A stretch of 64,000 bases of DNA, taken from the NCBI RefSeq assembly GCF_021405525.1, contig NZ_JAGQAG010000001.1, forward strand, positions 186,001 to 250,000, read 5' to 3'. Below, piece by piece: positions 1-64,000 of this stretch; positions within the stretch are counted from its first letter, which is position 1, and every line of letters begins with the position of its first letter. This DNA comes from Ruegeria pomeroyi (GTDB taxonomy: Bacteria > Pseudomonadota > Alphaproteobacteria > Rhodobacterales > Rhodobacteraceae). Under the pieces are notes generated by a model. That model was not told the origin of the DNA and ran no database searches. It saw nothing but the letters and a program-made list of their open reading frames with translations. The position numbers and the translations under genes are program-made.

Positions 1-194
1 CCGAACGCGAAGGCGGCAAGCAAAAGGCGCTGATCGATGATCTGCCGCTGTTCTCAGTCGCGCCGCCACCGCCGCCGCCCGCACCAAAAAGCTCACCTGC
101 CGTTGCGATGCTGAAGGACATCCACCCTGACGAGCTGACCCCCCGCCAGGCGCTTGAGATGCTGTATAAACTGAAAGAGGCGGCCAGATCCTGA
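1..194 (+). CDS. mutS: DNA mismatch repair protein MutS, C-terminal end (5' part outside window)
   Basis: Only the last 63 codons are present; the frame is open from the left edge to the TGA at 192-194. MutS recognises base mismatches and starts methyl-independent or methyl-directed repair. The visible tail has a conserved DDLPLF element, which resembles a sliding-clamp binding motif, then a proline-rich linker, then a short helical segment (DELTPRQALEMLY) typical of the tetramerisation tail of bacterial MutS. The ATPase and mismatch-binding domains are not in the window, so the name rests on this tail alone. It converges on grpE. Confidence 0.8.
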   Translation, partial: EREGGKQKALIDDLPLFSVAPPPPPPAPKSSPAVAMLKDIHPDELTPRQALEMLYKLKEAARS

Positions 195-233
195 CCGCCC
201 CTTCATTCCGCTTAAAGTACTCCCGCCGGAGGC

Positions 234-256
234 TTGGCTTCGCCGGGCGAAGCCAA
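234..256. terminator. Hairpin between convergent mutS and grpE
   Basis: A perfect 10-bp stem (234-243 with 247-256) closes a CGG loop. It sits 1 base beyond the grpE stop and 40 bases after the mutS stop. It is the obvious 3'-end structure for both convergent transcripts, although neither side has a long T-run. Confidence 0.5.
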
Positions 257-257
257 A

Positions 258-821
258 TCAGCCCGCAGGCATCGACGACACGCCAACCTGCGCCGGGCGC
301 AGCAGACGGTCGTGCAGCATGAAGCCTTCGGCCGAAACCTGGATGATATCGCCCGCCTTGGTGCCGGGCACCGGCGCCTCGAACATCGCTTCGTGCATCT
401 GCGGGTCGAACCTGTCGCCGACCTGCGGCGACAGCACCTGAATGCCATGCTTGCCGAACACATCCAGCAGCGCACGCATCGTCAATTCGATTCCCTCGAT
501 CAAAGCACCCGAAACTTGGCGCTGTTCGTCGGTCATGGAGTCCAGCGCACGCTTCATATTGTCATAGACCGGTAGCATATCGCGGGCCAGTTTCGAGCCG
601 CCATACTGCTCGGCCTCGCGCCGGGCGCGCTCGCCCCGCTTGCGCACATTCTCGGCGTCGGCCAACGCGCGCATGAACTTGTCCTTGAACGCATCCCGCT
701 CGGCCCGCAGCGTATCCAGCTCTGCCGCCTCTTCGCTGATCTCGGCCATTTCCTCGGCCAGTTCTTCGGCCTCGGCGGTTGCGATATCGTCCAGAAACTC
801 TTCGTTGTTCGGCTTTGCCAT
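258..821 (-). CDS. grpE: Nucleotide exchange factor GrpE
   Basis: GrpE (187 aa) releases ADP from DnaK in the cytoplasmic Hsp70 cycle. The sequence has the usual build: an acidic, glutamate-rich N-terminus (about residues 5-40), a long helical dimerisation segment (about 40-90), and the C-terminal beta domain with the family signature running from GIELTMRALLDVF to EGFMLHDRLLRPA. Length is normal. It lies 10 bases downstream of hrcA on the same strand, so the two form a heat-shock operon. Its product works with DnaK/DnaJ, which are not in this window. Confidence 0.95.
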   Translation of the reverse strand: MAKPNNEEFLDDIATAEAEELAEEMAEISEEAAELDTLRAERDAFKDKFMRALADAENVRKRGERARREAEQYGGSKLARDMLPVYDNMKRALDSMTDEQRQVSGALIEGIELTMRALLDVFGKHGIQVLSPQVGDRFDPQMHEAMFEAPVPGTKAGDIIQVSAEGFMLHDRLLRPAQVGVSSMPAG

Positions 822-831
822 CTTTCTACCT

Positions 832-1896
832 CTAACTCCGGTCGGAAATCAGACGCCCGACCAGCTGTGCCGTGTAATCCACGATCGGAACGATGCGACC
901 ATAGTTCAGGCGCGTCGGGCCGATCACCCCCACCGCACCGATAACCTTTCGATCCGCGTTCATATATGGAGACACCACCAAAGAGGAACCCGAAAGTGAG
1001 AAAAGTTTGTTCTCAGAGCCGATAAAAATTCGCACACCATCGCCATCTTCGGTCAGTTGCAGGAACTCGGCGATGTCGCGCTTACGCTCCAGATCGTCGA
1101 ACAGCACCCGAATTCTCTCCAGCTCCTGTTCCTGGCCAGTGCCCTCTAACAGATTCGCGCGCCCGCGCACGATCAGGCGGTCTGCGCCTTCACCCTCGCG
1201 GTCCCAGACCGCCAGACCGCTTTCGACCATCTGGCGGGCCAGCTGGTCGATTTCCTGCTGGCGGGCGCCGATCTCGGTCTGCATCAGCCGGCGGACCTCG
1301 CTCAGGGTCTTGCCCTCGATCAGTGCGTTCAGGAAATTGGCCGCCTCGCGCATCGAACTGGGGGTCTGTCCCGGGGGCGGCGCAAACAGGCGGTTTTCCA
1401 CATGACCGTCCGAAAACACCAACACCACCAGCGCCCGGTCCTGTGCCAGCGAGACAAACTCGATATGGCGGATCTCGGCCTCGTGCTTGGGCGTCAGTAC
1501 CAGCGAGGCGCCTTGAGTCACCCGGCTGAGCGTGGCGCTGATCCGGTCCAGTGTTCCGCCCACATCGCTGGCATTTGCGCCCAACGTCGCGTCCAGCTTG
1601 GCCCGGTCATCCAGGCTCAGATCCGCCACCTCGAGCAACCCGTCGACAAACATTCTCAGCCCCATCTGGGTCGGGATCCGCCCCGCACTGACATGGGGAC
1701 TGTCGAGCAGGCCCAGATATTCCAGATCCTGCATCACGTTGCGCACGGTTGCGGCGCTGACTTTTTCACTCAGAGTGCGGGTCAGGGTGCGGCTGCCGAC
1801 CGGCTCGCCACTGTCCAGATAGGACTCGACGATCAGGCGAAACACCTCGCGCGAGCGGTCGTTCAGATCGTCCAGTATTTTGCGCGCATCGCTCAT
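832..1896 (-). CDS. hrcA: Heat-inducible transcription repressor HrcA
   Basis: HrcA (354 aa) is the repressor that binds CIRCE operators upstream of groESL or dnaK and is folded by GroEL. An N-terminal winged helix (about residues 10-80, with SAATVRNVMQDLE and the SAGRIPTQMGLR stretch) precedes the dimerisation and GAF-like region. The ATG at 1894-1896 has an AAGGA ribosome site about 5 bases upstream. It is first in the hrcA-grpE operon. I saw no CIRCE element in its own promoter region, so autoregulation is not supported here. Confidence 0.95.
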   Translation of the reverse strand: MSDARKILDDLNDRSREVFRLIVESYLDSGEPVGSRTLTRTLSEKVSAATVRNVMQDLEYLGLLDSPHVSAGRIPTQMGLRMFVDGLLEVADLSLDDRAKLDATLGANASDVGGTLDRISATLSRVTQGASLVLTPKHEAEIRHIEFVSLAQDRALVVLVFSDGHVENRLFAPPPGQTPSSMREAANFLNALIEGKTLSEVRRLMQTEIGARQQEIDQLARQMVESGLAVWDREGEGADRLIVRGRANLLEGTGQEQELERIRVLFDDLERKRDIAEFLQLTEDGDGVRIFIGSENKLFSLSGSSLVVSPYMNADRKVIGAVGVIGPTRLNYGRIVPIVDYTAQLVGRLISDRS

Positions 1897-1929
1897 GGCA
1901 TTCCTTGGGCAATCCCCGGCTGAGTGGCC

Positions 1930-1957
1930 ATTAAATCCCCTGCCCCGAAAAGGTCAA
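1930..1957 (-). promoter_or_regulatory. Candidate promoter of hrcA-grpE
   Basis: On the minus strand, TTGACC (1957-1952) and TTTAAT (1935-1930) are separated by 16 bases, close to the housekeeping -35/-10 consensus. Transcription would start near 1923, about 27 bases before the hrcA start codon. Confidence 0.5.
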
Positions 1958-2018
1958 TCGGGCTTGCATCCACGCCCTTGCGGGCGGTATCCCCAGCGCA
2001 ACAGACAAAGGATGACCC

Positions 2019-2732
2019 ATGCGACCCTCTGGACGAGAACTAAGCGAAATGCGCCCGGTTTCAATCGAAACCGGTTTCACAAAACATGCCGAAGGCTCGT
2101 GCCTGATCAAGATGGGTGATACGCATGTGCTGTGCACCGCCACGATCGAAGATCGTGTGCCCCCCTTTATTAAGGGCTCGGGCCTCGGCTGGGTCACCGC
2201 CGAATACGGTATGCTGCCACGCGCCACCAACACCCGGATGCGGCGCGAGGCCGCCAGCGGCAAGCAAGGCGGCCGCACCGTTGAAATCCAGCGCCTGATC
2301 GGCCGCGCCCTGCGCGCAGGTGTTGACCGGGTGGCCCTGGGCGAACGCCAGATCACCGTCGACTGTGACGTGATTCAGGCCGATGGAGGCACCCGCTGCG
2401 CCTCGATCACCGGCGGTTGGGTCGCCTTGCGCCTGGCGGTGAACAAGCTGATGAAGGCGGGCGATGTCATTTCCGACCCACTGATCGATCCGGTCGCCGC
2501 CGTGTCCTGCGGCATCTATGCCGGTCAGCCGGTGCTGGACCTCGATTACCCCGAGGACAGCGAGGCAGGCGTCGACGGCAATTTCATCATGACCGGGTCC
2601 GGCAAGCTGATCGAGGTACAGATGAGCGCCGAAGGCTCTGTCTTCAACCGCGCACAGCTGGATCAGCTGCTGGGTCTCGCCGAAAAGGGCGTGGGCGAAC
2701 TGGTTGCCGCGCAAAAGGCCGCCACCGCATGA
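2019..2732 (+). CDS. rph: Ribonuclease PH
   Basis: RNase PH (237 aa) is a phosphorolytic 3'-5' exoribonuclease that trims tRNA 3' ends in the cytoplasm. The N-terminus [13 protein letters not shown] and the motif [14 protein letters not shown] are diagnostic, and length is normal. An AAAGGA ribosome site lies 8 bases upstream of the ATG. It is the first gene of a tightly packed run: its TGA overlaps the ATG of rdgB by 4 bases. It diverges from hrcA across 122 bases. Confidence 0.96.
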
Positions 2733-3343
2733 CCCGCAGGTTCACAGGCGACACGCTGCTGATCGCGACCCACAACAAGGGCAAGCTGGAAGAGATGGCG
2801 CATCTCCTCCAGCCCTTTGGGGTCAAGGTCGTTGGCGCCGCCGAAATGAACCTGCCCGAACCGGAAGAGACCGAGGATACCTTTGTCGGCAATGCCCGGA
2901 TCAAGGCACATGCCGCGGCCCGGGCCACCGGGCTGCCCGCCCTGTCCGATGACAGCGGCATCACCATCGACGCGCTGGATGGTGCGCCGGGGGTCTATAC
3001 CGCCGACTGGGCGGAAACCGGCAATGGGCGCGATTTCCTGATGGCGATGACCCGCGCCAATGACCAACTGGAGGCCAAAGGCGCCCCGCATCCCCGGCTG
3101 GCACAATTCCGCTGCACGCTGGTTCTGGCCTGGCCCGATGGTCATGACGAGGTGTTCGAAGGCGTCGCCCCCGGTCATCTGGTCTGGCCTATTCGTGGCG
3201 CGGCCGGGTTCGGCTATGACCCGATGTTTGTACCCGAGGGCTACGACGTGACCTTTGCCGAGATGGATCGTTGGGAAAAGAACAAGATCAGCCACCGCGC
3301 ACGGGCGGTTGAGAAGTTCGTGAAGGGCTGTTTTGGCGGATGA
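2729..3343 (+). CDS. rdgB: XTP/dITP diphosphatase (RdgB/HAM1 family)
   Basis: This enzyme (204 aa) hydrolyses non-canonical purine triphosphates such as dITP and XTP to keep them out of DNA. Family motifs are present: [10 protein letters not shown] (about residues 13-22), [12 protein letters not shown] and SHRARA. The frame stays open well upstream inside rph, but the family N-terminus begins at the ATG at 2729, which overlaps the rph stop (ATGA). It also overlaps hemW by 11 bases, so the three genes are translationally coupled. Confidence 0.95.
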
Positions 3344-4490
3344 CTGGCAGCATGGAGGCTTTGGCCTCTACGTGCATTGGCCCTTTTGCCAGGCCAAGTG
3401 CCCCTATTGCGACTTCAATAGCCATGTTGCCCGTGAAATAGACCAGAAAGCCTGGGTTAGAGCCTATATCTCCGAACTTGAGCGCTCTGCTGCCGAGCTA
3501 AACGGCCGGGTTCTGAACACGATCTTCTTTGGCGGCGGCACCCCATCGCTGATGATGCCGGAAACGGTCGCGGCGGTGATCGAAACCGCCCGCCGGCTTT
3601 GGCCCACCTCCAACGACATGGAAGTCACGCTCGAGGCCAATCCCGGCTCGGTCGAGGCGGGGCGTTTTGCCGCCTATCGTGATGGCGGGGTCAATCGCAT
3701 CTCGATGGGGGTGCAGGCGCTCAAAGACCAGGATCTGCACCGGCTGGGCCGCATTCACAGCGTGGCCGAAGCGCGCGCCGCCTTCGACATAGCGCGCCGC
3801 TGTTTTGACCGGGTCAGTTTCGATCTGATCTATGCCCGGCAGGATCAGACGCCCGAGGCCTGGCGCGCAGAGTTGAACGAAGCGCTAGCCATGGCCGTCG
3901 ATCACCTGTCGCTCTATCAGCTGACGATCGAGGACGGCACCGCCTTTGGCGACCGTTACGCCCGTGGCAAGCTGCGCGGCCTGCCCGCCGATGACGATGC
4001 CGCCGACATGTACCTGATCACGCAAGAAGTCTGCGCTGCCCATGGCCTGCCCGCCTATGAGGTTTCGAACCACGCCCACCCCGGCGCCGAATCCCGCCAC
4101 AACCTGATCTATTGGCGCTATGGCGATTATGTCGGCATCGGTCCCGGCGCGCATGGCCGCATCACCATAGATGGTCAGCGGTTTGCCACCGAGAGCCCAC
4201 TGAACCCCGGTGCCTGGCTGGGTGCAGCGGCAAAGGGAAACGGTGAGTTGAGCCGTGTTGCACTATCCCTACAAGATCAAGCCTATGAATACCTGATGAT
4301 GGGGCTTCGCATTACCGAAGGACTAGATATTCGCCGATACGAGGCACTTTCACCACAACCCCTGGACCGGAACCGCCTTGCCCATTTGGCCGAACTGGGC
4401 ATGATCGACATCGACGGGGCGAGACTAAGGGCAACGGCCCAAGGGCGCGCGGTGCTGAACGCGGTCATTCTGGACCTGATGTCGGAGTAG
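3333..4490 (+). CDS. hemW: Radical SAM heme chaperone HemW
   Basis: HemW-type protein (385 aa). The radical SAM cluster motif CQAKCPYCDF (C-x3-C-x2-C followed by Asp-Phe) lacks the fourth cysteine of HemN (CxC). This points to HemW, a heme-trafficking protein, rather than coproporphyrinogen dehydrogenase. GGGTPS and the HemN C-terminal domain are present. The start is a TTG at 3333 with AAGGG about 5 bases upstream; the ATG at 3340 is out of frame. The start overlaps the end of rdgB. Often annotated as oxygen-independent coproporphyrinogen oxidase. Confidence 0.9.
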   Translation: MADDWQHGGFGLYVHWPFCQAKCPYCDFNSHVAREIDQKAWVRAYISELERSAAELNGRVLNTIFFGGGTPSLMMPETVAAVIETARRLWPTSNDMEVTLEANPGSVEAGRFAAYRDGGVNRISMGVQALKDQDLHRLGRIHSVAEARAAFDIARRCFDRVSFDLIYARQDQTPEAWRAELNEALAMAVDHLSLYQLTIEDGTAFGDRYARGKLRGLPADDDAADMYLITQEVCAAHGLPAYEVSNHAHPGAESRHNLIYWRYGDYVGIGPGAHGRITIDGQRFATESPLNPGAWLGAAAKGNGELSRVALSLQDQAYEYLMMGLRITEGLDIRRYEALSPQPLDRNRLAHLAELGMIDIDGARLRATAQGRAVLNAVILDLMSE

Positions 4491-4493
4491 AGA

Positions 4494-4847
4494 ATGCAGT
4501 TTATCTGGGCGGCTCTTGGACTGGTCTGCGTTGCCCTCGCCCTGATTGGCGTTGTCCTGCCGCTGCTTCCTACTGTGCCGTTCCTTCTGCTGGCCGCGTT
4601 CTTCTTTGCCCGTTCGTCCGAGCGCCTGCATACCTGGCTGCTGACACATCGCCTGTTTGGCCCGATGATCGTTGACTGGCAGCAATCTGGCGCCATCCGT
4701 CCAGGCGCAAAAAAGGCGGCAACCCTGTCGATTGCCGCCGTCTTTGGCCTGTCGCTTCTTCTCTCGGCCCCCTCCCATGTCCTGGCCATCCAAGCCGTGG
4801 TTTTAGGGGGAGTGCTGATCTTTATCTGGACCCGCCCTAACGGCTGA
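4494..4847 (+). CDS. DUF454 (YbaN-like) inner-membrane protein
   Basis: A 117-aa integral membrane protein with an N-terminal hydrophobic hairpin (about residues 2-40, including GVVLPLLPTVPFLLLAAFFFA), a short polar stretch, and two C-terminal hydrophobic segments (about 75-112). The PLLPTVPFLLLAAFFFARSS signature is that of DUF454/YbaN. Function is unknown in the family. It follows hemW by 3 bases and closes the rph operon. Its end overlaps the 3' end of convergent parB by 11 bases. Confidence 0.85.
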   Translation: MQFIWAALGLVCVALALIGVVLPLLPTVPFLLLAAFFFARSSERLHTWLLTHRLFGPMIVDWQQSGAIRPGAKKAATLSIAAVFGLSLLLSAPSHVLAIQAVVLGGVLIFIWTRPNG

Positions 4848-5727
4848 GCTTGGCGCAAAGATCGTCCAACTGATCCAGATTCTCATAGGTCAGGACCACT
4901 TGACCGGTTTCGGTTCCCGCCTTGTGGTTGATCGTCACCTTCATCGCCAGGATCGCCGACAGATCCTTTTCCAATGCGCGGGTATCGGCGTCCTTGTCGC
5001 TTCCGGCCGATTTCGGGCGCGTCGTCGCCGCGGGCTTCTCGCCTTCCACCTGCTTCTTGACCAAAGCCTCAGTCGCGCGTACCGACAGCCCGTCACGCAC
5101 CACGATCCTGGCCAATTCCGACGGATTTTCGCTGGTAATCAGGGCGCGGGCATGTCCGGCCGACAGTTTTCCTTCGACCACCATCTGTTGAACGTCATCC
5201 GGCAAGGACAGCAGGCGTAGAAGGTTCGCGATATGACTGCGGCTTTTGCCCAGCGCTTCGGCCAGCTTTTCCTGTGTATGGCCGAACTTGTCCATCAACT
5301 GCCGATAGCCTGCGGCCTCTTCTACCGCGTTCAGGTCGGCGCGCTGGATATTCTCGATGATCGCGATTTCCAGGACTTCGGTATCGTCCAGCTCGCGTAC
5401 AAGAACCGGAACCTGATGCAGTTGTGCCAGCTGCGCCGCGCGCCAGCGACGTTCACCGGCGACGATTTCGTACATGTCACCCTCAACGGGACGCACGATC
5501 AGCGGTTGCAAGATACCCTTCTCTTTGACCGAGGCTGCAAGCTCTTGCAGCGCCTCTTCGGTAAAGGTGCGGCGCGGCTGGTTCGGGTTTGCGCGCAGCT
5601 TTTCGATAGGCACAGTACGATCAGGGCGACGCGAGGACTCACCACTGGTCGCCTCTGGCGTCTGCGTCACATCGGCCATCAAAGCGGACAGTCCGCGTCC
5701 CAACCCCCGGGGCTTGTTCGAAACCAT
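4837..5727 (-). CDS. parB: Chromosome partitioning protein ParB
   Basis: ParB (296 aa) loads at parS and spreads as a CTP-dependent clamp to segregate the origin region. The N-terminal CTP-binding module has the arginine patch GERRWRAA (about residue 92). A central helix-turn-helix (GHTQEKLAEALGKSRSHIANLLRLL) contacts parS. The C-terminal segment dimerises. It lies 22 bases downstream of parA. Its DNA targets are visible upstream at 7116-7131 and 9018-9033. Confidence 0.97.
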   Translation of the reverse strand: MVSNKPRGLGRGLSALMADVTQTPEATSGESSRRPDRTVPIEKLRANPNQPRRTFTEEALQELAASVKEKGILQPLIVRPVEGDMYEIVAGERRWRAAQLAQLHQVPVLVRELDDTEVLEIAIIENIQRADLNAVEEAAGYRQLMDKFGHTQEKLAEALGKSRSHIANLLRLLSLPDDVQQMVVEGKLSAGHARALITSENPSELARIVVRDGLSVRATEALVKKQVEGEKPAATTRPKSAGSDKDADTRALEKDLSAILAMKVTINHKAGTETGQVVLTYENLDQLDDLCAKLSR

Positions 5728-5749
5728 GTGTCGCTCCTCTCTACCGCGT

Positions 5750-6553
5750 TCAGGCGGCGATCTTTTTATGTTTCTTCATCAATTCAGCGGCCAGGTCACG
5801 ATAAGCCATCGCGCCCAGAGAGTTTGGATCATAGCTGAGTACCGGCATTGCAAAAGACGGCGCCTCGCTGACCCTCACGTTACGCGGTATCTTGGTTTCG
5901 AAAACCAGATCACCCAGATTGTCGCGTGCATCCTTTTCGACCTGCTGCGACAGGTTGTTGCGGCGGTCATACATGGTCAGCACGATCCCCTCGATCCGCA
6001 GATTGGGGTTGGCCGCCTGACGCACCTCGCGGATGGTCAGCATCAGTTGCGACAACCCCTCCAGCGCAAAGAACTCGCTCTGCAACGGTACCAGTACGGA
6101 ATGCGCGGCAACCATTGCGTTGACCGTCAACAGGTTCAGCGACGGTGGGCAATCGATCAGGATGTAATCCCACAAATAGGCGTCCATTGCTGTCTGACGC
6201 AGTGCATCATGAAGCAGAAAGCTTCGCTTCTCGTTCGAGATCAGTTCGATATCCGCCGAGCTGAGATCGACTGTCGCCGGAACGATCGAAAGCCCCTCAA
6301 TGTTGGTTTTCTGGATCACGGAGTTCAGTGGCGCATCATCCACCAGCAACTCATAGGTCGTCAGGTCACGCTCATCCACGCCCAGCCCGGTCGAGGCGTT
6401 CCCTTGTGGATCGAGGTCCACCACAAGAACACGCTGGCCCGCTTCGACCAGCGCTGCCGCAAGGTTGATGGCTGTTGTGGTCTTTCCCACGCCGCCTTTC
6501 TGGTTGGCGACCGCTATGATCCGGGGTCCGACTGGACGGGAAAGATCAGACAC
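5750..6553 (-). CDS. parA: Chromosome partitioning ATPase ParA
   Basis: ParA/Soj (267 aa) is a nucleoid-bound ATPase that moves ParB-parS complexes. The deviant Walker A, NQKGGVGKTTTAIN (about residues 18-31), and the IDCPPSL Walker B motif are intact. It overlaps the end of rsmG by 8 bases and precedes parB, so mnmG, rsmG, parA and parB probably form one transcription unit reading away from oriC. Confidence 0.97.
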   Translation of the reverse strand: MSDLSRPVGPRIIAVANQKGGVGKTTTAINLAAALVEAGQRVLVVDLDPQGNASTGLGVDERDLTTYELLVDDAPLNSVIQKTNIEGLSIVPATVDLSSADIELISNEKRSFLLHDALRQTAMDAYLWDYILIDCPPSLNLLTVNAMVAAHSVLVPLQSEFFALEGLSQLMLTIREVRQAANPNLRIEGIVLTMYDRRNNLSQQVEKDARDNLGDLVFETKIPRNVRVSEAPSFAMPVLSYDPNSLGAMAYRDLAAELMKKHKKIAA

Positions 6554-7160
6554 GCGTGACTCCTGTTATCTTCAAAAGAACGGCCTGGGGCTCGGTTAAA
6601 CTAGTAACCGCGTCATAGGAGAAATTCCATTGCTTCGCGGCCTCTTGCATCTCTTTTTTCCAGTTGGCGCCCTTGGGGAACAGCGCAGTTCCGCCGGGTT
6701 TCAGGTGCCTCTCGGCAAAACCCAGCAACCCTGTCAGATCGGTCAGAGCACGGGCAGAAAGGATATCTGCGTCCAACGAGTCAAGATGCTCGATACGCTC
6801 GGATATCACCTGACATTCGATGCCGCATTCGCGTGCAGCGCTACGCAGAAACGCCGATTTTCGCTGATCGCTCTCGACACAGATAAACTTGGTTTCGGGT
6901 TGCTCTTCGGCAGCCAGAATTGCACAGATCAAACCTGGAAAGCCGCCGCCACTGCCAAGATCGGCCCACAGATCGCCTGTATGGGCGTTGCGGAACACCT
7001 GAATGGAATCGACTATGTGACGAACCCACAGATCGTCCAAGCTACGCTTCGATACCAGGTTGATCCGAGGATTCCACTTGTGCACCAAATTGGCAAAGGT
7101 CCTCAGCCGCTCGGATGTTTCACGTGAAACATTCAGCGCGTTCGCATCGGGCACCGTCAT
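6546..7160 (-). CDS. rsmG: 16S rRNA (guanine527-N7)-methyltransferase RsmG
   Basis: RsmG/GidB (204 aa) methylates G527 of 16S rRNA; its loss gives low-level streptomycin resistance in other species. The SAM-binding motif [11 protein letters not shown] is present. Length is normal. The start overlaps the mnmG stop by 4 bases. Codons 10-15 (Asn-Val-Ser-Arg-Glu-Thr) are written by a perfect parS site, so protein and DNA-signal constraints overlap here. Confidence 0.96.
7116..7131. promoter_or_regulatory. parS centromere site 1 (inside rsmG)
   Basis: The 16-bp palindrome TGTTTCACGTGAAACA matches the bacterial parS consensus exactly. It lies within codons 10-15 of rsmG, in the frame Asn-Val-Ser-Arg-Glu-Thr. 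ParB encoded at 4837-5727 is the expected ligand. It is about 5.2 kb from the proposed oriC. Confidence 0.95.
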
Positions 7161-9034
7161 GCGCTTCGCGCTCGGTCGCCACGGCGCAAGCGGGCCAGAA
7201 TCAGTGCAAGCGCCGCCGGGGTCATCCCCTCTACCCGTCCTGCCTGCGCAATGTTCTCAGGTCGCGCGGATGTCAGCTTTTGTTTCAGCTCATTTGACAA
7301 CCCATCGAGCGAGGAAAAGCTGAAATCGGCCGGGATGACCATAGCCTCATCCCGTTTCATAGCCTCGACATCCCGTTCTTGTCGCGCGATATAATTGGCA
7401 TAAAGTGCATCACGTTCCACTTGGTCGCGGGTTTCAGCGTCAGTCTCTTCTAACCCTGGGATCAGCGGCACCAATTCGTCAAACCCGACATCGGGAAACG
7501 CGAGAATAGCAAAGCCATTTCTCCGACTGCCATCCTGACTGATCTTGATACCAGCCGCGGCAATCTCTTTTGGGGTAAAGCTGCTCTGATCGAGTAGAGC
7601 TGAAGCTTTCGCCAGATTTTCGGCCTTACGTGTAAACGCATCACGCCTCTCATCACCAACGCAACCCAATTCCAGGCCCAGTGGTGTTAGCCGTTGATCT
7701 GCGTTATCCGCACGCAAGGACAGACGGAATTCCGCCCGCGAGGTGAACATTCGATATGGTTCTGCTACACCGCGCGTGGTCAGATCGTCAATCATCACAC
7801 CGATATAACTGTTTGACCGGCTGACAAGGACAGGGTCACGACCCAATATCATGTTGGCAGCGTTCAACCCAGCTAGCATCCCTTGCGCCGCAGCCTCTTC
7901 ATAGCCAGTCGTTCCATTGATCTGGCCGGCAAGGTACAAGCCCGGAACATTCGGTAGCGACAGTTGGGACGTCAGGGCACGTGGATCGACATAATCGTAC
8001 TCGATCGCGTAACCAGGTTGCAGAATTTCGACTTTTTCCAGTCCCCGGATCGAGCGGACATAATCCTCCTGAACATCTACCGGCAGCGAGGTCGAAATAC
8101 CGTTCGGATAGACAGTGTGATCTTCCAGACCTTCGGGTTCTAGGAAAATCTGATGCGACTCTTTGTCAGAAAAACGAACAATCTTATCTTCGATCGACGG
8201 GCAATAACGGGGGCCGACACCTTCGATGTGCCCGCCATACATCGCGGAACGAGTCAGGTTCTCGCGGATAATCTCGTGCGTCCGCGCGTTGGTGTGCGTG
8301 ATACCGCAAGCGATCTGACGCGCATAAACCCCTTTAGACAGGAACGAGAACAAGACAGGGTCCTCATCCCCTTCCTGTCGTTCTAAGATTGACCAGTCGA
8401 TGGTGCGCCCATCCAGTCGGGGCGGCGTTCCCGTTTTCAGCCGTCCCATCGGCAACGCGAACCCGTCCAGCCTTTCGGCGAGCGGAACCGAGGGTCGGTC
8501 TCCTAACCGTCCACCAGAGCGCGAGACATCACCAATGTGAATGATTCCGCGCAGGAACGTACCCGAGGTCAGGATCACGGCTTGCGATGCAATCTCGGAG
8601 CCATCCGCCAAAACGACACCAGCAACGCGATACCCTTGCATGCGGAAATCGATGACTTCGCCCTCGACAATGGTCAACCCAGGGCGACTACGCATTTCTT
8701 CCTGCATCGCCAGTCGATAGAGCTTGCGATCGGCCTGAGCGCGCGGCCCCTGTACAGCAGGTCCTTTGCGCCGATTAAGCAGACGAAATTGAATCCCAGC
8801 CTTGTCGGCCACCCGTCCCATGACCCCGTCAAGCGCGTCGATCTCGCGAACAAGATGTCCCTTTCCCAGACCGCCAATGGCAGGGTTGCAGGACATCACA
8901 CCGATGTCGCGTTCGGACAGGGACACTAGGGCAGTCCTCATACCCATGCGTGCCGCAGCATGTGCCGCCTCAGCACCGGCATGCCCGGCCCCGATCACCA
9001 CGATATCGAAATCCGAATGTTTCACGTGAAACAC
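7157..9034 (-). CDS. mnmG: tRNA uridine-5-carboxymethylaminomethyl synthase, FAD subunit MnmG
   Basis: MnmG/GidA (625 aa) works with MnmE to install cmnm5 on U34 of certain tRNAs. The N-terminal FAD-binding Rossmann motif [12 protein letters not shown] and the GCNPAIGG-type segment (here [13 protein letters not shown]) are intact. The start codon is GTG at 9034-9032, and its last two bases are the first bases of a parS site, giving the N-terminal peptide FHVKH. It lies 3 bases downstream of mnmE, its functional partner. Confidence 0.97.
9018..9033. promoter_or_regulatory. parS centromere site 2 (at mnmG start)
   Basis: A second perfect copy of TGTTTCACGTGAAACA. It overlaps the GTG start codon of mnmG and is translated as Phe-His-Val-Lys-His, a different reading frame from site 1. 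The distance to site 1 is about 1.9 kb, and to the proposed oriC about 3.3 kb. Confidence 0.95.
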
Positions 9035-9037
9035 TCC

Positions 9038-10324
9038 TCACTTTCCCAAGCAAAAGGACGCAAAGATTTCGTCCAGCAACGTTTCCACACCGATCCGACC
9101 GACCAGCGATTCCAACGCACGGATCGCAGTGCGCAGTTCTTCGGCAGCGATATCATACAGGTCCGGGCCCGATTCCAGAACAGTGCCGGTACGATCCAGG
9201 GCGTCCAATGCTGTTCTCATTGCCACACGATGACGTTCGCGGGTTGCGATACCGGCGCTGGCGGAACGGGTCGTCAACACACCCGAGATGCGCTGCACCA
9301 GCTGATCAACCCCCTGCCCTGTCACGCCCGAAATCGCGTTTGCCGTATCCGTGCGCTGATCAGCCTTTGGGAGGACATGCAGGTCGCCGGGCTGCAATAC
9401 CACGCCCGTGGCGATGACATCCTCTGTCAGGAACACCCGAAGATCGGCCTGATCCGCACGACGCCGAGCCAAGGCAATACCCATCCCCTCGACCAGATCA
9501 CCGGTTTCGCGCAGGCCAGCAGTGTCGAGCAGAGTGACCGGCAGCCCGCGAAGGTCCATACGTACCTCGATCACATCACGGGTGGTTCCTGCCACCTCGG
9601 ATGTCAACGCTGCCTCACGGCCCGCCAACATGTTCAACAAGGTAGACTTGCCCGCATTTGGCGGCCCGATAATCGCCACTTCGAACCCGGTTCGAATGCG
9701 TTCCGCGATACGAACGCCGGCGATCTCACGTTCCAGATCCGCGCGCACGTCAGCCAACAGCGCCCGCACCTCGGGGCTGACATCGGTCGGAACCTCTTCA
9801 TCGGCAAAGTCGATCACCGCTTCTAGCAGCGCGGCGGCGCGAATCAGTTTGGCACGCCATCCTTCGGCCAACCGGCCCAGTGCGCCATTCAGCACCGCCT
9901 GCGCCTGCTTGCGCTGCGCCTCGGTCTCGGCGTCGATCAGGTCGGCCAACCCCTCGACCTGGGGAAGCGACATCTTGCCGTTTTCCAGCGCCCTCCGGGT
10001 GAATTCCCCGGGCTCAGCTAGGCGCAATCCATTAAGATCGCCCAGGCAACGCAGCACCGCTTCGGTGGTAGCGAGGCTGCCATGTATCTGGAATTCGGCA
10101 ACGTCCTCGCCAGTGAAGCTGGCAGGTGCCGCAAAGGTCAGCACCACACCGTCATCCAGGCGGGCACCCTGCGCATCCTTCAGCTGCCGGACCGACAGGC
10201 CCCGCGACGGCAGGTCGGGCCCCGCCAGCAGGCAGGCGGTCTGATAGGCACGCGGACCGGACAGGCGGATGACTGCAACACCCGCCTTGCCCTGCGCCGT
10301 GGCCAAGGCAAAAATCGTGTCCAT
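9038..10324 (-). CDS. mnmE: tRNA modification GTPase MnmE
   Basis: MnmE/TrmE (428 aa) is the GTPase partner of MnmG in U34 modification. The N-terminal folate-binding domain begins [23 protein letters not shown]. The G domain shows [12 protein letters not shown] and [10 protein letters not shown]. The C-terminus ends with FCLGK, the family's conserved cysteine tail. Slightly shorter than the E. coli protein, as is usual in this group. It sits between rho and mnmG on the same strand. Confidence 0.96.
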
Positions 10325-10355
10325 ATCCTTGCCCTCGCGCTGCCTGGATACCGGA

Positions 10356-11627
10356 TCAGGTATTCATCGAATCGAAGAATTCGCCGTTTGTCTTGGTCTG
10401 TTTCAGCTTTGACAACAGGAACTCGATCGCGTCGGTCGTGCCCATCGGATTGAGGATCCGACGCAAGACAAAGGTTTTTTGCAGATCGCCCTTATCGACC
10501 AACAGATCCTCTTTCCGGGTACCGGATTTCAGGATGTCGATAGCCGGGAATACCCGCTTGTCGGCGATTTTCCGATCCAGCACGATTTCAGAGTTACCGG
10601 TGCCCTTGAACTCTTCAAAGATCACTTCGTCCATCCGGCTGCCGGTATCAATCAGCGCGGTTGCGATGATGGTCAGCGAACCGCCCTCTTCGATGTTCCG
10701 GGCCGCACCGAAGAACCGCTTGGGCCGCTGCAACGCATTGGCATCCACACCACCGGTCAGAACCTTACCCGAGGACGGGACAACTGTGTTGAATGCCCTA
10801 CCAAGTCTTGTGATCGAGTCGAGCAAGATAACAACATCTCGTTTATGTTCGACCAGGCGCTTGGCCTTTTCGATCACCATTTCCGACACGGCTACGTGGC
10901 GGGTCGCTGGTTCATCAAAGGTCGAGGACACCACCTCGCCCTTGACCGAGCGCTGCATGTCGGTGACTTCCTCGGGGCGTTCGTCGATCAACAGAACGAT
11001 CAGATAGCACTCGGGGTGGTTACGCTCGATCGAGTGGGCAATGTTCTGTAGGATCACCGTCTTACCGGTCCGCGGCGGCGCCACGATCAGCGAGCGCTGG
11101 CCCTTCCCGATAGGCGCGACCAGATCGATCACCCGGGCCGAACGGTCCTTGATGGTGGGATCCTCGATCTCCATCTTCAGCCGTTCATCCGGGTAGAGAG
11201 GTGTCAGGTTATCAAAGGCAATCTTATGACGCGCCCTTTCAGGGTCTTCAAAATTGATCTTGGTGACATTGGTCAGCGCAAAATAGCGCTCGTTGTCGTC
11301 GGGCGCCTTGATCGCACCCTCGATCGTATCGCCGGTGCGCAAGCTGTACTGGCGGATCATGTCCGGCGAGACATAGATGTCATCCGGACCTGGCAGATAG
11401 TTCGCTTCGGGCGAGCGGAGAAAGCCAAAGCCGTCCTGCAGCACCTCAAGCACGCCATCGCCGCCGATGGTCCATCCCTCATCCGCGCGCTCGCGCAGGA
11501 TCTGGAACATCATCTCGCCCTTGCGCATGGTCGAGGCGTTTTCGATCTCCAGCTCCTCGGCCATGGACAACAGGTCCTTGGGACTCTTTGCCTTGAGATC
11601 GGCGAGATTCAGGGATTCGATCGTCAT
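10356..11627 (-). CDS. rho: Transcription termination factor Rho
   Basis: Rho (423 aa) is the hexameric RNA helicase that ends untranslated transcripts. It has an N-terminal Rho-N helix bundle ([22 protein letters not shown]), an RNA-binding cold-shock-like domain ([23 protein letters not shown]), and an ATPase core with Walker A (PRTGKT) and the [11 protein letters not shown] segment. No insertions are seen. A hairpin lies in its 5' leader. Confidence 0.97.
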
Positions 11628-11642
11628 CGTATACGGACCCTC

Positions 11643-11660
11643 TGCCGCCCTGTGGCGGCA
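11643..11660 (-). other. Hairpin in the rho leader
   Basis: A perfect 7-bp stem (TGCCGCC with GGCGGCA) and 4-base loop lies 15 bases upstream of the rho start codon, next to an AGAGGG ribosome site. It could influence rho translation or termination of upstream hemJ transcription. There is no T-run, so it is not an intrinsic terminator. Confidence 0.35.
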
Positions 11661-11752
11661 CTAGAACGGAATATGTGAATAGGAGACGCGGATGCCCGGA
11701 CGGGCGCGTTGGCCCATAGATAAGCGCGCTGGCAGGCAGAGTCAAAGGGGGA

Positions 11753-12202
11753 TCAGAATTTCACGATCACCGACAGCACGATCACCACCATTAGCAGCGT
11801 CGGCACCTCGTTCATCATCCGGTACTGGCGCCCGGTCAATCGGTTTTGCCCTGACAGGAACGCGCGACGGCGGGCGTTGAGCCATTCATGGAACCAGGTC
11901 ATCGCAATGACGGATACACCCTTGGTCCAGGGCCAGACCTCGCCCCAGTCGACGATACCCGGCGTCAGAACCATGATCAGACCACAGACCCAGGACACGA
12001 TCATTGCCGGTCGCATGATCACGCGCATCAGCTTTTCTTCCATCTCGTGAAAGATCGCCGGTGCGTTCTGCACCTTCTCAGCCTTTTCGACGTGATAGAC
12101 AAACAGCCGGGGCAGATAGAACAGACCGGCCATCCAGCTGATCACCGCCATGATGTGCAGGGATTTGACCCATGGGTACAGGGTGAACAGAAGGTCGGTC
12201 AT
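11753..12202 (-). CDS. hemJ: Protoporphyrinogen IX oxidase HemJ (CopD-like membrane protein)
   Basis: HemJ (149 aa) oxidises protoporphyrinogen IX in heme synthesis in bacteria that lack HemY/HemG oxidases. Four hydrophobic helices are visible. The first carries HIMAVISWMAGLFYLPRLFVYH, with the conserved histidines thought to bind heme. The frame extends upstream into AT-rich DNA, but the family start is the ATG at 12202. It lies between rho and the proposed oriC. Confidence 0.9.
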   Translation of the reverse strand: MTDLLFTLYPWVKSLHIMAVISWMAGLFYLPRLFVYHVEKAEKVQNAPAIFHEMEEKLMRVIMRPAMIVSWVCGLIMVLTPGIVDWGEVWPWTKGVSVIAMTWFHEWLNARRRAFLSGQNRLTGRQYRMMNEVPTLLMVVIVLSVIVKF

Positions 12203-12289
12203 TATGTCTCTCTTCGGGCGATTGGTCTCGTATCTAATAATAAAAAAGAAAAGAAGAAAGATTGATGGTTTTGTAGGTAGCTCCGTTTT

Positions 12290-12298
12290 CGTGGATAA
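12290..12298 (-). promoter_or_regulatory. DnaA box, 8 of 9
   Basis: Read on the minus strand it is TTATCCACG, one base from the TTWTNCACA consensus. Confidence 0.6.
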
Positions 12299-12357
12299 CT
12301 GTTCTCTCCCTGCGGTTTTCCCCAATGTGAGAAACTTTGCGCGTATGTTCCATGTTC

Positions 12358-12366
12358 TGTGGAAAA
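12358..12366 (-). promoter_or_regulatory. DnaA box, perfect
   Basis: On the minus strand TTTTCCACA matches the TTWTNCACA consensus exactly. It adjoins the second AT-rich tract. Confidence 0.7.
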
Positions 12367-12384
12367 TTCAAGCATTATTCTTTT

Positions 12385-12399
12385 TTAACAATGTCTTAT
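12385..12399 (+). promoter_or_regulatory. CtrA-like motif in oriC region
   Basis: TTAA, 7 bases, then TTAT. This is one base from the CtrA consensus TTAA-N7-TTAA, which marks origins silenced by CtrA in Caulobacter. A single degenerate copy in AT-rich DNA can arise by chance. Confidence 0.3.
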
Positions 12400-12606
12400 G
12401 TCACTATCATTTGCCGGATTAAATCGGGGAGCGCACGGGGAGGCCCATGAATAGGTCGGATTATCCCAACTGTCGCGGTTATCCTTGTCCAGATGGGACG
12501 GAACTCGGGCGACTCGGGTGAGATTTCTGCAATTTCACCGGACTTGCACGTCAAGGCGAAAAGCATGAAAACCCATACTTGAGCAATCACCAGATTTCCC
12601 ACGGGG

Positions 12607-12615
12607 TTTTCCACA
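12607..12615 (+). promoter_or_regulatory. DnaA box, perfect, abutting the maf start
   Basis: TTTTCCACA matches the consensus exactly; its final A is the first base of the maf ATG. DnaA bound here would cover the translation-start region of maf. Confidence 0.65.
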
Positions 12616-13214
12616 TGACTGTCCCCCTCATCCTGGCATCGGGTTCCGCCATCCGGGCCCAGTTGCTGGAAAACGCGGCCGTCCCTTTTACCAAGGATGT
12701 ACCGCGCGTCGATGAAGAAGCGGTAAAGGCAGCCTTGCTGGCCGAGGGCGCGCCACCGCGCGATATCGCCGATGCGCTGGCCGAGATGAAGGCACGCAAG
12801 ATCAGCGACAAACATCCCGGCGCCATGGTGTTGGGATGCGATCAGGTGCTCGACTTTCAGGGCAGGCTGTTGTCCAAGCCTGACAGCCCCGAGACCGCAC
12901 TGGCCGAGCTGAAACAGATGAGCGGTCAGCGGCACATGCTCTTGTCAGCAGCAGTGATCTATGAAAACGGGCAACCCGTCTGGCGCCATGTCGGGCAGGT
13001 CCGTCTGCGGATGCGGGCATTGTCCGACAGCTATCTGACAGGCTATGTCACCCGCAATTGGGACAGCATTCGCCACGCGGTCGGCGGTTACAAGCTCGAG
13101 GAAGAAGGCGTGCGCCTGTTCTCGGCCATTGACGGGGATCATTTTAACGTTTTGGGTATGCCCCTATTGGAACTACTGAATTTTTTTGCATTGCGCGGAG
13201 TGATCGACACATGA
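12615..13214 (+). CDS. maf: Maf family nucleotide pyrophosphatase
   Basis: Maf-like protein (199 aa), a pyrophosphatase acting on modified or methylated nucleoside triphosphates and linked to septum control. The N-terminal LILASGSAIRAQLLENA matches the family substrate-binding loop, and GCDQVLDF carries the conserved acidic residue. A TTG 36 bases upstream is in frame, but homology starts at the ATG at 12615. It is the first rightward gene after the proposed origin and overlaps aroE by 4 bases. Confidence 0.9.
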   Translation: MTVPLILASGSAIRAQLLENAAVPFTKDVPRVDEEAVKAALLAEGAPPRDIADALAEMKARKISDKHPGAMVLGCDQVLDFQGRLLSKPDSPETALAELKQMSGQRHMLLSAAVIYENGQPVWRHVGQVRLRMRALSDSYLTGYVTRNWDSIRHAVGGYKLEEEGVRLFSAIDGDHFNVLGMPLLELLNFFALRGVIDT

Positions 13215-14044
13215 CCGAGAACCGGATTCCGCTGGCTGGCGTGATCGGCCACCCGATTTCGCATTCGAAATCCCCCCGGTTACATGGCCACTGGCTTAAG
13301 ACCTATGGCATCAACGGCCACTATATCCCGATGGATGTCGCGCCACAGGACCTGGCGCAGGTGGTGCGTACCCTGCCTAAGGCCGGGTTCGTGGGTGTCA
13401 ACATCACCATTCCGCATAAAGAGGCGGTGATGGCGGTAGCCGATCAGATCACCGACCGCGCCACGCTGATCGGCGCGGTCAATACGCTGATCTTTCGCGA
13501 AGACGGGCGGATCCTTGCCGACAACACCGATGGCTACGGCTTTATGGAAAACCTGCGTGCCGGGGCGCCTGACTGGGACCCGAAATCGGGGCCGGCGGTG
13601 GTGTTCGGCGCAGGTGGCGCAGCACGGGCGGTGATCTCGGCCCTGGCCGAAGCAGGTGTGCCAGAGGTGATCGTCACCAACCGCACGCGGGTGCGGGCCG
13701 ACAAGCTCAAGGATGATTTCGGCCAGCGGGTCACAGTGGCGGACTGGGTTCAGGCCGGCAACGTGGTCGAGGACGCACGCCTGGTGGTGAATACAACGTC
13801 TCTTGGAATGATCGGAAAGCCTGAGCTGCGGGTGCCGCTGGATGGGCTGCGCGCGGATGCGGTGGTGACCGATCTGGTCTATGCGCCGCTCAAGACCCGT
13901 CTTCTGGCCGAGGCTGAAGAGATGGGATGCACCACGGTCGATGGCTTGGGCATGCTGTTGCATCAGGCGGTGCCGGGATTCGAGCGCTGGTTCGGCGAAC
14001 GACCGGTTGTCGATGCGGCCACGCGCGCGGCTGCGCTCAGATGA
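13211..14044 (+). CDS. aroE: Shikimate dehydrogenase (NADP+)
   Basis: AroE (277 aa) reduces 3-dehydroshikimate in aromatic amino-acid synthesis. Substrate motifs are present: GHPISHSKSPRLHG (about residues 14-27), NITIPHKE with the catalytic lysine, and DNTDGYG. The NADP-binding loop is FGAGGAARAV. It is coupled to maf (ATGA) upstream and coaE (ATGA) downstream. Confidence 0.96.
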   Translation: MTENRIPLAGVIGHPISHSKSPRLHGHWLKTYGINGHYIPMDVAPQDLAQVVRTLPKAGFVGVNITIPHKEAVMAVADQITDRATLIGAVNTLIFREDGRILADNTDGYGFMENLRAGAPDWDPKSGPAVVFGAGGAARAVISALAEAGVPEVIVTNRTRVRADKLKDDFGQRVTVADWVQAGNVVEDARLVVNTTSLGMIGKPELRVPLDGLRADAVVTDLVYAPLKTRLLAEAEEMGCTTVDGLGMLLHQAVPGFERWFGERPVVDAATRAAALR

Positions 14045-14634
14045 CATTTCGACTTGGGTTGACCGGCTCCATCGGCATGGGCAAATCCACCACGGCGCAG
14101 ATGTTCGTGGACGAAGGTTGCGCGCTGTGGGACGCGGATGCGGCGGTGCACAGGCTCTATTCCAGCGGCGGCGCGGCAGTTGCGCCAATGCGGGCGGCCT
14201 TTCCGGATGCGGTGGTTGACGATCAGGTCAGCCGCCCGGCGCTGAAACGCATCATTGCCGAGGATCCGCAGGCTCTGAAACGGATCGAGGCAATTGTGCA
14301 TCCACTGGTGGCCGAGGACCGTGCCCGGTTTCGCGACAGCGCGACGGCGGATATCCTTGTTTTTGACATTCCGCTTCTGTTCGAAACCGGGGGTGAGGCT
14401 GCGATGGACGCGGTTGCCTGTGTCTCGATCCCGCCCGAGGAACAAAGGGCCCGTGTCATGGCGCGCGGCACCATGACCGAGGCACAGTTCGAACAGATCC
14501 GGGCCAAGCAGATGCCGAACGAAGAAAAATGTGCGCGATCCGATTTCGTGATCGTGACCGACACACTGGACCATGCCCGCGCCCAGGTGCAGGATATCGT
14601 CAGGCAGATACGGGCGGGGATGAACCATGCGTGA
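14041..14634 (+). CDS. coaE: Dephospho-CoA kinase
   Basis: CoaE (197 aa) catalyses the last step of coenzyme A synthesis. The P-loop GLTGSIGMGKSTT (about residues 6-18) and the DIPLLFETG motif are intact. The frame is open further upstream inside aroE, but the ATG at 14041 overlaps the aroE stop and gives the family N-terminus. It overlaps dnaQ by 8 bases. Confidence 0.95.
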   Translation: MTFRLGLTGSIGMGKSTTAQMFVDEGCALWDADAAVHRLYSSGGAAVAPMRAAFPDAVVDDQVSRPALKRIIAEDPQALKRIEAIVHPLVAEDRARFRDSATADILVFDIPLLFETGGEAAMDAVACVSIPPEEQRARVMARGTMTEAQFEQIRAKQMPNEEKCARSDFVIVTDTLDHARAQVQDIVRQIRAGMNHA

Positions 14635-15352
14635 GATCGTACTCGACACTGAAACGACCGGATTCGACCCTGAAACCGGCGATCGTATTGTCGAGATTGG
14701 TGCAGTCGAACTGTGGAACCACATCGCCACCGGCAACACCTATCACCAGTATATCAACCCCGAACGCATGATGCCCGCCGAGGCCTTTGGCGTGCACGGG
14801 ATCGGACCCGACATCCTGGAGCCGCCGCAACAGCCCGAACCGGGTCAGGTGACCCTGCGGGACAAGCCGGTCTTTGCCAAGGTTGGGCAGGCGTTTCGCG
14901 ATTTCGTGGCGGATTCCCATCTGATCATCCACAACGCGTCCTTTGACATGAAGTTCCTGAATGCCGAACTGCGCTGGATGGGTCTGCCTGAAATTCCGTT
15001 TGACCGGGCCATCGACACGCTGGGCATGGCGCGGCGCAAATTTCCGGGTTCGCCCGCCACGCTGGACGCGCTGTGCCGCCGGTTCGGTATCGACAACTCG
15101 AACCGGGTGTTGCACGGCGCCTTGCTGGATGCCGAGATTCTGGCCGAGGTCTATCTGGAGCTGATTGGCGGCAAGCAGCCCGATTTCGGACTGTCGACTG
15201 TGGCAAGCAGCGGTGGCACCGGTGCAGAGACTGCCTGGCGCCCGATGCCAAGGCCAACCCCCCTGTCCGCCCGGATCACCGAGGCAGAGCGCGCGGCGCA
15301 TGCCGAGTTTGTCGAGAAACTGGGGGAAAACGCGGTGTGGAAACGCGCCTGA
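14627..15352 (+). CDS. dnaQ: DNA polymerase III subunit epsilon (proofreading exonuclease)
   Basis: DnaQ (241 aa) supplies 3'-5' proofreading to the replicative polymerase. Exo motifs are complete: LDTETTGFDP (ExoI), HNASFDMKFLNAEL (ExoII) and HGALLDAEILAEVYLE (ExoIII, H-x5-D type). The C-terminal region, about residues 185-241, should contact the alpha subunit. It is last in the maf-aroE-coaE-dnaQ operon and converges on secB. Confidence 0.95.
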   Translation: MREIVLDTETTGFDPETGDRIVEIGAVELWNHIATGNTYHQYINPERMMPAEAFGVHGIGPDILEPPQQPEPGQVTLRDKPVFAKVGQAFRDFVADSHLIIHNASFDMKFLNAELRWMGLPEIPFDRAIDTLGMARRKFPGSPATLDALCRRFGIDNSNRVLHGALLDAEILAEVYLELIGGKQPDFGLSTVASSGGTGAETAWRPMPRPTPLSARITEAERAAHAEFVEKLGENAVWKRA

Positions 15353-15367
15353 CCGGGGTCAGGCGCG
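15344..15367. terminator. Hairpin between convergent dnaQ and secB
   Basis: A perfect inverted repeat of 11 bases per arm (15344-15354 and 15357-15367) spans the dnaQ stop codon and ends 9 bases before the secB stop. It lacks a T-run, but its position suits a two-way transcript end. Confidence 0.45.
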
Positions 15368-15376
15368 CGTTCCGGA

Positions 15377-15874
15377 TCAGGCGTCGGCCTTTTGTTCGGC
15401 CTGCGCGGCTGCCTGCTGGCGGGCCAGTTCGGAGCGGTACAGCGCCATGAAGTCAATATTGTCGAGGTTCAGCGGCGGATAGCCACCGTCGCGGGTGATG
15501 TCGCTGACGATACGGCGCAGGAACGGGAACAGCATCCGCGGGCACTCGATCAGCAGGAACGGGTGCAATTGCTCGTTCGGCACACCCTCGACATGGAAGA
15601 TGCCACAATAGTCGATCTCGAACACGAACAGCACATCGTCCATGCCTTTGGCCTTGGACGTGATGTTCAGCTTGATCGCAACCTCGTACTGGTTTTCGGT
15701 GCTGCGCTTTTTCGCATCCAGATTGACCTGGACATTGACATCGGGCTGCACGTCGCCCGAGGCGCCGCGCTGTGCCATGACGTTTTCAAACGACATGTCA
15801 CGAATGAACTGACCCAATACACGCATCTGGATCTGGGGCGGCTGCTGTGCAGCGGCGGCGTCGGTCTCGGCCAT
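15377..15874 (-). CDS. secB: Protein-export chaperone SecB
   Basis: SecB (165 aa) is the tetrameric cytoplasmic chaperone that keeps preproteins unfolded and hands them to SecA. Family segments QMRVLGQFIRDMSFENV and CPRMLFPFLRRIVSDITRDGGYPPL are clear. Length is normal for alphaproteobacteria. The neighbours fxsA and the Tim44-like gene also concern the inner membrane. Confidence 0.96.
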   Translation of the reverse strand: MAETDAAAAQQPPQIQMRVLGQFIRDMSFENVMAQRGASGDVQPDVNVQVNLDAKKRSTENQYEVAIKLNITSKAKGMDDVLFVFEIDYCGIFHVEGVPNEQLHPFLLIECPRMLFPFLRRIVSDITRDGGYPPLNLDNIDFMALYRSELARQQAAAQAEQKADA

Positions 15875-15928
15875 GAAATCCTCCGGATTAGCAAATTCGC
15901 CACTGCTTATCAGCTTGGCGCGGTCGGC

Positions 15929-16426
15929 TCAATGGCGGTCGGGCCCCTCGACCCAGCCAGACGGCCCGGCACCTCTTTCGCGATGCGGGCGCACCTCTTC
16001 CCATTCGCCGTCGATCACGTCGCCAGTGTCATGATGCGGTTGGCGCATGCCTGGCCCCGGACCCACCTGAAAGCTGGAAACCTGAACGCGGGCGCGAAGA
16101 TAGCGATAGACGGCAACCCGCACGCCCGGCACCAGCAAGGCAAATCCAAGCGCATCGGTGAAGAAGCCCGGTGTCAGCAGCAAAGCACCGGAAAACAGGA
16201 TCATCGCCCCATGGGCCAGCGGTTCTGTCGGGTCGTCCAACTGGTTGAAGGCACGGTTCAATTGACCCAGCGCCATGCGGCCTTGTGTCCGGACCAGCCA
16301 TGTTCCCAGCACCGCGGTCAGCACCACGATGGCAAGGGTCGGCCACAGCCCGATCAACCCGCCAACCTGAATGAACAGGGCGATCTCGATGATCGGAACC
16401 AGCAGGAAGGCCAGAAACAGATACAT
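15929..16426 (-). CDS. FxsA family membrane protein
   Basis: A 165-aa protein with an FxsA domain of four hydrophobic segments (about residues 1-110, beginning MYLFLAFLLVPIIEIALFIQVGG) and a polar C-terminal tail. FxsA in E. coli modulates phage T7 exclusion when overproduced; its native role is unclear. The frame continues upstream across the intergenic region, but homology begins at the ATG at 16426. It diverges from the Tim44-like gene. Confidence 0.85.
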   Translation of the reverse strand: MYLFLAFLLVPIIEIALFIQVGGLIGLWPTLAIVVLTAVLGTWLVRTQGRMALGQLNRAFNQLDDPTEPLAHGAMILFSGALLLTPGFFTDALGFALLVPGVRVAVYRYLRARVQVSSFQVGPGPGMRQPHHDTGDVIDGEWEEVRPHRERGAGPSGWVEGPDRH

Positions 16427-16535
16427 GCAGCGCGTCCTTTCGCCTGTCGTCAATGGTGGACTTGCCCCCAACCGTTGCCTACATAGTGGTTCTAAGACCA
16501 GGTTACAAAGTTTCTGGCCCGAGACCGAGGACATA

Positions 16536-17192
16536 ATGAACTCTCCCCTGATCCAGCTTCTTGTGCTGGCCGGCATTGCCATTTTCCTGATTCTGCGCCT
16601 GAAAAGCGTGCTTGGAACCCGTGAAGGGTTCGAAAAGCCGCCGGTGCCGAAGCAGCCGGATAACCGCGCGCGGCGCGATTTCGAGGTGATCGAAGGCGGC
16701 CCCGATCGCGACATCACCGACCATGTTCCCGAGGACAGCCCGCAAGCCCAGGCGTTGGCAGCGATGAAACGGATCGAACCGGCCTTTTCGGTCAGTGAAT
16801 TCGTACAGGGAGCGCGCGGCGCCTACGAGATGATCGTAATGGGGTTCGAGCGCGGCAATCTGGACGAGATCGAGCCGTTTCTGGCCGAAGACGTCTTTGA
16901 AACCTTTGTCGGCGTCGTTGCAGCGCGCGAGGATCAGGGTCTTACGATCGAGGCGGAATTCGTCGGTGTGCGGGAAACCGCAATTCAGGACGTTCATTTC
17001 GACAAGGATGGCAACCGGGCCGAAATCACCATGCGTTTCGTGGGCGAACTGACCTCGGTTGTCCGCGATCGCGGCGGCGATGTGGTCGAAGGTAGCCCCA
17101 CGACGGTGAAACGGCAAAAGGACGTCTGGACCTTTGCCCGCGTCATGGGCACCGATGATCCGAACTGGCTGCTTGTCGCCACGGACGCATGA
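16536..17192 (+). CDS. Tim44-like domain protein
   Basis: A 218-aa protein with one N-terminal hydrophobic segment (about residues 4-22), a charged linker, and a C-terminal Tim44/MRP-L45 lipocalin-like domain (about 75-218, from FSVSEFVQGARGAYEMIV). Related to mitochondrial Tim44, which tethers Hsp70 at the translocon. The bacterial role is thought to lie at the inner membrane. A GAGGA site precedes the ATG at 16536. The stop overlaps the mltA start by 4 bases. Its position beside secB fits a secretion-related role, but that is inference. Confidence 0.85.
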   Translation: MNSPLIQLLVLAGIAIFLILRLKSVLGTREGFEKPPVPKQPDNRARRDFEVIEGGPDRDITDHVPEDSPQAQALAAMKRIEPAFSVSEFVQGARGAYEMIVMGFERGNLDEIEPFLAEDVFETFVGVVAAREDQGLTIEAEFVGVRETAIQDVHFDKDGNRAEITMRFVGELTSVVRDRGGDVVEGSPTTVKRQKDVWTFARVMGTDDPNWLLVATDA

Positions 17193-18229
17193 TTGGCGCG
17201 CTCCGGTCGGCTGTTCTGGCAGGTGCCATGATGACCGCCTCGGCCGGAGCGGCAGAGATAACGCATACCGTCTTGTCCTTTGACCAGCTGGACGGTTGGG
17301 TGGAAGACGACCACGCGGCCGCGCTGTCGACATTCTTGAACACCTGCGACCAGTTCAATGATCCGGATTGGCGCAGCCTGTGCGCCATGGCGCGCGAGGC
17401 AACGCCCGAGACCGCGCGTGGGTTTTTCGAGCTGCTGTTTCGCCCCGTCCTGATCGAGGATGGCGAGGATGCGTTGTTCACCGGGTATTTCGAACCTGAA
17501 CTTGAGGGCGCCCGGTTCCCTTCGTCCCGCTATCGGTATCCGGTTTACAAGATGCCGCCCGAGGCGCGCGCCAGCAATCCATGGCTGGACCGGCGCCAAA
17601 TCCTGACCAGCGGCGTGATGGACAATCGCGGACTCGAGATTGCCTGGGTCGATGATCCGGTCGAGCTGTTCTTTCTGCAAATCCAGGGGTCAGGCCGCAT
17701 CCGCCTGCCGGATGGGCAAACCTTGCGGCTGGGATATGGCGGCGCCAACGGGCACCCCTATCGGTCGATCGGGGTCGAACTGGTGCGGCGCGGCATCTAT
17801 TCCGCCCATCAGGTGAGCGCCCAGGTGATCAAGAACTGGGTTCGGCGCAATCCCGAGGCTGGCGAAGAGTTGCTCTATCACAACCCGTCTTATGTTTTCT
17901 TTCGCGAGTTGAAGCACCTGCCCTCGGATCTGGGACCAGTCGGGGCGATGAACCGGTCGGTGACGCCGCTGCGCTCGATCGCGGTCGATCCAGCCTATAC
18001 GCCGCTTGGTGCGCCGGTCTGGGTCGAAAAGAACGGCGCCGGCCTGATGCGGCGACTGATGATCGCGCAGGATACCGGATCGGCCATCAAGGGGGCGCAG
18101 CGGGCCGATATCTTTTTTGGCACAGGCGATGCAGCGGGACAGGCGGCAGGTACGTTGCGTGATCCGGGCCGCATGGTGGTTCTGCTACCGATCCAGCGCG
18201 CCTATGCCCTGTTGCCGGACGGGTACTGA
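17189..18229 (+). CDS. mltA: Membrane-bound lytic transglycosylase A family protein (MltA)
   Basis: A murein transglycosylase of 346 aa. A signal peptide (about residues 1-22, ending SAGAAE) directs it to the periplasm. The MltA domain (about 85-240) includes FTGYFEPELEGAR and FFLQIQGSGRIRLPDG. The C-terminal 3D domain carries the aspartates in IAVDPAYTPLG, AQDTGSAIKGAQRAD. I see no lipobox cysteine, so unlike E. coli MltA it is probably soluble or held by the signal segment. Overlaps both neighbours. Confidence 0.92.
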   Translation: MIGALRSAVLAGAMMTASAGAAEITHTVLSFDQLDGWVEDDHAAALSTFLNTCDQFNDPDWRSLCAMAREATPETARGFFELLFRPVLIEDGEDALFTGYFEPELEGARFPSSRYRYPVYKMPPEARASNPWLDRRQILTSGVMDNRGLEIAWVDDPVELFFLQIQGSGRIRLPDGQTLRLGYGGANGHPYRSIGVELVRRGIYSAHQVSAQVIKNWVRRNPEAGEELLYHNPSYVFFRELKHLPSDLGPVGAMNRSVTPLRSIAVDPAYTPLGAPVWVEKNGAGLMRRLMIAQDTGSAIKGAQRADIFFGTGDAAGQAAGTLRDPGRMVVLLPIQRAYALLPDGY

Positions 18230-18819
18230 TGACCCGGAGAAAGCTGACACGGGATGAAATCGACCTCTGGCGCAAGGTCGTCCGGCAGGCCGACCGGCTG
18301 CACCCGGAACGTGTCGACGGGGTTCACCCGCAGACGCTGCCCAAGCCGAAACCGACCAAACCGCTGCCGATGTCGCTGGAACCTTTCGAACTAGGTCAAG
18401 CCGCGCGCGTCAAATCCGCACGCCATGTGCTGACACCCTCGGTCACAGACCGGTTGTCGCGGGCGCCGGTGCAGATGGATCCCAAGGCTTATACCCGGAT
18501 GCGCCGGGGCAAGCTGAAACCCGAGGGCAAGCTGGACCTGCACGGCATGCACGTAGATACCGCTCACCCCGCCCTGACCCGCTTTATCCTGACTGCCCAG
18601 GCCCAGGGCAAGCGGCTGGTACTGGTGGTGACCGGAAAGGGCAAGTATCGCGACGACCCCGGACCCATCCCCACCCCGCGTGGGGTGTTGCGTCATCAGG
18701 TGCCTCAATGGCTGTCGCTACCTCCATTGGCGCAGGCGGTGCTTCAGGTGACGCCCGCCCATATCAGCCACGGCGGCGAAGGTGCCTATTACGTCTATCT
18801 CAGGCGCAACCGCGGCTAG
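18229..18819 (+). CDS. Smr domain protein (putative nuclease)
   Basis: A 196-aa protein with a basic N-terminal half and a C-terminal Smr domain (about residues 100-190) showing the LDLHGM and VTGKGKYRD motifs of the MutS2/Smr endonuclease fold. The start codon shares one base with the mltA stop (TGATG). The stop overlaps the 3' end of the convergent lipoprotein gene. Substrate not predictable from sequence. Confidence 0.85.
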   Translation: MTRRKLTRDEIDLWRKVVRQADRLHPERVDGVHPQTLPKPKPTKPLPMSLEPFELGQAARVKSARHVLTPSVTDRLSRAPVQMDPKAYTRMRRGKLKPEGKLDLHGMHVDTAHPALTRFILTAQAQGKRLVLVVTGKGKYRDDPGPIPTPRGVLRHQVPQWLSLPPLAQAVLQVTPAHISHGGEGAYYVYLRRNRG

Positions 18820-19919
18820 CGGTCGTTATTTTCCATTACGACGTCGAGGTTGTCACGCGCATAGGTGACGATACCGGGAAATGCGCGCTCCAGCGGCACA
18901 TTTCCTGCCTCAAACAGATCTGTCATGTTGCGTGCCTCGGCGATCATTGCCAGCAGAGTAGGAGAGGTAGCGGCGACGAAATGACCCGATTCAGCCTCGT
19001 CCGAAAACGTGCTGGTATCGATCACCGACACCGGCAAATCGGCGATCAACGCGGCCGAACTGATTTGACCCAGCCGCTCGCTGCTTTGCTTGCCGCGCAG
19101 CCGGCGCGAGAGGTTCAGCACATTGTCCTTTTCCGAGGCCATAACCACGAATGGTTGTGGCACGGTCTTGATCCGGCGCATCTGGCTGCGGAACACGTCG
19201 AGATCCAGATCGGGCGAGATCAGAATAATTCCGTCCAGATGTTGCGCCGACCAGCCCGGGCTGGCGATCTCGATCTGGCGCAGCGCTTCCATCAACAGGA
19301 AAGACCCCATGGAATGCGCAACGACCGAGATCCGGTCGATCCGCTCATTTCCCAGACTGCGCAATAAGATTTCCAGACCATCGCGGGCAAACACCGTGCT
19401 GTCGGCATCATAGGCATAACCCAGGGCATGGCCCTTGCTGGGCCAGGAATAGACCATCAGCGACCCGGACATGTCGATGTCATGCGCCAGTTGTGCCGCG
19501 CGATAGGCGGTTTCGGTCTGCGTGGAATTGAACCCGTGCACAAAAAGGGTCAACTCGCGATTGCCGACCGGTTGCTGGGACAGGTCTTGCCGTAGCCGGT
19601 CGTGAAACGCATCGGCACGGGCGAACAGGGTCTGGCCCGCAAGGATGAACTGCTTTTCCGGGTTGGCCTGCCCATAGCCGAAATCGAGCCGACCGGGACG
19701 ACGGTCGGGCGGGATCGAGACAGTCAGCTCCAACAGGCTCAGGCTTTCGCTCCGGTCAGGACCAAAGGAGCCATCGACCTGCTGCACCCGGGTGGTTGCG
19801 GCAAACACGGTGGCGGGGCTGCCAACCTTCAACGCATCCGGCGTGATCGGCGTGTAACTGCGGTCGGCACAGCCAGTGAGCAGCGCGATACACAAGATGA
19901 TCGCAACCCGAATCCGCAT
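18816..19919 (-). CDS. Alpha/beta hydrolase lipoprotein (DUF900 type)
   Basis: A 367-aa lipoprotein. The signal peptide ends in the lipobox LLTGC (Cys17), so it is probably anchored in the envelope. The hydrolase domain has FVHGFNST (about residue 140) and the nucleophile elbow AHSMGS, then an LDGIILISPDLD acid segment. DUF900-type hydrolases have no established substrate. The 3' ends of this gene and the smr gene overlap by 4 bases. Confidence 0.82.
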   Translation of the reverse strand: MRIRVAIILCIALLTGCADRSYTPITPDALKVGSPATVFAATTRVQQVDGSFGPDRSESLSLLELTVSIPPDRRPGRLDFGYGQANPEKQFILAGQTLFARADAFHDRLRQDLSQQPVGNRELTLFVHGFNSTQTETAYRAAQLAHDIDMSGSLMVYSWPSKGHALGYAYDADSTVFARDGLEILLRSLGNERIDRISVVAHSMGSFLLMEALRQIEIASPGWSAQHLDGIILISPDLDLDVFRSQMRRIKTVPQPFVVMASEKDNVLNLSRRLRGKQSSERLGQISSAALIADLPVSVIDTSTFSDEAESGHFVAATSPTLLAMIAEARNMTDLFEAGNVPLERAFPGIVTYARDNLDVVMENNDR

Positions 19920-19951
19920 CTCAGTTCCTCTTGCTGGGTAAACCCCGGTCG

Positions 19952-21259
19952 TTACAGAACGTATCGGCTCAGGTCGGTCGAGCGTGTCAGCTCACCAAGG
20001 TTGGTGTCGACAAACGCCGCATCCACTTTCACCGTCTCGCCCGAACGGTCGGGCGCGGTAAAGGAGAGTTCCTCGAACACCCGTTCCATCACCGTATAAA
20101 GGCGCCGCGCGCCGATATTCTCGACGCTTTGGTTCACCTCGGCGGCGATCCGGGCCAGCGCTTCGATGCCGTCCGGCGTAAAGGTGACCGTTACGCTTTC
20201 GGTGCCCATCAGCGCGGTATATTGCCGGGTCAGGGCATTGTCGGTCTCGGTCAGGATGCGTACGAAATCCTCTTCGGTCAGCGCGCGCAGTTCCACCCGG
20301 ATCGGCAGCCGCCCCTGCAATTCGGGCAGCAGGTCGCTGGGCTTGGCAATGTGAAAGGCGCCGCTGGCGATGAACAGGATATGGTCGGTCTTGATCGGCC
20401 CGTATTTGGTGCTGACGGTGGTGCCCTCGATCAGCGGCAGCAAGTCGCGCTGCACGCCCTCGCGGCTGACATCGGCCCCGCGCGCGTCCGAGCGGGCGCA
20501 AACCTTGTCGATCTCGTCCAGGAACACGATGCCGTTCTGCTCGACCGCCTCGAGCGCGGTCTTGTTGACCAACTCGTCATCCAGCAGCTTGTCGGCCTCT
20601 TCCCCGATCAGGATATCATAACTGTCGGCCACGCGCAGTTTCTTGCGGGTGGTCCGCCCGGCAAAGGCTTTGCCGAACAGGTCACCCAGATTCATCATGC
20701 CCATGTTGCCTCCGGGCTGGCCCGGGATCTCGAACATCGACATCGGGTTCGAACCGTCGGCGACATCCAGCTCGATCACGGTATCGTCCAACTCGCCCGC
20801 CTTCAGCTTCTTGCGGAACATCTCGCGCGTGCCCTCGCGCGCATCCTCGCCGGCGATGGCGGCGATCACCCGATCCTCGGCCGCCTTGTGGGCGCGGGCG
20901 CGCACTTCGTCCCGCATATACTCGCGGGTCTGCACGATGGCCGCATCGGCCAGATCGCGGATGATCTGTTCCACATCGCGCCCGACATAGCCAACCTCGG
21001 TGAACTTGGTCGCCTCGACCTTGATGAAGGGCGCACGCGCCAGTTTCGCCAGGCGTCGGCTGATCTCGGTCTTGCCCACGCCAGTGGGGCCGATCATCAG
21101 GATGTTCTTCGGGTACACCTCGTCGCGCAGATCGTCGGCCAATTGCTTGCGCCGCCAGCGGTTGCGCAGCGCCACGGCGACGGCGCGCTTGGCGTCCTTC
21201 TGGCCGATGATGAAACGGTCAAGCTCCGAGACGATCTCGCGCGGGGTCAGGTCGGTCAT
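19952..21259 (-). CDS. hslU: ATP-dependent protease ATPase subunit HslU
   Basis: HslU/ClpY (435 aa) unfolds substrates and feeds them to HslV. The N-terminal [17 protein letters not shown], Walker [16 protein letters not shown], Walker [10 protein letters not shown] and the C-terminal tail ending LSRYVL, which docks into HslV, are all present. It lies downstream of hslV with a 223-base gap, larger than usual for this operon. Confidence 0.97.
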
Positions 21260-21455
21260 GTGCTCTCAATCTCGTTGTGTCAGGCGGGAACCTAAGCATG
21301 GGGGCTGAAAACACAAGCGGGTCCCGTGTCGCGGCGTCAGCACACGGGCCGCGCACGGTGGATCAGAGATTTGTGAAAGCATCTTTCCGCGCAATTGGGC
21401 ACACACCATTTCAACCCTGTAACAACGGGCGCCACCACTCACTCTCTCCGCCCGC

Positions 21456-21480
21456 GAGGCCGCGCCTAAGGCGCGGCCTC
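21456..21480 (-). other. GC-rich hairpin between hslV and hslU
   Basis: A perfect 11-bp stem (21456-21466 with 21470-21480) with a 3-base loop sits 2 bases after the hslV stop. In the direction of transcription no T-run follows, so it may act as a 3'-end stabiliser or processing barrier that sets the hslV:hslU ratio rather than a terminator. Confidence 0.45.
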
Positions 21481-21482
21481 AT

Positions 21483-22040
21483 CTATTTCGAAATTGTCTC
21501 AACCGTCAGGTTGCCGTTGGTATAGACGCAGATATCGGCGGCAATCGCCATGGCGGCGCGGGCCACCTCTTCGGCGCTTTTTTCGCTGTCCATCATCGCC
21601 CGCGCGGCGGCCAGTGCGAAATTCCCGCCCGAGCCGATGGCGGCCACGTCATGTTCAGGCTCCAGCACGTCGCCCGCGCCGGTGATCACGAACATGTCCT
21701 GCCCGTCACTGACGATCAGCATCGCTTCGAGCTTTTGCAGGTACTTGTCGGTGCGCCAGTCCTTGGCCAGCTCGACCGAGGCGCGGGCCAGTTGCCCGGG
21801 GGTCGCCTCCAGCTTGGCCTCCAGCCGTTCGAGCAGGGTAAAGGCATCCGCCGTCGATCCGGCAAAGCCCGCGACCACGTGATAGCCTCCGGGCGACAGG
21901 CGCCGCACCTTGCGAGCGGTGCCCTTGATCACGGTCTGGCCCAGACTGACCTGACCGTCGCCCGCGATGACAACCTCGCCGCCCTTCTTGACGCCGATGA
22001 TCGTGGTGCCGTGCCAGCCCGGGAAATGATCGTCTGCCAT
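21483..22040 (-). CDS. hslV: ATP-dependent protease proteolytic subunit HslV
   Basis: HslV/ClpQ (185 aa) is the N-terminal-threonine peptidase of the HslVU protease. The propeptide [11 protein letters not shown] is followed by [10 protein letters not shown], placing the catalytic threonine at residue 12. An ATG 12 bases further upstream exists, but GGAGG lies 5 bases before the ATG at 22040 and decides the start. The active-site Lys-Lys and the [14 protein letters not shown] segment are intact. A heat-shock-type promoter lies upstream. Confidence 0.96.
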
Positions 22041-22067
22041 GAATGCCTCCATCCTGTGTTGCGCCCG

Positions 22068-22097
22068 TATATGGGCCGTCGCATGCGCGAGGGCAAG
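22068..22097 (-). promoter_or_regulatory. Candidate RpoH-type promoter of hslV
   Basis: On the minus strand CTTGCC (22097-22092) and CCCATATA (22075-22068) are separated by 16 bases. Both resemble the heat-shock sigma-32 elements (CTTG at -35, CCCATAT-like -10). Transcription would start about 20 bases before the hslV ATG. Confidence 0.45.
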
Positions 22098-22124
22098 TTA
22101 TGCATTCTGCCTAGAAGTTATGCA
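22095..22124. repeat. Direct repeat AAGTTATGCA, two copies 20 bp apart
   Basis: Identical 10-mers at 22095-22104 and 22115-22124, exactly two helical turns apart, in the divergent hslV / DUF1127 promoter region. The first overlaps the proposed hslV -35. This geometry suits a dimeric regulator. The second copy also reads TTATGCACG, one base from a DnaA box. Confidence 0.45.
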
Positions 22125-22235
22125 CGGATTGCATTTCGGGGCTGTCGAGCGGGCATTTGTAAGACTCGGACCCATCCCCTAGATGAGCCTCACAACCGAC
22201 GCAGGGTCGGCTGTTTCATTCAAAGGAACGCGCAA

Positions 22236-22430
22236 ATGGCATATACCACCAGCACCACAGCGCCGCTCGGAGCAGTCACCGTTCTCCGCGTGGTGGATTT
22301 CTTCTACTCGGCGAAAGAGGCCGTGGCATCCTGGAACGATTCGCGCCGCACCCGCAAGGCGCTGTCGGTTCTGACCGACGCCCAGCTGGACGACATCGGC
22401 CTGACCCGTGCCGACATCGCCAAGATCTGA
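22236..22430 (+). CDS. DUF1127 small protein
   Basis: A 64-aa protein whose C-terminal half (about residues 35-62, SRRTRKALSVLTDAQLDDIGL) is the arginine-rich DUF1127 domain. In Rhodobacter and Agrobacterium relatives such proteins affect RNA turnover and stress or phosphate responses. AAAGGA lies about 9 bases upstream of the ATG at 22236. The frame is open upstream, but only this start has a ribosome site and matches the family. Followed by a strong terminator. Confidence 0.85.
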   Translation: MAYTTSTTAPLGAVTVLRVVDFFYSAKEAVASWNDSRRTRKALSVLTDAQLDDIGLTRADIAKI

Positions 22431-22459
22431 TCCAATCCCCACGGATCGACGTTAGAATG

Positions 22460-22486
22460 GCCGCTCGTGTTTCGGGCGGCTTTTTT
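22460..22486 (+). terminator. Rho-independent terminator of the DUF1127 gene
   Basis: An 8-bp stem with one G-T pair (22460-22467 with 22473-22480), loop TGTTT, followed by six T. Confidence 0.85.
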
Positions 22487-22491
22487 CTATT

Positions 22492-23769
22492 TCAGGGGGC
22501 CGCCCTGTTGGAAGTTGCAGCACGCAACTGTCCGGCGGCCAGCGCGCTGAGCGCGACCATCACCGCCGCGGTTCCCAGGCAGGCGGGTACCCCGGCCAGC
22601 TGATAGGTCAGCCCGGACAGAAGCGTCCCCAGCAGCCGCCCCGCCGCATTCGCCATGTAGTAGAACCCCACATCCATGGTGACCCGCTCGTCCTTGGAAA
22701 AGGCGAGGATCAGATAGGAATGCAGCGAGGAGTTGATGGCGAAAAGCGCACCAAACACCAGCAGGCCCGATACCAGAACCACCGTCAGCCAGGGCTGTGG
22801 CCCGCCGGCCATCAAGGTCGCGCCCGTCAGAAGTGCCGGAACGAGGGCCAGCCACGCGGCCCAGTTGCGGGCTGCAGCGATCAGATCACCCTCGCCCCGC
22901 GATGCGGCGCGCAGCAGGCGCGGGGCCGAGGCCTGAATCGCGCCGTAGAACACGATCCACCCCGCCATGAACCCGCCGATCATGAAAAACGCGGCGCGGT
23001 TGCCCGCTGCGCTGCCGTCGGAAAGGACCGCGTAGAAGTAGACCGGGATGCCGACCACGAACCACACGTCGCGGGCGCCGAACAGGAACACCCGCGCCAC
23101 CGAGAGCCAGTTGATATTGGTGGATTTCGAGAAGACCTCGGAGAATTTCGCACCCTTGCGGCCCTTGGGCAGGCCTGCGGGCATGGCGACCAGCACTGCC
23201 AGCAGGATTACGGCCAGGATGGCGGCCATACCCAGCGTCGCCGCTGAGAAGCCAGCCAGCGCCAGCAGGACAGCGCCGAGCAGAAAGCCGATCCCCTTGA
23301 CCGCGTTCTTTGACCCGGTCAGCAGGGCGACCCAGCGAAACAGACCATCGCCTTCTTTCGGCGCCAACAGCTTGACCGCCGATTTCGATGACATCTTGGC
23401 CAGGTCCTTTGCCACGCCGGACAGGCCTTGCACGATCATGACAAAGACCACCGATGTGGCGATCTGCCAGCCCGGATCCAGTTGCGACAAGGCGACCAGC
23501 GCGCCCACCTGAAGTGCCAGCCCGGCATAGAGCGTCGCCGCCAGCCCGAACCGCGCCGCGATCCAGCCCGCCGACAGGTTGGTGACCATGCCCGCGACCT
23601 CGTAGAGCACAAACAGATAGGCCAGTTGCACCGGGCTGAAGCCCATCATGTGGAAATGGAGCAGCACCAGCATGCGCAGCGCGCCATCGGTCAGCATAAA
23701 GGCCCAATAGGCGGCGGTGACGGCGATATAGGCCGACAGCCCGCCGCGCTCGGACGGGGCCCGCGTCAC
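22492..23769 (-). CDS. arsJ: Organoarsenical efflux MFS permease ArsJ
   Basis: A 425-aa major facilitator protein with about 12 hydrophobic segments. Its identity comes from context: it overlaps by 4 bases a GAPDH gene and lies downstream of an ArsR-ArsC fusion. This is the ArsJ arrangement, in which GAPDH makes 1-arseno-3-phosphoglycerate from arsenate and ArsJ exports it. The sequence ([21 protein letters not shown] near the N-terminus) fits ArsJ rather than a sugar porter. Location: inner membrane. Confidence 0.87.
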
Positions 23770-24764
23770 AGGCTGTCACCCACCATGCAGGCCACATCCA
23801 CCAACCGGTGGGCATAGCCCATCTCGTTATCATACCAGGCATAGATTTTGACCTGGGTGCCGTTCACCACCATGGTCGAGGGCGCATCCACGATCGAAGA
23901 GCGCGGATCGTTTGTATAATCGGCCGAGACCAGTGGCCGCTCTTCATATCCCAGGATACCGCTCAGCGGCCCTTCGGCCGCGGCCTTGAACAGCGCGTTG
24001 ACTTCTTCGGCGCTGGTCTCACGGGCAACTTCGAACACGCAATCGGTGATCGAGGCATTCAGCAACGGCACCCGCACTGCATGGCCGTTCAGCTTGCCCT
24101 TGAGCTCGGGATAGATCAGCGTGATCGCGGTGGCGCTGCCGGTGGTGGTGGGGATCAGCGAATTCAGCGCCGAGCGCGCCCGGCGCAGGTCCTTGGCGGG
24201 GCGGTCGACGATGGTCTGGGTATTGGTGACATCATGGATCGTGGTGATCGAGCCGTGCTTGATCCCGATCCCCTCGTGCAGGACCTTGACCACCGGCGCC
24301 AGGCAGTTGGTGGTGCAGCTGGCGGCGGTAATGATCCGGTGGCGCGCGGGCTCGTAGATATCGTGGTTCACGCCATAGACGATGTTTGCCGCGTCACCAT
24401 CCTTGACCGGGGCCGAGACCACCACCTTTTTGACGCCAGCGTCGAAATAGGGGGCCAGTTTCGCCTCGGTCTTGAAGACGCCGGTACAGTCGATCACCAC
24501 ATCCACCCCATCCAGCGGCAGATCCTCGATCCGGCGGCTGGTGTGGACCGGAATGCGGGTGCCGTCGATGGTGATCGACTGGTCATCCCAGCCGAATTCG
24601 GCCTGCCAGCGCCCATGTACGGTATCAAATTCCAGCAGATGAGCGAACATTTCGGGGCTGCCCACCGCATCGTTGATCCACGCGATTTGCGCGCCACGTT
24701 CCAGCAACGGTTTCAGGGCCAACTTGCCCATGCGGCCAAGTCCATTCAGGGCGTAAACGGTCAT
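23766..24764 (-). CDS. ArsJ-associated glyceraldehyde-3-phosphate dehydrogenase
   Basis: A 332-aa GAPDH. The NAD-binding start is [12 protein letters not shown]. The active-site ASCTTNC places the nucleophile at Cys150, with His177 in TTIHDVTN. In ars operons this dedicated GAPDH uses arsenate in place of phosphate, making an unstable arsenyl ester exported by ArsJ. The N-terminus ([10 protein letters not shown]) differs from the housekeeping form, which usually begins with a VGINGFGRIG-like motif. Translationally coupled to arsJ. Confidence 0.88.
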
Positions 24765-24797
24765 GATAATTCCTTTGTGAAAACAGGTCGGTCGGGG

Positions 24798-25628
24798 TCA
24801 GGCCTCGCGGCCCAGATCATCGACCGCGCGTTGCAGGGAAATCCGGTCAAGCTGGTCGAAAGGCAGGTTGGCAAAGGCCTGAATGCGGTTCTTCAGCGTG
24901 CCATAGACCTGTTGAAAGGCGAGGTTTTTCTGTGCGTCGTTGCCTTCGGCGCGAACAGGGTCCGGCAGGCCCCAATGGGCCGAGATCGGTTGCCCCTGCC
25001 AAGCCGGGCATTCCTCGTTTGCGGCACGGTCGCAGACGGTAAAGACAAAATCGAACTTTGGTGCCTCGGGGGTGGTGAACTCGGCAATGTTCTTGGCGCG
25101 CAATCCGGTCACGTCATGACCCTTGGCGCGCAGCACCTCGACCGCGTGCGGGTTCAGCTCGGAATAAGGCTTGGTCCCTGCAGAATAGACGTTGAACCGG
25201 TCACCGCCTTCGGTTCGCAACAGGGTCTCGGCAAAGATCGAGCGGGCGGAATTGCCGGTGCAGATGAACAGGACATTGTATTTCGGGTGGGTCATGGCTG
25301 AACTCGTCGCAACAGCAGAGAGAGCGTTGGGCAGGCACAATTCAGGGCGGCCCCGGCAGCAATCGAGGAACAGCGCATTCATCGTCTCGCGCATGCCGTC
25401 CATATCCACCTGGTAAAGCAGCGAGGTGCCCTCGCGGGTCTGGGTCACCAGCCCCACCTGCACCAAAGCAGAAAGATATGACGATAATGTGCTGGGTTTC
25501 ACATCCAGCGCGGCGCCGATTTCACCGGCGGCGACGCTGCCCGGATAGCGGCGCATCAGCAGCCGGAACACGGCCAGCCGCTGCGGGTGCCCAAGGGTGG
25601 ACAGGCGGAGGGGAATCGTTATTTCCAT
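24798..25628 (-). CDS. ArsR-ArsC fusion: arsenic-responsive repressor joined to arsenate reductase
   Basis: A 276-aa two-domain protein. Residues 1-95 form an ArsR winged helix (HPQRLAVFRLLMR, KPSTLSSYLSALVQ) with a cysteine set at 90, 91 and 98 that could bind As(III). Residues 115-276 form a low-molecular-weight phosphatase-type arsenate reductase with P-loop CTGNSARS (Cys123) and two more cysteines at 199 and 207, the spacing seen in thioredoxin-coupled ArsC. The start codon has no ribosome site, and the promoter suggests a leaderless message. First gene of the operon. An internal ATG (25295) could yield ArsC alone. Confidence 0.9.
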   Translation of the reverse strand: MEITIPLRLSTLGHPQRLAVFRLLMRRYPGSVAAGEIGAALDVKPSTLSSYLSALVQVGLVTQTREGTSLLYQVDMDGMRETMNALFLDCCRGRPELCLPNALSAVATSSAMTHPKYNVLFICTGNSARSIFAETLLRTEGGDRFNVYSAGTKPYSELNPHAVEVLRAKGHDVTGLRAKNIAEFTTPEAPKFDFVFTVCDRAANEECPAWQGQPISAHWGLPDPVRAEGNDAQKNLAFQQVYGTLKNRIQAFANLPFDQLDRISLQRAVDDLGREA

Positions 25629-25663
25629 ATTTCGCGTTTTATCGAAATAAAGGATTCGGTCAA
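25628..25663 (-). promoter_or_regulatory. Promoter and candidate ArsR operator of the ars operon
   Basis: On the minus strand TTGACC (25663-25658), 16 bases, then TAAAAC (25641-25636); the start site would fall at or next to the A of the ATG at 25628. An inverted repeat, TATTTCG (25628-25634) and CGAAATA (25643-25649) with an 8-base gap, brackets the -10. A bound repressor would block polymerase directly. Confidence 0.55.
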
Positions 25664-25707
25664 GCCCCTTTGCGCCGTCCCTCCTGTTCCCGCTTGGCTG
25701 GAAGTGC

Positions 25708-26085
25708 TCAGGCCGGATCGTCCGTTGTCAGCTGATATTTGCCCGCAAGGGAAGGCAGGTAAGCTTCGATCGCCGCAGTCGCGACAACGTGGCGGGTTCC
25801 GGCATCCGGGTCCGCCACATCCAGCCCACCCAGCACAGCGCGCACCGTGGCAACCCCGCGCGGCAGCTCGGCGGCGACGGCCTCGCAATCGACCTCGTCG
25901 GGCTGCTGTACGCCGATGGTTACCTGCACCCGCATCTGTCCATGATCGATCCGCAGCTTCGAAAACAGCGTGATCGAGGAATGGTGCAGCGCGTCCTGCA
26001 CCGCCCGCCGCGCCGCCTTGGTATAATCCTGACCATAGAGGTCATTGCCGGTGCCCATCTCAAGGATCATCCGATGATCGCTCAT
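25708..26085 (-). CDS. Lin0512 family protein (second copy)
   Basis: A 125-aa protein of the Lin0512 family, whose function is unknown. It begins MILEMGTGNDLYGQDYTKAARRAVQDALHH after the first five residues and shares the pattern 'F/LEMGTG-x-DL-x-x-x-DYTKAA' with its upstream neighbour. It overlaps that gene by 4 bases (ATGA), so the two are coupled and perhaps form a hetero-oligomer. No signal peptide or membrane segment. Confidence 0.82.
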   Translation of the reverse strand: MSDHRMILEMGTGNDLYGQDYTKAARRAVQDALHHSSITLFSKLRIDHGQMRVQVTIGVQQPDEVDCEAVAAELPRGVATVRAVLGGLDVADPDAGTRHVVATAAIEAYLPSLAGKYQLTTDDPA

Positions 26086-26432
26086 CCCGCCGCCTCCATG
26101 TCAAAGGAAACGACCACCGCCGCATTGGCGATGACCGTGCGCCCGCCGCCCTGCGGCTTGTCGATGTCCAACCCGCCTTGCCGGACCGTGATATTGGGCT
26201 GGCCATAGGGAAACACCGCAGCCAGCGCGGCTGTATCCACCGCCTCGGGCCGCTGCACGCCAATCTCGGCATCGACGATCATCGCCTCTTTCGGAAAGCC
26301 GAACAACTCGGCCATGTTGACCGAGTTGTGCCACAGCGCGTCCTTTAGTGCGCGCAGCGCCGCCTCGGTATAGTCCTCGCGCCTGAGCGACGTGCCCATG
26401 CCGAATTCCACCAGTACGCGCGTCTTAGCCAT
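26082..26432 (-). CDS. Lin0512 family protein (first copy)
   Basis: A 116-aa protein of the Lin0512 family. Its VEFGMGTSLRREDYTEAALRALKDALWHNS aligns with the second copy in the same order, and both carry an IGVQ-P-E element, so the pair arose by duplication. A GGAG site lies 7 bases before the ATG at 26432; the longer frame upstream is not supported. It lies 87 bases after trxA. No function known. Confidence 0.82.
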   Translation of the reverse strand: MAKTRVLVEFGMGTSLRREDYTEAALRALKDALWHNSVNMAELFGFPKEAMIVDAEIGVQRPEAVDTAALAAVFPYGQPNITVRQGGLDIDKPQGGGRTVIANAAVVVSFDMEAAG

Positions 26433-26519
26433 TCTGCCGCTCCTGCCATCGCCCGTAATCGGAACGAAAAAGAGGCGCCCGATGCGGGGCGCCTCTTGGT
26501 TCATAGCGTGAAACCGGCC

Positions 26520-26840
26520 TCAGATCGAGCTGTCGATCCAGTTTTGCAGGGCGGCCTTGGGCGCCGCGCCGGCACGGTTCGACACGACCTGACCGTCCTT
26601 GAAGATGAACAGCGCCGGAATGCCCCGCACGCCCATGGCCGCGGCGGCGTTGGGGTTGCTGTCCACGTCGACCTTGGCGATCTTCACCTTGCCGGCATAT
26701 TCGGTTGCCAGCTCTTCCAGGGCGGGGCCGATCTGTTTGCACGGGCCGCACCATTCGGCCCAGAAATCCACCACTACGGGGATGTCCGAGTTCTTGACTT
26801 CGGCGTCGAAGGTTGCGTCGGTGACGGCTACGGTGGACAT
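26520..26840 (-). CDS. trxA: Thioredoxin
   Basis: A 106-aa cytoplasmic thioredoxin with the active site WCGPCK (Cys31, Cys34) and the cis-proline segment [11 protein letters not shown]. It reduces disulfides in enzymes such as ribonucleotide reductase and is the expected electron donor for the arsenate reductase domain encoded 1 kb away, though it is a separate gene beside addA. Confidence 0.96.
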
Positions 26841-26900
26841 GGTCTGTCTCCAAAAAGGGATGCGCTTGGGCCGGAAAGGTAGGTTCCCGACGGGGGGAGG

Positions 26901-29900
26901 TCAAGATATCTGGATGCGACCCAGGGCAGCGGCCACAAGATCGTGAGGCAACCACATGATCTGTGCGGTGCGGGTCCAGAGGATGCCGGTGCGGATGGTG
27001 CGTCCGGGATAGACCTGTTCCAGCGCGTGGGCATAGGCGCCCATCTGCCGCAACAGCCCCTCGGGGCAGGCTTCGGGCCGGTCTGGCACCACCGCGTTGC
27101 TCTTGAAATCAACGACGCCGATCTCGTTCTCACCGATCAGCAACCGGTCGATCACTCCGTGCAAGCGCCTTGCCCCCAGCGGTGCAGAGATCGCCACCTC
27201 GGCCAGGGTGCCGGGGGCAAAGATGTCAGCCAGCGCCGTGGAGCTGAGCACGCCGCGTGCCTCGTCCAGCAGTTCGTCGCGCAAGGGGGCATCAAGGTCT
27301 GGCAACAGGCGCAACGCGTGATCGGTCCAAGCCGCCGGTTCGGTTCCGGGCAGATGCTCCAGCAACAGGTGCAGCCAGCTGCCACGCGCTTTGGCGGCTT
27401 CTTCGTTCAGACCGGCTTCTCCCGGCAGGGCTTTGGCGCCGCCCAGATCCGAGGGCGCAATGGTTTTGACTGCGGATACGGGATCGGGCGCCGGGCGGGC
27501 CGCCCAATCGGGCAGAGCCACTGTCGTCTCGGGCGTGGTGCTTTCCTCGACCAGTGGTGGCCCGGTCCAGTCGCCATGTTCCAGCCTCAGGATATCGCCC
27601 GCGACTCCGGTTGCCCCGGCCTCGGCCATCGCATCCGCAACCGCCTGATACCAGCTGTTGCCATCGCTGCCCAGATCGCCCGCCGCCGCCACGATCAACC
27701 ACTTTTCCGCACGCGTCAGCGCCACATACAAGAGCCGTAGCCGTTCGTTCATCTCGCGCGTCTGCGCTGCCTCGCGCGCGGTCGAGAGCAGCGCTGGAGA
27801 GCTGTCACGCGGCACCCGCCATAGTGGTGTGCCCTCGGCCAACATGATCTCGGCATCGCGTGGCGCGCGGCGTTGGGCAGTGTCGGGCAGGATCACGATG
27901 GGCGCCTCCAACCCCTTGGAGCCATGTACCGTCATCACCCGGATCATGTCGCCCACCCCGGTCATCTGGCGCTTGATCTCCAGATCGTCGGTCTGCATCC
28001 AGACAAGGAACCCGGTGAGACTGGGAATGTCCGAGCGTTCATAGGCCAGCGCCTGGCTGAGCAGGGCGTTGATCCCGTCCTCTGCCTCGGCGCCCAGCCG
28101 GCCCAACAGCTTGCGCCGCCCGTCATGCCGGGTCAGGATCCGCTCGATCAGGTCATAGGGGCGCAGGAAATCGGTCTGCCCGCGCAGGTCGTCGAGTATC
28201 TCGAGTGTCTCGGGAAATTCGGCGCGACGGGCGCGCAGTGCCGCCCACAGGTAGCGGTCGCTCCGGCGATGCGCCAGATCGAAGAGCTGCTGTTCGCTCC
28301 ACCCGAACAGAGGCGATTTCAGCACCGTGGCCAGCGACAGATCATCCTCGGGCGTGGCCAGAAAGTTGAGCAGGGCGGCAAGATCCTTGACCGCCAGTTC
28401 GGCCCCGACCTTGAGCCGGTCGGCCCCCGCAATGGGCAGGCCCGCCGCCTTGCAGGCGCGGATGATCTCGGCAAACAGATCGGATCGGCGCTGAACCAGG
28501 ATCAGGAAATCGCCGGGCCGCACCCGTCGCCGCGCGAATGTGCCAGGTGTTTCGCCATCAATCGGGATGGTTTCGCCCCGGTCGATCATCTCGCGGATCT
28601 GCCCGGCCACCTGCTCGGCCAGGATCACCGTGTGATGGCGCGCGCCGGGCCGGTCCACCGGGTCGGTCCAATCGCCGTCTTCCTCTTCCTCGACCTTGTC
28701 GATCAGGGGCCAAAGGTCGACCCGCCCCGGCAGGTCGGATTTGAAGGCCCGGTGCAAGGACTCTTTGTGAAACCCCGCCTGAGACCGGTCCCGGAAAACC
28801 AGATCGACCAGCCCAAGGATCGCGCTGGACGAGCGGAACGAGAATTCCAGCGTCAGATCTTCCAGGTTAGAGCCTGAATCGTGCAGCTTGCGCCCGAATT
28901 CGGCCTGCATCCGGTCAAACGCGTCCGGGTCGGCGCCCTGAAATGAATAGATCGACTGTTTCTTGTCACCGACGACAAAAATGGTGCGCTCGACACCCGA
29001 GCGCGCGCCTTCGCCGCTGGTGAATTCCTGCGCAAGCTTCTCGATCACGTCCCATTGTTCGGGGCTGGTATCCTGCGCCTCGTCCACCAGAATATGATCG
29101 ATGCCACCGTCGAGCCGGTAAAGCACCCAGGCCGCGACGCCCGGATCGGTCAGCAATTGCCGCGCCTTCAGGATCAGGTCGTCAAAGTCGAGCCAGCCGC
29201 GCAACTGTTTGCGCCGGGAATATTCCGGCAGAAACGCGGCCGCGAACCGGTGCAGCGCCAGAGATTTCTCAGCGGCAGCCAGCGCAAGGCGCTGGTCGCG
29301 CGCAGCCTCGACCCGCAGCATCAGCGCTTCGAGCTGGGGCATCTGTGCGGCCAGCACGCCTTGGCGCAGACCCTTGGTGGGAAAGCCGTCGATCTTGGCC
29401 GAGAACGGCGATTTCGCGCTGGCACCGGTCAGCAGCACCTGTTCCAGCACGATCAGCCCGTCAAGTGTCGGCCGGGTAAAGGCAGCAAGCCGCGCGGCGG
29501 CTTTCTGGTCATTGGAACCGCCGCCCATCAGCGCAGGCAGGAGGGAGCGGATCAGCTCTACCTCGCCACCCAGAAAGACCGAGGTCAGCAGCCCCTGGGT
29601 ACCGAACTCCTCGGGCAGGTCGAACAGGGCCAGCAGCCCGGCCCAGTCCAGCGGTTGCGCAAAGGCCGCGCGCCTTTGGCAGATGGCGGCGGTCAGGCTG
29701 GCGAAATCGGTATCGGTGATATGGCGGGCCAAATTCGAGATCAGCGCAGCCTGCGGGCCAGCGGCCATGTCTTCGACGATCTCTTCGCGCAGCAGGGCGG
29801 CGGCGCGGTCCTCCATTTCCGAGAATTGCGGGCTGACCCCCGCTTCCAGCGGGAACCGGCGCAAGAGCGTGGCACAGAACGAGTGGATGGTCTGGATCTT

Positions 29901-30257
29901 GAGCCCGCCGGGTGTTTCGATGGCGCGGGCGAACAGGGTGCGGGCATGGGCCAGCCGCGCATTGTTGATCGCCCCTGGCACCCCAAGATCCGACAATTGC
30001 GCCCTGAGCGGCGCATCCGCCAGCATCGCCCATTCGCCCAAACGCTTGAACAGGCGGTTCTGCATCTCGCTGGCTGCGGCCTTGGTATAGGTCAGGCACA
30101 GGATGTGCTGAGGCTGCACATCGCTGAGCAACAGCCGCGCCACGCGGTCGGTCAGCACCTTGGTCTTGCCCGACCCGGCATTTGCCGCCAGCCAGGTCGA
30201 GGCGTCGGGCCGCGCGGCCTGTACCTGACGTTCGGTCGCTGCGTTGCGGGTGCTCAT
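26901..30257 (-). CDS. addA: Double-strand break repair helicase-nuclease AddA
   Basis: AddA (1118 aa) is the UvrD-type helicase and one of two nucleases of AddAB, the alphaproteobacterial equivalent of RecBCD. Walker A AANAGSGKTKVL (Lys31), Walker B LVDEAQDTSPEQ and the C-terminal RecB-type nuclease motif GVVDFKSNAV are intact. It overlaps addB by 4 bases, so the complex is co-translated. Confidence 0.96.
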   Translation of the reverse strand: MSTRNAATERQVQAARPDASTWLAANAGSGKTKVLTDRVARLLLSDVQPQHILCLTYTKAAASEMQNRLFKRLGEWAMLADAPLRAQLSDLGVPGAINNARLAHARTLFARAIETPGGLKIQTIHSFCATLLRRFPLEAGVSPQFSEMEDRAAALLREEIVEDMAAGPQAALISNLARHITDTDFASLTAAICQRRAAFAQPLDWAGLLALFDLPEEFGTQGLLTSVFLGGEVELIRSLLPALMGGGSNDQKAAARLAAFTRPTLDGLIVLEQVLLTGASAKSPFSAKIDGFPTKGLRQGVLAAQMPQLEALMLRVEAARDQRLALAAAEKSLALHRFAAAFLPEYSRRKQLRGWLDFDDLILKARQLLTDPGVAAWVLYRLDGGIDHILVDEAQDTSPEQWDVIEKLAQEFTSGEGARSGVERTIFVVGDKKQSIYSFQGADPDAFDRMQAEFGRKLHDSGSNLEDLTLEFSFRSSSAILGLVDLVFRDRSQAGFHKESLHRAFKSDLPGRVDLWPLIDKVEEEEDGDWTDPVDRPGARHHTVILAEQVAGQIREMIDRGETIPIDGETPGTFARRRVRPGDFLILVQRRSDLFAEIIRACKAAGLPIAGADRLKVGAELAVKDLAALLNFLATPEDDLSLATVLKSPLFGWSEQQLFDLAHRRSDRYLWAALRARRAEFPETLEILDDLRGQTDFLRPYDLIERILTRHDGRRKLLGRLGAEAEDGINALLSQALAYERSDIPSLTGFLVWMQTDDLEIKRQMTGVGDMIRVMTVHGSKGLEAPIVILPDTAQRRAPRDAEIMLAEGTPLWRVPRDSSPALLSTAREAAQTREMNERLRLLYVALTRAEKWLIVAAAGDLGSDGNSWYQAVADAMAEAGATGVAGDILRLEHGDWTGPPLVEESTTPETTVALPDWAARPAPDPVSAVKTIAPSDLGGAKALPGEAGLNEEAAKARGSWLHLLLEHLPGTEPAAWTDHALRLLPDLDAPLRDELLDEARGVLSSTALADIFAPGTLAEVAISAPLGARRLHGVIDRLLIGENEIGVVDFKSNAVVPDRPEACPEGLLRQMGAYAHALEQVYPGRTIRTGILWTRTAQIMWLPHDLVAAALGRIQIS

Positions 30258-33181
30258 GTCAGATCCTCAGGTTCGGGCGTGGCGCTGCGATCCCATTCTC
30301 CGAACCGCGCCAGATGATCGTAATCGCCGATATCGCTGTCCTTGTGCAGCATACGGCGCGAGGTAAAACCCTGATCTGGCTCGAAATAGGCGCCGATCAG
30401 CTGGTGCAGCTCGGCCCAGACTTTGACCGGGGGCTCGGCGTCGAGCGGGGCCGGCACCTCTTTGTAGCTGCCACCCATGCCGATAAAGACCGCGCGCGCC
30501 ACCGGGGCCGGGTCGATCCCCTCGAAGCCGCCCTCTTCGGCCAGCGCAGCCTCGATCAACAGCTGCCGGTCGAATTTCGCCTGCTGCTTTTCGCTGGGCG
30601 GTGCCCCAGTCTTGTAGTCGTAAAGACAGAGCGAGCCGCGTTCGGTGCGGTCGATCCGGTCGGCCCGCCCGGTCAGGGTGAAATCCAGCCCGTCGAGCTG
30701 TTTGTGCATCCGCGCCTCGAAGGCGATCGGGCCTGCATCGGCGCGCCGGGCCTCTTCGGACAGCAAAAAGGCATCGGCCACCCGGTCGAGCCGCGCCAGC
30801 CACAGCGCCCGCGCCGTGGGCCAGGCGACCAGCTCCTCCAGCATCGTGGCCGCGCGTTTCAGGAAGGTGTCGCGGTTGAGCAGGGCCATGTCCAGCACGC
30901 TGTCGCGCACGAAACTCTCCAGGATCTCGTGGATCACGATCCCCCTCAACAGCGCGTCGGGTGCCTGCACCAGCGGGTCCAGCGGTTTGAGCCGCAGCAC
31001 ATGCCGGGCATAGATCGCGTAAGGATCGCGGATCAGTTTCTTGATCTCGGTCACCGACAATTGCCGGGGCCGCGCGGCCAACGGGGGTCGGGGCGAGGGG
31101 CGCGGGGCCGGGGCGCTGCGCGGCGCCTCCTCCAGCGCCTCGGCCATGGACAGCCAGCGACGGCCGCGCGCCCGCATTTCGGACAGCGCCACTGCACCGC
31201 CCTGATCGGGCAGGCCCTGCAACAGGTTGGTCAGCCGGTTCAGCCAGCGCGAGGGCACGGTTTCGGCATCGTCCGAGCGTTTGGCGCGGGTCAGCCAGAC
31301 CTCGGGCGCGCCGATGGCCTGCTGGAAATCATGCGCCGACAGGCCGATGCGGCGTTCCGGCAGCAACAGGCCCGCATCATGGCGCATGCGCCGGTTCAGC
31401 CAGGGGTCGGGGGCAGGGGCTTCGGGCCAGCTGCCCTCGTTCAGCCCGCCCAGGATCAGCAGGTCAGCCCCCATCACCCGCGCCTCGAGCGTGCCCCAGA
31501 TCATGATGCCGGGATAGGGGGCGTCGCGGTCGCGCACCTCGCCCGTGGACAACAGCCCGCCCAGCAGGTCGGCGAAATCGCGGGCGTCCATCTCGCCGCC
31601 ATGCGGGGCCTCGTCGGCCAGAGCGGTGACAACAGCCAACGCCTCTTGCCCGGCCTTCTGTTCCCAAAGGTTGCCGCTGCCGCCCTCGGCGCCTGCCGAC
31701 AGCGCCTCGGCCAGCTGGCGCAGGCGGTCGACCCAATCGGACAGCGGCAGGGCGCCGATGACATGCTGGTCGCAGAAACAGCGGGCGACCCAGTTGGTCC
31801 AGCCCTCGGGCACCTCGCGGCGGGTGGCGAAAGCGGTCAGGTCTTCGGCACCGGGAAAGGGCGGGCCGTTGCGGCGCAGGTCCAGCTCCAGATCGCGGGT
31901 GTGGAGCAGGTGTTCGTTGCGGCCCTCTCCGGTGTGACACAACGGGTGTTTCAGCAGCGTCAGCAGTGCCTCGCCATCCAGCCGGGACGAGAACAGCCCC
32001 GCGACATGGCGCAGGAACCGGCCCGGTGGTGACAAGTGCAGTGGCAGGCCGGCGCTGTCATCGGGCAGGATGTTCCAGCGATCAAGCGCGGCGCTGACCT
32101 GCCGTGTCAGCATCCGGTCGGGGGTGATCAGCGCCGCGCTTTGCCCATCCTCGGCCGCCTGGCGCAGGCGCAGGGCGATGGCCAGCGCCTCGTCCCTTGG
32201 GCTCGCCGCCTCGATCAGGGTGACGTCGCGGCTGGCGGTGTCGATGCCCCCCAGCTGTGGCCCCTCGCTCATCCAGGCATCGGTCACCGGCGCGGGGCGA
32301 AGTGCCAGCGACACCAGCCGGTTGCGGCTGGGGCAGGGGGCCACGTCATCCGACCAGGGTGCGATCTGATCCGGCGTCAGGCCCAGCCGCGCCATCAGCC
32401 GGGCAAAGCGGAACTGGGGATGGTCCTCGGCGGTCAGCGCGTCCTCGAGCCCGTCCCAGACCCGCCCCGGCTGGTCGAAGTCAAAGCCGGGCAGCACCAC
32501 GGCGCCCTGCGGCAGGCGGGCAACCGCCTCCATCAAGAGCATTGTGGTCCCGCGCGACCCGGTGGAACCGGCCAGGATCACCGGATGTTCGGGCGGGTGC
32601 TGCGCCCATTCCGCGATCAGCGCCTCGACCACCCGGCGTTGCCGGGCCTGCACGTCCAGTTCGTCGTCACCACTGCGCAAATAGCGCTCGGCTATGGCGA
32701 TGAATTGCTGCGCACGCGCCCAGTGCCCCGACTGGTCGCTGACATCCAGCGCCCGAATGGCAGCGGGTGTGACCCCTTCGCCCTGCATCTCGTCGATCAG
32801 AGCGGCCAGGCTATCGGAAAGGTCGAAAATCGATGCCCGCGCTGCCAGATCGGGCTGCTGGTCCAAAAGGCGCGTGATCAGCTGCACCAGTTCCAGCCGC
32901 CGCCGCAATGGTGGAACGGCGGGTGGAAGATGGGTAGCCGCGCCCAGCGCCGTCAGGTCGGTGACCAGCGACACCCGCGGCAACAGTGCCGCCGGCCCGG
33001 CATCGAACAACGCGCGGATGCGCCGCTCCATCCGGTGGGTGTTGACCACCAGCTGCACCCCCGCCAGCACATGCGGCGGCTGCCCGGCAACACGTTGGTG
33101 CAGCCCCTGCACCAGCGCGCGCGGGAAATCGACGCCGGGCGGCAGGGCAAAGACACGGGGGTGCGGGCAGGGGTCAAACAT
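30254..33181 (-). CDS. addB: Double-strand break repair protein AddB
   Basis: AddB (975 aa) is the second subunit of AddAB, with an inactivated helicase-like part and a nuclease domain. The C-terminal nuclease motif is GRADRIDRTERG followed by LYDYKTG. At the position where Firmicutes AddB has the first iron-sulfur cysteine (CPFAxF), this protein has RDPYAIYARHV, so the cluster appears absent. The upstream frame is open, but homology begins at the ATG at 33181 (MFDPCPHPRVFALPPG), which overlaps the murU stop. Confidence 0.93.
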   Translation of the reverse strand: MFDPCPHPRVFALPPGVDFPRALVQGLHQRVAGQPPHVLAGVQLVVNTHRMERRIRALFDAGPAALLPRVSLVTDLTALGAATHLPPAVPPLRRRLELVQLITRLLDQQPDLAARASIFDLSDSLAALIDEMQGEGVTPAAIRALDVSDQSGHWARAQQFIAIAERYLRSGDDELDVQARQRRVVEALIAEWAQHPPEHPVILAGSTGSRGTTMLLMEAVARLPQGAVVLPGFDFDQPGRVWDGLEDALTAEDHPQFRFARLMARLGLTPDQIAPWSDDVAPCPSRNRLVSLALRPAPVTDAWMSEGPQLGGIDTASRDVTLIEAASPRDEALAIALRLRQAAEDGQSAALITPDRMLTRQVSAALDRWNILPDDSAGLPLHLSPPGRFLRHVAGLFSSRLDGEALLTLLKHPLCHTGEGRNEHLLHTRDLELDLRRNGPPFPGAEDLTAFATRREVPEGWTNWVARCFCDQHVIGALPLSDWVDRLRQLAEALSAGAEGGSGNLWEQKAGQEALAVVTALADEAPHGGEMDARDFADLLGGLLSTGEVRDRDAPYPGIMIWGTLEARVMGADLLILGGLNEGSWPEAPAPDPWLNRRMRHDAGLLLPERRIGLSAHDFQQAIGAPEVWLTRAKRSDDAETVPSRWLNRLTNLLQGLPDQGGAVALSEMRARGRRWLSMAEALEEAPRSAPAPRPSPRPPLAARPRQLSVTEIKKLIRDPYAIYARHVLRLKPLDPLVQAPDALLRGIVIHEILESFVRDSVLDMALLNRDTFLKRAATMLEELVAWPTARALWLARLDRVADAFLLSEEARRADAGPIAFEARMHKQLDGLDFTLTGRADRIDRTERGSLCLYDYKTGAPPSEKQQAKFDRQLLIEAALAEEGGFEGIDPAPVARAVFIGMGGSYKEVPAPLDAEPPVKVWAELHQLIGAYFEPDQGFTSRRMLHKDSDIGDYDHLARFGEWDRSATPEPEDLT

Positions 33182-33860
33182 CGCGCAGCATCTCCTCGGC
33201 CAGGGCGATCCCGCCGGGATGGCCGACATCGCACCAGCGCCCCGGATATTCCAGCGCAAAGAGCCGCCCGGCCGCCCCGATCCTGTTCCAGAGGAGGTTC
33301 AGCGAAAAAGCAGGCACGTCAAAACCATGCAACCCGCCCGTCTTGACGATCTGCACCCCGCCATAGACCAGCCCCGGTCCGCGTTCGATCCGCCCCTGCG
33401 CATCAAGGCTGAAATCGCCAGTCCCTGCATGTCCGATGGCCTGTTCCAACGGCACGCACATCAAAAGCGCATCCATATGTACCGGATCCCAAGCCTCGGC
33501 CAACAGGGCAAAGGGATTCGGCCCCGACCAGATCGCATCGGTATTGCTTGTAAACACCGTTTCGGCTCCAAGCATCGGCAAGGCTTGCCGCAACCCACCG
33601 CCGGTATCCAGGATATCGGGCTGCTCCTCGGACAAGAGCACCCCCCGTGGCGCCAGATGCGCCGCCAGCATCGGGGCAAGGTAATGCAGGTTCGCTACGA
33701 TCCGAGGCGGGGAAACTGCGCGAGCCAGATCCAGCGTGTGATCGACCAGAGGGCGGCCCGCCACCTCGATCAGAGGTTTCGGGCGGGTGCGGGTCAGGTC
33801 GCCCATGCGGGTGCCGAACCCGGCGGCGAACAGCATTACGGGCAGGTCGGTCTGTGTCAT
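33174..33860 (-). CDS. murU: N-acetylmuramate 1-phosphate uridylyltransferase-like nucleotidyltransferase (MurU)
   Basis: A 228-aa sugar-1-phosphate nucleotidyltransferase with the signature LFAAGFGTRMGDLTRTRPKPL near the N-terminus. In Pseudomonas and Caulobacter the pair AmgK/MurU recycles cell-wall N-acetylmuramate to UDP-MurNAc, bypassing de novo synthesis and fosfomycin. The adjacent amgK (4-base overlap) supports this call. The sequence alone would also fit mannose-1-phosphate guanylyltransferase. Confidence 0.8.
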   Translation of the reverse strand: MTQTDLPVMLFAAGFGTRMGDLTRTRPKPLIEVAGRPLVDHTLDLARAVSPPRIVANLHYLAPMLAAHLAPRGVLLSEEQPDILDTGGGLRQALPMLGAETVFTSNTDAIWSGPNPFALLAEAWDPVHMDALLMCVPLEQAIGHAGTGDFSLDAQGRIERGPGLVYGGVQIVKTGGLHGFDVPAFSLNLLWNRIGAAGRLFALEYPGRWCDVGHPGGIALAEEMLRDV

Positions 33861-34864
33861 CTCGGGTGCAGTCGGGCCAGGTTTTCGGGTGAGGGAGGCG
33901 GCAGCGTTTCGCGCAGCAAGTCTGCGATACCCGCCATGGCCGGATGCTCCAGATCGCGCATCACATGGCGCCAGACCGCGGCCATCAGCGCCAGATACCG
34001 GGTCTTGCCCATCTCGCGCGACAGCCGGGCAAAGACGCCCAGAATGCGCAGATTCCGCTGTACGCCCAGCACGGCATAGGCGGTGCGGAATTCGTGGTCG
34101 TCCGCACCGGTCTCGGTTATGAACCGGTCGATCATGCGCATTTCGATCCGGGCCGGCACATCTCGGCGGATGTCCTGCAACAGGCTGACCAGATCATAGG
34201 CAGGGTGGCCCACGACCGCGTCCTGGAAATCGAGCAGCCCGACCCGGGCCATCCCGGTGCGATCCGGCAGCCAGAGCAGATTCTCGGCGTGATAGTCCCG
34301 CAGGATCATTACTTTGGGTCCCTGGATCGTCCGGTGCAAGACGCCTCCGAACCGGTCTATGAACCGATCCCGCATCTCGGTGGTGTCTGCGCCTGTGATC
34401 CCGCTCACATAGTGATCAAAGGCGATATCGGTCTTTTCGGCCAGCGGCGCCGGGCCATAGCTGTCGAGACCGGCCATCAGCGGCATGTCGCTCAGCGCCA
34501 CCAATAGATCGGTCGCAGCCTCGTAAAGCGGCACTTCTTGTGACAGGTCGCGGGCGATGACGCGGGTAAAGAGGTCGTCGCCCAGGTCTTCGATCAGTAA
34601 AAAGCCCTGCGATGGATCCTCGGCCAGGATCTCGGGCGCGCTCAGGCCCTGGGCGCGCAGATGCCGCGCCATTTCGACAAAGCGGTGTACCGTTTCGCCC
34701 TGCGCGGGCGGAGCGTCCATCAGCACGGCGGTCTGGCCGGTTTCCGGGTCGCTCAACCGCTCATAGCGGCGAGCCGAGGCATCGCCTGCCAGCGGCGTTC
34801 GCGAGGCGCCGGCCCAGTCGGTTTCGGCCACGAAAGCGGTGGCAAGCGCGCTTCGGTCACTCAT
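33857..34864 (-). CDS. amgK: N-acetylmuramate/N-acetylglucosamine kinase (AmgK)
   Basis: A 335-aa aminoglycoside-phosphotransferase-fold kinase. Catalytic loop RDYHAENLLWL and metal motif GLLDFQDAV are present, together with the ATP-loop region GDASARRYERL. It phosphorylates the anomeric carbon of recycled MurNAc, and MurU then adds UMP. The frame continues upstream inside tsaE, but the ATG at 34864 overlaps the tsaE stop (ATGA) and starts the family sequence. Confidence 0.85.
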   Translation of the reverse strand: MSDRSALATAFVAETDWAGASRTPLAGDASARRYERLSDPETGQTAVLMDAPPAQGETVHRFVEMARHLRAQGLSAPEILAEDPSQGFLLIEDLGDDLFTRVIARDLSQEVPLYEAATDLLVALSDMPLMAGLDSYGPAPLAEKTDIAFDHYVSGITGADTTEMRDRFIDRFGGVLHRTIQGPKVMILRDYHAENLLWLPDRTGMARVGLLDFQDAVVGHPAYDLVSLLQDIRRDVPARIEMRMIDRFITETGADDHEFRTAYAVLGVQRNLRILGVFARLSREMGKTRYLALMAAVWRHVMRDLEHPAMAGIADLLRETLPPPSPENLARLHPR

Positions 34865-35334
34865 TTCAACGCCTCGATGCACGTGGTCCATTTTGGATCG
34901 GTCCAAGACAGGGTCAGGCGGCGTTTCAACTCGTCCTGAGGGTCGGTTTCGAAATGCAGATGCAGGGCATGGTCCGGTGTCAGAGGGCCCAGCCGGTCTG
35001 GCCATTCAACCAGCGTGATCGCGTCCGAGAAGGCCTCGGACAGGCCCAGTTCCTCGATCTCGTCCAGCCCGGTCAGTCGGTAGAGATCGCTGTGCCAGAT
35101 CTCGCCCCGGGTGCTGTCATAGACCTGTACCAATGTGAAGGTGGGCGAGGGGATATCTTCGGCCACGGGTAGCAGGGACTGGATCAGGTGACGGGCGAAA
35201 TGGGTCTTGCCGCTGCCGATCTCGCCCGACAGCAACAGGCAATCCCCCGCTGTCAAAGCGGCACCGAGAACCACTGCCAAACGGGCGGTTTCATCGGGGC
35301 TGTCAGGGTGCAGGATCAGGGGCGAAGCGGTCAT
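34861..35334 (-). CDS. tsaE: tRNA threonylcarbamoyladenosine biosynthesis ATPase TsaE
   Basis: TsaE (157 aa) is the P-loop ATPase that regulates the TsaBD complex in t6A37 tRNA modification. Walker A GEIGSGKTHFAR and the family SPTFTLVQVY and HSDLYRL motifs are intact. An ATG at 35358 is in frame, but the start at 35334 gives the usual length. It leads the tsaE-amgK-murU-addB-addA run; tsaD is at 47042-48139. Confidence 0.93.
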   Translation of the reverse strand: MTASPLILHPDSPDETARLAVVLGAALTAGDCLLLSGEIGSGKTHFARHLIQSLLPVAEDIPSPTFTLVQVYDSTRGEIWHSDLYRLTGLDEIEELGLSEAFSDAITLVEWPDRLGPLTPDHALHLHFETDPQDELKRRLTLSWTDPKWTTCIEALK

Positions 35335-35376
35335 GGCGCCACAATGACCGCGGTGCATTCCGGCTGCAAGGCGGTA

Positions 35377-36879
35377 TCACCCCCCGGCGTGGGCGGGGCC
35401 GCGCGCGGCTGTCTCTGCCGGTGCAGAAAAGGATACCAGGGTAGAGCCGTTCTGGATCGGGCTGACAGTGCAGATCAGATGCGCGCCGCTGCGCAATTGC
35501 ACGCGCGCGCCCCATTCGGCCCGGTTTTCGCGGCTTTCGACAAAGTCTCGGATCTCGCCCCAGAGAGGTGTCGCGGCGCAAAGGTCCTGCCAGGTTCGGG
35601 TCGCATCCACGATCGTCACCTGTGCAAAGCTGAGATCGGGATCGGATTTCCACAGCCGGTGATAGGCGGCGTTGGAAAAGGCCAGCGACCCGTCGGCGGC
35701 GAACACCGCTATCGCCGCATCCAGATGGTCCAGCACTGCCTGCCCCAGTTCCAGTTCCGAGCGGAACCGGCGGGTCAGGGTGATCTCGGCGGTGATGTCC
35801 TCGAACAGGAAGGCCACCGCGCCATCAGGATGGGGCCGCCCGCTGACCGAATAGACCGAGCCCGAGGGTAGCGACCAGGTTTCCTGATAGTTGCCGCTCG
35901 ATGCCGCTTGCAGCAGGTCGTTCATCTGCTGGCGCCAGCCGCCGTAATTCTTGGGCTCCGGCATCATGTTGAGATTGCGCAGCCTGTCAAAGAAGCTCGA
36001 CACCTCGGGTCGGCTGCTGAGGAAATCGGCTGGCAGGCAAGTCAGGTCGATCAGCGCAGGGTTGAATAACGCCAGCTGTCTATTGCGGTCAAAAATTGCC
36101 AAACCGATAGAGAGCTGGGCAAATGTCTTGGCCAGGGTCTGGACAAAATTGCGTTGGGCGATTTCTGCATCCACGACTGCATTGATGTCCATTGCATAGC
36201 AAAGGCAGCCTGCATTCTGTTTTACGATCACCACGTCGAACCACAGCTTGGCATCGGTTTCACCTATCGCGATCGAGATACGTGCTTTCTTGGCCGGTGC
36301 GCCAATGTCGACTCTGTCTGGAAACAACGGGTCGAAAAGCTCCGGGTTGCGACCGCGCACCTTGCGAGCCAACATCACATAGGCAGCATTGCACCATCGG
36401 ATATTGCCATCGCTATCCAGATACCAGACAGGATAGGGCGCCTGGTCCATCGCAAGCCGCAACGGGTCTGCATCTGATGCACGCGGGTCGTTGGCCAGAG
36501 CATCGCAATGCCGGCGCAGTTCGACTCGGACGATGCCGTCGATCCATTCGCAAAACACGTCACGATCATTGCGCCCGTCGATCGGTGCAACCACCAACTG
36601 TCCTTGCCGTTCTATATGGTCGGGATCGGAGGGGAAGCCGGGAAACTCGTTTGCCAGACGCTCGCGCAAGTCATGCCAGTCCTGAATGTCCTTATCTTCG
36701 CCGGCATGCGAGGCGCCAATCATGTCGGTGCCATCGAAAAGGAACACATGACCCAGGCCGCTACCGGGTTCAAAAACAGGGGCGATCGGCTGTCTGGATT
36801 GAGCGGGTTTAGAGAGCAATCGCCCAGTCAGCCCTGCCGACAGTAGGCATATCGCGGCCAAAGCCAACCATTCCACCAT
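35377..36879 (-). CDS. PAS-domain membrane protein without kinase domain
   Basis: A 500-aa protein with an N-terminal membrane segment (about residues 3-22) and at least three PAS-like modules: near residue 145 (PVWYLDSDGNIRWCNAAYVML), near 255 (GLAIFDRNRQLALFNPAL) and near 385 (AIAVFAADGSLAFSNAAYHRL). A PAC-like FLFEDITAEITLTRR precedes the last PAS. No histidine kinase, GGDEF or HAMP region follows; the protein ends in a polar tail. It lies 67 bases downstream of regB on the same strand, suggesting a redox or signal link. Function not recognised. Confidence 0.75.
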   Translation of the reverse strand: MVEWLALAAICLLSAGLTGRLLSKPAQSRQPIAPVFEPGSGLGHVFLFDGTDMIGASHAGEDKDIQDWHDLRERLANEFPGFPSDPDHIERQGQLVVAPIDGRNDRDVFCEWIDGIVRVELRRHCDALANDPRASDADPLRLAMDQAPYPVWYLDSDGNIRWCNAAYVMLARKVRGRNPELFDPLFPDRVDIGAPAKKARISIAIGETDAKLWFDVVIVKQNAGCLCYAMDINAVVDAEIAQRNFVQTLAKTFAQLSIGLAIFDRNRQLALFNPALIDLTCLPADFLSSRPEVSSFFDRLRNLNMMPEPKNYGGWRQQMNDLLQAASSGNYQETWSLPSGSVYSVSGRPHPDGAVAFLFEDITAEITLTRRFRSELELGQAVLDHLDAAIAVFAADGSLAFSNAAYHRLWKSDPDLSFAQVTIVDATRTWQDLCAATPLWGEIRDFVESRENRAEWGARVQLRSGAHLICTVSPIQNGSTLVSFSAPAETAARGPAHAGG

Positions 36880-36946
36880 ATTCGTATCCCGCCTTGCCTC
36901 GTCCGAATGGATCGATCCTGCGGGCAAGAAGTTAACACAAGTTTAA

Positions 36947-38344
36947 CTAAACTTGAAACTGTTCATTCAACCCTAGCGGGATCGAGTTTTCGCCGATCTG
37001 GGCGTCGATCTGCGACCGTGGCCATACGACCAGAACGATGGCGCCTCGGCGTTCGGACTGCTCGGTCAGGGTCTGGTAGGGATCCGAGCCATTTGCAAAG
37101 CTTAGCTCGGCGCCGCTGCGTTCCAGCAGGGTCTTGGCAATGAAAAGGCCCAGGCCCATGCCTTCGTATTCCGGCCGGGTGCGGCGGTCGATCTCGGCTC
37201 GGCGGCGGCGCACGAACGGATCGCCGATGCGCCCGATCATGTGGCCGGGATAGCCACGACCATCATCCATAATCGAAACCGTGATCGTCTCGGCGGTCCA
37301 TTTCGCCTCGATCCAGACATTGGTGCGGGCAAAATCGACCGCGTTCTGGATCAGGTTGCGCAACCCGTGGATGACTTCGGGCTTGCGCAGGATCGACGGC
37401 TGTTGCAGGTCGCCACCCTCGCCCGGACCTTCGTCGAAATGCACGGTTTTGCCGCGGTGCACATGCGGTTCGGCCGCCTCGTGGATAACAGTCGACAGTG
37501 GCGCCTGGCGCAGATGCAGATCGTCCTTTCCCGCCCGTCCCATGTCACGCAGGATATCGCGGCAACGATCCGCCTGCTCGCGGATGAGTGCCGCATCCTC
37601 GCGCAGGTCGGGGCGGTCATCCAGCTCTTCGACCAGCTCGGAACTGGCCAGTTTGATCGTGGCCAGCGGTGTTCCCAGCTCGTGCGCGGCGGCGGCCACC
37701 ACCCCGCCCAGATCGGTCAGCTTCTGTTCGCGCGACAGCGCCATTTGCGTCGCGGCCAGCGCCTCGGACATCGATTGCACCTCGGAGCTGATGCGATAGG
37801 AATAGGCGCCCAGAAAGATGATCGCGATGATGATCGCCGTCCAATGGCCAAAGACGAACACATCCGGGATGCGCAGGATAAAGCCCATCTCGGTTCTCAA
37901 CGGAACGTGATAGAGCCCCAGCAGCGTGACCAGAACGATGGCGGTGGTACCTATGAACAGGGTCGAGCGCAGGCCCATCACATTGGCCGAGATGATCACC
38001 GGCCCGACCAGAAGCAGCGCGAACGGGTTGTGCAATCCGCCGGTCAGATACAGCAGGAAGCCCAGCTGCAACAGGTCGAACAGCACCATCAGAAAGTTCT
38101 CGAACTCTCCCAAGCGCTTGTTTTCAGGGAAAAGAAAGATCGCCAGCAGGTTGCCGACGGCCGAAATGCCGATGGCCAGATAGCACAGGCCCAGGTTCAG
38201 TTGCAGGTGATAGCTGTGCTGCGCCACCAGAATAGCGGCGACCTGCCCGGCAATGGCCACCCATCTGAGCAGGATCATCGTGCGCAGACGGATCCAGCTG
38301 CTGCGCTCTTGTCCGAGCACGAGGTTCATGTTGGAGTCCGGCAT
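36947..38344 (-). CDS. regB: Redox sensor histidine kinase RegB/PrrB
   Basis: RegB (465 aa) is a membrane kinase that senses aerobic respiration and phosphorylates RegA. Six hydrophobic segments occupy residues 25-185, with the quinone-site motif GGLHNPF (102-108) between helices 3 and 4. The H-box AAHELGTPLATIKL carries His221. A conserved redox cysteine is at Cys261 in EQADRCRDIL. N-box (GLRNLIQNAVDFA) and G-boxes are intact. It diverges from senC. Confidence 0.95.
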   Translation of the reverse strand: MPDSNMNLVLGQERSSWIRLRTMILLRWVAIAGQVAAILVAQHSYHLQLNLGLCYLAIGISAVGNLLAIFLFPENKRLGEFENFLMVLFDLLQLGFLLYLTGGLHNPFALLLVGPVIISANVMGLRSTLFIGTTAIVLVTLLGLYHVPLRTEMGFILRIPDVFVFGHWTAIIIAIIFLGAYSYRISSEVQSMSEALAATQMALSREQKLTDLGGVVAAAAHELGTPLATIKLASSELVEELDDRPDLREDAALIREQADRCRDILRDMGRAGKDDLHLRQAPLSTVIHEAAEPHVHRGKTVHFDEGPGEGGDLQQPSILRKPEVIHGLRNLIQNAVDFARTNVWIEAKWTAETITVSIMDDGRGYPGHMIGRIGDPFVRRRRAEIDRRTRPEYEGMGLGLFIAKTLLERSGAELSFANGSDPYQTLTEQSERRGAIVLVVWPRSQIDAQIGENSIPLGLNEQFQV

Positions 38345-38431
38345 CGCGCGCCTATGTCCAGTTGCAACGGCTGGCTATCTTGATAGGTGTCCGGGCCGAG
38401 ACGATCAACATCTCTGACCTTGAGGCCGAAA

Positions 38432-39052
38432 ATGACCCGACTCTATGCCTTTCTCGCCGCGGTGGTCGCTGCCACCGCACTGGGCGCCACCTGGATCGCT
38501 ACCCGAGGCGGTGATGGAGATGATCGGTTCGCCCAATGTCGCGCCGGGCAGATTGCCGGCGGGGCCGAGACCATCGGCGGCCCGTTCGAACTGGTCAATG
38601 CCAAGGGCGAGACCGTGACCGACAAGGATGTGATCACAGAGCCCTCGCTGCTCTACTTTGGCTACACCTTCTGCCCCGATGTCTGCCCGCTGGACAACTC
38701 GCGCAATGTCGAGGCGATAGACCTGCTTGAAACCCGTGGGCAGATGGTAACCCCGGTCTTTATCTCGATCGACCCGGACCGCGACACGCCCGAGGTGGTC
38801 GGAGACTTTGCCGCCAACCTGCACGAGCGGATGATCGGCCTGACCGGTTCGCCTGAACAGGTCAAGGCGGCAAGCCTCGCCTACAAGACCTATTACCGCG
38901 CGCAGGACAAGAGCGACGAGTATTACCTGGTCGATCATTCGACCTTCTCTTACCTGGTGCTGCCCGAACATGGTTTTGTCGAGTTCTTCCGCCGTGACGA
39001 GACGCCCGAGCAGATGGCCGACCGGATCGGCTGTTTCCTAGACGCGATGTGA
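38432..39052 (+). CDS. senC: SenC/PrrC (SCO1 family) copper protein
   Basis: A 206-aa membrane-anchored SCO1-type protein with an N-terminal hydrophobic segment (about residues 4-22). The copper site is Cys81 and Cys85 in FCPDVCP plus His168 in VDHSTF. It helps insert copper into the CuA site of cytochrome oxidase and can influence RegB signalling. The frame extends upstream, but the ATG at 38432 gives the family start. It lies between regB and regA, as in Rhodobacter. Confidence 0.92.
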   Translation: MTRLYAFLAAVVAATALGATWIATRGGDGDDRFAQCRAGQIAGGAETIGGPFELVNAKGETVTDKDVITEPSLLYFGYTFCPDVCPLDNSRNVEAIDLLETRGQMVTPVFISIDPDRDTPEVVGDFAANLHERMIGLTGSPEQVKAASLAYKTYYRAQDKSDEYYLVDHSTFSYLVLPEHGFVEFFRRDETPEQMADRIGCFLDAM

Positions 39053-39132
39053 TCACGACAGAGGCGTTTGACCTTGCCGCAGTCGCTGTTAATACTCGCC
39101 CTTAGGCAAAAACACGAAAAACAGCGGAAAGA

Positions 39133-39693
39133 ATGAGCATGGTCGACGCCCCCCAGCCCGATATCGGACCCGACAAGTCGCTGTTGCTGGTCGATGACGA
39201 CGAGCCGTTTCTGCGCCGGTTGGCCAAGGCGATGGAAAAACGCGGCTTCGAGATCGAGACCGCCGGTTCGGTTGCCGCCGGGCGCGCCATCGCCACCGCC
39301 CGGCCACCGGCCTATGCGGTGGTCGATCTGCGGCTCGAGGATGGTAACGGGCTGGATGTGGTCGAAGTGCTGCGCGAGAAGCGGCCCGATTGCCGGGTCG
39401 TGGTCCTGACCGGTTACGGTGCCATCGCCACCGCGGTCGCAGCGGTCAAGATCGGGGCCACCGACTATCTATCGAAACCTGCTGATGCCACCGACATCAC
39501 CAACGCTTTGCTGGCCACCGGCGACGAATTGCCACCGCCGCCCGAAAACCCGATGAGCGCGGACCGGGTGCGGTGGGAACACATTCAGCGTGTCTATGAA
39601 CTCTGTGATCGTAACGTTAGCGAAACCGCGCGCCGGCTAAACATGCACCGCCGGACCCTGCAAAGGATTCTGGCCAAGAGAAGCCCGCGCTGA
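39133..39693 (+). CDS. regA: Redox response regulator RegA/PrrA/ActR
   Basis: RegA (186 aa) is the DNA-binding partner of RegB controlling respiration, nitrogen or carbon metabolism by redox state. The receiver domain has the acidic pocket DDDEPF and the phosphoacceptor Asp65 in VVDLRLEDG. A proline linker (DELPPPPENP) leads to the C-terminal Fis-type helix-turn-helix (NVSETARRLNMHRRTLQRIL). The first and third codons are both ATG, so the exact start is uncertain by two residues. Confidence 0.95.
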   Translation: MSMVDAPQPDIGPDKSLLLVDDDEPFLRRLAKAMEKRGFEIETAGSVAAGRAIATARPPAYAVVDLRLEDGNGLDVVEVLREKRPDCRVVVLTGYGAIATAVAAVKIGATDYLSKPADATDITNALLATGDELPPPPENPMSADRVRWEHIQRVYELCDRNVSETARRLNMHRRTLQRILAKRSPR

Positions 39694-39703
39694 GAGGTTC
39701 GTT

Positions 39704-40933
39704 ATGGCGCAAGCGCCTGAACTTGACCCCAATGACCCTACCACCCAACCACAGCCCGATGGTGGCTGGTCCGAGGGACTGGACACGCTGAGCGGCGCCA
39801 TCGTCGTGCCGCCCGAGGTCAGTGGATTCACCCAAGAGGCGGGCGTGCTGCACAGCGATGGCCGCTATTGTCCGCAAGGCGCGCTCTGGCGTCGGTATCG
39901 CCCGCTGACGACCGAGCCCCCGATGCCCGAGAATGTGTCCGAGGTTCTATCGGGCCGCTGGCTGTGGGGTGGGGTGCTGTGGGCTCATTTCGGTCATTTC
40001 CTCGTGGAAAGTACTGCGCGGCTCTGGGCGCTGAACCATATCGACGGGCCCATCGACGGCGTGTTGTTCATCCCCAAACGGCCGCGCGTCGGCGATCAGA
40101 TTCGCGGGTTTCAGCGCGATTTCATCGACCTGATGCACCCGGGTCTGCCGATCCATGTGGCCACGGACCCAATCCGTGTCGAGGAATTGATCGTTCCCGG
40201 ACAAGGCTTTGGCCTGGGGCCGATCACGCAAGGTACTCAGAAGTTCCGCGATGCGATCCATGCCGGGTTCGGCAAGGCGGTCGAACCTGATGGGCCCAGC
40301 AAGATCTATATCTCGCGCTCGGCGCTGGGCCTGGGCAAGGGCGGAATGCTGGGAGAGGAGCGGCTGGAGGATCTGCTGCGGGCCGAGGGCTATGACATCT
40401 TTCACCCCGAGAAATACAATCTCGAAACCCAGCTGGCCCGCTACAAGGCCGCGACCCATGTGATTGCCGCCGACGGCTCGGCGCTGCACCTTTACGCCAT
40501 GGTCGGACGGCCCGATCAGAAAGTGGCGATGATCCTGCGCCGCAAGGCCGGGGCCACCAACCTTCTGGCCAAGAATGTCGCTCATTTCTGTCGCTGCAGC
40601 CCGATGGTGATCGACGCGCTTTATACCGAATGGGTGCGGGGCGAGGGAGGCAAATCGAACCGGCTCTCCTTTGGCGAGCTCGATCATGCCGTGATCGGGC
40701 GCGGCCTGGCGATGGGCGGTTTCGTGCGCCCGGACGTGGACTGGCTGCGCGCAACCGACGAGGAGCGCGCCCAGATGTTCCGCGACAAGGGGCTGGATCA
40801 GGCCGGCGATTTTGTCGAGAGCGAGGAATATCAAAAGCGCCGGCGCCGGATCATGCGGCAGGAGCGGCGCGCACGCCGTGCCGCGCGCGATGACGCCGCA
40901 GCGGATCAGACTTCGGAAATCAAGGCCTCATAG
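39704..40933 (+). CDS. Glycosyltransferase family 61 protein
   Basis: A 409-aa protein with the DUF563/GT61 domain (about residues 90-330). Family segments include WGGVLWAHFGHFLVESTARLWAL and KIYISRSALG, ending with the HVIAADGSALHLYAM stretch. GT61 enzymes build glycans or glycoproteins. The last 50 residues are an arginine-rich tail. An unusual neighbour for regA, 10 bases downstream on the same strand, with GAGAGG as ribosome site. Substrate unknown. Its end overlaps the convergent HD gene by 28 bases. Confidence 0.85.
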   Translation: MAQAPELDPNDPTTQPQPDGGWSEGLDTLSGAIVVPPEVSGFTQEAGVLHSDGRYCPQGALWRRYRPLTTEPPMPENVSEVLSGRWLWGGVLWAHFGHFLVESTARLWALNHIDGPIDGVLFIPKRPRVGDQIRGFQRDFIDLMHPGLPIHVATDPIRVEELIVPGQGFGLGPITQGTQKFRDAIHAGFGKAVEPDGPSKIYISRSALGLGKGGMLGEERLEDLLRAEGYDIFHPEKYNLETQLARYKAATHVIAADGSALHLYAMVGRPDQKVAMILRRKAGATNLLAKNVAHFCRCSPMVIDALYTEWVRGEGGKSNRLSFGELDHAVIGRGLAMGGFVRPDVDWLRATDEERAQMFRDKGLDQAGDFVESEEYQKRRRRIMRQERRARRAARDDAAADQTSEIKAS

Positions 40934-41499
40934 CGGGCGGTAAAGGCGGCGCGCGTTTCCAGCGGTGGTCGCAGGCAAATGTCCAGACCCTGCATCAGCT
41001 CGGGTTTCTGCCTGCCAAAGAACTTGTTCGCCTCGGCCTCGGTAAACCCGGCGATCCGTGTGGCCTCCATCCAGGCGCTGACCCGGTCGGCGCGCTTGAT
41101 CTGTTTCTTGATCTGCACCGGCAGCACGGCGGGCAGGCCGAACCGTATGTGGATTGCCGCTGTCAGCCGTGCGTCAAGCAGCCCGTAATCGGCCCCGACC
41201 GCTGCCTTGACCGGAGAGATCATGTCGCCGATCACATATTCAGGCGCGTCGTGCAGCAGCGCCGCCAGCCGCCACTTCGACCCGGCGCCGGGCACGATGC
41301 GGGCAAAGATATCCTCGACCAGCAGCGAGTGTTCAGCCACCGAATAGGCGAATTCCCCTCGTGTTTGCCCGTTCCAGCGTGCGACAAAGGCCAACCCATG
41401 AGCGATATCCTCGATCTCGATGTCGACCGGTGTCGGGTCCAGCAGATCCAGCCGCCGCCCCGACAGCATCCTTTGCCAGGCTCTGGGTTGTGTTGCCAT
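40906..41499 (-). CDS. HD-domain hydrolase (YfbR-like)
   Basis: A 197-aa HD phosphohydrolase. Metal ligands are visible in VAEHSLLVEDIF, ALLHDAPEYVIGDMISPVK and the later RADR. It resembles 5'-deoxynucleotidase YfbR, which acts on dNMPs. The upstream frame extends but homology starts at the ATG at 41499. Substrate not provable from sequence. Confidence 0.8.
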   Translation of the reverse strand: MATQPRAWQRMLSGRRLDLLDPTPVDIEIEDIAHGLAFVARWNGQTRGEFAYSVAEHSLLVEDIFARIVPGAGSKWRLAALLHDAPEYVIGDMISPVKAAVGADYGLLDARLTAAIHIRFGLPAVLPVQIKKQIKRADRVSAWMEATRIAGFTEAEANKFFGRQKPELMQGLDICLRPPLETRAAFTARYEALISEV

Positions 41500-41706
41500 T
41501 GTGCCACGTCCCCTTTGCGTGCCATGTTTTTGCCACATTCCGGGCGCAGCCTGATCCCTGTTCCGATCACATGCTGCCAGCCCAACGATCAGGTGTCGCG
41601 TTCGCGGCCCGGTGGCTTGATCGGTCTATCGAAGAGCGGGGGGCGTGTTATCTCCTCCCGGCACGTCCCCCAACAGATCCGTTCCTCTATGCGAAAGGAG
41701 CTTGCG

Positions 41707-42021
41707 ATGATCAAGCCTCTGTTGGGAGCATTGGCCGGCTTTGGCCTGATCCTGTCCGCCGGGACGGCCACCGCGCATTCCTGTGCCGCGCGCGCGGCGA
41801 TCGTCGACCGGTTGCAGCAGAAATACTCTGAACGCCTCGCCGCCGGTGGGTTGCAGCCCTTGTCTGATGGCGCCTCGGTGATCGAGCTTTGGGCCTCGGC
41901 CGAAACCGGCACCTTTACCGTGCTTCTGACCCGGGCCAGCGGCATCAGCTGTATTGTGGCGGCGGGCACCGACTATTTCCAGACCTCGGACACCCAGCCG
42001 GTGCCCGATATCCCCAGCTGA
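41707..42021 (+). CDS. Small secreted protein of unknown function
   Basis: A 104-aa protein with a signal peptide (residues 1-23, cleavage near TATAHS) and a mature part with two cysteines, at about residues 25 (HSCAARA) and 84 (SGISCIV), that could form a disulfide. AAAGGAG lies 6 bases before the ATG at 41707, which decides this start over an ATG 18 bases upstream. No recognised domain. It lies between the divergent HD gene and ahcY. Confidence 0.7.
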   Translation: MIKPLLGALAGFGLILSAGTATAHSCAARAAIVDRLQQKYSERLAAGGLQPLSDGASVIELWASAETGTFTVLLTRASGISCIVAAGTDYFQTSDTQPVPDIPS

Positions 42022-42117
42022 GCCACAGCCGCGATCATTCCCCCTGATCCTCGTTGCCAGCCGAAGGCAGGGGTGATAGGGCCTCTGGCGACCGAATTTG
42101 CCGGAATGGAGTGACAG

Positions 42118-43506
42118 ATGGCCGGGGATTATATCGTCAAGGACATTTCGCTGGCCGGGTTTGGCCGCAAGGAACTGGATATTGCCGAAACCGAAATGCC
42201 GGGCCTGATGGCGCTGCGCGAAGAATATGGCGAGGCGCAGCCACTCAAAGGCGCGCGGATCGTCGGTTCGCTGCATATGACCATCCAGACCGCCGTTCTG
42301 ATCGAGACGCTGGTGGCGCTGGGCGCCGATGTGCGCTGGGCTTCGTGCAATATCTTCTCGACCCAGGACCACGCGGCGGCAGCGATTGCGGCGGCGGGCA
42401 TCCCCGTCTTTGCGATCAAGGGCCAGACGCTGGAAGAGCATTGGGACTACCTCGACAAATCCTTCCTGTTCGAGGACGGCCCCAACATGATCCTGGATGA
42501 TGGCGGCGACGCGACGCTTTACATCCTGCTCGGCGCCCGCGCCGAGGCGGGTGAGGACATCATCCCGGTTCCGTCCTCGGAAGAGGAAACCGTGATCAAG
42601 GCCCAGATCAAGAAGCGCATGGCTGCCTCGCCGGGCTGGTTCACTAAGATGCGCGACCAGATCCAGGGTGTGTCCGAGGAAACGACGACCGGCGTCAACC
42701 GCCTGTATCAGCTGGTCAAGGACGGCCATCTGCCGTTCCCGGCGATCAACGTGAATGACAGCGTGACCAAGTCGAAATTCGACAACAAGTACGGCTGCAA
42801 GGAATCGCTGGTCGACGGCATCCGCCGCGCCACCGACACCATGATGGCCGGCAAGGTCGCCGTGGTTTGCGGGTATGGCGATGTGGGCAAGGGCTCTGCC
42901 GCCAGCCTCCGCGGTGCCGGTGCGCGCGTGAAGGTGACCGAGGTCGACCCGATCTGTGCCCTTCAGGCCGCCATGGACGGATTCGAGGTGACCACGCTGG
43001 AAGACGAAGTCGCCAGCGCCGACATCTTCATCACCACCACCGGCAACAAGGACGTGATCCGCATCGAGCATATGCGCGAGATGAAGAACATGGCCATCGT
43101 CGGCAATATCGGCCATTTCGACAACGAGATTCAGGTGGCCGCGCTCAAGAACCACAAATGGACCAACATCAAGGAACAGGTGGACATGATCGAAATGCCC
43201 TCGGGCAACAAGATCATCCTGCTCTCCGAGGGTCGTCTGCTGAACCTGGGCAACGCCACCGGCCACCCCTCGTTCGTGATGTCGGCCTCGTTCACCAACC
43301 AGGTTCTGGCGCAGATCGAACTGTTCACCAAGGGCGACCAGTACGAGAACAAGGTCTATATCCTGCCCAAGCACCTGGACGAGAAAGTGGCCCGCCTGCA
43401 CCTGGCCCGGATCGGTGTCAAGCTGACCCAGCTGAGCCCCGATCAGGCCAGCTATATCGGGGTCAAGCCCGAAGGCCCGTTCAAGCCGGAACACTACCGC
43501 TATTGA
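42118..43506 (+). CDS. ahcY: Adenosylhomocysteinase
   Basis: AhcY (462 aa) cleaves S-adenosylhomocysteine to adenosine and homocysteine, removing the inhibitor of methylation. The N-terminal [19 protein letters not shown], the NAD loop [12 protein letters not shown] and the C-terminus ending PFKPEHYRY are all family hallmarks, with the usual insertion of the longer (bacterial/plant) class. GGAG lies about 7 bases before the ATG. The 96-base leader shows no convincing SAH riboswitch. Confidence 0.97.
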
Positions 43507-43541
43507 GTGTCGGCGTCAGCCGATGCGCAACCGTTCTGACT

Positions 43542-43572
43542 GGCCGCCCCGATACGATCGGGGCGGCCTTTT
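43542..43572 (+). terminator. Intrinsic terminator of ahcY
   Basis: A perfect 12-bp GC-rich stem (43542-43553 with 43557-43568), 3-base loop, then four T. Strong and well placed. Confidence 0.85.
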
Positions 43573-43680
43573 CATACCGATCGCAGTGATCCGATAAAGC
43601 TTGACGCGTTAATCCCCAGTCCGCTTATCTCATGCAACTGTGCCGAGCCGTCAGGCGGCATGCACCTCGAGGAATGTGAT

Positions 43681-44184
43681 ATGCGTATGAAGTTTCTTTC
43701 GATCCGCCTCTTCGGCAAATCGCTGTGTGTGGCGGTGTTGGGGCTCTCATTCGGTGCGGTGATGGCCGAGGCGAAACCCAAGGTTACCGTTGTGAACAAG
43801 ACCTATGTGGTGAATGCCGCCACAGCGCAGGACCTGATCCGGGAGATGGATGCGCGGGGACCCAACGGGTTCTGGGCCTATACGGACTGGTATGTGAAAT
43901 GGTCCGGCAGTTGCGACCTGTCAGTCAGTATCACCTATACGATGCCCAAGCATAAGAACGAGGCCAAGCTGGATCCGGAGCTGCGCAAAAGCTGGAAATC
44001 CTTTGTCACGGCTCTGAAGAAACACGAGGAGTTGCACGGCGCGCATGGTGTTCAGGCAGCGCAGGAAATTGAACAGACCAAATGCGCTGACGGCGACGCC
44101 GTCATCAGAAAATGGTCCAATCAGGACAAGGTCCTCGACAAGCGGACCGACCACGGCAAGAAGGATGGCGTGGTCTTGAAGTGA
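43681..44184 (+). CDS. DUF922 putative secreted zinc peptidase
   Basis: A 167-aa protein with a signal peptide (about residues 1-31, ending MAEA) and a DUF922 domain. The KKHEELHGAHG segment (His115-Glu-Glu-Leu-His119, with His122 nearby) is a HExxH-type zinc site, suggesting a metalloprotease in the periplasm, though the family is not well characterised. The ATG at 43681 is preferred over one 21 bases upstream because it begins the signal peptide. Confidence 0.75.
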   Translation: MRMKFLSIRLFGKSLCVAVLGLSFGAVMAEAKPKVTVVNKTYVVNAATAQDLIREMDARGPNGFWAYTDWYVKWSGSCDLSVSITYTMPKHKNEAKLDPELRKSWKSFVTALKKHEELHGAHGVQAAQEIEQTKCADGDAVIRKWSNQDKVLDKRTDHGKKDGVVLK

Positions 44185-44256
44185 GGCGGCCTTTCGCGTT
44201 GTCTCTCGCCTCGGGGCTGACTTGACGCGATGACAAGGCCGATCACGGCGACTTAC

Positions 44257-44281
44257 AGGGAAAACGGGCCAAGTTTTCCCT
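44257..44281 (+). terminator. Hairpin downstream of the DUF922 gene
   Basis: A perfect 9-bp stem (44257-44265 with 44273-44281), 7-base loop, in the 180-base gap before the DUF2853 gene. It is followed by TTGTG rather than a long T-run, so termination may be partial. Confidence 0.45.
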
Positions 44282-44364
44282 TTGTGCGCGACCCGGCTGC
44301 CGCTACGCTCTTGCCAGTGCCGGATAGACTGGCCGAAAACAGAAAAACTCGGGAGAGTGAAGAG

Positions 44365-44706
44365 ATGGGAAAACGCGACGACCTGATCGCCCAATATGCT
44401 GACGATCTGAAGAACAAGTGCGGGATGACACCCGACATGAACCTGCTAACCAAGGTGACCATTGGTTGCGGTCCGGCAATCTATGATGCCGATGCCTCGA
44501 CCGTCGCGTCGAGTCAGCCGGGTGAGCTGGAAACCGTCAAGAACAATTTCCTGATCAAGAAGCTGGGCTTGGCCGACGGGCCCGAGCTGGATGCCGCCAT
44601 TGCCAAGGTTGTGGACACCTATGGCAAGTCTGAGCGCAATAAGTATCGCGCCGTCGTCTATTACATGCTGACCAAGCATTTCGGCAAGGAATCCGTCTAC
44701 GGCTGA
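44365..44706 (+). CDS. DUF2853 family protein
   Basis: A 113-aa soluble protein of the DUF2853 family (MGKRDDLIAQYADDLKNK start; YMLTKHFGKESVYG end). Function unknown; it is a compact helical protein. GGGAGAG precedes the ATG at 44365. Ended by a terminator. Confidence 0.8.
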   Translation: MGKRDDLIAQYADDLKNKCGMTPDMNLLTKVTIGCGPAIYDADASTVASSQPGELETVKNNFLIKKLGLADGPELDAAIAKVVDTYGKSERNKYRAVVYYMLTKHFGKESVYG

Positions 44707-44728
44707 GCCAACGGCATGCTGTACACGC

Positions 44729-44760
44729 AAGCGCCCGCATTGGCGGGCGTTTCGCATTTT
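44729..44760 (+). terminator. Intrinsic terminator of the DUF2853 gene
   Basis: A 10-bp stem including one G-T pair (44729-44738 with 44743-44752), ATTG loop, followed by a T-rich tail at 44757-44760. Confidence 0.7.
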
Positions 44761-44784
44761 ATGAATATTGTCAAAGCTTTGCCT

Positions 44785-44814
44785 TTGCACCGCAAGGGGT
44801 ATCGGACGTATAAC
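44785..44814 (+). promoter_or_regulatory. Candidate promoter of a small RNA
   Basis: TTGCAC (44785-44790), 18 bases, TATAAC (44809-44814). Transcription would start near 44821, in a gap without a credible gene. Confidence 0.5.
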
Positions 44815-44820
44815 TATCGT

Positions 44821-44924
44821 ATGACCAGGACGGTCAGAACCTCGGTACAGAATTCGCGTGTGGTGTGTTGGGAGCACGCGGGGGTAGGGGAGGGTTCTGA
44901 ACCGTCGGAACCTTCCCCTTTTTT
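44821..44924 (+). ncRNA. Candidate small RNA (unclassified)
   Basis: About 104 bases run from the predicted start to a strong terminator. Three hairpins are visible: a 5' stem at 44822-44836, a central 6-bp stem (44855-44860 with 44875-44880) and the terminator. The only open frame here (from 44716) starts before the promoter and runs through the terminator, so it is not coding. No match to 4.5S, 6S, tmRNA or RNase P signatures was recognised. The adjacent DUF2853 transcript ends just upstream. Confidence 0.45.
44887..44924 (+). terminator. Intrinsic terminator of the candidate small RNA
   Basis: An 11-bp stem with one G-T pair (44887-44897 with 44908-44918), 10-base loop, six T (44919-44924). 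Confidence 0.85.
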
Positions 44925-44951
44925 CATTGAGCTACCACCGGGACCGCGATC

Positions 44952-45347
44952 CTAGAATAGCGTCAGGATCAAGCCCATCACCGCACAGGCCAGTGTTGCA
45001 TAGCCGCCGTCGATCAGGCTGAGCCGCAGCGGGCGCATACCATAGAGATTGTTGAGCGTGATCCAGGGTGTGATGAAGAACAGCCCGATGCCGATCCCCG
45101 CCACGATCCCCGCCCCCGCACTGTCGATCCGCGAGAGGGCAAAGACATGCCGCATCATCCCCGCCACGACCAGTTGCAGCAGAAAGCTGGCCGCAAAAAT
45201 GCCCGGTGTCATGCCGCCCTGGGGTTTGCCGTCGGGGCCACGCGGCACCTTGGCATCCTGCATCCAGGGTTCTGCCAGAACCATGTACCAGACCGATCCC
45301 AGCGCAAAGGCGCCAAACGCGGCCGCCAGAACATTCAACAGTTCCAT
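44952..45347 (-). CDS. DUF1761 membrane protein
   Basis: A 131-aa protein with four hydrophobic segments (about residues 4-25, 50-70, 76-98 and 110-130) and the LGSVWYMVLAEPWM signature of DUF1761. Function unknown. It lies 42 bases after the EVE gene on the same strand and closes the tsaD group. Confidence 0.8.
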   Translation of the reverse strand: MELLNVLAAAFGAFALGSVWYMVLAEPWMQDAKVPRGPDGKPQGGMTPGIFAASFLLQLVVAGMMRHVFALSRIDSAGAGIVAGIGIGLFFITPWITLNNLYGMRPLRLSLIDGGYATLACAVMGLILTLF

Positions 45348-45389
45348 CCTTGCCTCATCGAGTATCCGCGATGCGGCCAGAATGCACGA

Positions 45390-45812
45390 TCAGTCGGGAT
45401 CTGTCTGCCCCATCGCGCAGATCATACGCCATTCCGCCTCGGTCACCGGCTGCACGGACAGGCGCGAATTGCGCACCAGAACCATGTCGGACAGGCGCGT
45501 GTCGGCCTTGATCTGGTCCAGCGTCACCGGCTGCTGAAAGGGGCGCACCGCCTTGATATCCACGCATTCCCAGCGCGGGTCGTCTGCCTTGCTGTCGGGG
45601 TGCACCTCGGCGCAGACCTCGACGATGCCCACCACCGCCTTGTCGCTTTGCGAGTGGTAGAAAAAGCCTCGGTCACCCAATGCCATTTCCCGCATGAAGT
45701 TGCGCGCCTGATAATTGCGCACGCCGTCCCATTCCTCGCCCGCGTCGCCCTTGGCGACCTGATCGTCCCAACCCCAGGTCTCGGGTTCCGATTTGAACAG
45801 CCAATAGGCCAT
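45390..45812 (-). CDS. EVE domain protein
   Basis: A 140-aa EVE domain (MAYWLFKSEPETWGWDDQ through SVQPVTEAEWRMIC), a PUA-like fold that binds modified bases in DNA or RNA in other systems. The start at 45812 shares one base with the YciI stop. The gene order with tsaD and gpsA is common in this clade, so a tRNA-linked or housekeeping role is more likely than defence. Confidence 0.88.
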   Translation of the reverse strand: MAYWLFKSEPETWGWDDQVAKGDAGEEWDGVRNYQARNFMREMALGDRGFFYHSQSDKAVVGIVEVCAEVHPDSKADDPRWECVDIKAVRPFQQPVTLDQIKADTRLSDMVLVRNSRLSVQPVTEAEWRMICAMGQTDPD

Positions 45813-46081
45813 CAGCCGATTACCTTTTTCCACGGGATCAGCTGCACCGACTGGAACAGCCCTGCCTTGGCATAGGGGTCGTTGGCGGCCCAATCCTCGG
45901 CGGCGGCCAGGTCGCTTACGTCGAGAATGACCAGCGAGCCGATCATCGCGTCGCCGTCCAGCAAGGGGCCCGCCTGCGCGACAACTCCGGTCTCCTCGAT
46001 ATAGGCCAGATGGGCGGCGCGATTGTCGAGCCGGGTTTGCAGGGCGCCGTCCTTGTCCCGTGCGATCAGGGCAACCAGCAT
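45812..46081 (-). CDS. YciI family protein
   Basis: An 89-aa YciI-like protein with a ferredoxin-like fold: LIARDKDGALQTRL, HLAYIEE (a conserved His) and DPYAKAGLF segments. The family includes dehalogenase-like enzymes but most members are unassigned. One base separates its ATG from the gpsA stop. Confidence 0.85.
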   Translation of the reverse strand: MLVALIARDKDGALQTRLDNRAAHLAYIEETGVVAQAGPLLDGDAMIGSLVILDVSDLAAAEDWAANDPYAKAGLFQSVQLIPWKKVIG

Positions 46082-46082
46082 G

Positions 46083-47045
46083 TCATTCCTCCTTGAGCGG
46101 TCGGTTGAGCAGCGAACGCATCGCTTCGGCGACACTGTAATCACCGTTTGACAGCTGCGCCACCGTTGTGCTGATCGGCATCTCGATCCTGTTATCGCGG
46201 GCCAGTTGTGCCACCGCATGGGCGGTGGCGACACCTTCGACCGTGGTGGAGCGGTCGAACGGTTCCTGTCGGCCCAATGCGAGGCCGAACCGATAGTTGC
46301 GCGACAGGTCGGATGAGCAGGTGAGCATCAGATCGCCAAGGCCAGACAGGCCCATCAGGGTCTCGGGGCGGGCGCCTTTCAGCACCGCCAGCCTCTGCAT
46401 CTCGGCAAAGCCACGGGTCAACAGCGCGGCGCGGGCGCTGTCGCCCATCCCGGCACCGATGCAGGCGCCGCAGCCGATCGCGATCACGTTCTTCAGCGCG
46501 CCACCAAGTTCGGCCCCGATCGTGTCGGTGGTCCGATAGAGCCGCAGGTTGGCGGTGGTCAGCTGCGCTTGCAAATCGCGACCCAGATCGGCCTCGGCGC
46601 AGGCCAGCGTCAGTGCCGTCGGCAGGCCACGCGCGATATCCTGGGCAAAGCTGGGTCCGGTCAGCAGCGCGGTGCGGGTGCCGGGCAGGGTTTCTGCCAT
46701 CACGGCCATCGGGCCAAGCCCGCTGTTCAATTCGATCCCCTTGCAGCAGGCGACCAGAACCCGCCCGCGCAATGCAGCCGCATGATCTGACATCATGCCG
46801 CGCAGTTTCTGCATCGGTACCGCAAGGAGCAGCGTGTCGCTTTGCGAAGCCTGATCCAGATCATCGGTAACGCTCAGCGCTTCGGGCAGCGGCAGGCCGG
46901 GCAGGCGCTGTTGGTTCTCGCGGGTCTCCTGCATCTGCCGCGCCTGTTCGGGGGACCGTGACCACAACGTGACCGGACCCTTGCCCGCAAGCGAGATTGC
47001 CAAAGCGGTGCCGAATGCGCCCGATCCCAGAACCGCGACACTCAT
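46083..47045 (-). CDS. gpsA: Glycerol-3-phosphate dehydrogenase [NAD(P)+]
   Basis: GpsA (320 aa) makes sn-glycerol-3-phosphate for phospholipids. NAD motif [16 protein letters not shown] at the N-terminus, the catalytic-region CCKGIEL and the [11 protein letters not shown] motif are intact. Coupled to tsaD by a 4-base overlap. Confidence 0.96.
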
Positions 47046-48139
47046 GCCTTGGCGCCCTTCTTGCCGCTGCCCAGCATCGCCGGGCTGTTTTGATCAAGCG
47101 GCCAGCGCGGCCGGGCGGTCAGGTCCAGCCCGTCGCGGGCGCCGCTGCGGAAGCGTTCGAGACCGGCATAGGCGATCATTGCCGCGTTGTCGGTGCACAG
47201 GCGCAGCGGCGGCGCGGTGAACCGGGCATCCGCCTCGGCGCAGACCGTTTCCAGCGCCGCGCGGATGGCGGCGTTGGCCGCCACCCCACCAGCGACCGCG
47301 ACAACCGGCTCCGCTGGGTCCTCTGCCAGATAGAGCGCCAGCGCGCGTCGGGTCTTTTCCGCCAGGGTATCCACCACTGCGGCCTGAAACCCGGCGCACA
47401 GATCGGCGCGATCCTGCCGGGTCAACCCGCCCTGTTCGGCGACCAACTGGTCGCGCATCCGCATCAGCGCGGTCTTCAACCCCGAAAAGGACAGGTCGCA
47501 ACCGGGCCGGTCCAGCAAGGGCCGGGGAAAGCGGAATCGCTTGGGATCACCCTGCCGCGCCTCGCCCTCGACCGAAGGACCGCCGGGTTGCGGCAGGCCC
47601 AGCAGGCGCGCGGTCTTGTCAAAGGCCTCGCCCGGGGCGTCGTCGATGGTCCCGCCAAGCCGTGAGAACTGTTCGGGCCCGTGGGCGATCAGGTATTGGC
47701 AATGCCCGCCCGACACCAGCAGCATCAGATAGGGATAGGCGATCTGGTCGGTCAGGCGCGGGGTCAGCGCGTGGCCCGCCAGATGATTCACCCCGATCAA
47801 CGGCAGGCCGGTGGCGGCGGCGATCCCCTTGGCGCACATCACCCCCGACATCACCCCGCCGATCAGGCCCGGCCCGGCGGTTACCGCCACCGCATCCAGA
47901 TCGGCCAGGGTAACGCCAGCCTCGGCCAGCGCCTGGCGCACGCAGATATCCAGCTTTTCGGCATGGGCGCGGGCGGCGATCTCGGGCACCACGCCACCAT
48001 AGGCGCTGTGCAGGTCGGTCTGGCCATGCACGACCGAAGACAGGATCTCGGCCGCCTGCCCCTCGGTCTGGCGCACCACCGCGGCGGCGGTATCGTCGCA
48101 ACTGCTTTCCAGCCCGAGTATCGTCAGGGTTTGCGCCAT
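47042..48139 (-). CDS. tsaD: tRNA N6-adenosine threonylcarbamoyltransferase TsaD
   Basis: TsaD (365 aa) is the catalytic subunit transferring threonylcarbamoyl to A37 of t[18 protein letters not shown] at the N-terminus, the metal-binding [12 protein letters not shown] and [10 protein letters not shown] are diagnostic. Homology starts at the ATG at 48139, although the frame is open further up. It leads a five-gene group (tsaD, gpsA, YciI, EVE, DUF1761) and diverges from hemD. Confidence 0.96.
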
Positions 48140-48237
48140 CGGCCCCACCGTTGCATGATGTTCGGCGAGCGGGGTATCACCCCCGCGACCCGCAAACAAT
48201 CCCGCCACGCAGGAGCGCGCCGCTGATCTATCTGCTG

Positions 48238-48951
48238 ATGACCCGCCCGCGTGGCGCCTCGGAACGGTTTGTCGCCGGGTTACGCCCCGAGATCCGGGCG
48301 GCGTTGACCCCCATCTATTCCCCGCTGTTGCGGATCGAGCCGACAGTCGAGGCGCTGGATTTTGGTTCGGCGGCGGGGCTGATCTTTACCTCCTCCAATG
48401 GTGTGGGCATCGCCGCGCGCTTGACCGCAGACCGGTCGCTGCCCTGTTTCTGCGTCGGGCGGGCAACTACCCGGATGGCGGCGCAGGCGGGCTGGTCTGC
48501 CACCATGGCGGGCGAGAGCGCCGAGGCGCTGATCGCGGGGATGCTCGCGCGGCGTCCGGAAACGCCTCTTTTGCATCTGCGCGGTGAACATGGGCGCGGT
48601 GAAGTGGCGGCAAACCTGACCCGGATCGGGTTGAGGACCGGAGAACAGGTGATCTATGCCCAGCGTTTGTTGCCCTTTTCGGACGAGGCCCAACGGGTTC
48701 TGACGGGTGACAACCCCGTTATTGCACCGGTTTTCTCACCCCGGACCGCGCGACAATTTGCCGGGCTGTTGAACGGCACGCCGTCGCTCAGCGTCGTCGC
48801 GATGAGTGAGGCAGTGAAAAAACCCTTTGAAAACATAAAGCTTTCCGATTTGATCGTTGCCAAGACTCCGGATGCCGACGCTATGCGGGACGCGATTGAA
48901 ATTGCTGTGACGCGTGCCATTCGGGTTGAGGGGCGTCCGGGCGCGCATTAG
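48238..48951 (+). CDS. hemD: Uroporphyrinogen-III synthase
   Basis: HemD (237 aa from this ATG) cyclises hydroxymethylbilane to uroporphyrinogen III. The family start [13 protein letters not shown] and the segment [15 protein letters not shown] support the call; HemD is otherwise poorly conserved. AGGAG lies 7 bases before an in-frame CTG at 48223, which would add five residues (Leu-Ile-Tyr-Leu-Leu). The ATG at 48238 is 22 bases from that site, so CTG may be the true start. First in hemD-mic60-hemY. Confidence 0.85.
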
Positions 48952-49004
48952 TGTCGAACGGCATCCGGTATTTGAAGATTTTCAGATTCGAAAGGGACAG
49001 CGCG

Positions 49005-50360
49005 GTGGCCGAGAAGAAAGACCCAGAGCTGGAAACCGTCACCGACCCTATGTCCGAGACCAAACAGGAGTTGCCTGAACCAACGGTTGACGAGGCGAAG
49101 GCGGCGACAGAGGAACCTTCCGAAGCCGAAGCCGAAGCCGAAGCCGAAGCCGAAGCCGAAGCCGAAGCCGAAGCCGAAGCCGAAGCCGAAGCCGAAGCCG
49201 AAGCCGAAGCCGAAGCCGAAGCCGAAGCCGAAGCCGAAGCCGAAGCCGAAGCCGAAGCCGAAGCCGAAGCCGAAGCCGAAGCCGAAGCCGAAGCCGAAGC
49301 CGAAGCCGAAGCTACCCACGCGCCCGAGCATGACCCACAGCCTGCGCCACAGGCCGACGCGCGTCGTGGTGGTTTCGCCCCGGCGCTGATCGGTGGCGTT
49401 GTCGCGGCAGTGCTGGGCTTTCTGGCCGGACGTGCCGACCTGATCGACCCTCTGCTGCCGCCAGGCCTGCGCGCATCGGACGGCGCCGAGGCTATCGCTG
49501 CGCTTCAATCGAAACTTGATCAGCAGCAGGCAGCGCTGAGTGCCTTGAAATCCGATATCGGCAAGATCGAAATGCCCGATATCTCGGGCCTGTCCGCACA
49601 ACTGGGCGATCTCTCCGCGCAACTTGCACCGCTTGCCTCCACTGCCAAGGATCTGACCACCCGTACCGATAGCCAAGCTCAGGACCTGACGGCACTGGCT
49701 GCCCGCCTGTCCGAGATCGAAACCCGCCCGGTGGCCGAAGGCGCCTCGCCCGAGGTGGTTGCCGCCTACGAGGCCGAACTGGCCCGCACGCGCGAGGCGC
49801 TGGCGGCGCAACGTGCCGAGGTCGAACAGATGGTGGCCGATGCGCAGGCGCTGAAGGCAACCGCCGCCGCCGATGCGCAACTTGCCGCCAATCGCGGTGC
49901 TCTGGCGCAACTGCGTGGCCAGCTTGAGGCCGGTGCACCCTATGCCGAACCGCTGGCGGCGCTGACCGCTGCCGGGCTCGACATCCCCGCGGCATTGTCC
50001 GGCCCGGCCGCCGACGGAGTCGCCTCGCTGGCTGTGTTGCGTGACACCTTCCCGCCCGCCGCCCGGGCCGCGCTCGCCGACCTGCGGGAAACGACCAAGG
50101 GAACCGGTCTTCTTGCCTTCCTGGAACGCCAGACCGGCGCCCGCTCGGTCACGCCCCGCGCAGGAGACGACCCCGACGCGGTACTGTCGCGGGCCGAGGC
50201 GGCGGTGACCGCTGGCGATCTGGCATCGGCGCTTGATCTTGTCGCGGGCTTGCCCGAGACGGCGCAGGCGGCCCTTGCTGACTGGGTTGCCCAGGCCAGC
50301 AGCCGCCACCAAGCGATTGCGGCAGCGGATACGCTGGCGCAAAGCCTGAACTCGAACTGA
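49005..50360 (+). CDS. Mic60/mitofilin-like membrane protein (COG4223)
   Basis: A 451-aa protein from a GTG at 49005 (AAAGGGA about 8 bases upstream); a GTG at 48951 is possible. An acidic N-terminus contains (Glu-Ala)32 at residues 40-103, then a charged stretch, one membrane helix (about 122-142, FAPALIGGVVAAVLGFLAG), a long coiled coil (about 165-330), and a C-terminal mitofilin-like domain. Alphaproteobacterial Mic60 homologues next to heme genes shape inner membranes. The hemD/hemY context fits. The repeat tract is unusual. Confidence 0.75.
   Translation: MAEKKDPELETVTDPMSETKQELPEPTVDEAKAATEEPSEAEAEAEAEAEAEAEAEAEAEAEAEAEAEAEAEAEAEAEAEAEAEAEAEAEAEAEAEAEAEAEATHAPEHDPQPAPQADARRGGFAPALIGGVVAAVLGFLAGRADLIDPLLPPGLRASDGAEAIAALQSKLDQQQAALSALKSDIGKIEMPDISGLSAQLGDLSAQLAPLASTAKDLTTRTDSQAQDLTALAARLSEIETRPVAEGASPEVVAAYEAELARTREALAAQRAEVEQMVADAQALKATAAADAQLAANRGALAQLRGQLEAGAPYAEPLAALTAAGLDIPAALSGPAADGVASLAVLRDTFPPAARAALADLRETTKGTGLLAFLERQTGARSVTPRAGDDPDAVLSRAEAAVTAGDLASALDLVAGLPETAQAALADWVAQASSRHQAIAAADTLAQSLNSN
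49122..49313 (+). repeat. Hexanucleotide tandem repeat (GAAGCC), 32 units
   Basis: Thirty-one perfect GAAGCC units and a final GAAGCT encode (Glu-Ala)32 with no other synonymous codon used. Such purity indicates recent expansion by slippage rather than selection on protein alone. Each unit keeps frame, so copy-number change alters only linker length. Confidence 0.97.
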
Positions 50361-50370
50361 AGGACAGCCC

Positions 50371-51858
50371 ATGCTGTGGTCATTGCTCAAGATCCTGGTT
50401 TTCGTCGCGATCATCGCATTGCTGGCACTGGGCGCCGGTTTCCTGATGGAGGCAAGCGGCGGTGTTCAGATCACCGTCGCAGGCACCGAATACACGCTGG
50501 GACCGCTGCAATCGGTGATCGGGTTCGGGCTGCTGGTGGTGGTGGTCTGGCTGTTCTTCAAGCTTTTGACGCTGCTCATCGCCACGCTGAAATTCCTCAA
50601 TGGTGATGAAACCGCCCTGTCGCGTTATTTCGACCGGGGGCGTGAACGACGCGGCTATCAGGCGCTGACCGAGGGGCTGATGGCGCTGGCCTCGGGCGAG
50701 GGGCGTCTTGCCATGGCCAAGGCCGCGCGCGCCGAGAAGCTGTTGCAGAAACCCGAATTGACCAATCTGCTGGTGGCGCAGGCGGCCGAGATGACTGGCG
50801 ACACCAAGAAGGCGGCCGAAACCTATCGCAAGCTGGTCACCGATCAGAGCACCCGTTTTGTCGGTGTGCGCGGGATCATGAAGCAGAAACTGGCCGAGGG
50901 CGATGACGAGACCGCCCGCAAGCTGGCCGAAAAGGCGCTGGCACTGAAACCCCGCCACGAAGAAACCCAGGACGTGCTGCTGACGCTGCAGACGCGGGCG
51001 CAGGACTGGGCCGGCGCGCGGGCAACTCTGACCTCGAAGCTGAAGACGGGCACGCTGCCGCGAGACGTGTACAAGCGCCGCGATGCGGTGCTGGCGCTGT
51101 CGGAGGCACGCGATTTGTTGTCCGAGACTGCAAGTATCGACCAACAAGAACGCGCCATCGAGGCCAACCGCCTGTCCCCCGACCTGATCCCGGCGGCGGC
51201 CATGGCCGCGCGCGCGCATATCGCCAAGGGCAAACCAAAGAATGCGGCCAAGATTCTGACCAAGGCCTGGCAGGTACAGCCGCATCCCGATCTGGCCCAT
51301 GCCTTTGCCGAGATCGTGCCGGACGAGACCCCCGCCGCGCGGATCAAACGCTTTGGCGCCTTGGCCAAGGCACATCCGCAGCATGCCGAAACCCGGCTGA
51401 TGATGGCCGAACTGAACATCGTCGCCGAGGATTTCCCCGAGGCGCGCCGGGCGCTGGGCGATCTGCTGGAACACTCCCCCGATGCGCGCGCCTATACGCT
51501 GATGGCCGCGATCGAGCGGGGCGAGGGCGCCTCGGACGCGGTGGTGCAGGGCTGGCTGGCGCGCGCGTTGACCGCGCCGCGTGGGCCGCAATGGGTTTGC
51601 GATAACTGCCAGCATATCCATGCCGCATGGGCGCCGGTCTGTGTCCATTGCAACAGCTTTGACACGCTCAGCTGGCGGGCACCGCAGGTCACCGATACGA
51701 GCGCTGTGACCACTGCGAACATGCTGCCTCTGATCGTCGGCGCGATCGAACAGCGCTCTAATGAGGCAGGCGAGGTCGACGCCGAGTCCGATCAGGAGGA
51801 GGTTGAAGATGCGGTGGAGGCTCCTGACGAAGAAACGGAGGAGCCGCTATCACGTTGA
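50371..51858 (+). CDS. hemY: HemY-like TPR membrane protein with zinc ribbon
   Basis: A 495-aa protein. Two N-terminal membrane helices (about residues 4-25 and 45-70) and the HemY_N region are followed by TPR helices (about 85-400). The C-terminal WVCDNCQ ... CVHCNSF (about 408-436) is a CxxC/CxxC zinc ribbon, a layout that recalls LapB/YciM. Despite the gene name it is not the oxidase HemY. It follows the Mic60-like gene by 10 bases. Confidence 0.85.
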   Translation: MLWSLLKILVFVAIIALLALGAGFLMEASGGVQITVAGTEYTLGPLQSVIGFGLLVVVVWLFFKLLTLLIATLKFLNGDETALSRYFDRGRERRGYQALTEGLMALASGEGRLAMAKAARAEKLLQKPELTNLLVAQAAEMTGDTKKAAETYRKLVTDQSTRFVGVRGIMKQKLAEGDDETARKLAEKALALKPRHEETQDVLLTLQTRAQDWAGARATLTSKLKTGTLPRDVYKRRDAVLALSEARDLLSETASIDQQERAIEANRLSPDLIPAAAMAARAHIAKGKPKNAAKILTKAWQVQPHPDLAHAFAEIVPDETPAARIKRFGALAKAHPQHAETRLMMAELNIVAEDFPEARRALGDLLEHSPDARAYTLMAAIERGEGASDAVVQGWLARALTAPRGPQWVCDNCQHIHAAWAPVCVHCNSFDTLSWRAPQVTDTSAVTTANMLPLIVGAIEQRSNEAGEVDAESDQEEVEDAVEAPDEETEEPLSR

Positions 51859-51891
51859 CCTCGGGCCGAGGGGTCCAAATGGTTCCGGCCA

Positions 51892-53499
51892 CTACTTCGT
51901 ATCTTCCAATATCAACGCCGCTCCCCGCGCGGCCAGCATCATCACCGGCGCGTTGGTGTTGCCGGACGTGATATTGGGAAACGCCGACGCATCTGCGACG
52001 CGCAGCCCTGTTATACCATGCACCCGCAGACTTGAATCTAGAACCGAATTGGAGGGATCGGTACCCATTCGGCACGTACAAGTCGGGTGAAAGACGGTGC
52101 TGGCGCGTGAGCGAAAATTCTCTAGCATCTCCTCGTCCGACATAGATACGATATCGGGGGTCAGCCTGTCTTGCGTTACTGCGCGGATCGCGGGTGTTTG
52201 CGCAAGGCTGCGCAAGATGTGGCTGGCTCGGACTGCCAATTGGCGGTCGGCTTCGGTGGCTAGAGAATTCGGCTGGATCTCAGGCGCGGTGTCTGGATTG
52301 GCCGAGGCTATTCGAATATGACCCCGGCTGGTCGGGCGGCACGGCTGTGCGCAGAGCAGGAAACCCGGTTCAGGGTCGATTCCGGTATTCCCCAGGGTAT
52401 CCGTTACATAGGACATCGGGTTGCAATAAATCTGTATATCCGCCGTCGGGATACTTTCGTGCGACCGAACGAAGCCGCTGATCTGGTTTACCGGCAGGCT
52501 GAGTGGCCCCTTACGGGTCAGAAGGTATTGCAACCCGGCGACCATCTGTCCCCGCCAGCTCCCAAGCCGGTTGTTCAGCGTTTCCGCGTTCGCACGGTAG
52601 TAATGTGAGAGGCCAAGATGATCCTGCAACCCCTGACCGACCTGCTGGAGATCGTGTACGATTTTGATCCCATGCTGCTTCAGAAGGTGTGCCGGGCCGA
52701 TTCCGGACAGCTGCAAGAGTTGCGGAGAGTTTATTGCGCCAGCAGACAGGATAACCTCGCGTCGGGCGTGTACGGTTGTGATAGCGCCACCTTGGCGGTA
52801 ACGAACGCCAGTAGCGCGCGCGCCTTCCAGCAGAACCCGCTCGACCAACGCAGCTGAGACCAACCGCAGATTTCCCCGTTTAAGAGCGGGCCTCAGAAAG
52901 GCATCCGCGGCCGACCATCGGCGTCCTGCGCGTAAGGTTCCGCGCAGCCGGGTCATCCCTTCGGCATCGCTCCCATTCAAGTTTGGGGATATGGCCCAGC
53001 CCATCTGTCGCGCTGCTGAAAGGAAATGCTCGGAAAACGGGTGCATTCGTGTACCGACATCGCTGACGACAAGCGGCCCGTTTCCGATGTCGCCCTCTGG
53101 TCCGGTCTGCGTTTCGATCTCCTCGTAGGTGCGGCGCACGTTATCCCAATTCCAGCCCTTGGCACCGGCCCGCTCCCAATCGTCAAAATCCTGCGGCAGG
53201 CCACGCAGATAGGCCATCGCATTGATCGAACTCGATCCACCGACCACCCGGCCCCGGGGCCAATACGCCCTGCGCCCGTTCAGGCCCGGGTCGGGCTGAG
53301 CCATGTAGCGCCAGTTCACACGCGCGTCGTTGAAGGTCTTTCCATATCCAAGCGGCACCTTGATCCAGAACCGCCGGTCGCTGCCGCCAGCCTCTATCAG
53401 CAGAACCTTGTGGCGGCCCGATGCGGACAGCCGGTCAGCCAGAACACAGCCCGCCGATCCGGCGCCGACAATAATATAGTCGAAAATGTCCAAGGGCAT
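51892..53499 (-). CDS. GMC family oxidoreductase (choline dehydrogenase-like)
   Basis: A 535-aa FAD enzyme. The N-terminal FAD loop is YIIVGAGSAGCVLADRL. GMC signatures are RGRVVGGSSSINAMAYLRG and AGAINSPQLLQLSGIGP. The catalytic His lies in FHPTCTCRMG. Substrate could be choline or an alcohol; no BetB or BetI neighbours are present, so betaine synthesis is not supported. It stands alone between hemY (convergent) and frmA. An in-frame start exists 51 bases upstream. Confidence 0.88.
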   Translation of the reverse strand: MPLDIFDYIIVGAGSAGCVLADRLSASGRHKVLLIEAGGSDRRFWIKVPLGYGKTFNDARVNWRYMAQPDPGLNGRRAYWPRGRVVGGSSSINAMAYLRGLPQDFDDWERAGAKGWNWDNVRRTYEEIETQTGPEGDIGNGPLVVSDVGTRMHPFSEHFLSAARQMGWAISPNLNGSDAEGMTRLRGTLRAGRRWSAADAFLRPALKRGNLRLVSAALVERVLLEGARATGVRYRQGGAITTVHARREVILSAGAINSPQLLQLSGIGPAHLLKQHGIKIVHDLQQVGQGLQDHLGLSHYYRANAETLNNRLGSWRGQMVAGLQYLLTRKGPLSLPVNQISGFVRSHESIPTADIQIYCNPMSYVTDTLGNTGIDPEPGFLLCAQPCRPTSRGHIRIASANPDTAPEIQPNSLATEADRQLAVRASHILRSLAQTPAIRAVTQDRLTPDIVSMSDEEMLENFRSRASTVFHPTCTCRMGTDPSNSVLDSSLRVHGITGLRVADASAFPNITSGNTNAPVMMLAARGAALILEDTK

Positions 53500-53614
53500 C
53501 TGAGCCGACCCGTTCCTGTCTTGTGCATCCAGCTCTTGATCTGGTCGCACGGAAAGATCGGCAACTCAAACAACGCCTTTTGGCCCTGAGGCATCAATGT
53601 CGTTGCAAGTTTCG

Positions 53615-53640
53615 CCCGGCGCCCGTTTCCGGGCGCCGGG
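53615..53640 (-). terminator. Hairpin after frmA
   Basis: A perfect 10-bp GC stem (53615-53624 with 53631-53640) with a 6-base loop, 6 bases beyond the frmA stop. No T-run follows on the minus strand. Confidence 0.45.
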
Positions 53641-53646
53641 TTGGTT

Positions 53647-54759
<1,113 letters not shown>

Positions 54760-54888
54760 CTCGTCTCTCCTTGTCCCGGTCATATTTGCCCCGACCGCAA
54801 AGGCCGGGTTTCTTGGATACCGGTTTCGTGTCAGGTTTCGCCCGCACCTGACCACACGGAACCGACATTTGTCAAAAAGGGAACGCCA

Positions 54889-55167
54889 ATGCACCGATTT
54901 ACCCCGATCCTTGTTTTGCTTACCGCCTGTACCGGCCCCATCGAGGAGGTACCTGTATCCGATCCCGCACCGGTCGATCTGAGTTTCTGCAAGGGGGATG
55001 ATCTGGGAGAGATCGTGGGCCAACCGGTTGCGGATGTAGCGTACCTTCTGCCCGTAGGCACGCGGGTGATTGACCCTGATTCCCCTGTAACACAGGACTA
55101 CCGGCCCAACCGTCTGAATGTCTTTGCTGACAAGGCGGGAGTCGTGATCCGGCTGACCTGCGGCTGA
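54889..55167 (+). CDS. I78 family peptidase inhibitor lipoprotein
   Basis: A 92-aa protein with a lipobox (LTAC, Cys14) and an I78 inhibitor domain (about residues 33-91: [12 protein letters not shown] to [22 protein letters not shown]). Likely inhibits serine proteases at the cell envelope. The upstream frame inside frmA is not real; the ATG at 54889 starts the signal peptide. Confidence 0.85.
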
Positions 55168-55241
55168 ACCCGCAGGAACCGGGTCGCCAGTGCCCGCCCG
55201 ACAGGGCGATAAGACGCGGCATAACTCGACAGGAGGGCCGC

Positions 55242-55709
55242 ATGATCCATATCACCGCACTTGACACCGGCACCGTTCGCGCATGGCAAAGAGGCGCGCC
55301 CGATGCCTATGGCAATCCGCCCGAGCGCGCGGTGTCGGATGGCGGTGGCAACCCGTGCCGCCATTGCCTGCGCTACATTCCGCAGGGGGCGCCAATGCTG
55401 ATCCTGGCGCATCGGCCCTTCGAGGGGCTGCACCCCTATGCCGAGACCGGGCCGATCTTTGTCTGCGCCGACCTCTGCGCCCGTCATCCCGAGGATAGCC
55501 CGCTGCCCGTGGTGCTGACCAGTTCGTCCCACTATCTGATCAAGGGCTATGCGCGCGACGACCGCATCGTCTATGGCACCGGGCAAATGGTTCCCGCCAG
55601 AGAGTTACTCGTGGCTGCCGAGACCATGCTCAAACGGTCCGATGTCGCCTATGCGCATGTGCGCTCGGCTCGCAACAACTGTTATCAGGCGCGCGTCGAC
55701 CGGGCCTGA
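55242..55709 (+). CDS. DUF1203 family protein
   Basis: A 155-aa soluble protein matching DUF1203 ([22 protein letters not shown] and [13 protein letters not shown]). Four cysteines (CxxC and a C-x3-C) may bind a metal. AGGAGG is 6 bases upstream of the ATG, an excellent ribosome site. Function unknown. Confidence 0.82.
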
Positions 55710-55769
55710 TCCGGGTGACAACCGCGCGCGCCTCTGTAGACTGACCTCAAGGGATAGCAAGAGGCGCGC

Positions 55770-56552
55770 TTGGACGCAGATCTGATACGTTTTGTGGTCG
55801 AGGAATCGCTGCGCATCGTGCAGCGCTACCTGTTCTTTGCAGCCGGGGCCTTTGCCCTGTTCTATCTGCTGCTGAGACGGGTGATGTGGTCGCGCAAGAT
55901 TCAAAAGCGCTGGCCCCAGCTGACTGACTATGGTCGGGACTTAGTGTTTTCCCTGATCTCGGTCGGTATCTTTGCGGTGATCTCGTCGCTGATCTTTTTC
56001 ATATTTCTCAATCACACCAATATCTATGGCGGGTCGATGGGCAGCCGGGGATGGGGGTATCTGGCCTTCACTTTTGTCTGGATGCTGGCGCTGCACGACA
56101 CCTATTTCTATTGGATACATAGGCTGATGCATACGCGGGCGTTGTACCGACACGTGCATCTGGTACATCATCGCTCTACCAACCCCTCGCCCTGGACGGC
56201 CTATGCCTTTCACCCGATCGAGGCGGTTCTGGAGGTGGGCATACTGCCGATCATCGCCTTTACCCTGCCGGTGCACTGGGCGGCGGTGATGTATTTCTTC
56301 ATCTTCCAGATCGCCTATAATGTCTATGGCCATCTTGGGTTCGAGCTCTATCCGCGCGGGTTTCACAAGCATTGGTTGGGCCGCTGGATCAACACCTCGG
56401 TCGCGCATAACCAGCATCACGGGCGGTTCACTGGTAATTACGGTCTGTATTTCCTGTTCTGGGACCGGGTGATGGGTACGCTACGCAGTGACTATGACGC
56501 GGCCTTTGAAAGGGCGACTGGAGCTGCGGTGCCTGTCACCCCGCCGAGGTAA
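55770..56552 (+). CDS. Sterol desaturase / fatty acid hydroxylase family membrane protein
   Basis: A 260-aa membrane di-iron enzyme. The three histidine clusters are LHDTYFYWIHRLMH, HVHLVHHRST and AHNQHHGRF. Four to five hydrophobic segments occupy residues 15-200. It hydroxylates or desaturates a lipid; the exact substrate is unknown. Start codon is TTG at 55770, with AGAGG 5 bases upstream. The end overlaps the convergent ABC gene by 17 bases. Confidence 0.85.
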   Translation: MDADLIRFVVEESLRIVQRYLFFAAGAFALFYLLLRRVMWSRKIQKRWPQLTDYGRDLVFSLISVGIFAVISSLIFFIFLNHTNIYGGSMGSRGWGYLAFTFVWMLALHDTYFYWIHRLMHTRALYRHVHLVHHRSTNPSPWTAYAFHPIEAVLEVGILPIIAFTLPVHWAAVMYFFIFQIAYNVYGHLGFELYPRGFHKHWLGRWINTSVAHNQHHGRFTGNYGLYFLFWDRVMGTLRSDYDAAFERATGAAVPVTPPR

Positions 56553-57465
56553 GCGCCAGAAATACATCCTCGAGATCGGCCTGTTCGGTGCGCACGTCGC
56601 GGATGCGGATGCCAGCGGAACGGACTGCTTCCAGCACAGATTCTGCGCTGGTGCTCTGGCTGTGATAGCGCAATGCCAGAGTGCCGTCGTCGCGCGCCTC
56701 GGCCTCGATCCCCGGGCCTTGCGGCAGATCGGTGATGGGCCCTTCGGGCAAGATCACCATCGCGCGCGCGTCGAGGCGGCCGAGCAGGTTGGCGGTGCTG
56801 TCCCGTGCCACCACCTGACCCTGATTGATGATGGCGATCTGGTCACACATCTCCTGCGCCTCTTCCAGGTAATGGGTGGTCAGGATGATGGTCATGCCTT
56901 CGGCGTTCAGCTTGCGCACATTGGTCCAGAGCATTTGGCGCAGCTCGATATCGACGCCGGCGGTGGGTTCGTCCAGCACCAGAACCTGCGGCCGGTGCAC
57001 CAGCGCCTTGCCCAGCAACAGCCGCCGCCGCATGCCGCCCGACAGGGTACGAGCATAGGCCTCGGCCTTGTCGCTGAGGCCGATCATGGCGAGGATTTCG
57101 TCACTCCAGCGCCGTGATTTGGGCACACCGTATAGACCGGCCTGAACTTCCAGCGCGGCACGCGGGGTGAAGAACGGGTCGAGGTTCAGCTCTTGCGGCA
57201 TCACCCCGATGGCGGCACGCGACTGGCGCGGGTTCTGATCCTGGTCAAACCCCCAGATCGTGACCCTGCCAGAGGTCTTGGTGACCAGCCCGGCAAGGAT
57301 GTTGATCAACGTGGATTTCCCCGCCCCATTCGGGCCCAGCAGGCCAAAGACAGAGCCGCGCGGCACGCTCAGGTCGATCCCTTTCAGAGCCTGCTTTTCC
57401 GGCTGTCCGTGACTGCCGCGATAGGTCTTGGTCAGACCCTCGATCCGGATTGCGTCTTCGGTCAT
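56536..57465 (-). CDS. ABC transporter ATP-binding protein (ABC-2 type)
   Basis: A 309-aa ATPase with Walker A GPNGAGKST, signature LSGGMRRRLL and Walker B VLVLDEPTAGVD, plus a C-terminal extension of about 80 residues as in ABC-2 drug or polysaccharide exporters. Homology begins at the ATG at 57465. No permease gene is adjacent in the window, so the partner lies elsewhere. Confidence 0.88.
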   Translation of the reverse strand: MTEDAIRIEGLTKTYRGSHGQPEKQALKGIDLSVPRGSVFGLLGPNGAGKSTLINILAGLVTKTSGRVTIWGFDQDQNPRQSRAAIGVMPQELNLDPFFTPRAALEVQAGLYGVPKSRRWSDEILAMIGLSDKAEAYARTLSGGMRRRLLLGKALVHRPQVLVLDEPTAGVDIELRQMLWTNVRKLNAEGMTIILTTHYLEEAQEMCDQIAIINQGQVVARDSTANLLGRLDARAMVILPEGPITDLPQGPGIEAEARDDGTLALRYHSQSTSAESVLEAVRSAGIRIRDVRTEQADLEDVFLALTSAG

Positions 57466-57554
57466 GCGCGGCTCTTGCTCCTGCTCGCCTTGTCGCTCAT
57501 AAACGGACCTAATCCATGTCCGCAGTGCCGACAACCTGAAGAAAGGCCCCCGCG

Positions 57555-57731
57555 ATGACCATCCAAGCGCCGGAAACCAAGATCGTTGAAAAAAGCCGCG
57601 TTGCCTGTGACGGGGGCGAAGGCGCTTTGGGACACCCGCGCGTCTGGTTGCAGATCCCCGAAGATAGCGGCTGGGTCGAATGCCCCTATTGCGATTGCAA
57701 ATATGTTCTGAAGGGCACAGAGCAAGGCTGA
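57555..57731 (+). CDS. Small zinc-finger (CHCC) protein
   Basis: A 58-aa protein with the CHCC zinc-finger arrangement: Cys18, His27, and the pair CPYC (residues 43-46). Related to the NDUFS6 accessory subunit of complex I, where it binds zinc. [20 protein letters not shown] matches the family start. It is under 60 codons and easily missed. Confidence 0.88.
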
Positions 57732-57813
57732 TTGCCTGCCCAAACGGGTTCCGCCCAAATCTCGCCCCGATTTTCACTTAGCCGCTTTGGTGCGACCATC
57801 GTGGGTAAGTGAC

Positions 57814-58284
57814 ATGACAGACATGACCGCTGCTGATACGGGCAACCCGGTTTTTGGTTGGACCGGATTCTTCCTTGCAGCACTGGCCTTGTTCGCGGCG
57901 CTTTTCGTGTTCTGGGCCGGGCCGTTTGCACCGCAACAATCCACCGGCGTTTCGCTGGGCGAGCTTGCTGCTGAGATCGGAAAATCGACCTTGAGGGCCG
58001 CCGCAGGCATGGAGCAACCCGAACCGGTCGCTCCCACCCGCGACCTGGATGACTACCTGCGTATCGGTGTCGCCATGTTGGGCGGTTTGGCAATTGTTGT
58101 CTCGGTGATTGGCATCCTTCGTCATGAAAAACGACGTCCGGCCATCGCCGGAGTGGTCATCGGAACGGGCGCGATCCTGTTCCAGTTTGTTACCGTAGCC
58201 TTTTTCGCCCTCCTCGGCGCGTTGGTCATCATGGCGCTGCTGAACAGTTTCTCGGATGTGTTCAGCGGTCTGTTTGGTGGCTAA
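57814..58284 (+). CDS. Hypothetical membrane protein
   Basis: A 156-aa protein with about four hydrophobic segments (residues 15-36, 80-97, 104-122 and 126-148). No recognised family. The start at 57814 is chosen over a GTG 27 bases upstream because it begins just before the first helix; no clear ribosome site for either. It precedes polA by 70 bases on the same strand. Confidence 0.65.
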   Translation: MTDMTAADTGNPVFGWTGFFLAALALFAALFVFWAGPFAPQQSTGVSLGELAAEIGKSTLRAAAGMEQPEPVAPTRDLDDYLRIGVAMLGGLAIVVSVIGILRHEKRRPAIAGVVIGTGAILFQFVTVAFFALLGALVIMALLNSFSDVFSGLFGG

Positions 58285-58354
58285 GGCATGTTCCTGACTG
58301 GTCACCCGGCTGACCCTGTGGCAGAACCATCCCTGACCGACAGGGAGAGCGCGC

Positions 58355-61156
58355 ATGAGCAATTTCGGGAAAGGCTGCCATCTGCATCTGATCGACGGAT
58401 CGGCCTTTATCTTTCGCGCCTATCACGCGCTGCCGCCGCTGACGCGCAAATCCGACGGGCTGCCGATCGGGGCGGTGTCCGGCTTCTGCAACATGCTGCA
58501 ACGCTATGTCGATGGTGATCACGGCCCTGATGCGCCGACCCATCTGGCGGTGATCTTCGACAAGGGCAGTCACACCTTCCGCAACGACCTCTACGACCTT
58601 TACAAGGCCAACCGCGAGGCGATGCCCGAGGACCTGCGTCCACAGATTCCGCTGACCCGGCAGGCGACCGAGGCGTTCAACATCCCCTGCAAGGAGCTGG
58701 AGGGATATGAGGCTGACGACATCATCGCCACCCTGGCGCATCAGGCGCGCGACGCGGGCGGGCGGGTGACCATCGTCAGTTCCGACAAGGACCTGATGCA
58801 ACTGGTGGGTGACGGGGTCGAGATGTTCGACGCCATGAAGAACAAGCGCATCGACCGCGATGGCGTGTTCGAGAAATTCGGCGTCTTTCCTGACCGCGTT
58901 GTCGATGTGCAGGCGCTGGCGGGCGACAGTGTCGACAACGTGCCCGGCGCCCCCGGCATCGGCGTCAAGACCGCAGCACTCCTGATCAACGAGTTCGGCT
59001 CGCTCGAAGAGCTGCTGGACCGTGCCGAAGAGATCAAGCAGCCCAAGCGCCGCCAGACCCTGATCGACATGCGCGCCCAGATCGAGCTTTCGAAACGCCT
59101 GGTCGCGCTCGATGCGAACACGCCGCTAGACTTCACGCTGGACGATCTGGAACTGCGCGACCCGGATCCAGATACGCTTCTGGGCTTCCTGGCCGAGATG
59201 GAATTCCGCACCCTGACCAAGCGGATCGCCGACAAGCTGGGCACCGAGGCTCCGGTCATCACCGAGGCCCCGGCCCCCGCGACAGAGGATGCGCCCGCCC
59301 CCGAACAACCGCCCTTTGACGCGTCCAAATACGAATGCGTGCGCGATGCGGCGGCACTGGAAAAATGGATCGCCCAGGCCCGCGAACGGGGCTGGGTCGC
59401 GGTCGATACCGAGACCACCGGCCTCAACGAGATGACCGCCGATCTGGTCGGTATCTCTCTGGCGGTAGAGCCGGGCGCCGCCTGTTACATCCCGCTGACC
59501 CATCGCGACGGTGACGCGGGTGATCTCTTTGGCTCGGACAAGCTGGCCGAGGGGCAGATGCCGCTGCAAGAGGCGCTCGATCTGCTGAAACCGGTGCTCG
59601 AGGATCCCGCGATCCTCAAGATCGGGCAGAACATGAAATATGATGCAAAGATCTTTGCCCGCTACGGCGTTGCGGTGTCGCCAATCGACGACACCATGTT
59701 GCTGTCCTATGCGATGCATGGTGGTTTGCACGGGCATGGGATGGACACGCTCAGCGAACGCTATCTCAGCCATACACCGATCCCGATCAAGCCGCTCTTG
59801 GGTTCGGGAAAATCGGCGATCACCTTTGACAAGGTGCCGATCGACGAAGCGACCGCCTATGCCGCCGAGGATGCCGACATCACACTGCGGCTCTGGCAGC
59901 TGTTCAAGCCGCAGCTGCACCGCGCGCAGGTCACCACCGTCTATGAAACGCTGGAACGCCCGCTGGTGCCGGTGCTGGCCGAGATGGAGATGCATGGCGT
60001 AAAGGTCGACCGCGAGGTGTTGAGCCGGATGTCGAACGCCTTCGCGCAAAAGATGGCGGGGCTTGAGGCCGAGATTCACGACCTGGCAGGTGAGACATTC
60101 AACGTTGGGTCGCCTGCTCAAGTGGGCGAGATCCTGTTCGACAAGATGTCGCTTGAGGGCGGCAAGAAGGGCAAGACCGGCAAGTATTCGACCCCGGCGG
60201 ATGTGCTCGAGGATCTGGCGACCGAACACGAACTGCCCGCGCGGATCCTTGACTGGCGGCAACTGAGCAAGCTGAAATCGACCTATACCGACGCGCTCCA
60301 GACCCATATCAACCCCGATACCGGGCGGGTGCATACGTCATATGCCATCACCGGCGCCAATACCGGGCGGCTGGCCTCGACCGACCCGAACCTGCAAAAC
60401 ATCCCCGTGCGCACCGAAGAAGGCCGCCGCATCCGCGAGGCTTTCGTGGCCGAGCCGGGCAATGTTCTGCTGAGCCTCGACTACTCCCAGATCGAGTTGC
60501 GCATCCTGGCCCATATCGCCGATATCCCGGCGCTGAAACAGGCGTTTGCCGACGGGCTCGACATCCACGCGATGACCGCGTCCGAGATGTTCGAGGTGCC
60601 GCTTGCGGAAATGACGCCCGAGATTCGCCGTCGCGCCAAGGCGATCAACTTTGGCGTGATCTACGGCATCTCGGGCTTTGGTCTGGCGCGCAACCTGCGC
60701 ATTCCGCGCGCCGAGGCGCAGGAATTCATCGACCGCTATTTCGAGCGTTTCCCCGGCATCCGGACCTACATGGACGACACCATCGCCTTTGCCAAGGAGC
60801 ATGGCTATGTACAGACCCTGTTCGGCCGGCGCATCCATACACCCGAGATCAACGCCAAGGGGCCACATGCAGGCTTTGCCCGCCGCGCGGCGATCAATGC
60901 GCCGATCCAGGGTACGGCGGCGGATGTGATCCGCCGCGCCATGGTGCGGATGCCGGATGCCATTCGCGACCTGCCAGCAAAAATGCTGCTTCAGGTGCAT
61001 GACGAACTTCTGTTCGAAGTGGCAGAGGACGCTGTCGAGGACACAATCGCCGCAGCTCGCGACATAATGGAGGGCGCCGCCGATCCGGCGGTGCGACTGG
61101 ATGTGCGGCTGGTGGTGGATGCGGGCCGGGGCGCCAACTGGGCCGAGGCACATTAG
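58355..61156 (+). CDS. polA: DNA polymerase I
   Basis: PolA (933 aa) fills gaps and removes RNA primers. The N-terminal 5'-nuclease (about residues 5-290, with SSDKDLMQLV and NVPGAPGIGVKTA), an active 3'-5' exonuclease (VAVDTETTGLNE keeps the DxE pair), and the polymerase domain (motif A LSLDYSQIELRIL, motif C QVHDELLFEV) are all present. Long acidic linker near 300-320. AGGGAGAG precedes the ATG. Confidence 0.97.
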   Translation: MSNFGKGCHLHLIDGSAFIFRAYHALPPLTRKSDGLPIGAVSGFCNMLQRYVDGDHGPDAPTHLAVIFDKGSHTFRNDLYDLYKANREAMPEDLRPQIPLTRQATEAFNIPCKELEGYEADDIIATLAHQARDAGGRVTIVSSDKDLMQLVGDGVEMFDAMKNKRIDRDGVFEKFGVFPDRVVDVQALAGDSVDNVPGAPGIGVKTAALLINEFGSLEELLDRAEEIKQPKRRQTLIDMRAQIELSKRLVALDANTPLDFTLDDLELRDPDPDTLLGFLAEMEFRTLTKRIADKLGTEAPVITEAPAPATEDAPAPEQPPFDASKYECVRDAAALEKWIAQARERGWVAVDTETTGLNEMTADLVGISLAVEPGAACYIPLTHRDGDAGDLFGSDKLAEGQMPLQEALDLLKPVLEDPAILKIGQNMKYDAKIFARYGVAVSPIDDTMLLSYAMHGGLHGHGMDTLSERYLSHTPIPIKPLLGSGKSAITFDKVPIDEATAYAAEDADITLRLWQLFKPQLHRAQVTTVYETLERPLVPVLAEMEMHGVKVDREVLSRMSNAFAQKMAGLEAEIHDLAGETFNVGSPAQVGEILFDKMSLEGGKKGKTGKYSTPADVLEDLATEHELPARILDWRQLSKLKSTYTDALQTHINPDTGRVHTSYAITGANTGRLASTDPNLQNIPVRTEEGRRIREAFVAEPGNVLLSLDYSQIELRILAHIADIPALKQAFADGLDIHAMTASEMFEVPLAEMTPEIRRRAKAINFGVIYGISGFGLARNLRIPRAEAQEFIDRYFERFPGIRTYMDDTIAFAKEHGYVQTLFGRRIHTPEINAKGPHAGFARRAAINAPIQGTAADVIRRAMVRMPDAIRDLPAKMLLQVHDELLFEVAEDAVEDTIAAARDIMEGAADPAVRLDVRLVVDAGRGANWAEAH

Positions 61157-61208
61157 CGTCCGCTGCACGCGGTTCGCGTGGCGCCCCGTCAACCTGACCT
61201 GGCCGGGT

Positions 61209-61439
61209 TCAGGTTTCGCTGCGCACCAGGGCGGCGACCAGACGACGGGTCAACGGCGCCACGAACAGCAGCACCACCAGCGCGATGGGCCAGGCCAGCA
61301 TCCAGGCGCTCATCCATTTGGCGGCCATGCCCGGAGCCACTCCGACAGCTCGGACCGTGGCCACGCATGTCACGATACAAGACATCAGGCCGGACATGAT
61401 CGCGGCAGAGAGCAGGGGGGCGAACCGGGCGGGAAACAT
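61209..61439 (-). CDS. DUF2798 membrane protein
   Basis: A 76-aa protein with two hydrophobic segments (about residues 5-30 and 42-65) matching DUF2798. AGGAGA is about 6 bases before the ATG. Function unknown. It converges on polA. Confidence 0.8.
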   Translation of the reverse strand: MFPARFAPLLSAAIMSGLMSCIVTCVATVRAVGVAPGMAAKWMSAWMLAWPIALVVLLFVAPLTRRLVAALVRSET

Positions 61440-61505
61440 AGAGATCTCCTAATGCATTCAAAATGTCGCATATAACATCACCATCCGCGATGCAATCGCT
61501 TCGGA

Positions 61506-62435
61506 TCAGACGGCACTGACCCAGGCGATAAAGGCGGGTACGGTCAGGATCGAGACGGCGGTTGAGAGCAGGATCGCCGCCGAAGCGCGCTGTGGCGCCA
61601 CCCCGTAATGGGCGGCCAGCATATAGACATTGCCCGCCACCGGCAGGGCTGCGGCGGCAATCGCGACCGAGGCCGAGAACGCATCGACCGGGAACACCCA
61701 CAAGACCGCCAGCGCCACCAGAACCGGGTGGATGATCAGCTTGCACAGGCTCAGCCAGGCGGCGATCTGTACCCGTTCGGCCGAGCGTCCAGCCAGCGAG
61801 GCGCCGATTGCAAACAGCGCGCCGGGGGTCGCCGCCCCACCGAGAATGGTCAGAAAATCGTTCAGCGGTCCGGGGATCGGCAGGCGCAGCGATGACCAGA
61901 TCAGCCCGGCGGAGATGCTGACGATCATCGGGTTCTTGAGCAGCCCCAGACCGATCAGGCGCAGCGTCCCAAGGCTCAGCCGCCCGTCACGCCCGCCATT
62001 GATCAGGATCACGATGAGCGAGGAAAACACGATCAGATCGACCGACAGGACCAGCATGACCGGGCCGATCGCCGCCTCACCAAACAGCATGGCCAGCATC
62101 GGCAGGCCCAAGAAACCGACATTGCCGATGGCGGCGCACTGCGCCTCGACCGCCGCGGTCGGCACGTCGAGCTTGCGCAGGAAAGCGACCAGTGAGGCGA
62201 TGCCATAGACCCCGGCGGTGCCCCAGAGATAGCCCATCACCAATTGCCCGTTGAAGATTTCGGCAAAGGGCAGGGTGGCGGCAAACCGGAACAGCATCGC
62301 CGACAGGGCAAAGAAAAACACGAACTTGGTCAGATAGGCGGTCGCCTCGGGCGTGAAGAACCGCGTGCGACCGGCCCAGAACCCCAGGCCGATGATCACG
62401 AAAAATGGCAATGTGCGCAGAAAGATCTCGACCAT
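61506..62435 (-). CDS. AEC family transporter
   Basis: A 309-aa permease of the auxin efflux carrier family with about ten hydrophobic segments. Typical features are FFVIIGLGFWAGR at the N-terminus and LLKNPMIVSISAGLIW in the middle. Exports or imports small organic acids; substrate unknown. In other Rhodobacterales it stands alone, as here. Confidence 0.85.
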   Translation of the reverse strand: MVEIFLRTLPFFVIIGLGFWAGRTRFFTPEATAYLTKFVFFFALSAMLFRFAATLPFAEIFNGQLVMGYLWGTAGVYGIASLVAFLRKLDVPTAAVEAQCAAIGNVGFLGLPMLAMLFGEAAIGPVMLVLSVDLIVFSSLIVILINGGRDGRLSLGTLRLIGLGLLKNPMIVSISAGLIWSSLRLPIPGPLNDFLTILGGAATPGALFAIGASLAGRSAERVQIAAWLSLCKLIIHPVLVALAVLWVFPVDAFSASVAIAAAALPVAGNVYMLAAHYGVAPQRASAAILLSTAVSILTVPAFIAWVSAV

Positions 62436-62474
62436 TCGAAATTGGTAACATGATTTGACCGGATGACAAGGCCG

Positions 62475-63449
62475 CTAGCCGCTGCCGATCAGCACTCCGG
62501 CGGCCAACACCAGCGCGCCGCCCACCACAACCTGGAATGCGGCGCGGAAGAACGGCGTTTCCATATATTTGTTCTGGATCCAGGCGATGGCCCAAAGCTC
62601 GAAAAACACGATCAAGATCGCGATGCTGGTCGCGGTCCAGAAATCGGGGATCAGATAGGGCAAGGCATGGCCCAACCCACCCAGCGTCGTCATGATGCCC
62701 GAGGCAAAGCCGCGCTTGACCGGAGAGCCCCGGCCCGACAATTCGCCATCGTCCGAGGCGGCCTCGGTAAAGCCCATCGAGATGCCGGCCCCGACCGATG
62801 CAGCGACACCGACCAGAAAGGTGGTCCAGGTGTCCTGAGTGGCGAATGCGGTGGCAAAGATCGGTGCCAGTGTCGACACCGACCCGTCCATCAGCCCGGC
62901 CAGTCCCGGCTGTACCCAGGTCAGGATGAACTGGCGATGCGCGGTTGCTTCCTCTGTCGCGCGGGTCTCGTCGTCCAGATGGGTCGATTCAAGATCGGAC
63001 GCGGTGGCCTGATGCCCCGCCTCTGCGGCGGCCAGATCTCCCAGCAACTTGCGGGTGGCGGCATCGGTCGAGCGGGCGGCGGCGGCCAGATAAAATCGCT
63101 CGGCATCGCGCTCCATCGCTGTTGCCTCGGTGCGAATTCGTTCGATCCCGAGGTTTTCGACCAGCCAGACGGGCCTGCGCGCATAATACCCAGCGACATG
63201 CTCGCGCCGGATCAGCGGGATCACCGCGCCAAAGCGCCGTTCATGCAGGGCGATCAGTTGGACCCGGTGTTGATCCTCTTCGGCGGCCATGCCGTCGAAC
63301 AGTTTGGCCGTGGCGGGGAAATCGGCGCGCAGCATCTCGGCGTAAGAGCGGTAAATGCGCGCATCGTCCTCTTCGGAGGAGATCGCCAAGGCGATCACCT
63401 CTTGTTCTGACAGATCGCGAAAGTGTTTGCGATAGGATAGAAACCGCAT
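62475..63449 (-). CDS. mbfA: Iron exporter MbfA (ferritin-like plus VIT1 domain)
   Basis: A 324-aa fusion. Residues 1-145 form a ferritin-like di-iron domain with repeated Glu and ExxH motifs (ISSEEDDAR, AAEEDQHRVQL, AEAGHQA). Residues 165-320 form a VIT1/CCC1-type membrane domain (AGLMDGSVSTLAP). In related species MbfA exports iron and guards against peroxide. The in-frame codons upstream of 63449 overlap the promoter; GAGG is 7 bases before this ATG. Regulation by Irr is likely. Confidence 0.9.
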   Translation of the reverse strand: MRFLSYRKHFRDLSEQEVIALAISSEEDDARIYRSYAEMLRADFPATAKLFDGMAAEEDQHRVQLIALHERRFGAVIPLIRREHVAGYYARRPVWLVENLGIERIRTEATAMERDAERFYLAAAARSTDAATRKLLGDLAAAEAGHQATASDLESTHLDDETRATEEATAHRQFILTWVQPGLAGLMDGSVSTLAPIFATAFATQDTWTTFLVGVAASVGAGISMGFTEAASDDGELSGRGSPVKRGFASGIMTTLGGLGHALPYLIPDFWTATSIAILIVFFELWAIAWIQNKYMETPFFRAAFQVVVGGALVLAAGVLIGSG

Positions 63450-63462
63450 GCTCGACCTCAAA

Positions 63463-63503
63463 TTAGAATGATTCCAAGATAGCGTGCGCGCCCTTGCTTG
63501 CAA
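63463..63503 (-). promoter_or_regulatory. Iron control element (Irr box) and promoter of mbfA
   Basis: TTAGAA-TGA-TTCCAA at 63463-63477 is close to the alphaproteobacterial Irr box (TTAGAA-N3-TTCTAA), one base off. It overlaps a promoter on the minus strand, TTGCAA (63503-63498), 16 bases, TATCTT (63481-63476). Its place just downstream of the -10 suits repression by Irr when iron is low. Confidence 0.65.
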
Positions 63504-63577
63504 CCGGTTTCGTCCGAATCGTTGAAACTACAGCCGCCGCAAAATAGGTTAACAAACCGAACATCAGCGGAGACGGA

Positions 63578-64000
63578 ATGACCCAGGCTTCGACCATTCT
63601 GCGCACAGGACGCAAATTCGGCCAAGTGCTCAGGGGCGCGCGCGACGTGTTCATGAACGATGGGTTCGAAGGCGCCAATGTCGATGACATCGCGCGGGCG
63701 GCCGGTGTGTCCAAGGCGACTCTTTACAGCTATTTTCCCGACAAGCGCCTGTTGTTCGTCGAAGTGGCACAGAATGAATGCCAGCTGATGGCCGAACGTA
63801 TCCTGTCAATGATCGATGAAACCCGGCCCGCGCGCGAGGTGCTGACCATCACCGCGACGCAACTGGTGGCGTTCCTGATTTCGGATTTCGCTCAGCAGGT
63901 ATTTCGTATCTGCCTGGCCGAGCGAGAACGCTTCCCCGAACTGGCGCGTGCCTTCTATGCAGCGGGGCCTGAGAACGGCCAGCGCCAGATCTGCGAATAT
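63578..64000 (+). CDS. TetR family transcriptional regulator, 5' part
   Basis: The first 141 codons are present; the frame runs off the right edge. A TetR helix-turn-helix lies at about residues 15-60 (FEGANVDDIARAAGVSKATLYSYFPDKRLLF). The C-terminal part (LAERERFPELARAFYAAGPEN) fits the AefR-like TetR_C group. Divergent from mbfA, 128 bases apart. Target unknown. Confidence 0.88.
   Translation, partial: MTQASTILRTGRKFGQVLRGARDVFMNDGFEGANVDDIARAAGVSKATLYSYFPDKRLLFVEVAQNECQLMAERILSMIDETRPAREVLTITATQLVAFLISDFAQQVFRICLAERERFPELARAFYAAGPENGQRQICEY

Follow-up and report, generated by a model that had tools for sequence, protein, structure and literature searches.

Does the gap between two divergent genes of this Ruegeria pomeroyi chromosome, which we take from the first-pass annotation and general knowledge to be hemJ and maf, contain the replication origin? 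This question was addressed in the window, the whole 64-kb stretch of DNA analysed here, which equals C1:186001-250000 of a 4.51 Mb genome in four contigs (C1: 3,818,855 bp). The gap is bounded by the ATG of hemJ (minus strand, 12202) and the ATG of maf (12615) and has a G+C content of 0.45 compared with 0.59 in its flanks (Table 1). The gene to the left of hemJ is presumably rho. Judged by HemJ, the nearest named relatives are Ruegeria and other roseobacters, among matches that may omit the genome itself and very near ones. As had been claimed, the divergent orientation of hemJ and maf produces a strand switch across the gap. Its description as the only large gene-free gap could not be established, since a crude ORF model leaves five more stretches, 355-702 bp long, in which it places no ORF; the ORFs in two of these five were inspected. 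An Rfam search of the 64-kb window at gathering thresholds returned no match.

Table 1. Features of the predicted origin region and its surroundings, in window positions unless marked C1.
Feature	Position	Strand	Remarks
parB	4837..5727	-	
parA	5750..6553	-	
parS, perfect TGTTTCACGTGAAACA	7116..7131	.	5.1 kb from gap
parS, perfect TGTTTCACGTGAAACA	9018..9033	.	3.2 kb from gap
rho	10356..11627	-	nearest left-hand gene where hemJ is absent
hemJ	11753..12202	-	149 aa
hemJ/maf intergenic gap, predicted oriC	12203..12614 (C1:198203-198614)	.	412 bp
A/T tract, predicted DNA unwinding element	12231..12280	.	nearest-neighbour stability scan
DnaA-trio-like motif AAGATTGATGG-TTTT-GTAG	12258..12276	+	from alignments; family consensus GGATGATG.TTTTGTAGG
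Conserved G-box-like DnaA box TTATCCACG	12290..12298	-	family form T[TAG]ATCCACA; points at A/T tract
Second conserved weak DnaA box TTTTCCCCA	12316..12324	+	last six bases TCCCCA = Caulobacter W-box
Perfect TTWTNCACA box, not conserved	12358..12366	-	at most one mismatch in 6/76
Second least stable stretch of window	12362..12412	.	stability scan
Conserved DnaA box at maf start	12607..12615	+	vs TTWTNCACA: 0 mismatches in 43/76, at most one in 62/76
maf	12615..13214	+	199 aa

The DnaA boxes described by the first-pass annotation are all present: two perfect TTWTNCACA sites, one of which shares its last base with the maf start codon (the A of ATG), and the 8/9 box TTATCCACG. Three more one-mismatch sites (12316, 12326 and 12382) lie within the gap. 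For three perfect sites per 64 kb, the shuffle mean is 1.49 and at least three were found in 17 of 100 shuffles, while across the genome 84 matches were counted compared with 57 for a reversed control pattern. Further, box pairs less than 400 bp apart are found at four other places on C1 (ca. 1.160, 1.677, 3.080 and 3.153 Mb). Since three boxes are not unusual by chance and close pairs exist at four other places, box counting alone is weak evidence. The perfect-box count was consequently rejected as proof of an origin, with close pairs at five C1 places including the gap and a 12358 box that is not conserved. The four other pairs (C1: 1159544/1159905, 1676629/1676705, 3080286/3080427 and 3152701/3152784, one of them consisting of two TTATCCACA sites 76 bp apart) are perhaps DnaA-regulated promoters or titration sites; none of them looks like a replichore switch, given that the sampled skew is single-signed on both sides of each. 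An inverted TTTTGCACA box pair with an identical 17-bp offset was additionally seen on two other replicons (C2:27125-27150 and C3:118675-118700), where it may perhaps mark plasmid origin or operator sites.

Conservation of the gap was then followed within the Rhodobacteraceae. The arrangement of hemJ, a gap of 327-439 bp and maf was found in all 30 best loci of 150 family genomes, this genome being among the 30, and the same gap, 347-452 bp long, in 75 of 80 named loci. Most named loci share a larger block, with parB-parA-rsmG-mnmG-mnmE-rho on the left and aroE-coaE-dnaQ on the right. The five exceptions are one locus that ends there and four Paracoccus loci (L101, L120, L126 and L138), where the search for maf next to hemJ found nothing; aroE is the next gene in three of these four, and all four retain a match to the origin core. 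When the gap of the window was aligned with 75 others, two conserved blocks emerged from the 76 sequences, at ca. 12237-12336 and in the last dozen bases before maf. Within the first block, the 12290 box agrees with TDATCCACA, a pattern picked after inspecting the alignment, with at most one mismatch in 66 of the 76 sequences (shuffled control: 1%); against TTWTNCACA the same tolerance is reached in 34/76 for this box and in 55/76 for the 12316 box. At window 12607-12617, many relatives share a DnaA box that overlaps the start codon of maf, and because of this overlap DnaA may act as a repressor of maf or link the start of the gene to the origin.

A structure-free profile (R1) was built from 41 Rhodobacteraceae sequences, namely window 12232-12342 and 40 counterparts. 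At E <=0.01 it has a single match in this genome (C1:198235-198339, E 7.5e-18). With the same threshold it matches 128 of the 150 family genomes and has no match in the other 22, a count that is partly the result of construction since the training set includes this genome and others (e.g. G036 = L072, G113 = L088). For 40 named loci outside the training set, the match fell at the expected place beside hemJ in all 40 (E <1e-5 in 37), the four Paracoccus loci without maf alongside among them; this result is not independent because the loci are relatives of the training sequences. No HemJ match better than 1e-8 was obtained in 23 R1-matched family genomes. In all 20 of these that were examined (the set excludes G109, G114 and G119), hemJ was not found at the rho/maf locus and the element lies between rho and maf within the same gene block. 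Conservation of the element is therefore separate from that of the genes around it.

Outside the family the same element is found beside hemE. Of 290 class genomes, 195 have no R1 match; the 95 that do comprise this genome, four more of the family and 90 from outside it. A search for hemE (PF01208) was carried out on the best 54 of the 90 non-family genomes (E up to 9.6e-4), the remaining 36 having weaker matches and some of them entering the second test described below. The R1 match lies 8-226 bp upstream of hemE, in divergent orientation, in 47 of the 49 hemE-bearing genomes; two more carry hemE and the match on separate contigs, and in five of the 54 hemE was not found. DUF299 (PF03618) was present in 26 of 30 of these genomes tested for it and starts 228-457 bp past the R1 match, on the side opposite hemE, in 24 of them, with distances of 3.6 and 6.0 kb in the remaining two. 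A second profile (R2), made from 21 class loci and nine family sequences, matches 171 of the 290 class genomes, with no match in 119. It was used for a second hemE test on 70 further non-family genomes among the matches listed (E down to 3.7e-4), none of them in the R2 training set or among the first 54, some of which share a family or genus with training genomes and are thus not fully independent. In 58 of 63 hemE-bearing genomes the R2 match lies at most 251 bp upstream of hemE, always divergent. Among the five misses, two matches are ca. 1.2 kb away from hemE, a third opens the sequence of a single-contig genome, and the last two lie elsewhere. For comparison, the chance of a random place falling less than 600 bp upstream of one given gene is about 0.0002 per genome. 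In this genome, hemE is located at C1:551,451, 353 kb from the gap, and DUF299 was not found; hemE is likewise distant from the element, or on a different contig, in each of the 11 other family genomes tested. This distribution indicates that the element stayed while its neighbours changed. In one relative (G008, C3:2394977-2395992), hemE matches as two adjoining pieces, perhaps owing to a sequencing error or a split gene.

These results bear directly on the idea that the gap is no more than a divergent promoter region for hemJ and maf in which the DnaA boxes serve to control gene expression. Such a role would suit the orientation of the two genes and the conserved box touching the maf ATG, and a regulatory role is quite plausible for the other close box pairs of the chromosome. 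On the other hand, the element sequence is kept when rho (20/20) or hemE takes the place of hemJ and when maf is not found alongside, and a promoter would hardly retain one sequence beside three unrelated genes. We consider a promoter function on its own very unlikely.

The gap also holds the least stable DNA of the window, which likewise speaks against a promoter alone. In agreement with the AT-rich tracts noted in the first-pass annotation, the least stable 30-, 40- and 50-step stretches of the whole window all start at 12230-12231, and mean A+T in columns 12237-12262 of the 76 aligned sequences is 83%. The motif at the right end of the tract has a core, GATTGATGG-TTTT-GTAG, at 12260-12276, in which the TAG at 12274-12276 reads 3'-GAT-5'. 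Its polarity relative to the DnaA box was interpreted according to the generally accepted arrangement of such arrays. A spacer of 13 nt (12277-12289) separates the motif from the 12290 box here, and across the 76 sequences this spacer measures 13 nt in 37, 14 nt in 14 and other lengths in 13, with no match in 12; the 3-mer at the 13-nt position is TAG in 40 of 76. Runs of at least three TAG/TTG triplets were found in none of the 76 Rhodobacteraceae sequences. A literal DnaA-trio array in the form of such runs was thus not found in the family, and the trio step of the proposed mechanism is correspondingly weaker here. Outside the family, a run of at least three between tract and box occurs in 13 of 21 loci compared with 1% of shuffles and 0/21 on the opposite strand, an enrichment that is in part built in since these loci were picked by likeness to R1, which contains GATGATG. 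The 21 were drawn from 25 non-family R1-matched loci (L184-L208) by omitting L203, a short locus, and L204, L206 and L207.

We further searched the gap for CtrA and IHF binding sites. Exact CtrA sites (TTAA-N(5-8)-TTAA) were not found in the gap, nor was an IHF site, either by a general pattern or by the looser pattern of PMC1914354. A loose CtrA-like site, TTAACAATGTCTTAT, is located at 12385-12399 inside the second low-stability stretch; using the PMC1914354 patterns, 47 of 500 shuffles have as many. One GANTC lies within 12101-12800.

GC skew and parS sites were next compared with the position of the gap. Skew was sampled over ca. 406 kb in stretches plus the 64-kb window, out of 4.51 Mb. 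On C1 it is mostly negative at 0-0.19 Mb and 2.4-3.8 Mb and mostly positive at 0.25-2.2 Mb, and the gap sits in the zone where the sampled skew switches sign. The contiguous cumulative skew over 250 kb falls up to the gap and is near-flat from there. A skew minimum elsewhere, which the first-pass annotation had regarded as speaking against an origin here, was not clearly found: the minimum of C1:1-250000, at 246,908, is 48 kb from the gap on its right side and belongs to a shallow plateau starting at the gap itself. Four relatives gave a similar and noisy picture, with mean skew lower on the left than on the right of the element; G008 has its change 90-190 kb off, and G139 shows no negative skew on the left. 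Coarsely, the skew fits an origin in this region and singles out no site, and as a means of pinpointing the origin it was rejected as too coarse. Across C1:198000-247000 (window 12000-61000), where a positive slope would be expected, skew is near-flat and slightly negative for 50 kb, perhaps the result of a recent inversion or insertion. Within this interval, ARAGORN calls a tRNA-Val (aac) of 95 nt at window 32986-33080 on the minus strand, where the DNA is very rich in G+C, a doubtful call given that Rfam at gathering thresholds finds nothing there.

The perfect 16-mer parS sequence occurs only twice in the genome, both copies being in the window to the left of the gap, and a two-mismatch copy is found at C1:172270. 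The first-pass annotation had placed both parAB and parS within 5 kb; this broadly holds for parS, while parA and parB are 5.6-7.4 kb away. An origin at another site up to ca. 150 kb away, such as the skew minimum around C1:246,900 or the neighbourhood of dnaA, whose sole match is at C1:45,842, 152 kb from the gap, would be in keeping with the position of that minimum and with the fact that oriC adjoins dnaA in many bacteria. However, no perfect TTWTNCACA is found between C1:198,615 and 417,322, R1 matches the gap only, skew is negative on both sides of dnaA and both perfect parS sites lie no more than 5.1 kb left of the gap, making a location elsewhere even less probable than a promoter function. 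Least credible of all is that the element is the relic of an ancestral origin with replication now starting at another site, as its sequence is constrained across the family and both parS and the skew sign fit the region.

Taken together, the profile matches on the hemE/DUF299 side, the parS sites, the skew zone and the low duplex stability support the placement of oriC between hemJ and maf. We conclude, with a probability of roughly 0.94, that the gap is the chromosomal oriC and that it is homologous to the hemE-adjacent origin of other Alphaproteobacteria.

Based on the arrangement of conserved features, we infer the following order of DnaA binding, directional filament growth, unwinding and bidirectional start. 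DnaA would bind the G-box-like 12290-12298 box together with weak boxes to its right (12316 and others). A DnaA-ATP filament would then extend leftward from the 12290 box, over the 13-bp spacer and onto the short, interrupted trio-like motif, opening the A/T tract, where the helicase would be loaded and from where forks would depart in both directions. The new origins would subsequently be segregated by ParB bound at the two parS sites. In the Rhodobacteraceae, hemE and DUF299 would have given up their places next to the element, which now lies between hemJ (or rho) and maf. On a broader scale we lean towards the view that a homologous core of ca. 100 bp, consisting of an A/T tract, a TAG/TTG array, a spacer of ca. 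10-13 bp and a G/W-type DnaA box, represents the ancestral origin of most Alphaproteobacteria, which remained fixed while hemE, hemJ, rho, DUF299 and maf came and went, and of which the Rhodobacteraceae carry a derived form with the array cut by TTTT. If so, the cut array should make opening in the Rhodobacteraceae need fewer DnaA subunits or another register.

The gap is with high probability a known kind of element at a slightly edited address, and its kind is ordinary. What goes beyond routine annotation is that one core would mark the hemE-side origin in many alphaproteobacterial families and that the array is broken in the Rhodobacteraceae. The probable origin of a large marine bacterial group is thereby placed to within a few hundred bases, and the analysis points to its being the very DNA element that lies at the hemE-side origin in other Alphaproteobacteria. 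A limited search of the open literature yielded no report joining hemJ, Rhodobacterales and a replication origin, and no title announcing a class-wide conserved core. In a Wolbachia study, ori regions are described as alike only among closely related bacteria (PMC1914354); our profile results suggest a recognisable origin core across much of the Alphaproteobacteria. With the help of such a core, origins could be located in draft genomes for which skew and box counts are ambiguous. In Hyphomonas neptunium, skew and box counts reportedly gave no clear answer, and marker frequency peaks close to hemE, with parAB ca. 7 kb off and two parS sites (PMC6650430).

Origins of 101 Rhodobacteraceae chromosomes have been predicted with Ori-Finder from the skew minimum, DnaA boxes, low GC and nearness to parAB (PMC6699656). 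These predictions probably refer to the same locus; the main text of that study contains neither hemJ nor maf, and a description of a conserved element was not noticed there. The element also resembles the basal unwinding system of Bacillus subtilis and of many predicted origins, with a box pointing at the A/T tract, a 13/14-nt spacer and TAG (3'-GAT-5') in place. DnaA-trios have the consensus 3'-GAT-5' and a spacer distribution peaking at ca. 10-13 bp, as given in PMC8287927 and PMC6669920. The DnaA-trio criterion asks for at least three trios within 16 bp of a DnaA box, and the published search rule is 3'-NAN-5'; the counts given here are of TAG/TTG runs. In contrast to the basal unwinding system, the family consensus run is broken by TTTT, while the non-family loci often have longer TAG/TTG runs, in which TTG departs from the A-centred rule.

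A close parallel is the origin of Caulobacter crescentus, Cori, which has been mapped experimentally to the hemE/DUF299 gap (PMC1914354). It differs from the origin proposed here in that hemE is 353 kb off and DUF299 was not found in this genome, and in that the gap has neither an exact TTAA-N7-TTAA CtrA site nor an IHF site and only one loose CtrA site. According to a review, most of the other origins in the Alphaproteobacteria show no CtrA sites (PMC4468827), so that CtrA/IHF sites are not a general defining feature. Nearness to parS is comparable, parS being within 8 kb in Caulobacter (PMC4468827) and 3-5 kb away here. By published motifs, the Caulobacter G-box TGATCCACA and W-box TCCCCA (PMC4285127) both have counterparts, the former being covered by the TDATCCACA box and the latter contained in the 12316 site. 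In other families R1 and R2 match the hemE/DUF299 gaps, with hemE on the A/T-tract side, which is the place of hemJ here. The gap is not beside hemE, yet its element and orientation are as in the hemE-adjacent matches of other families.
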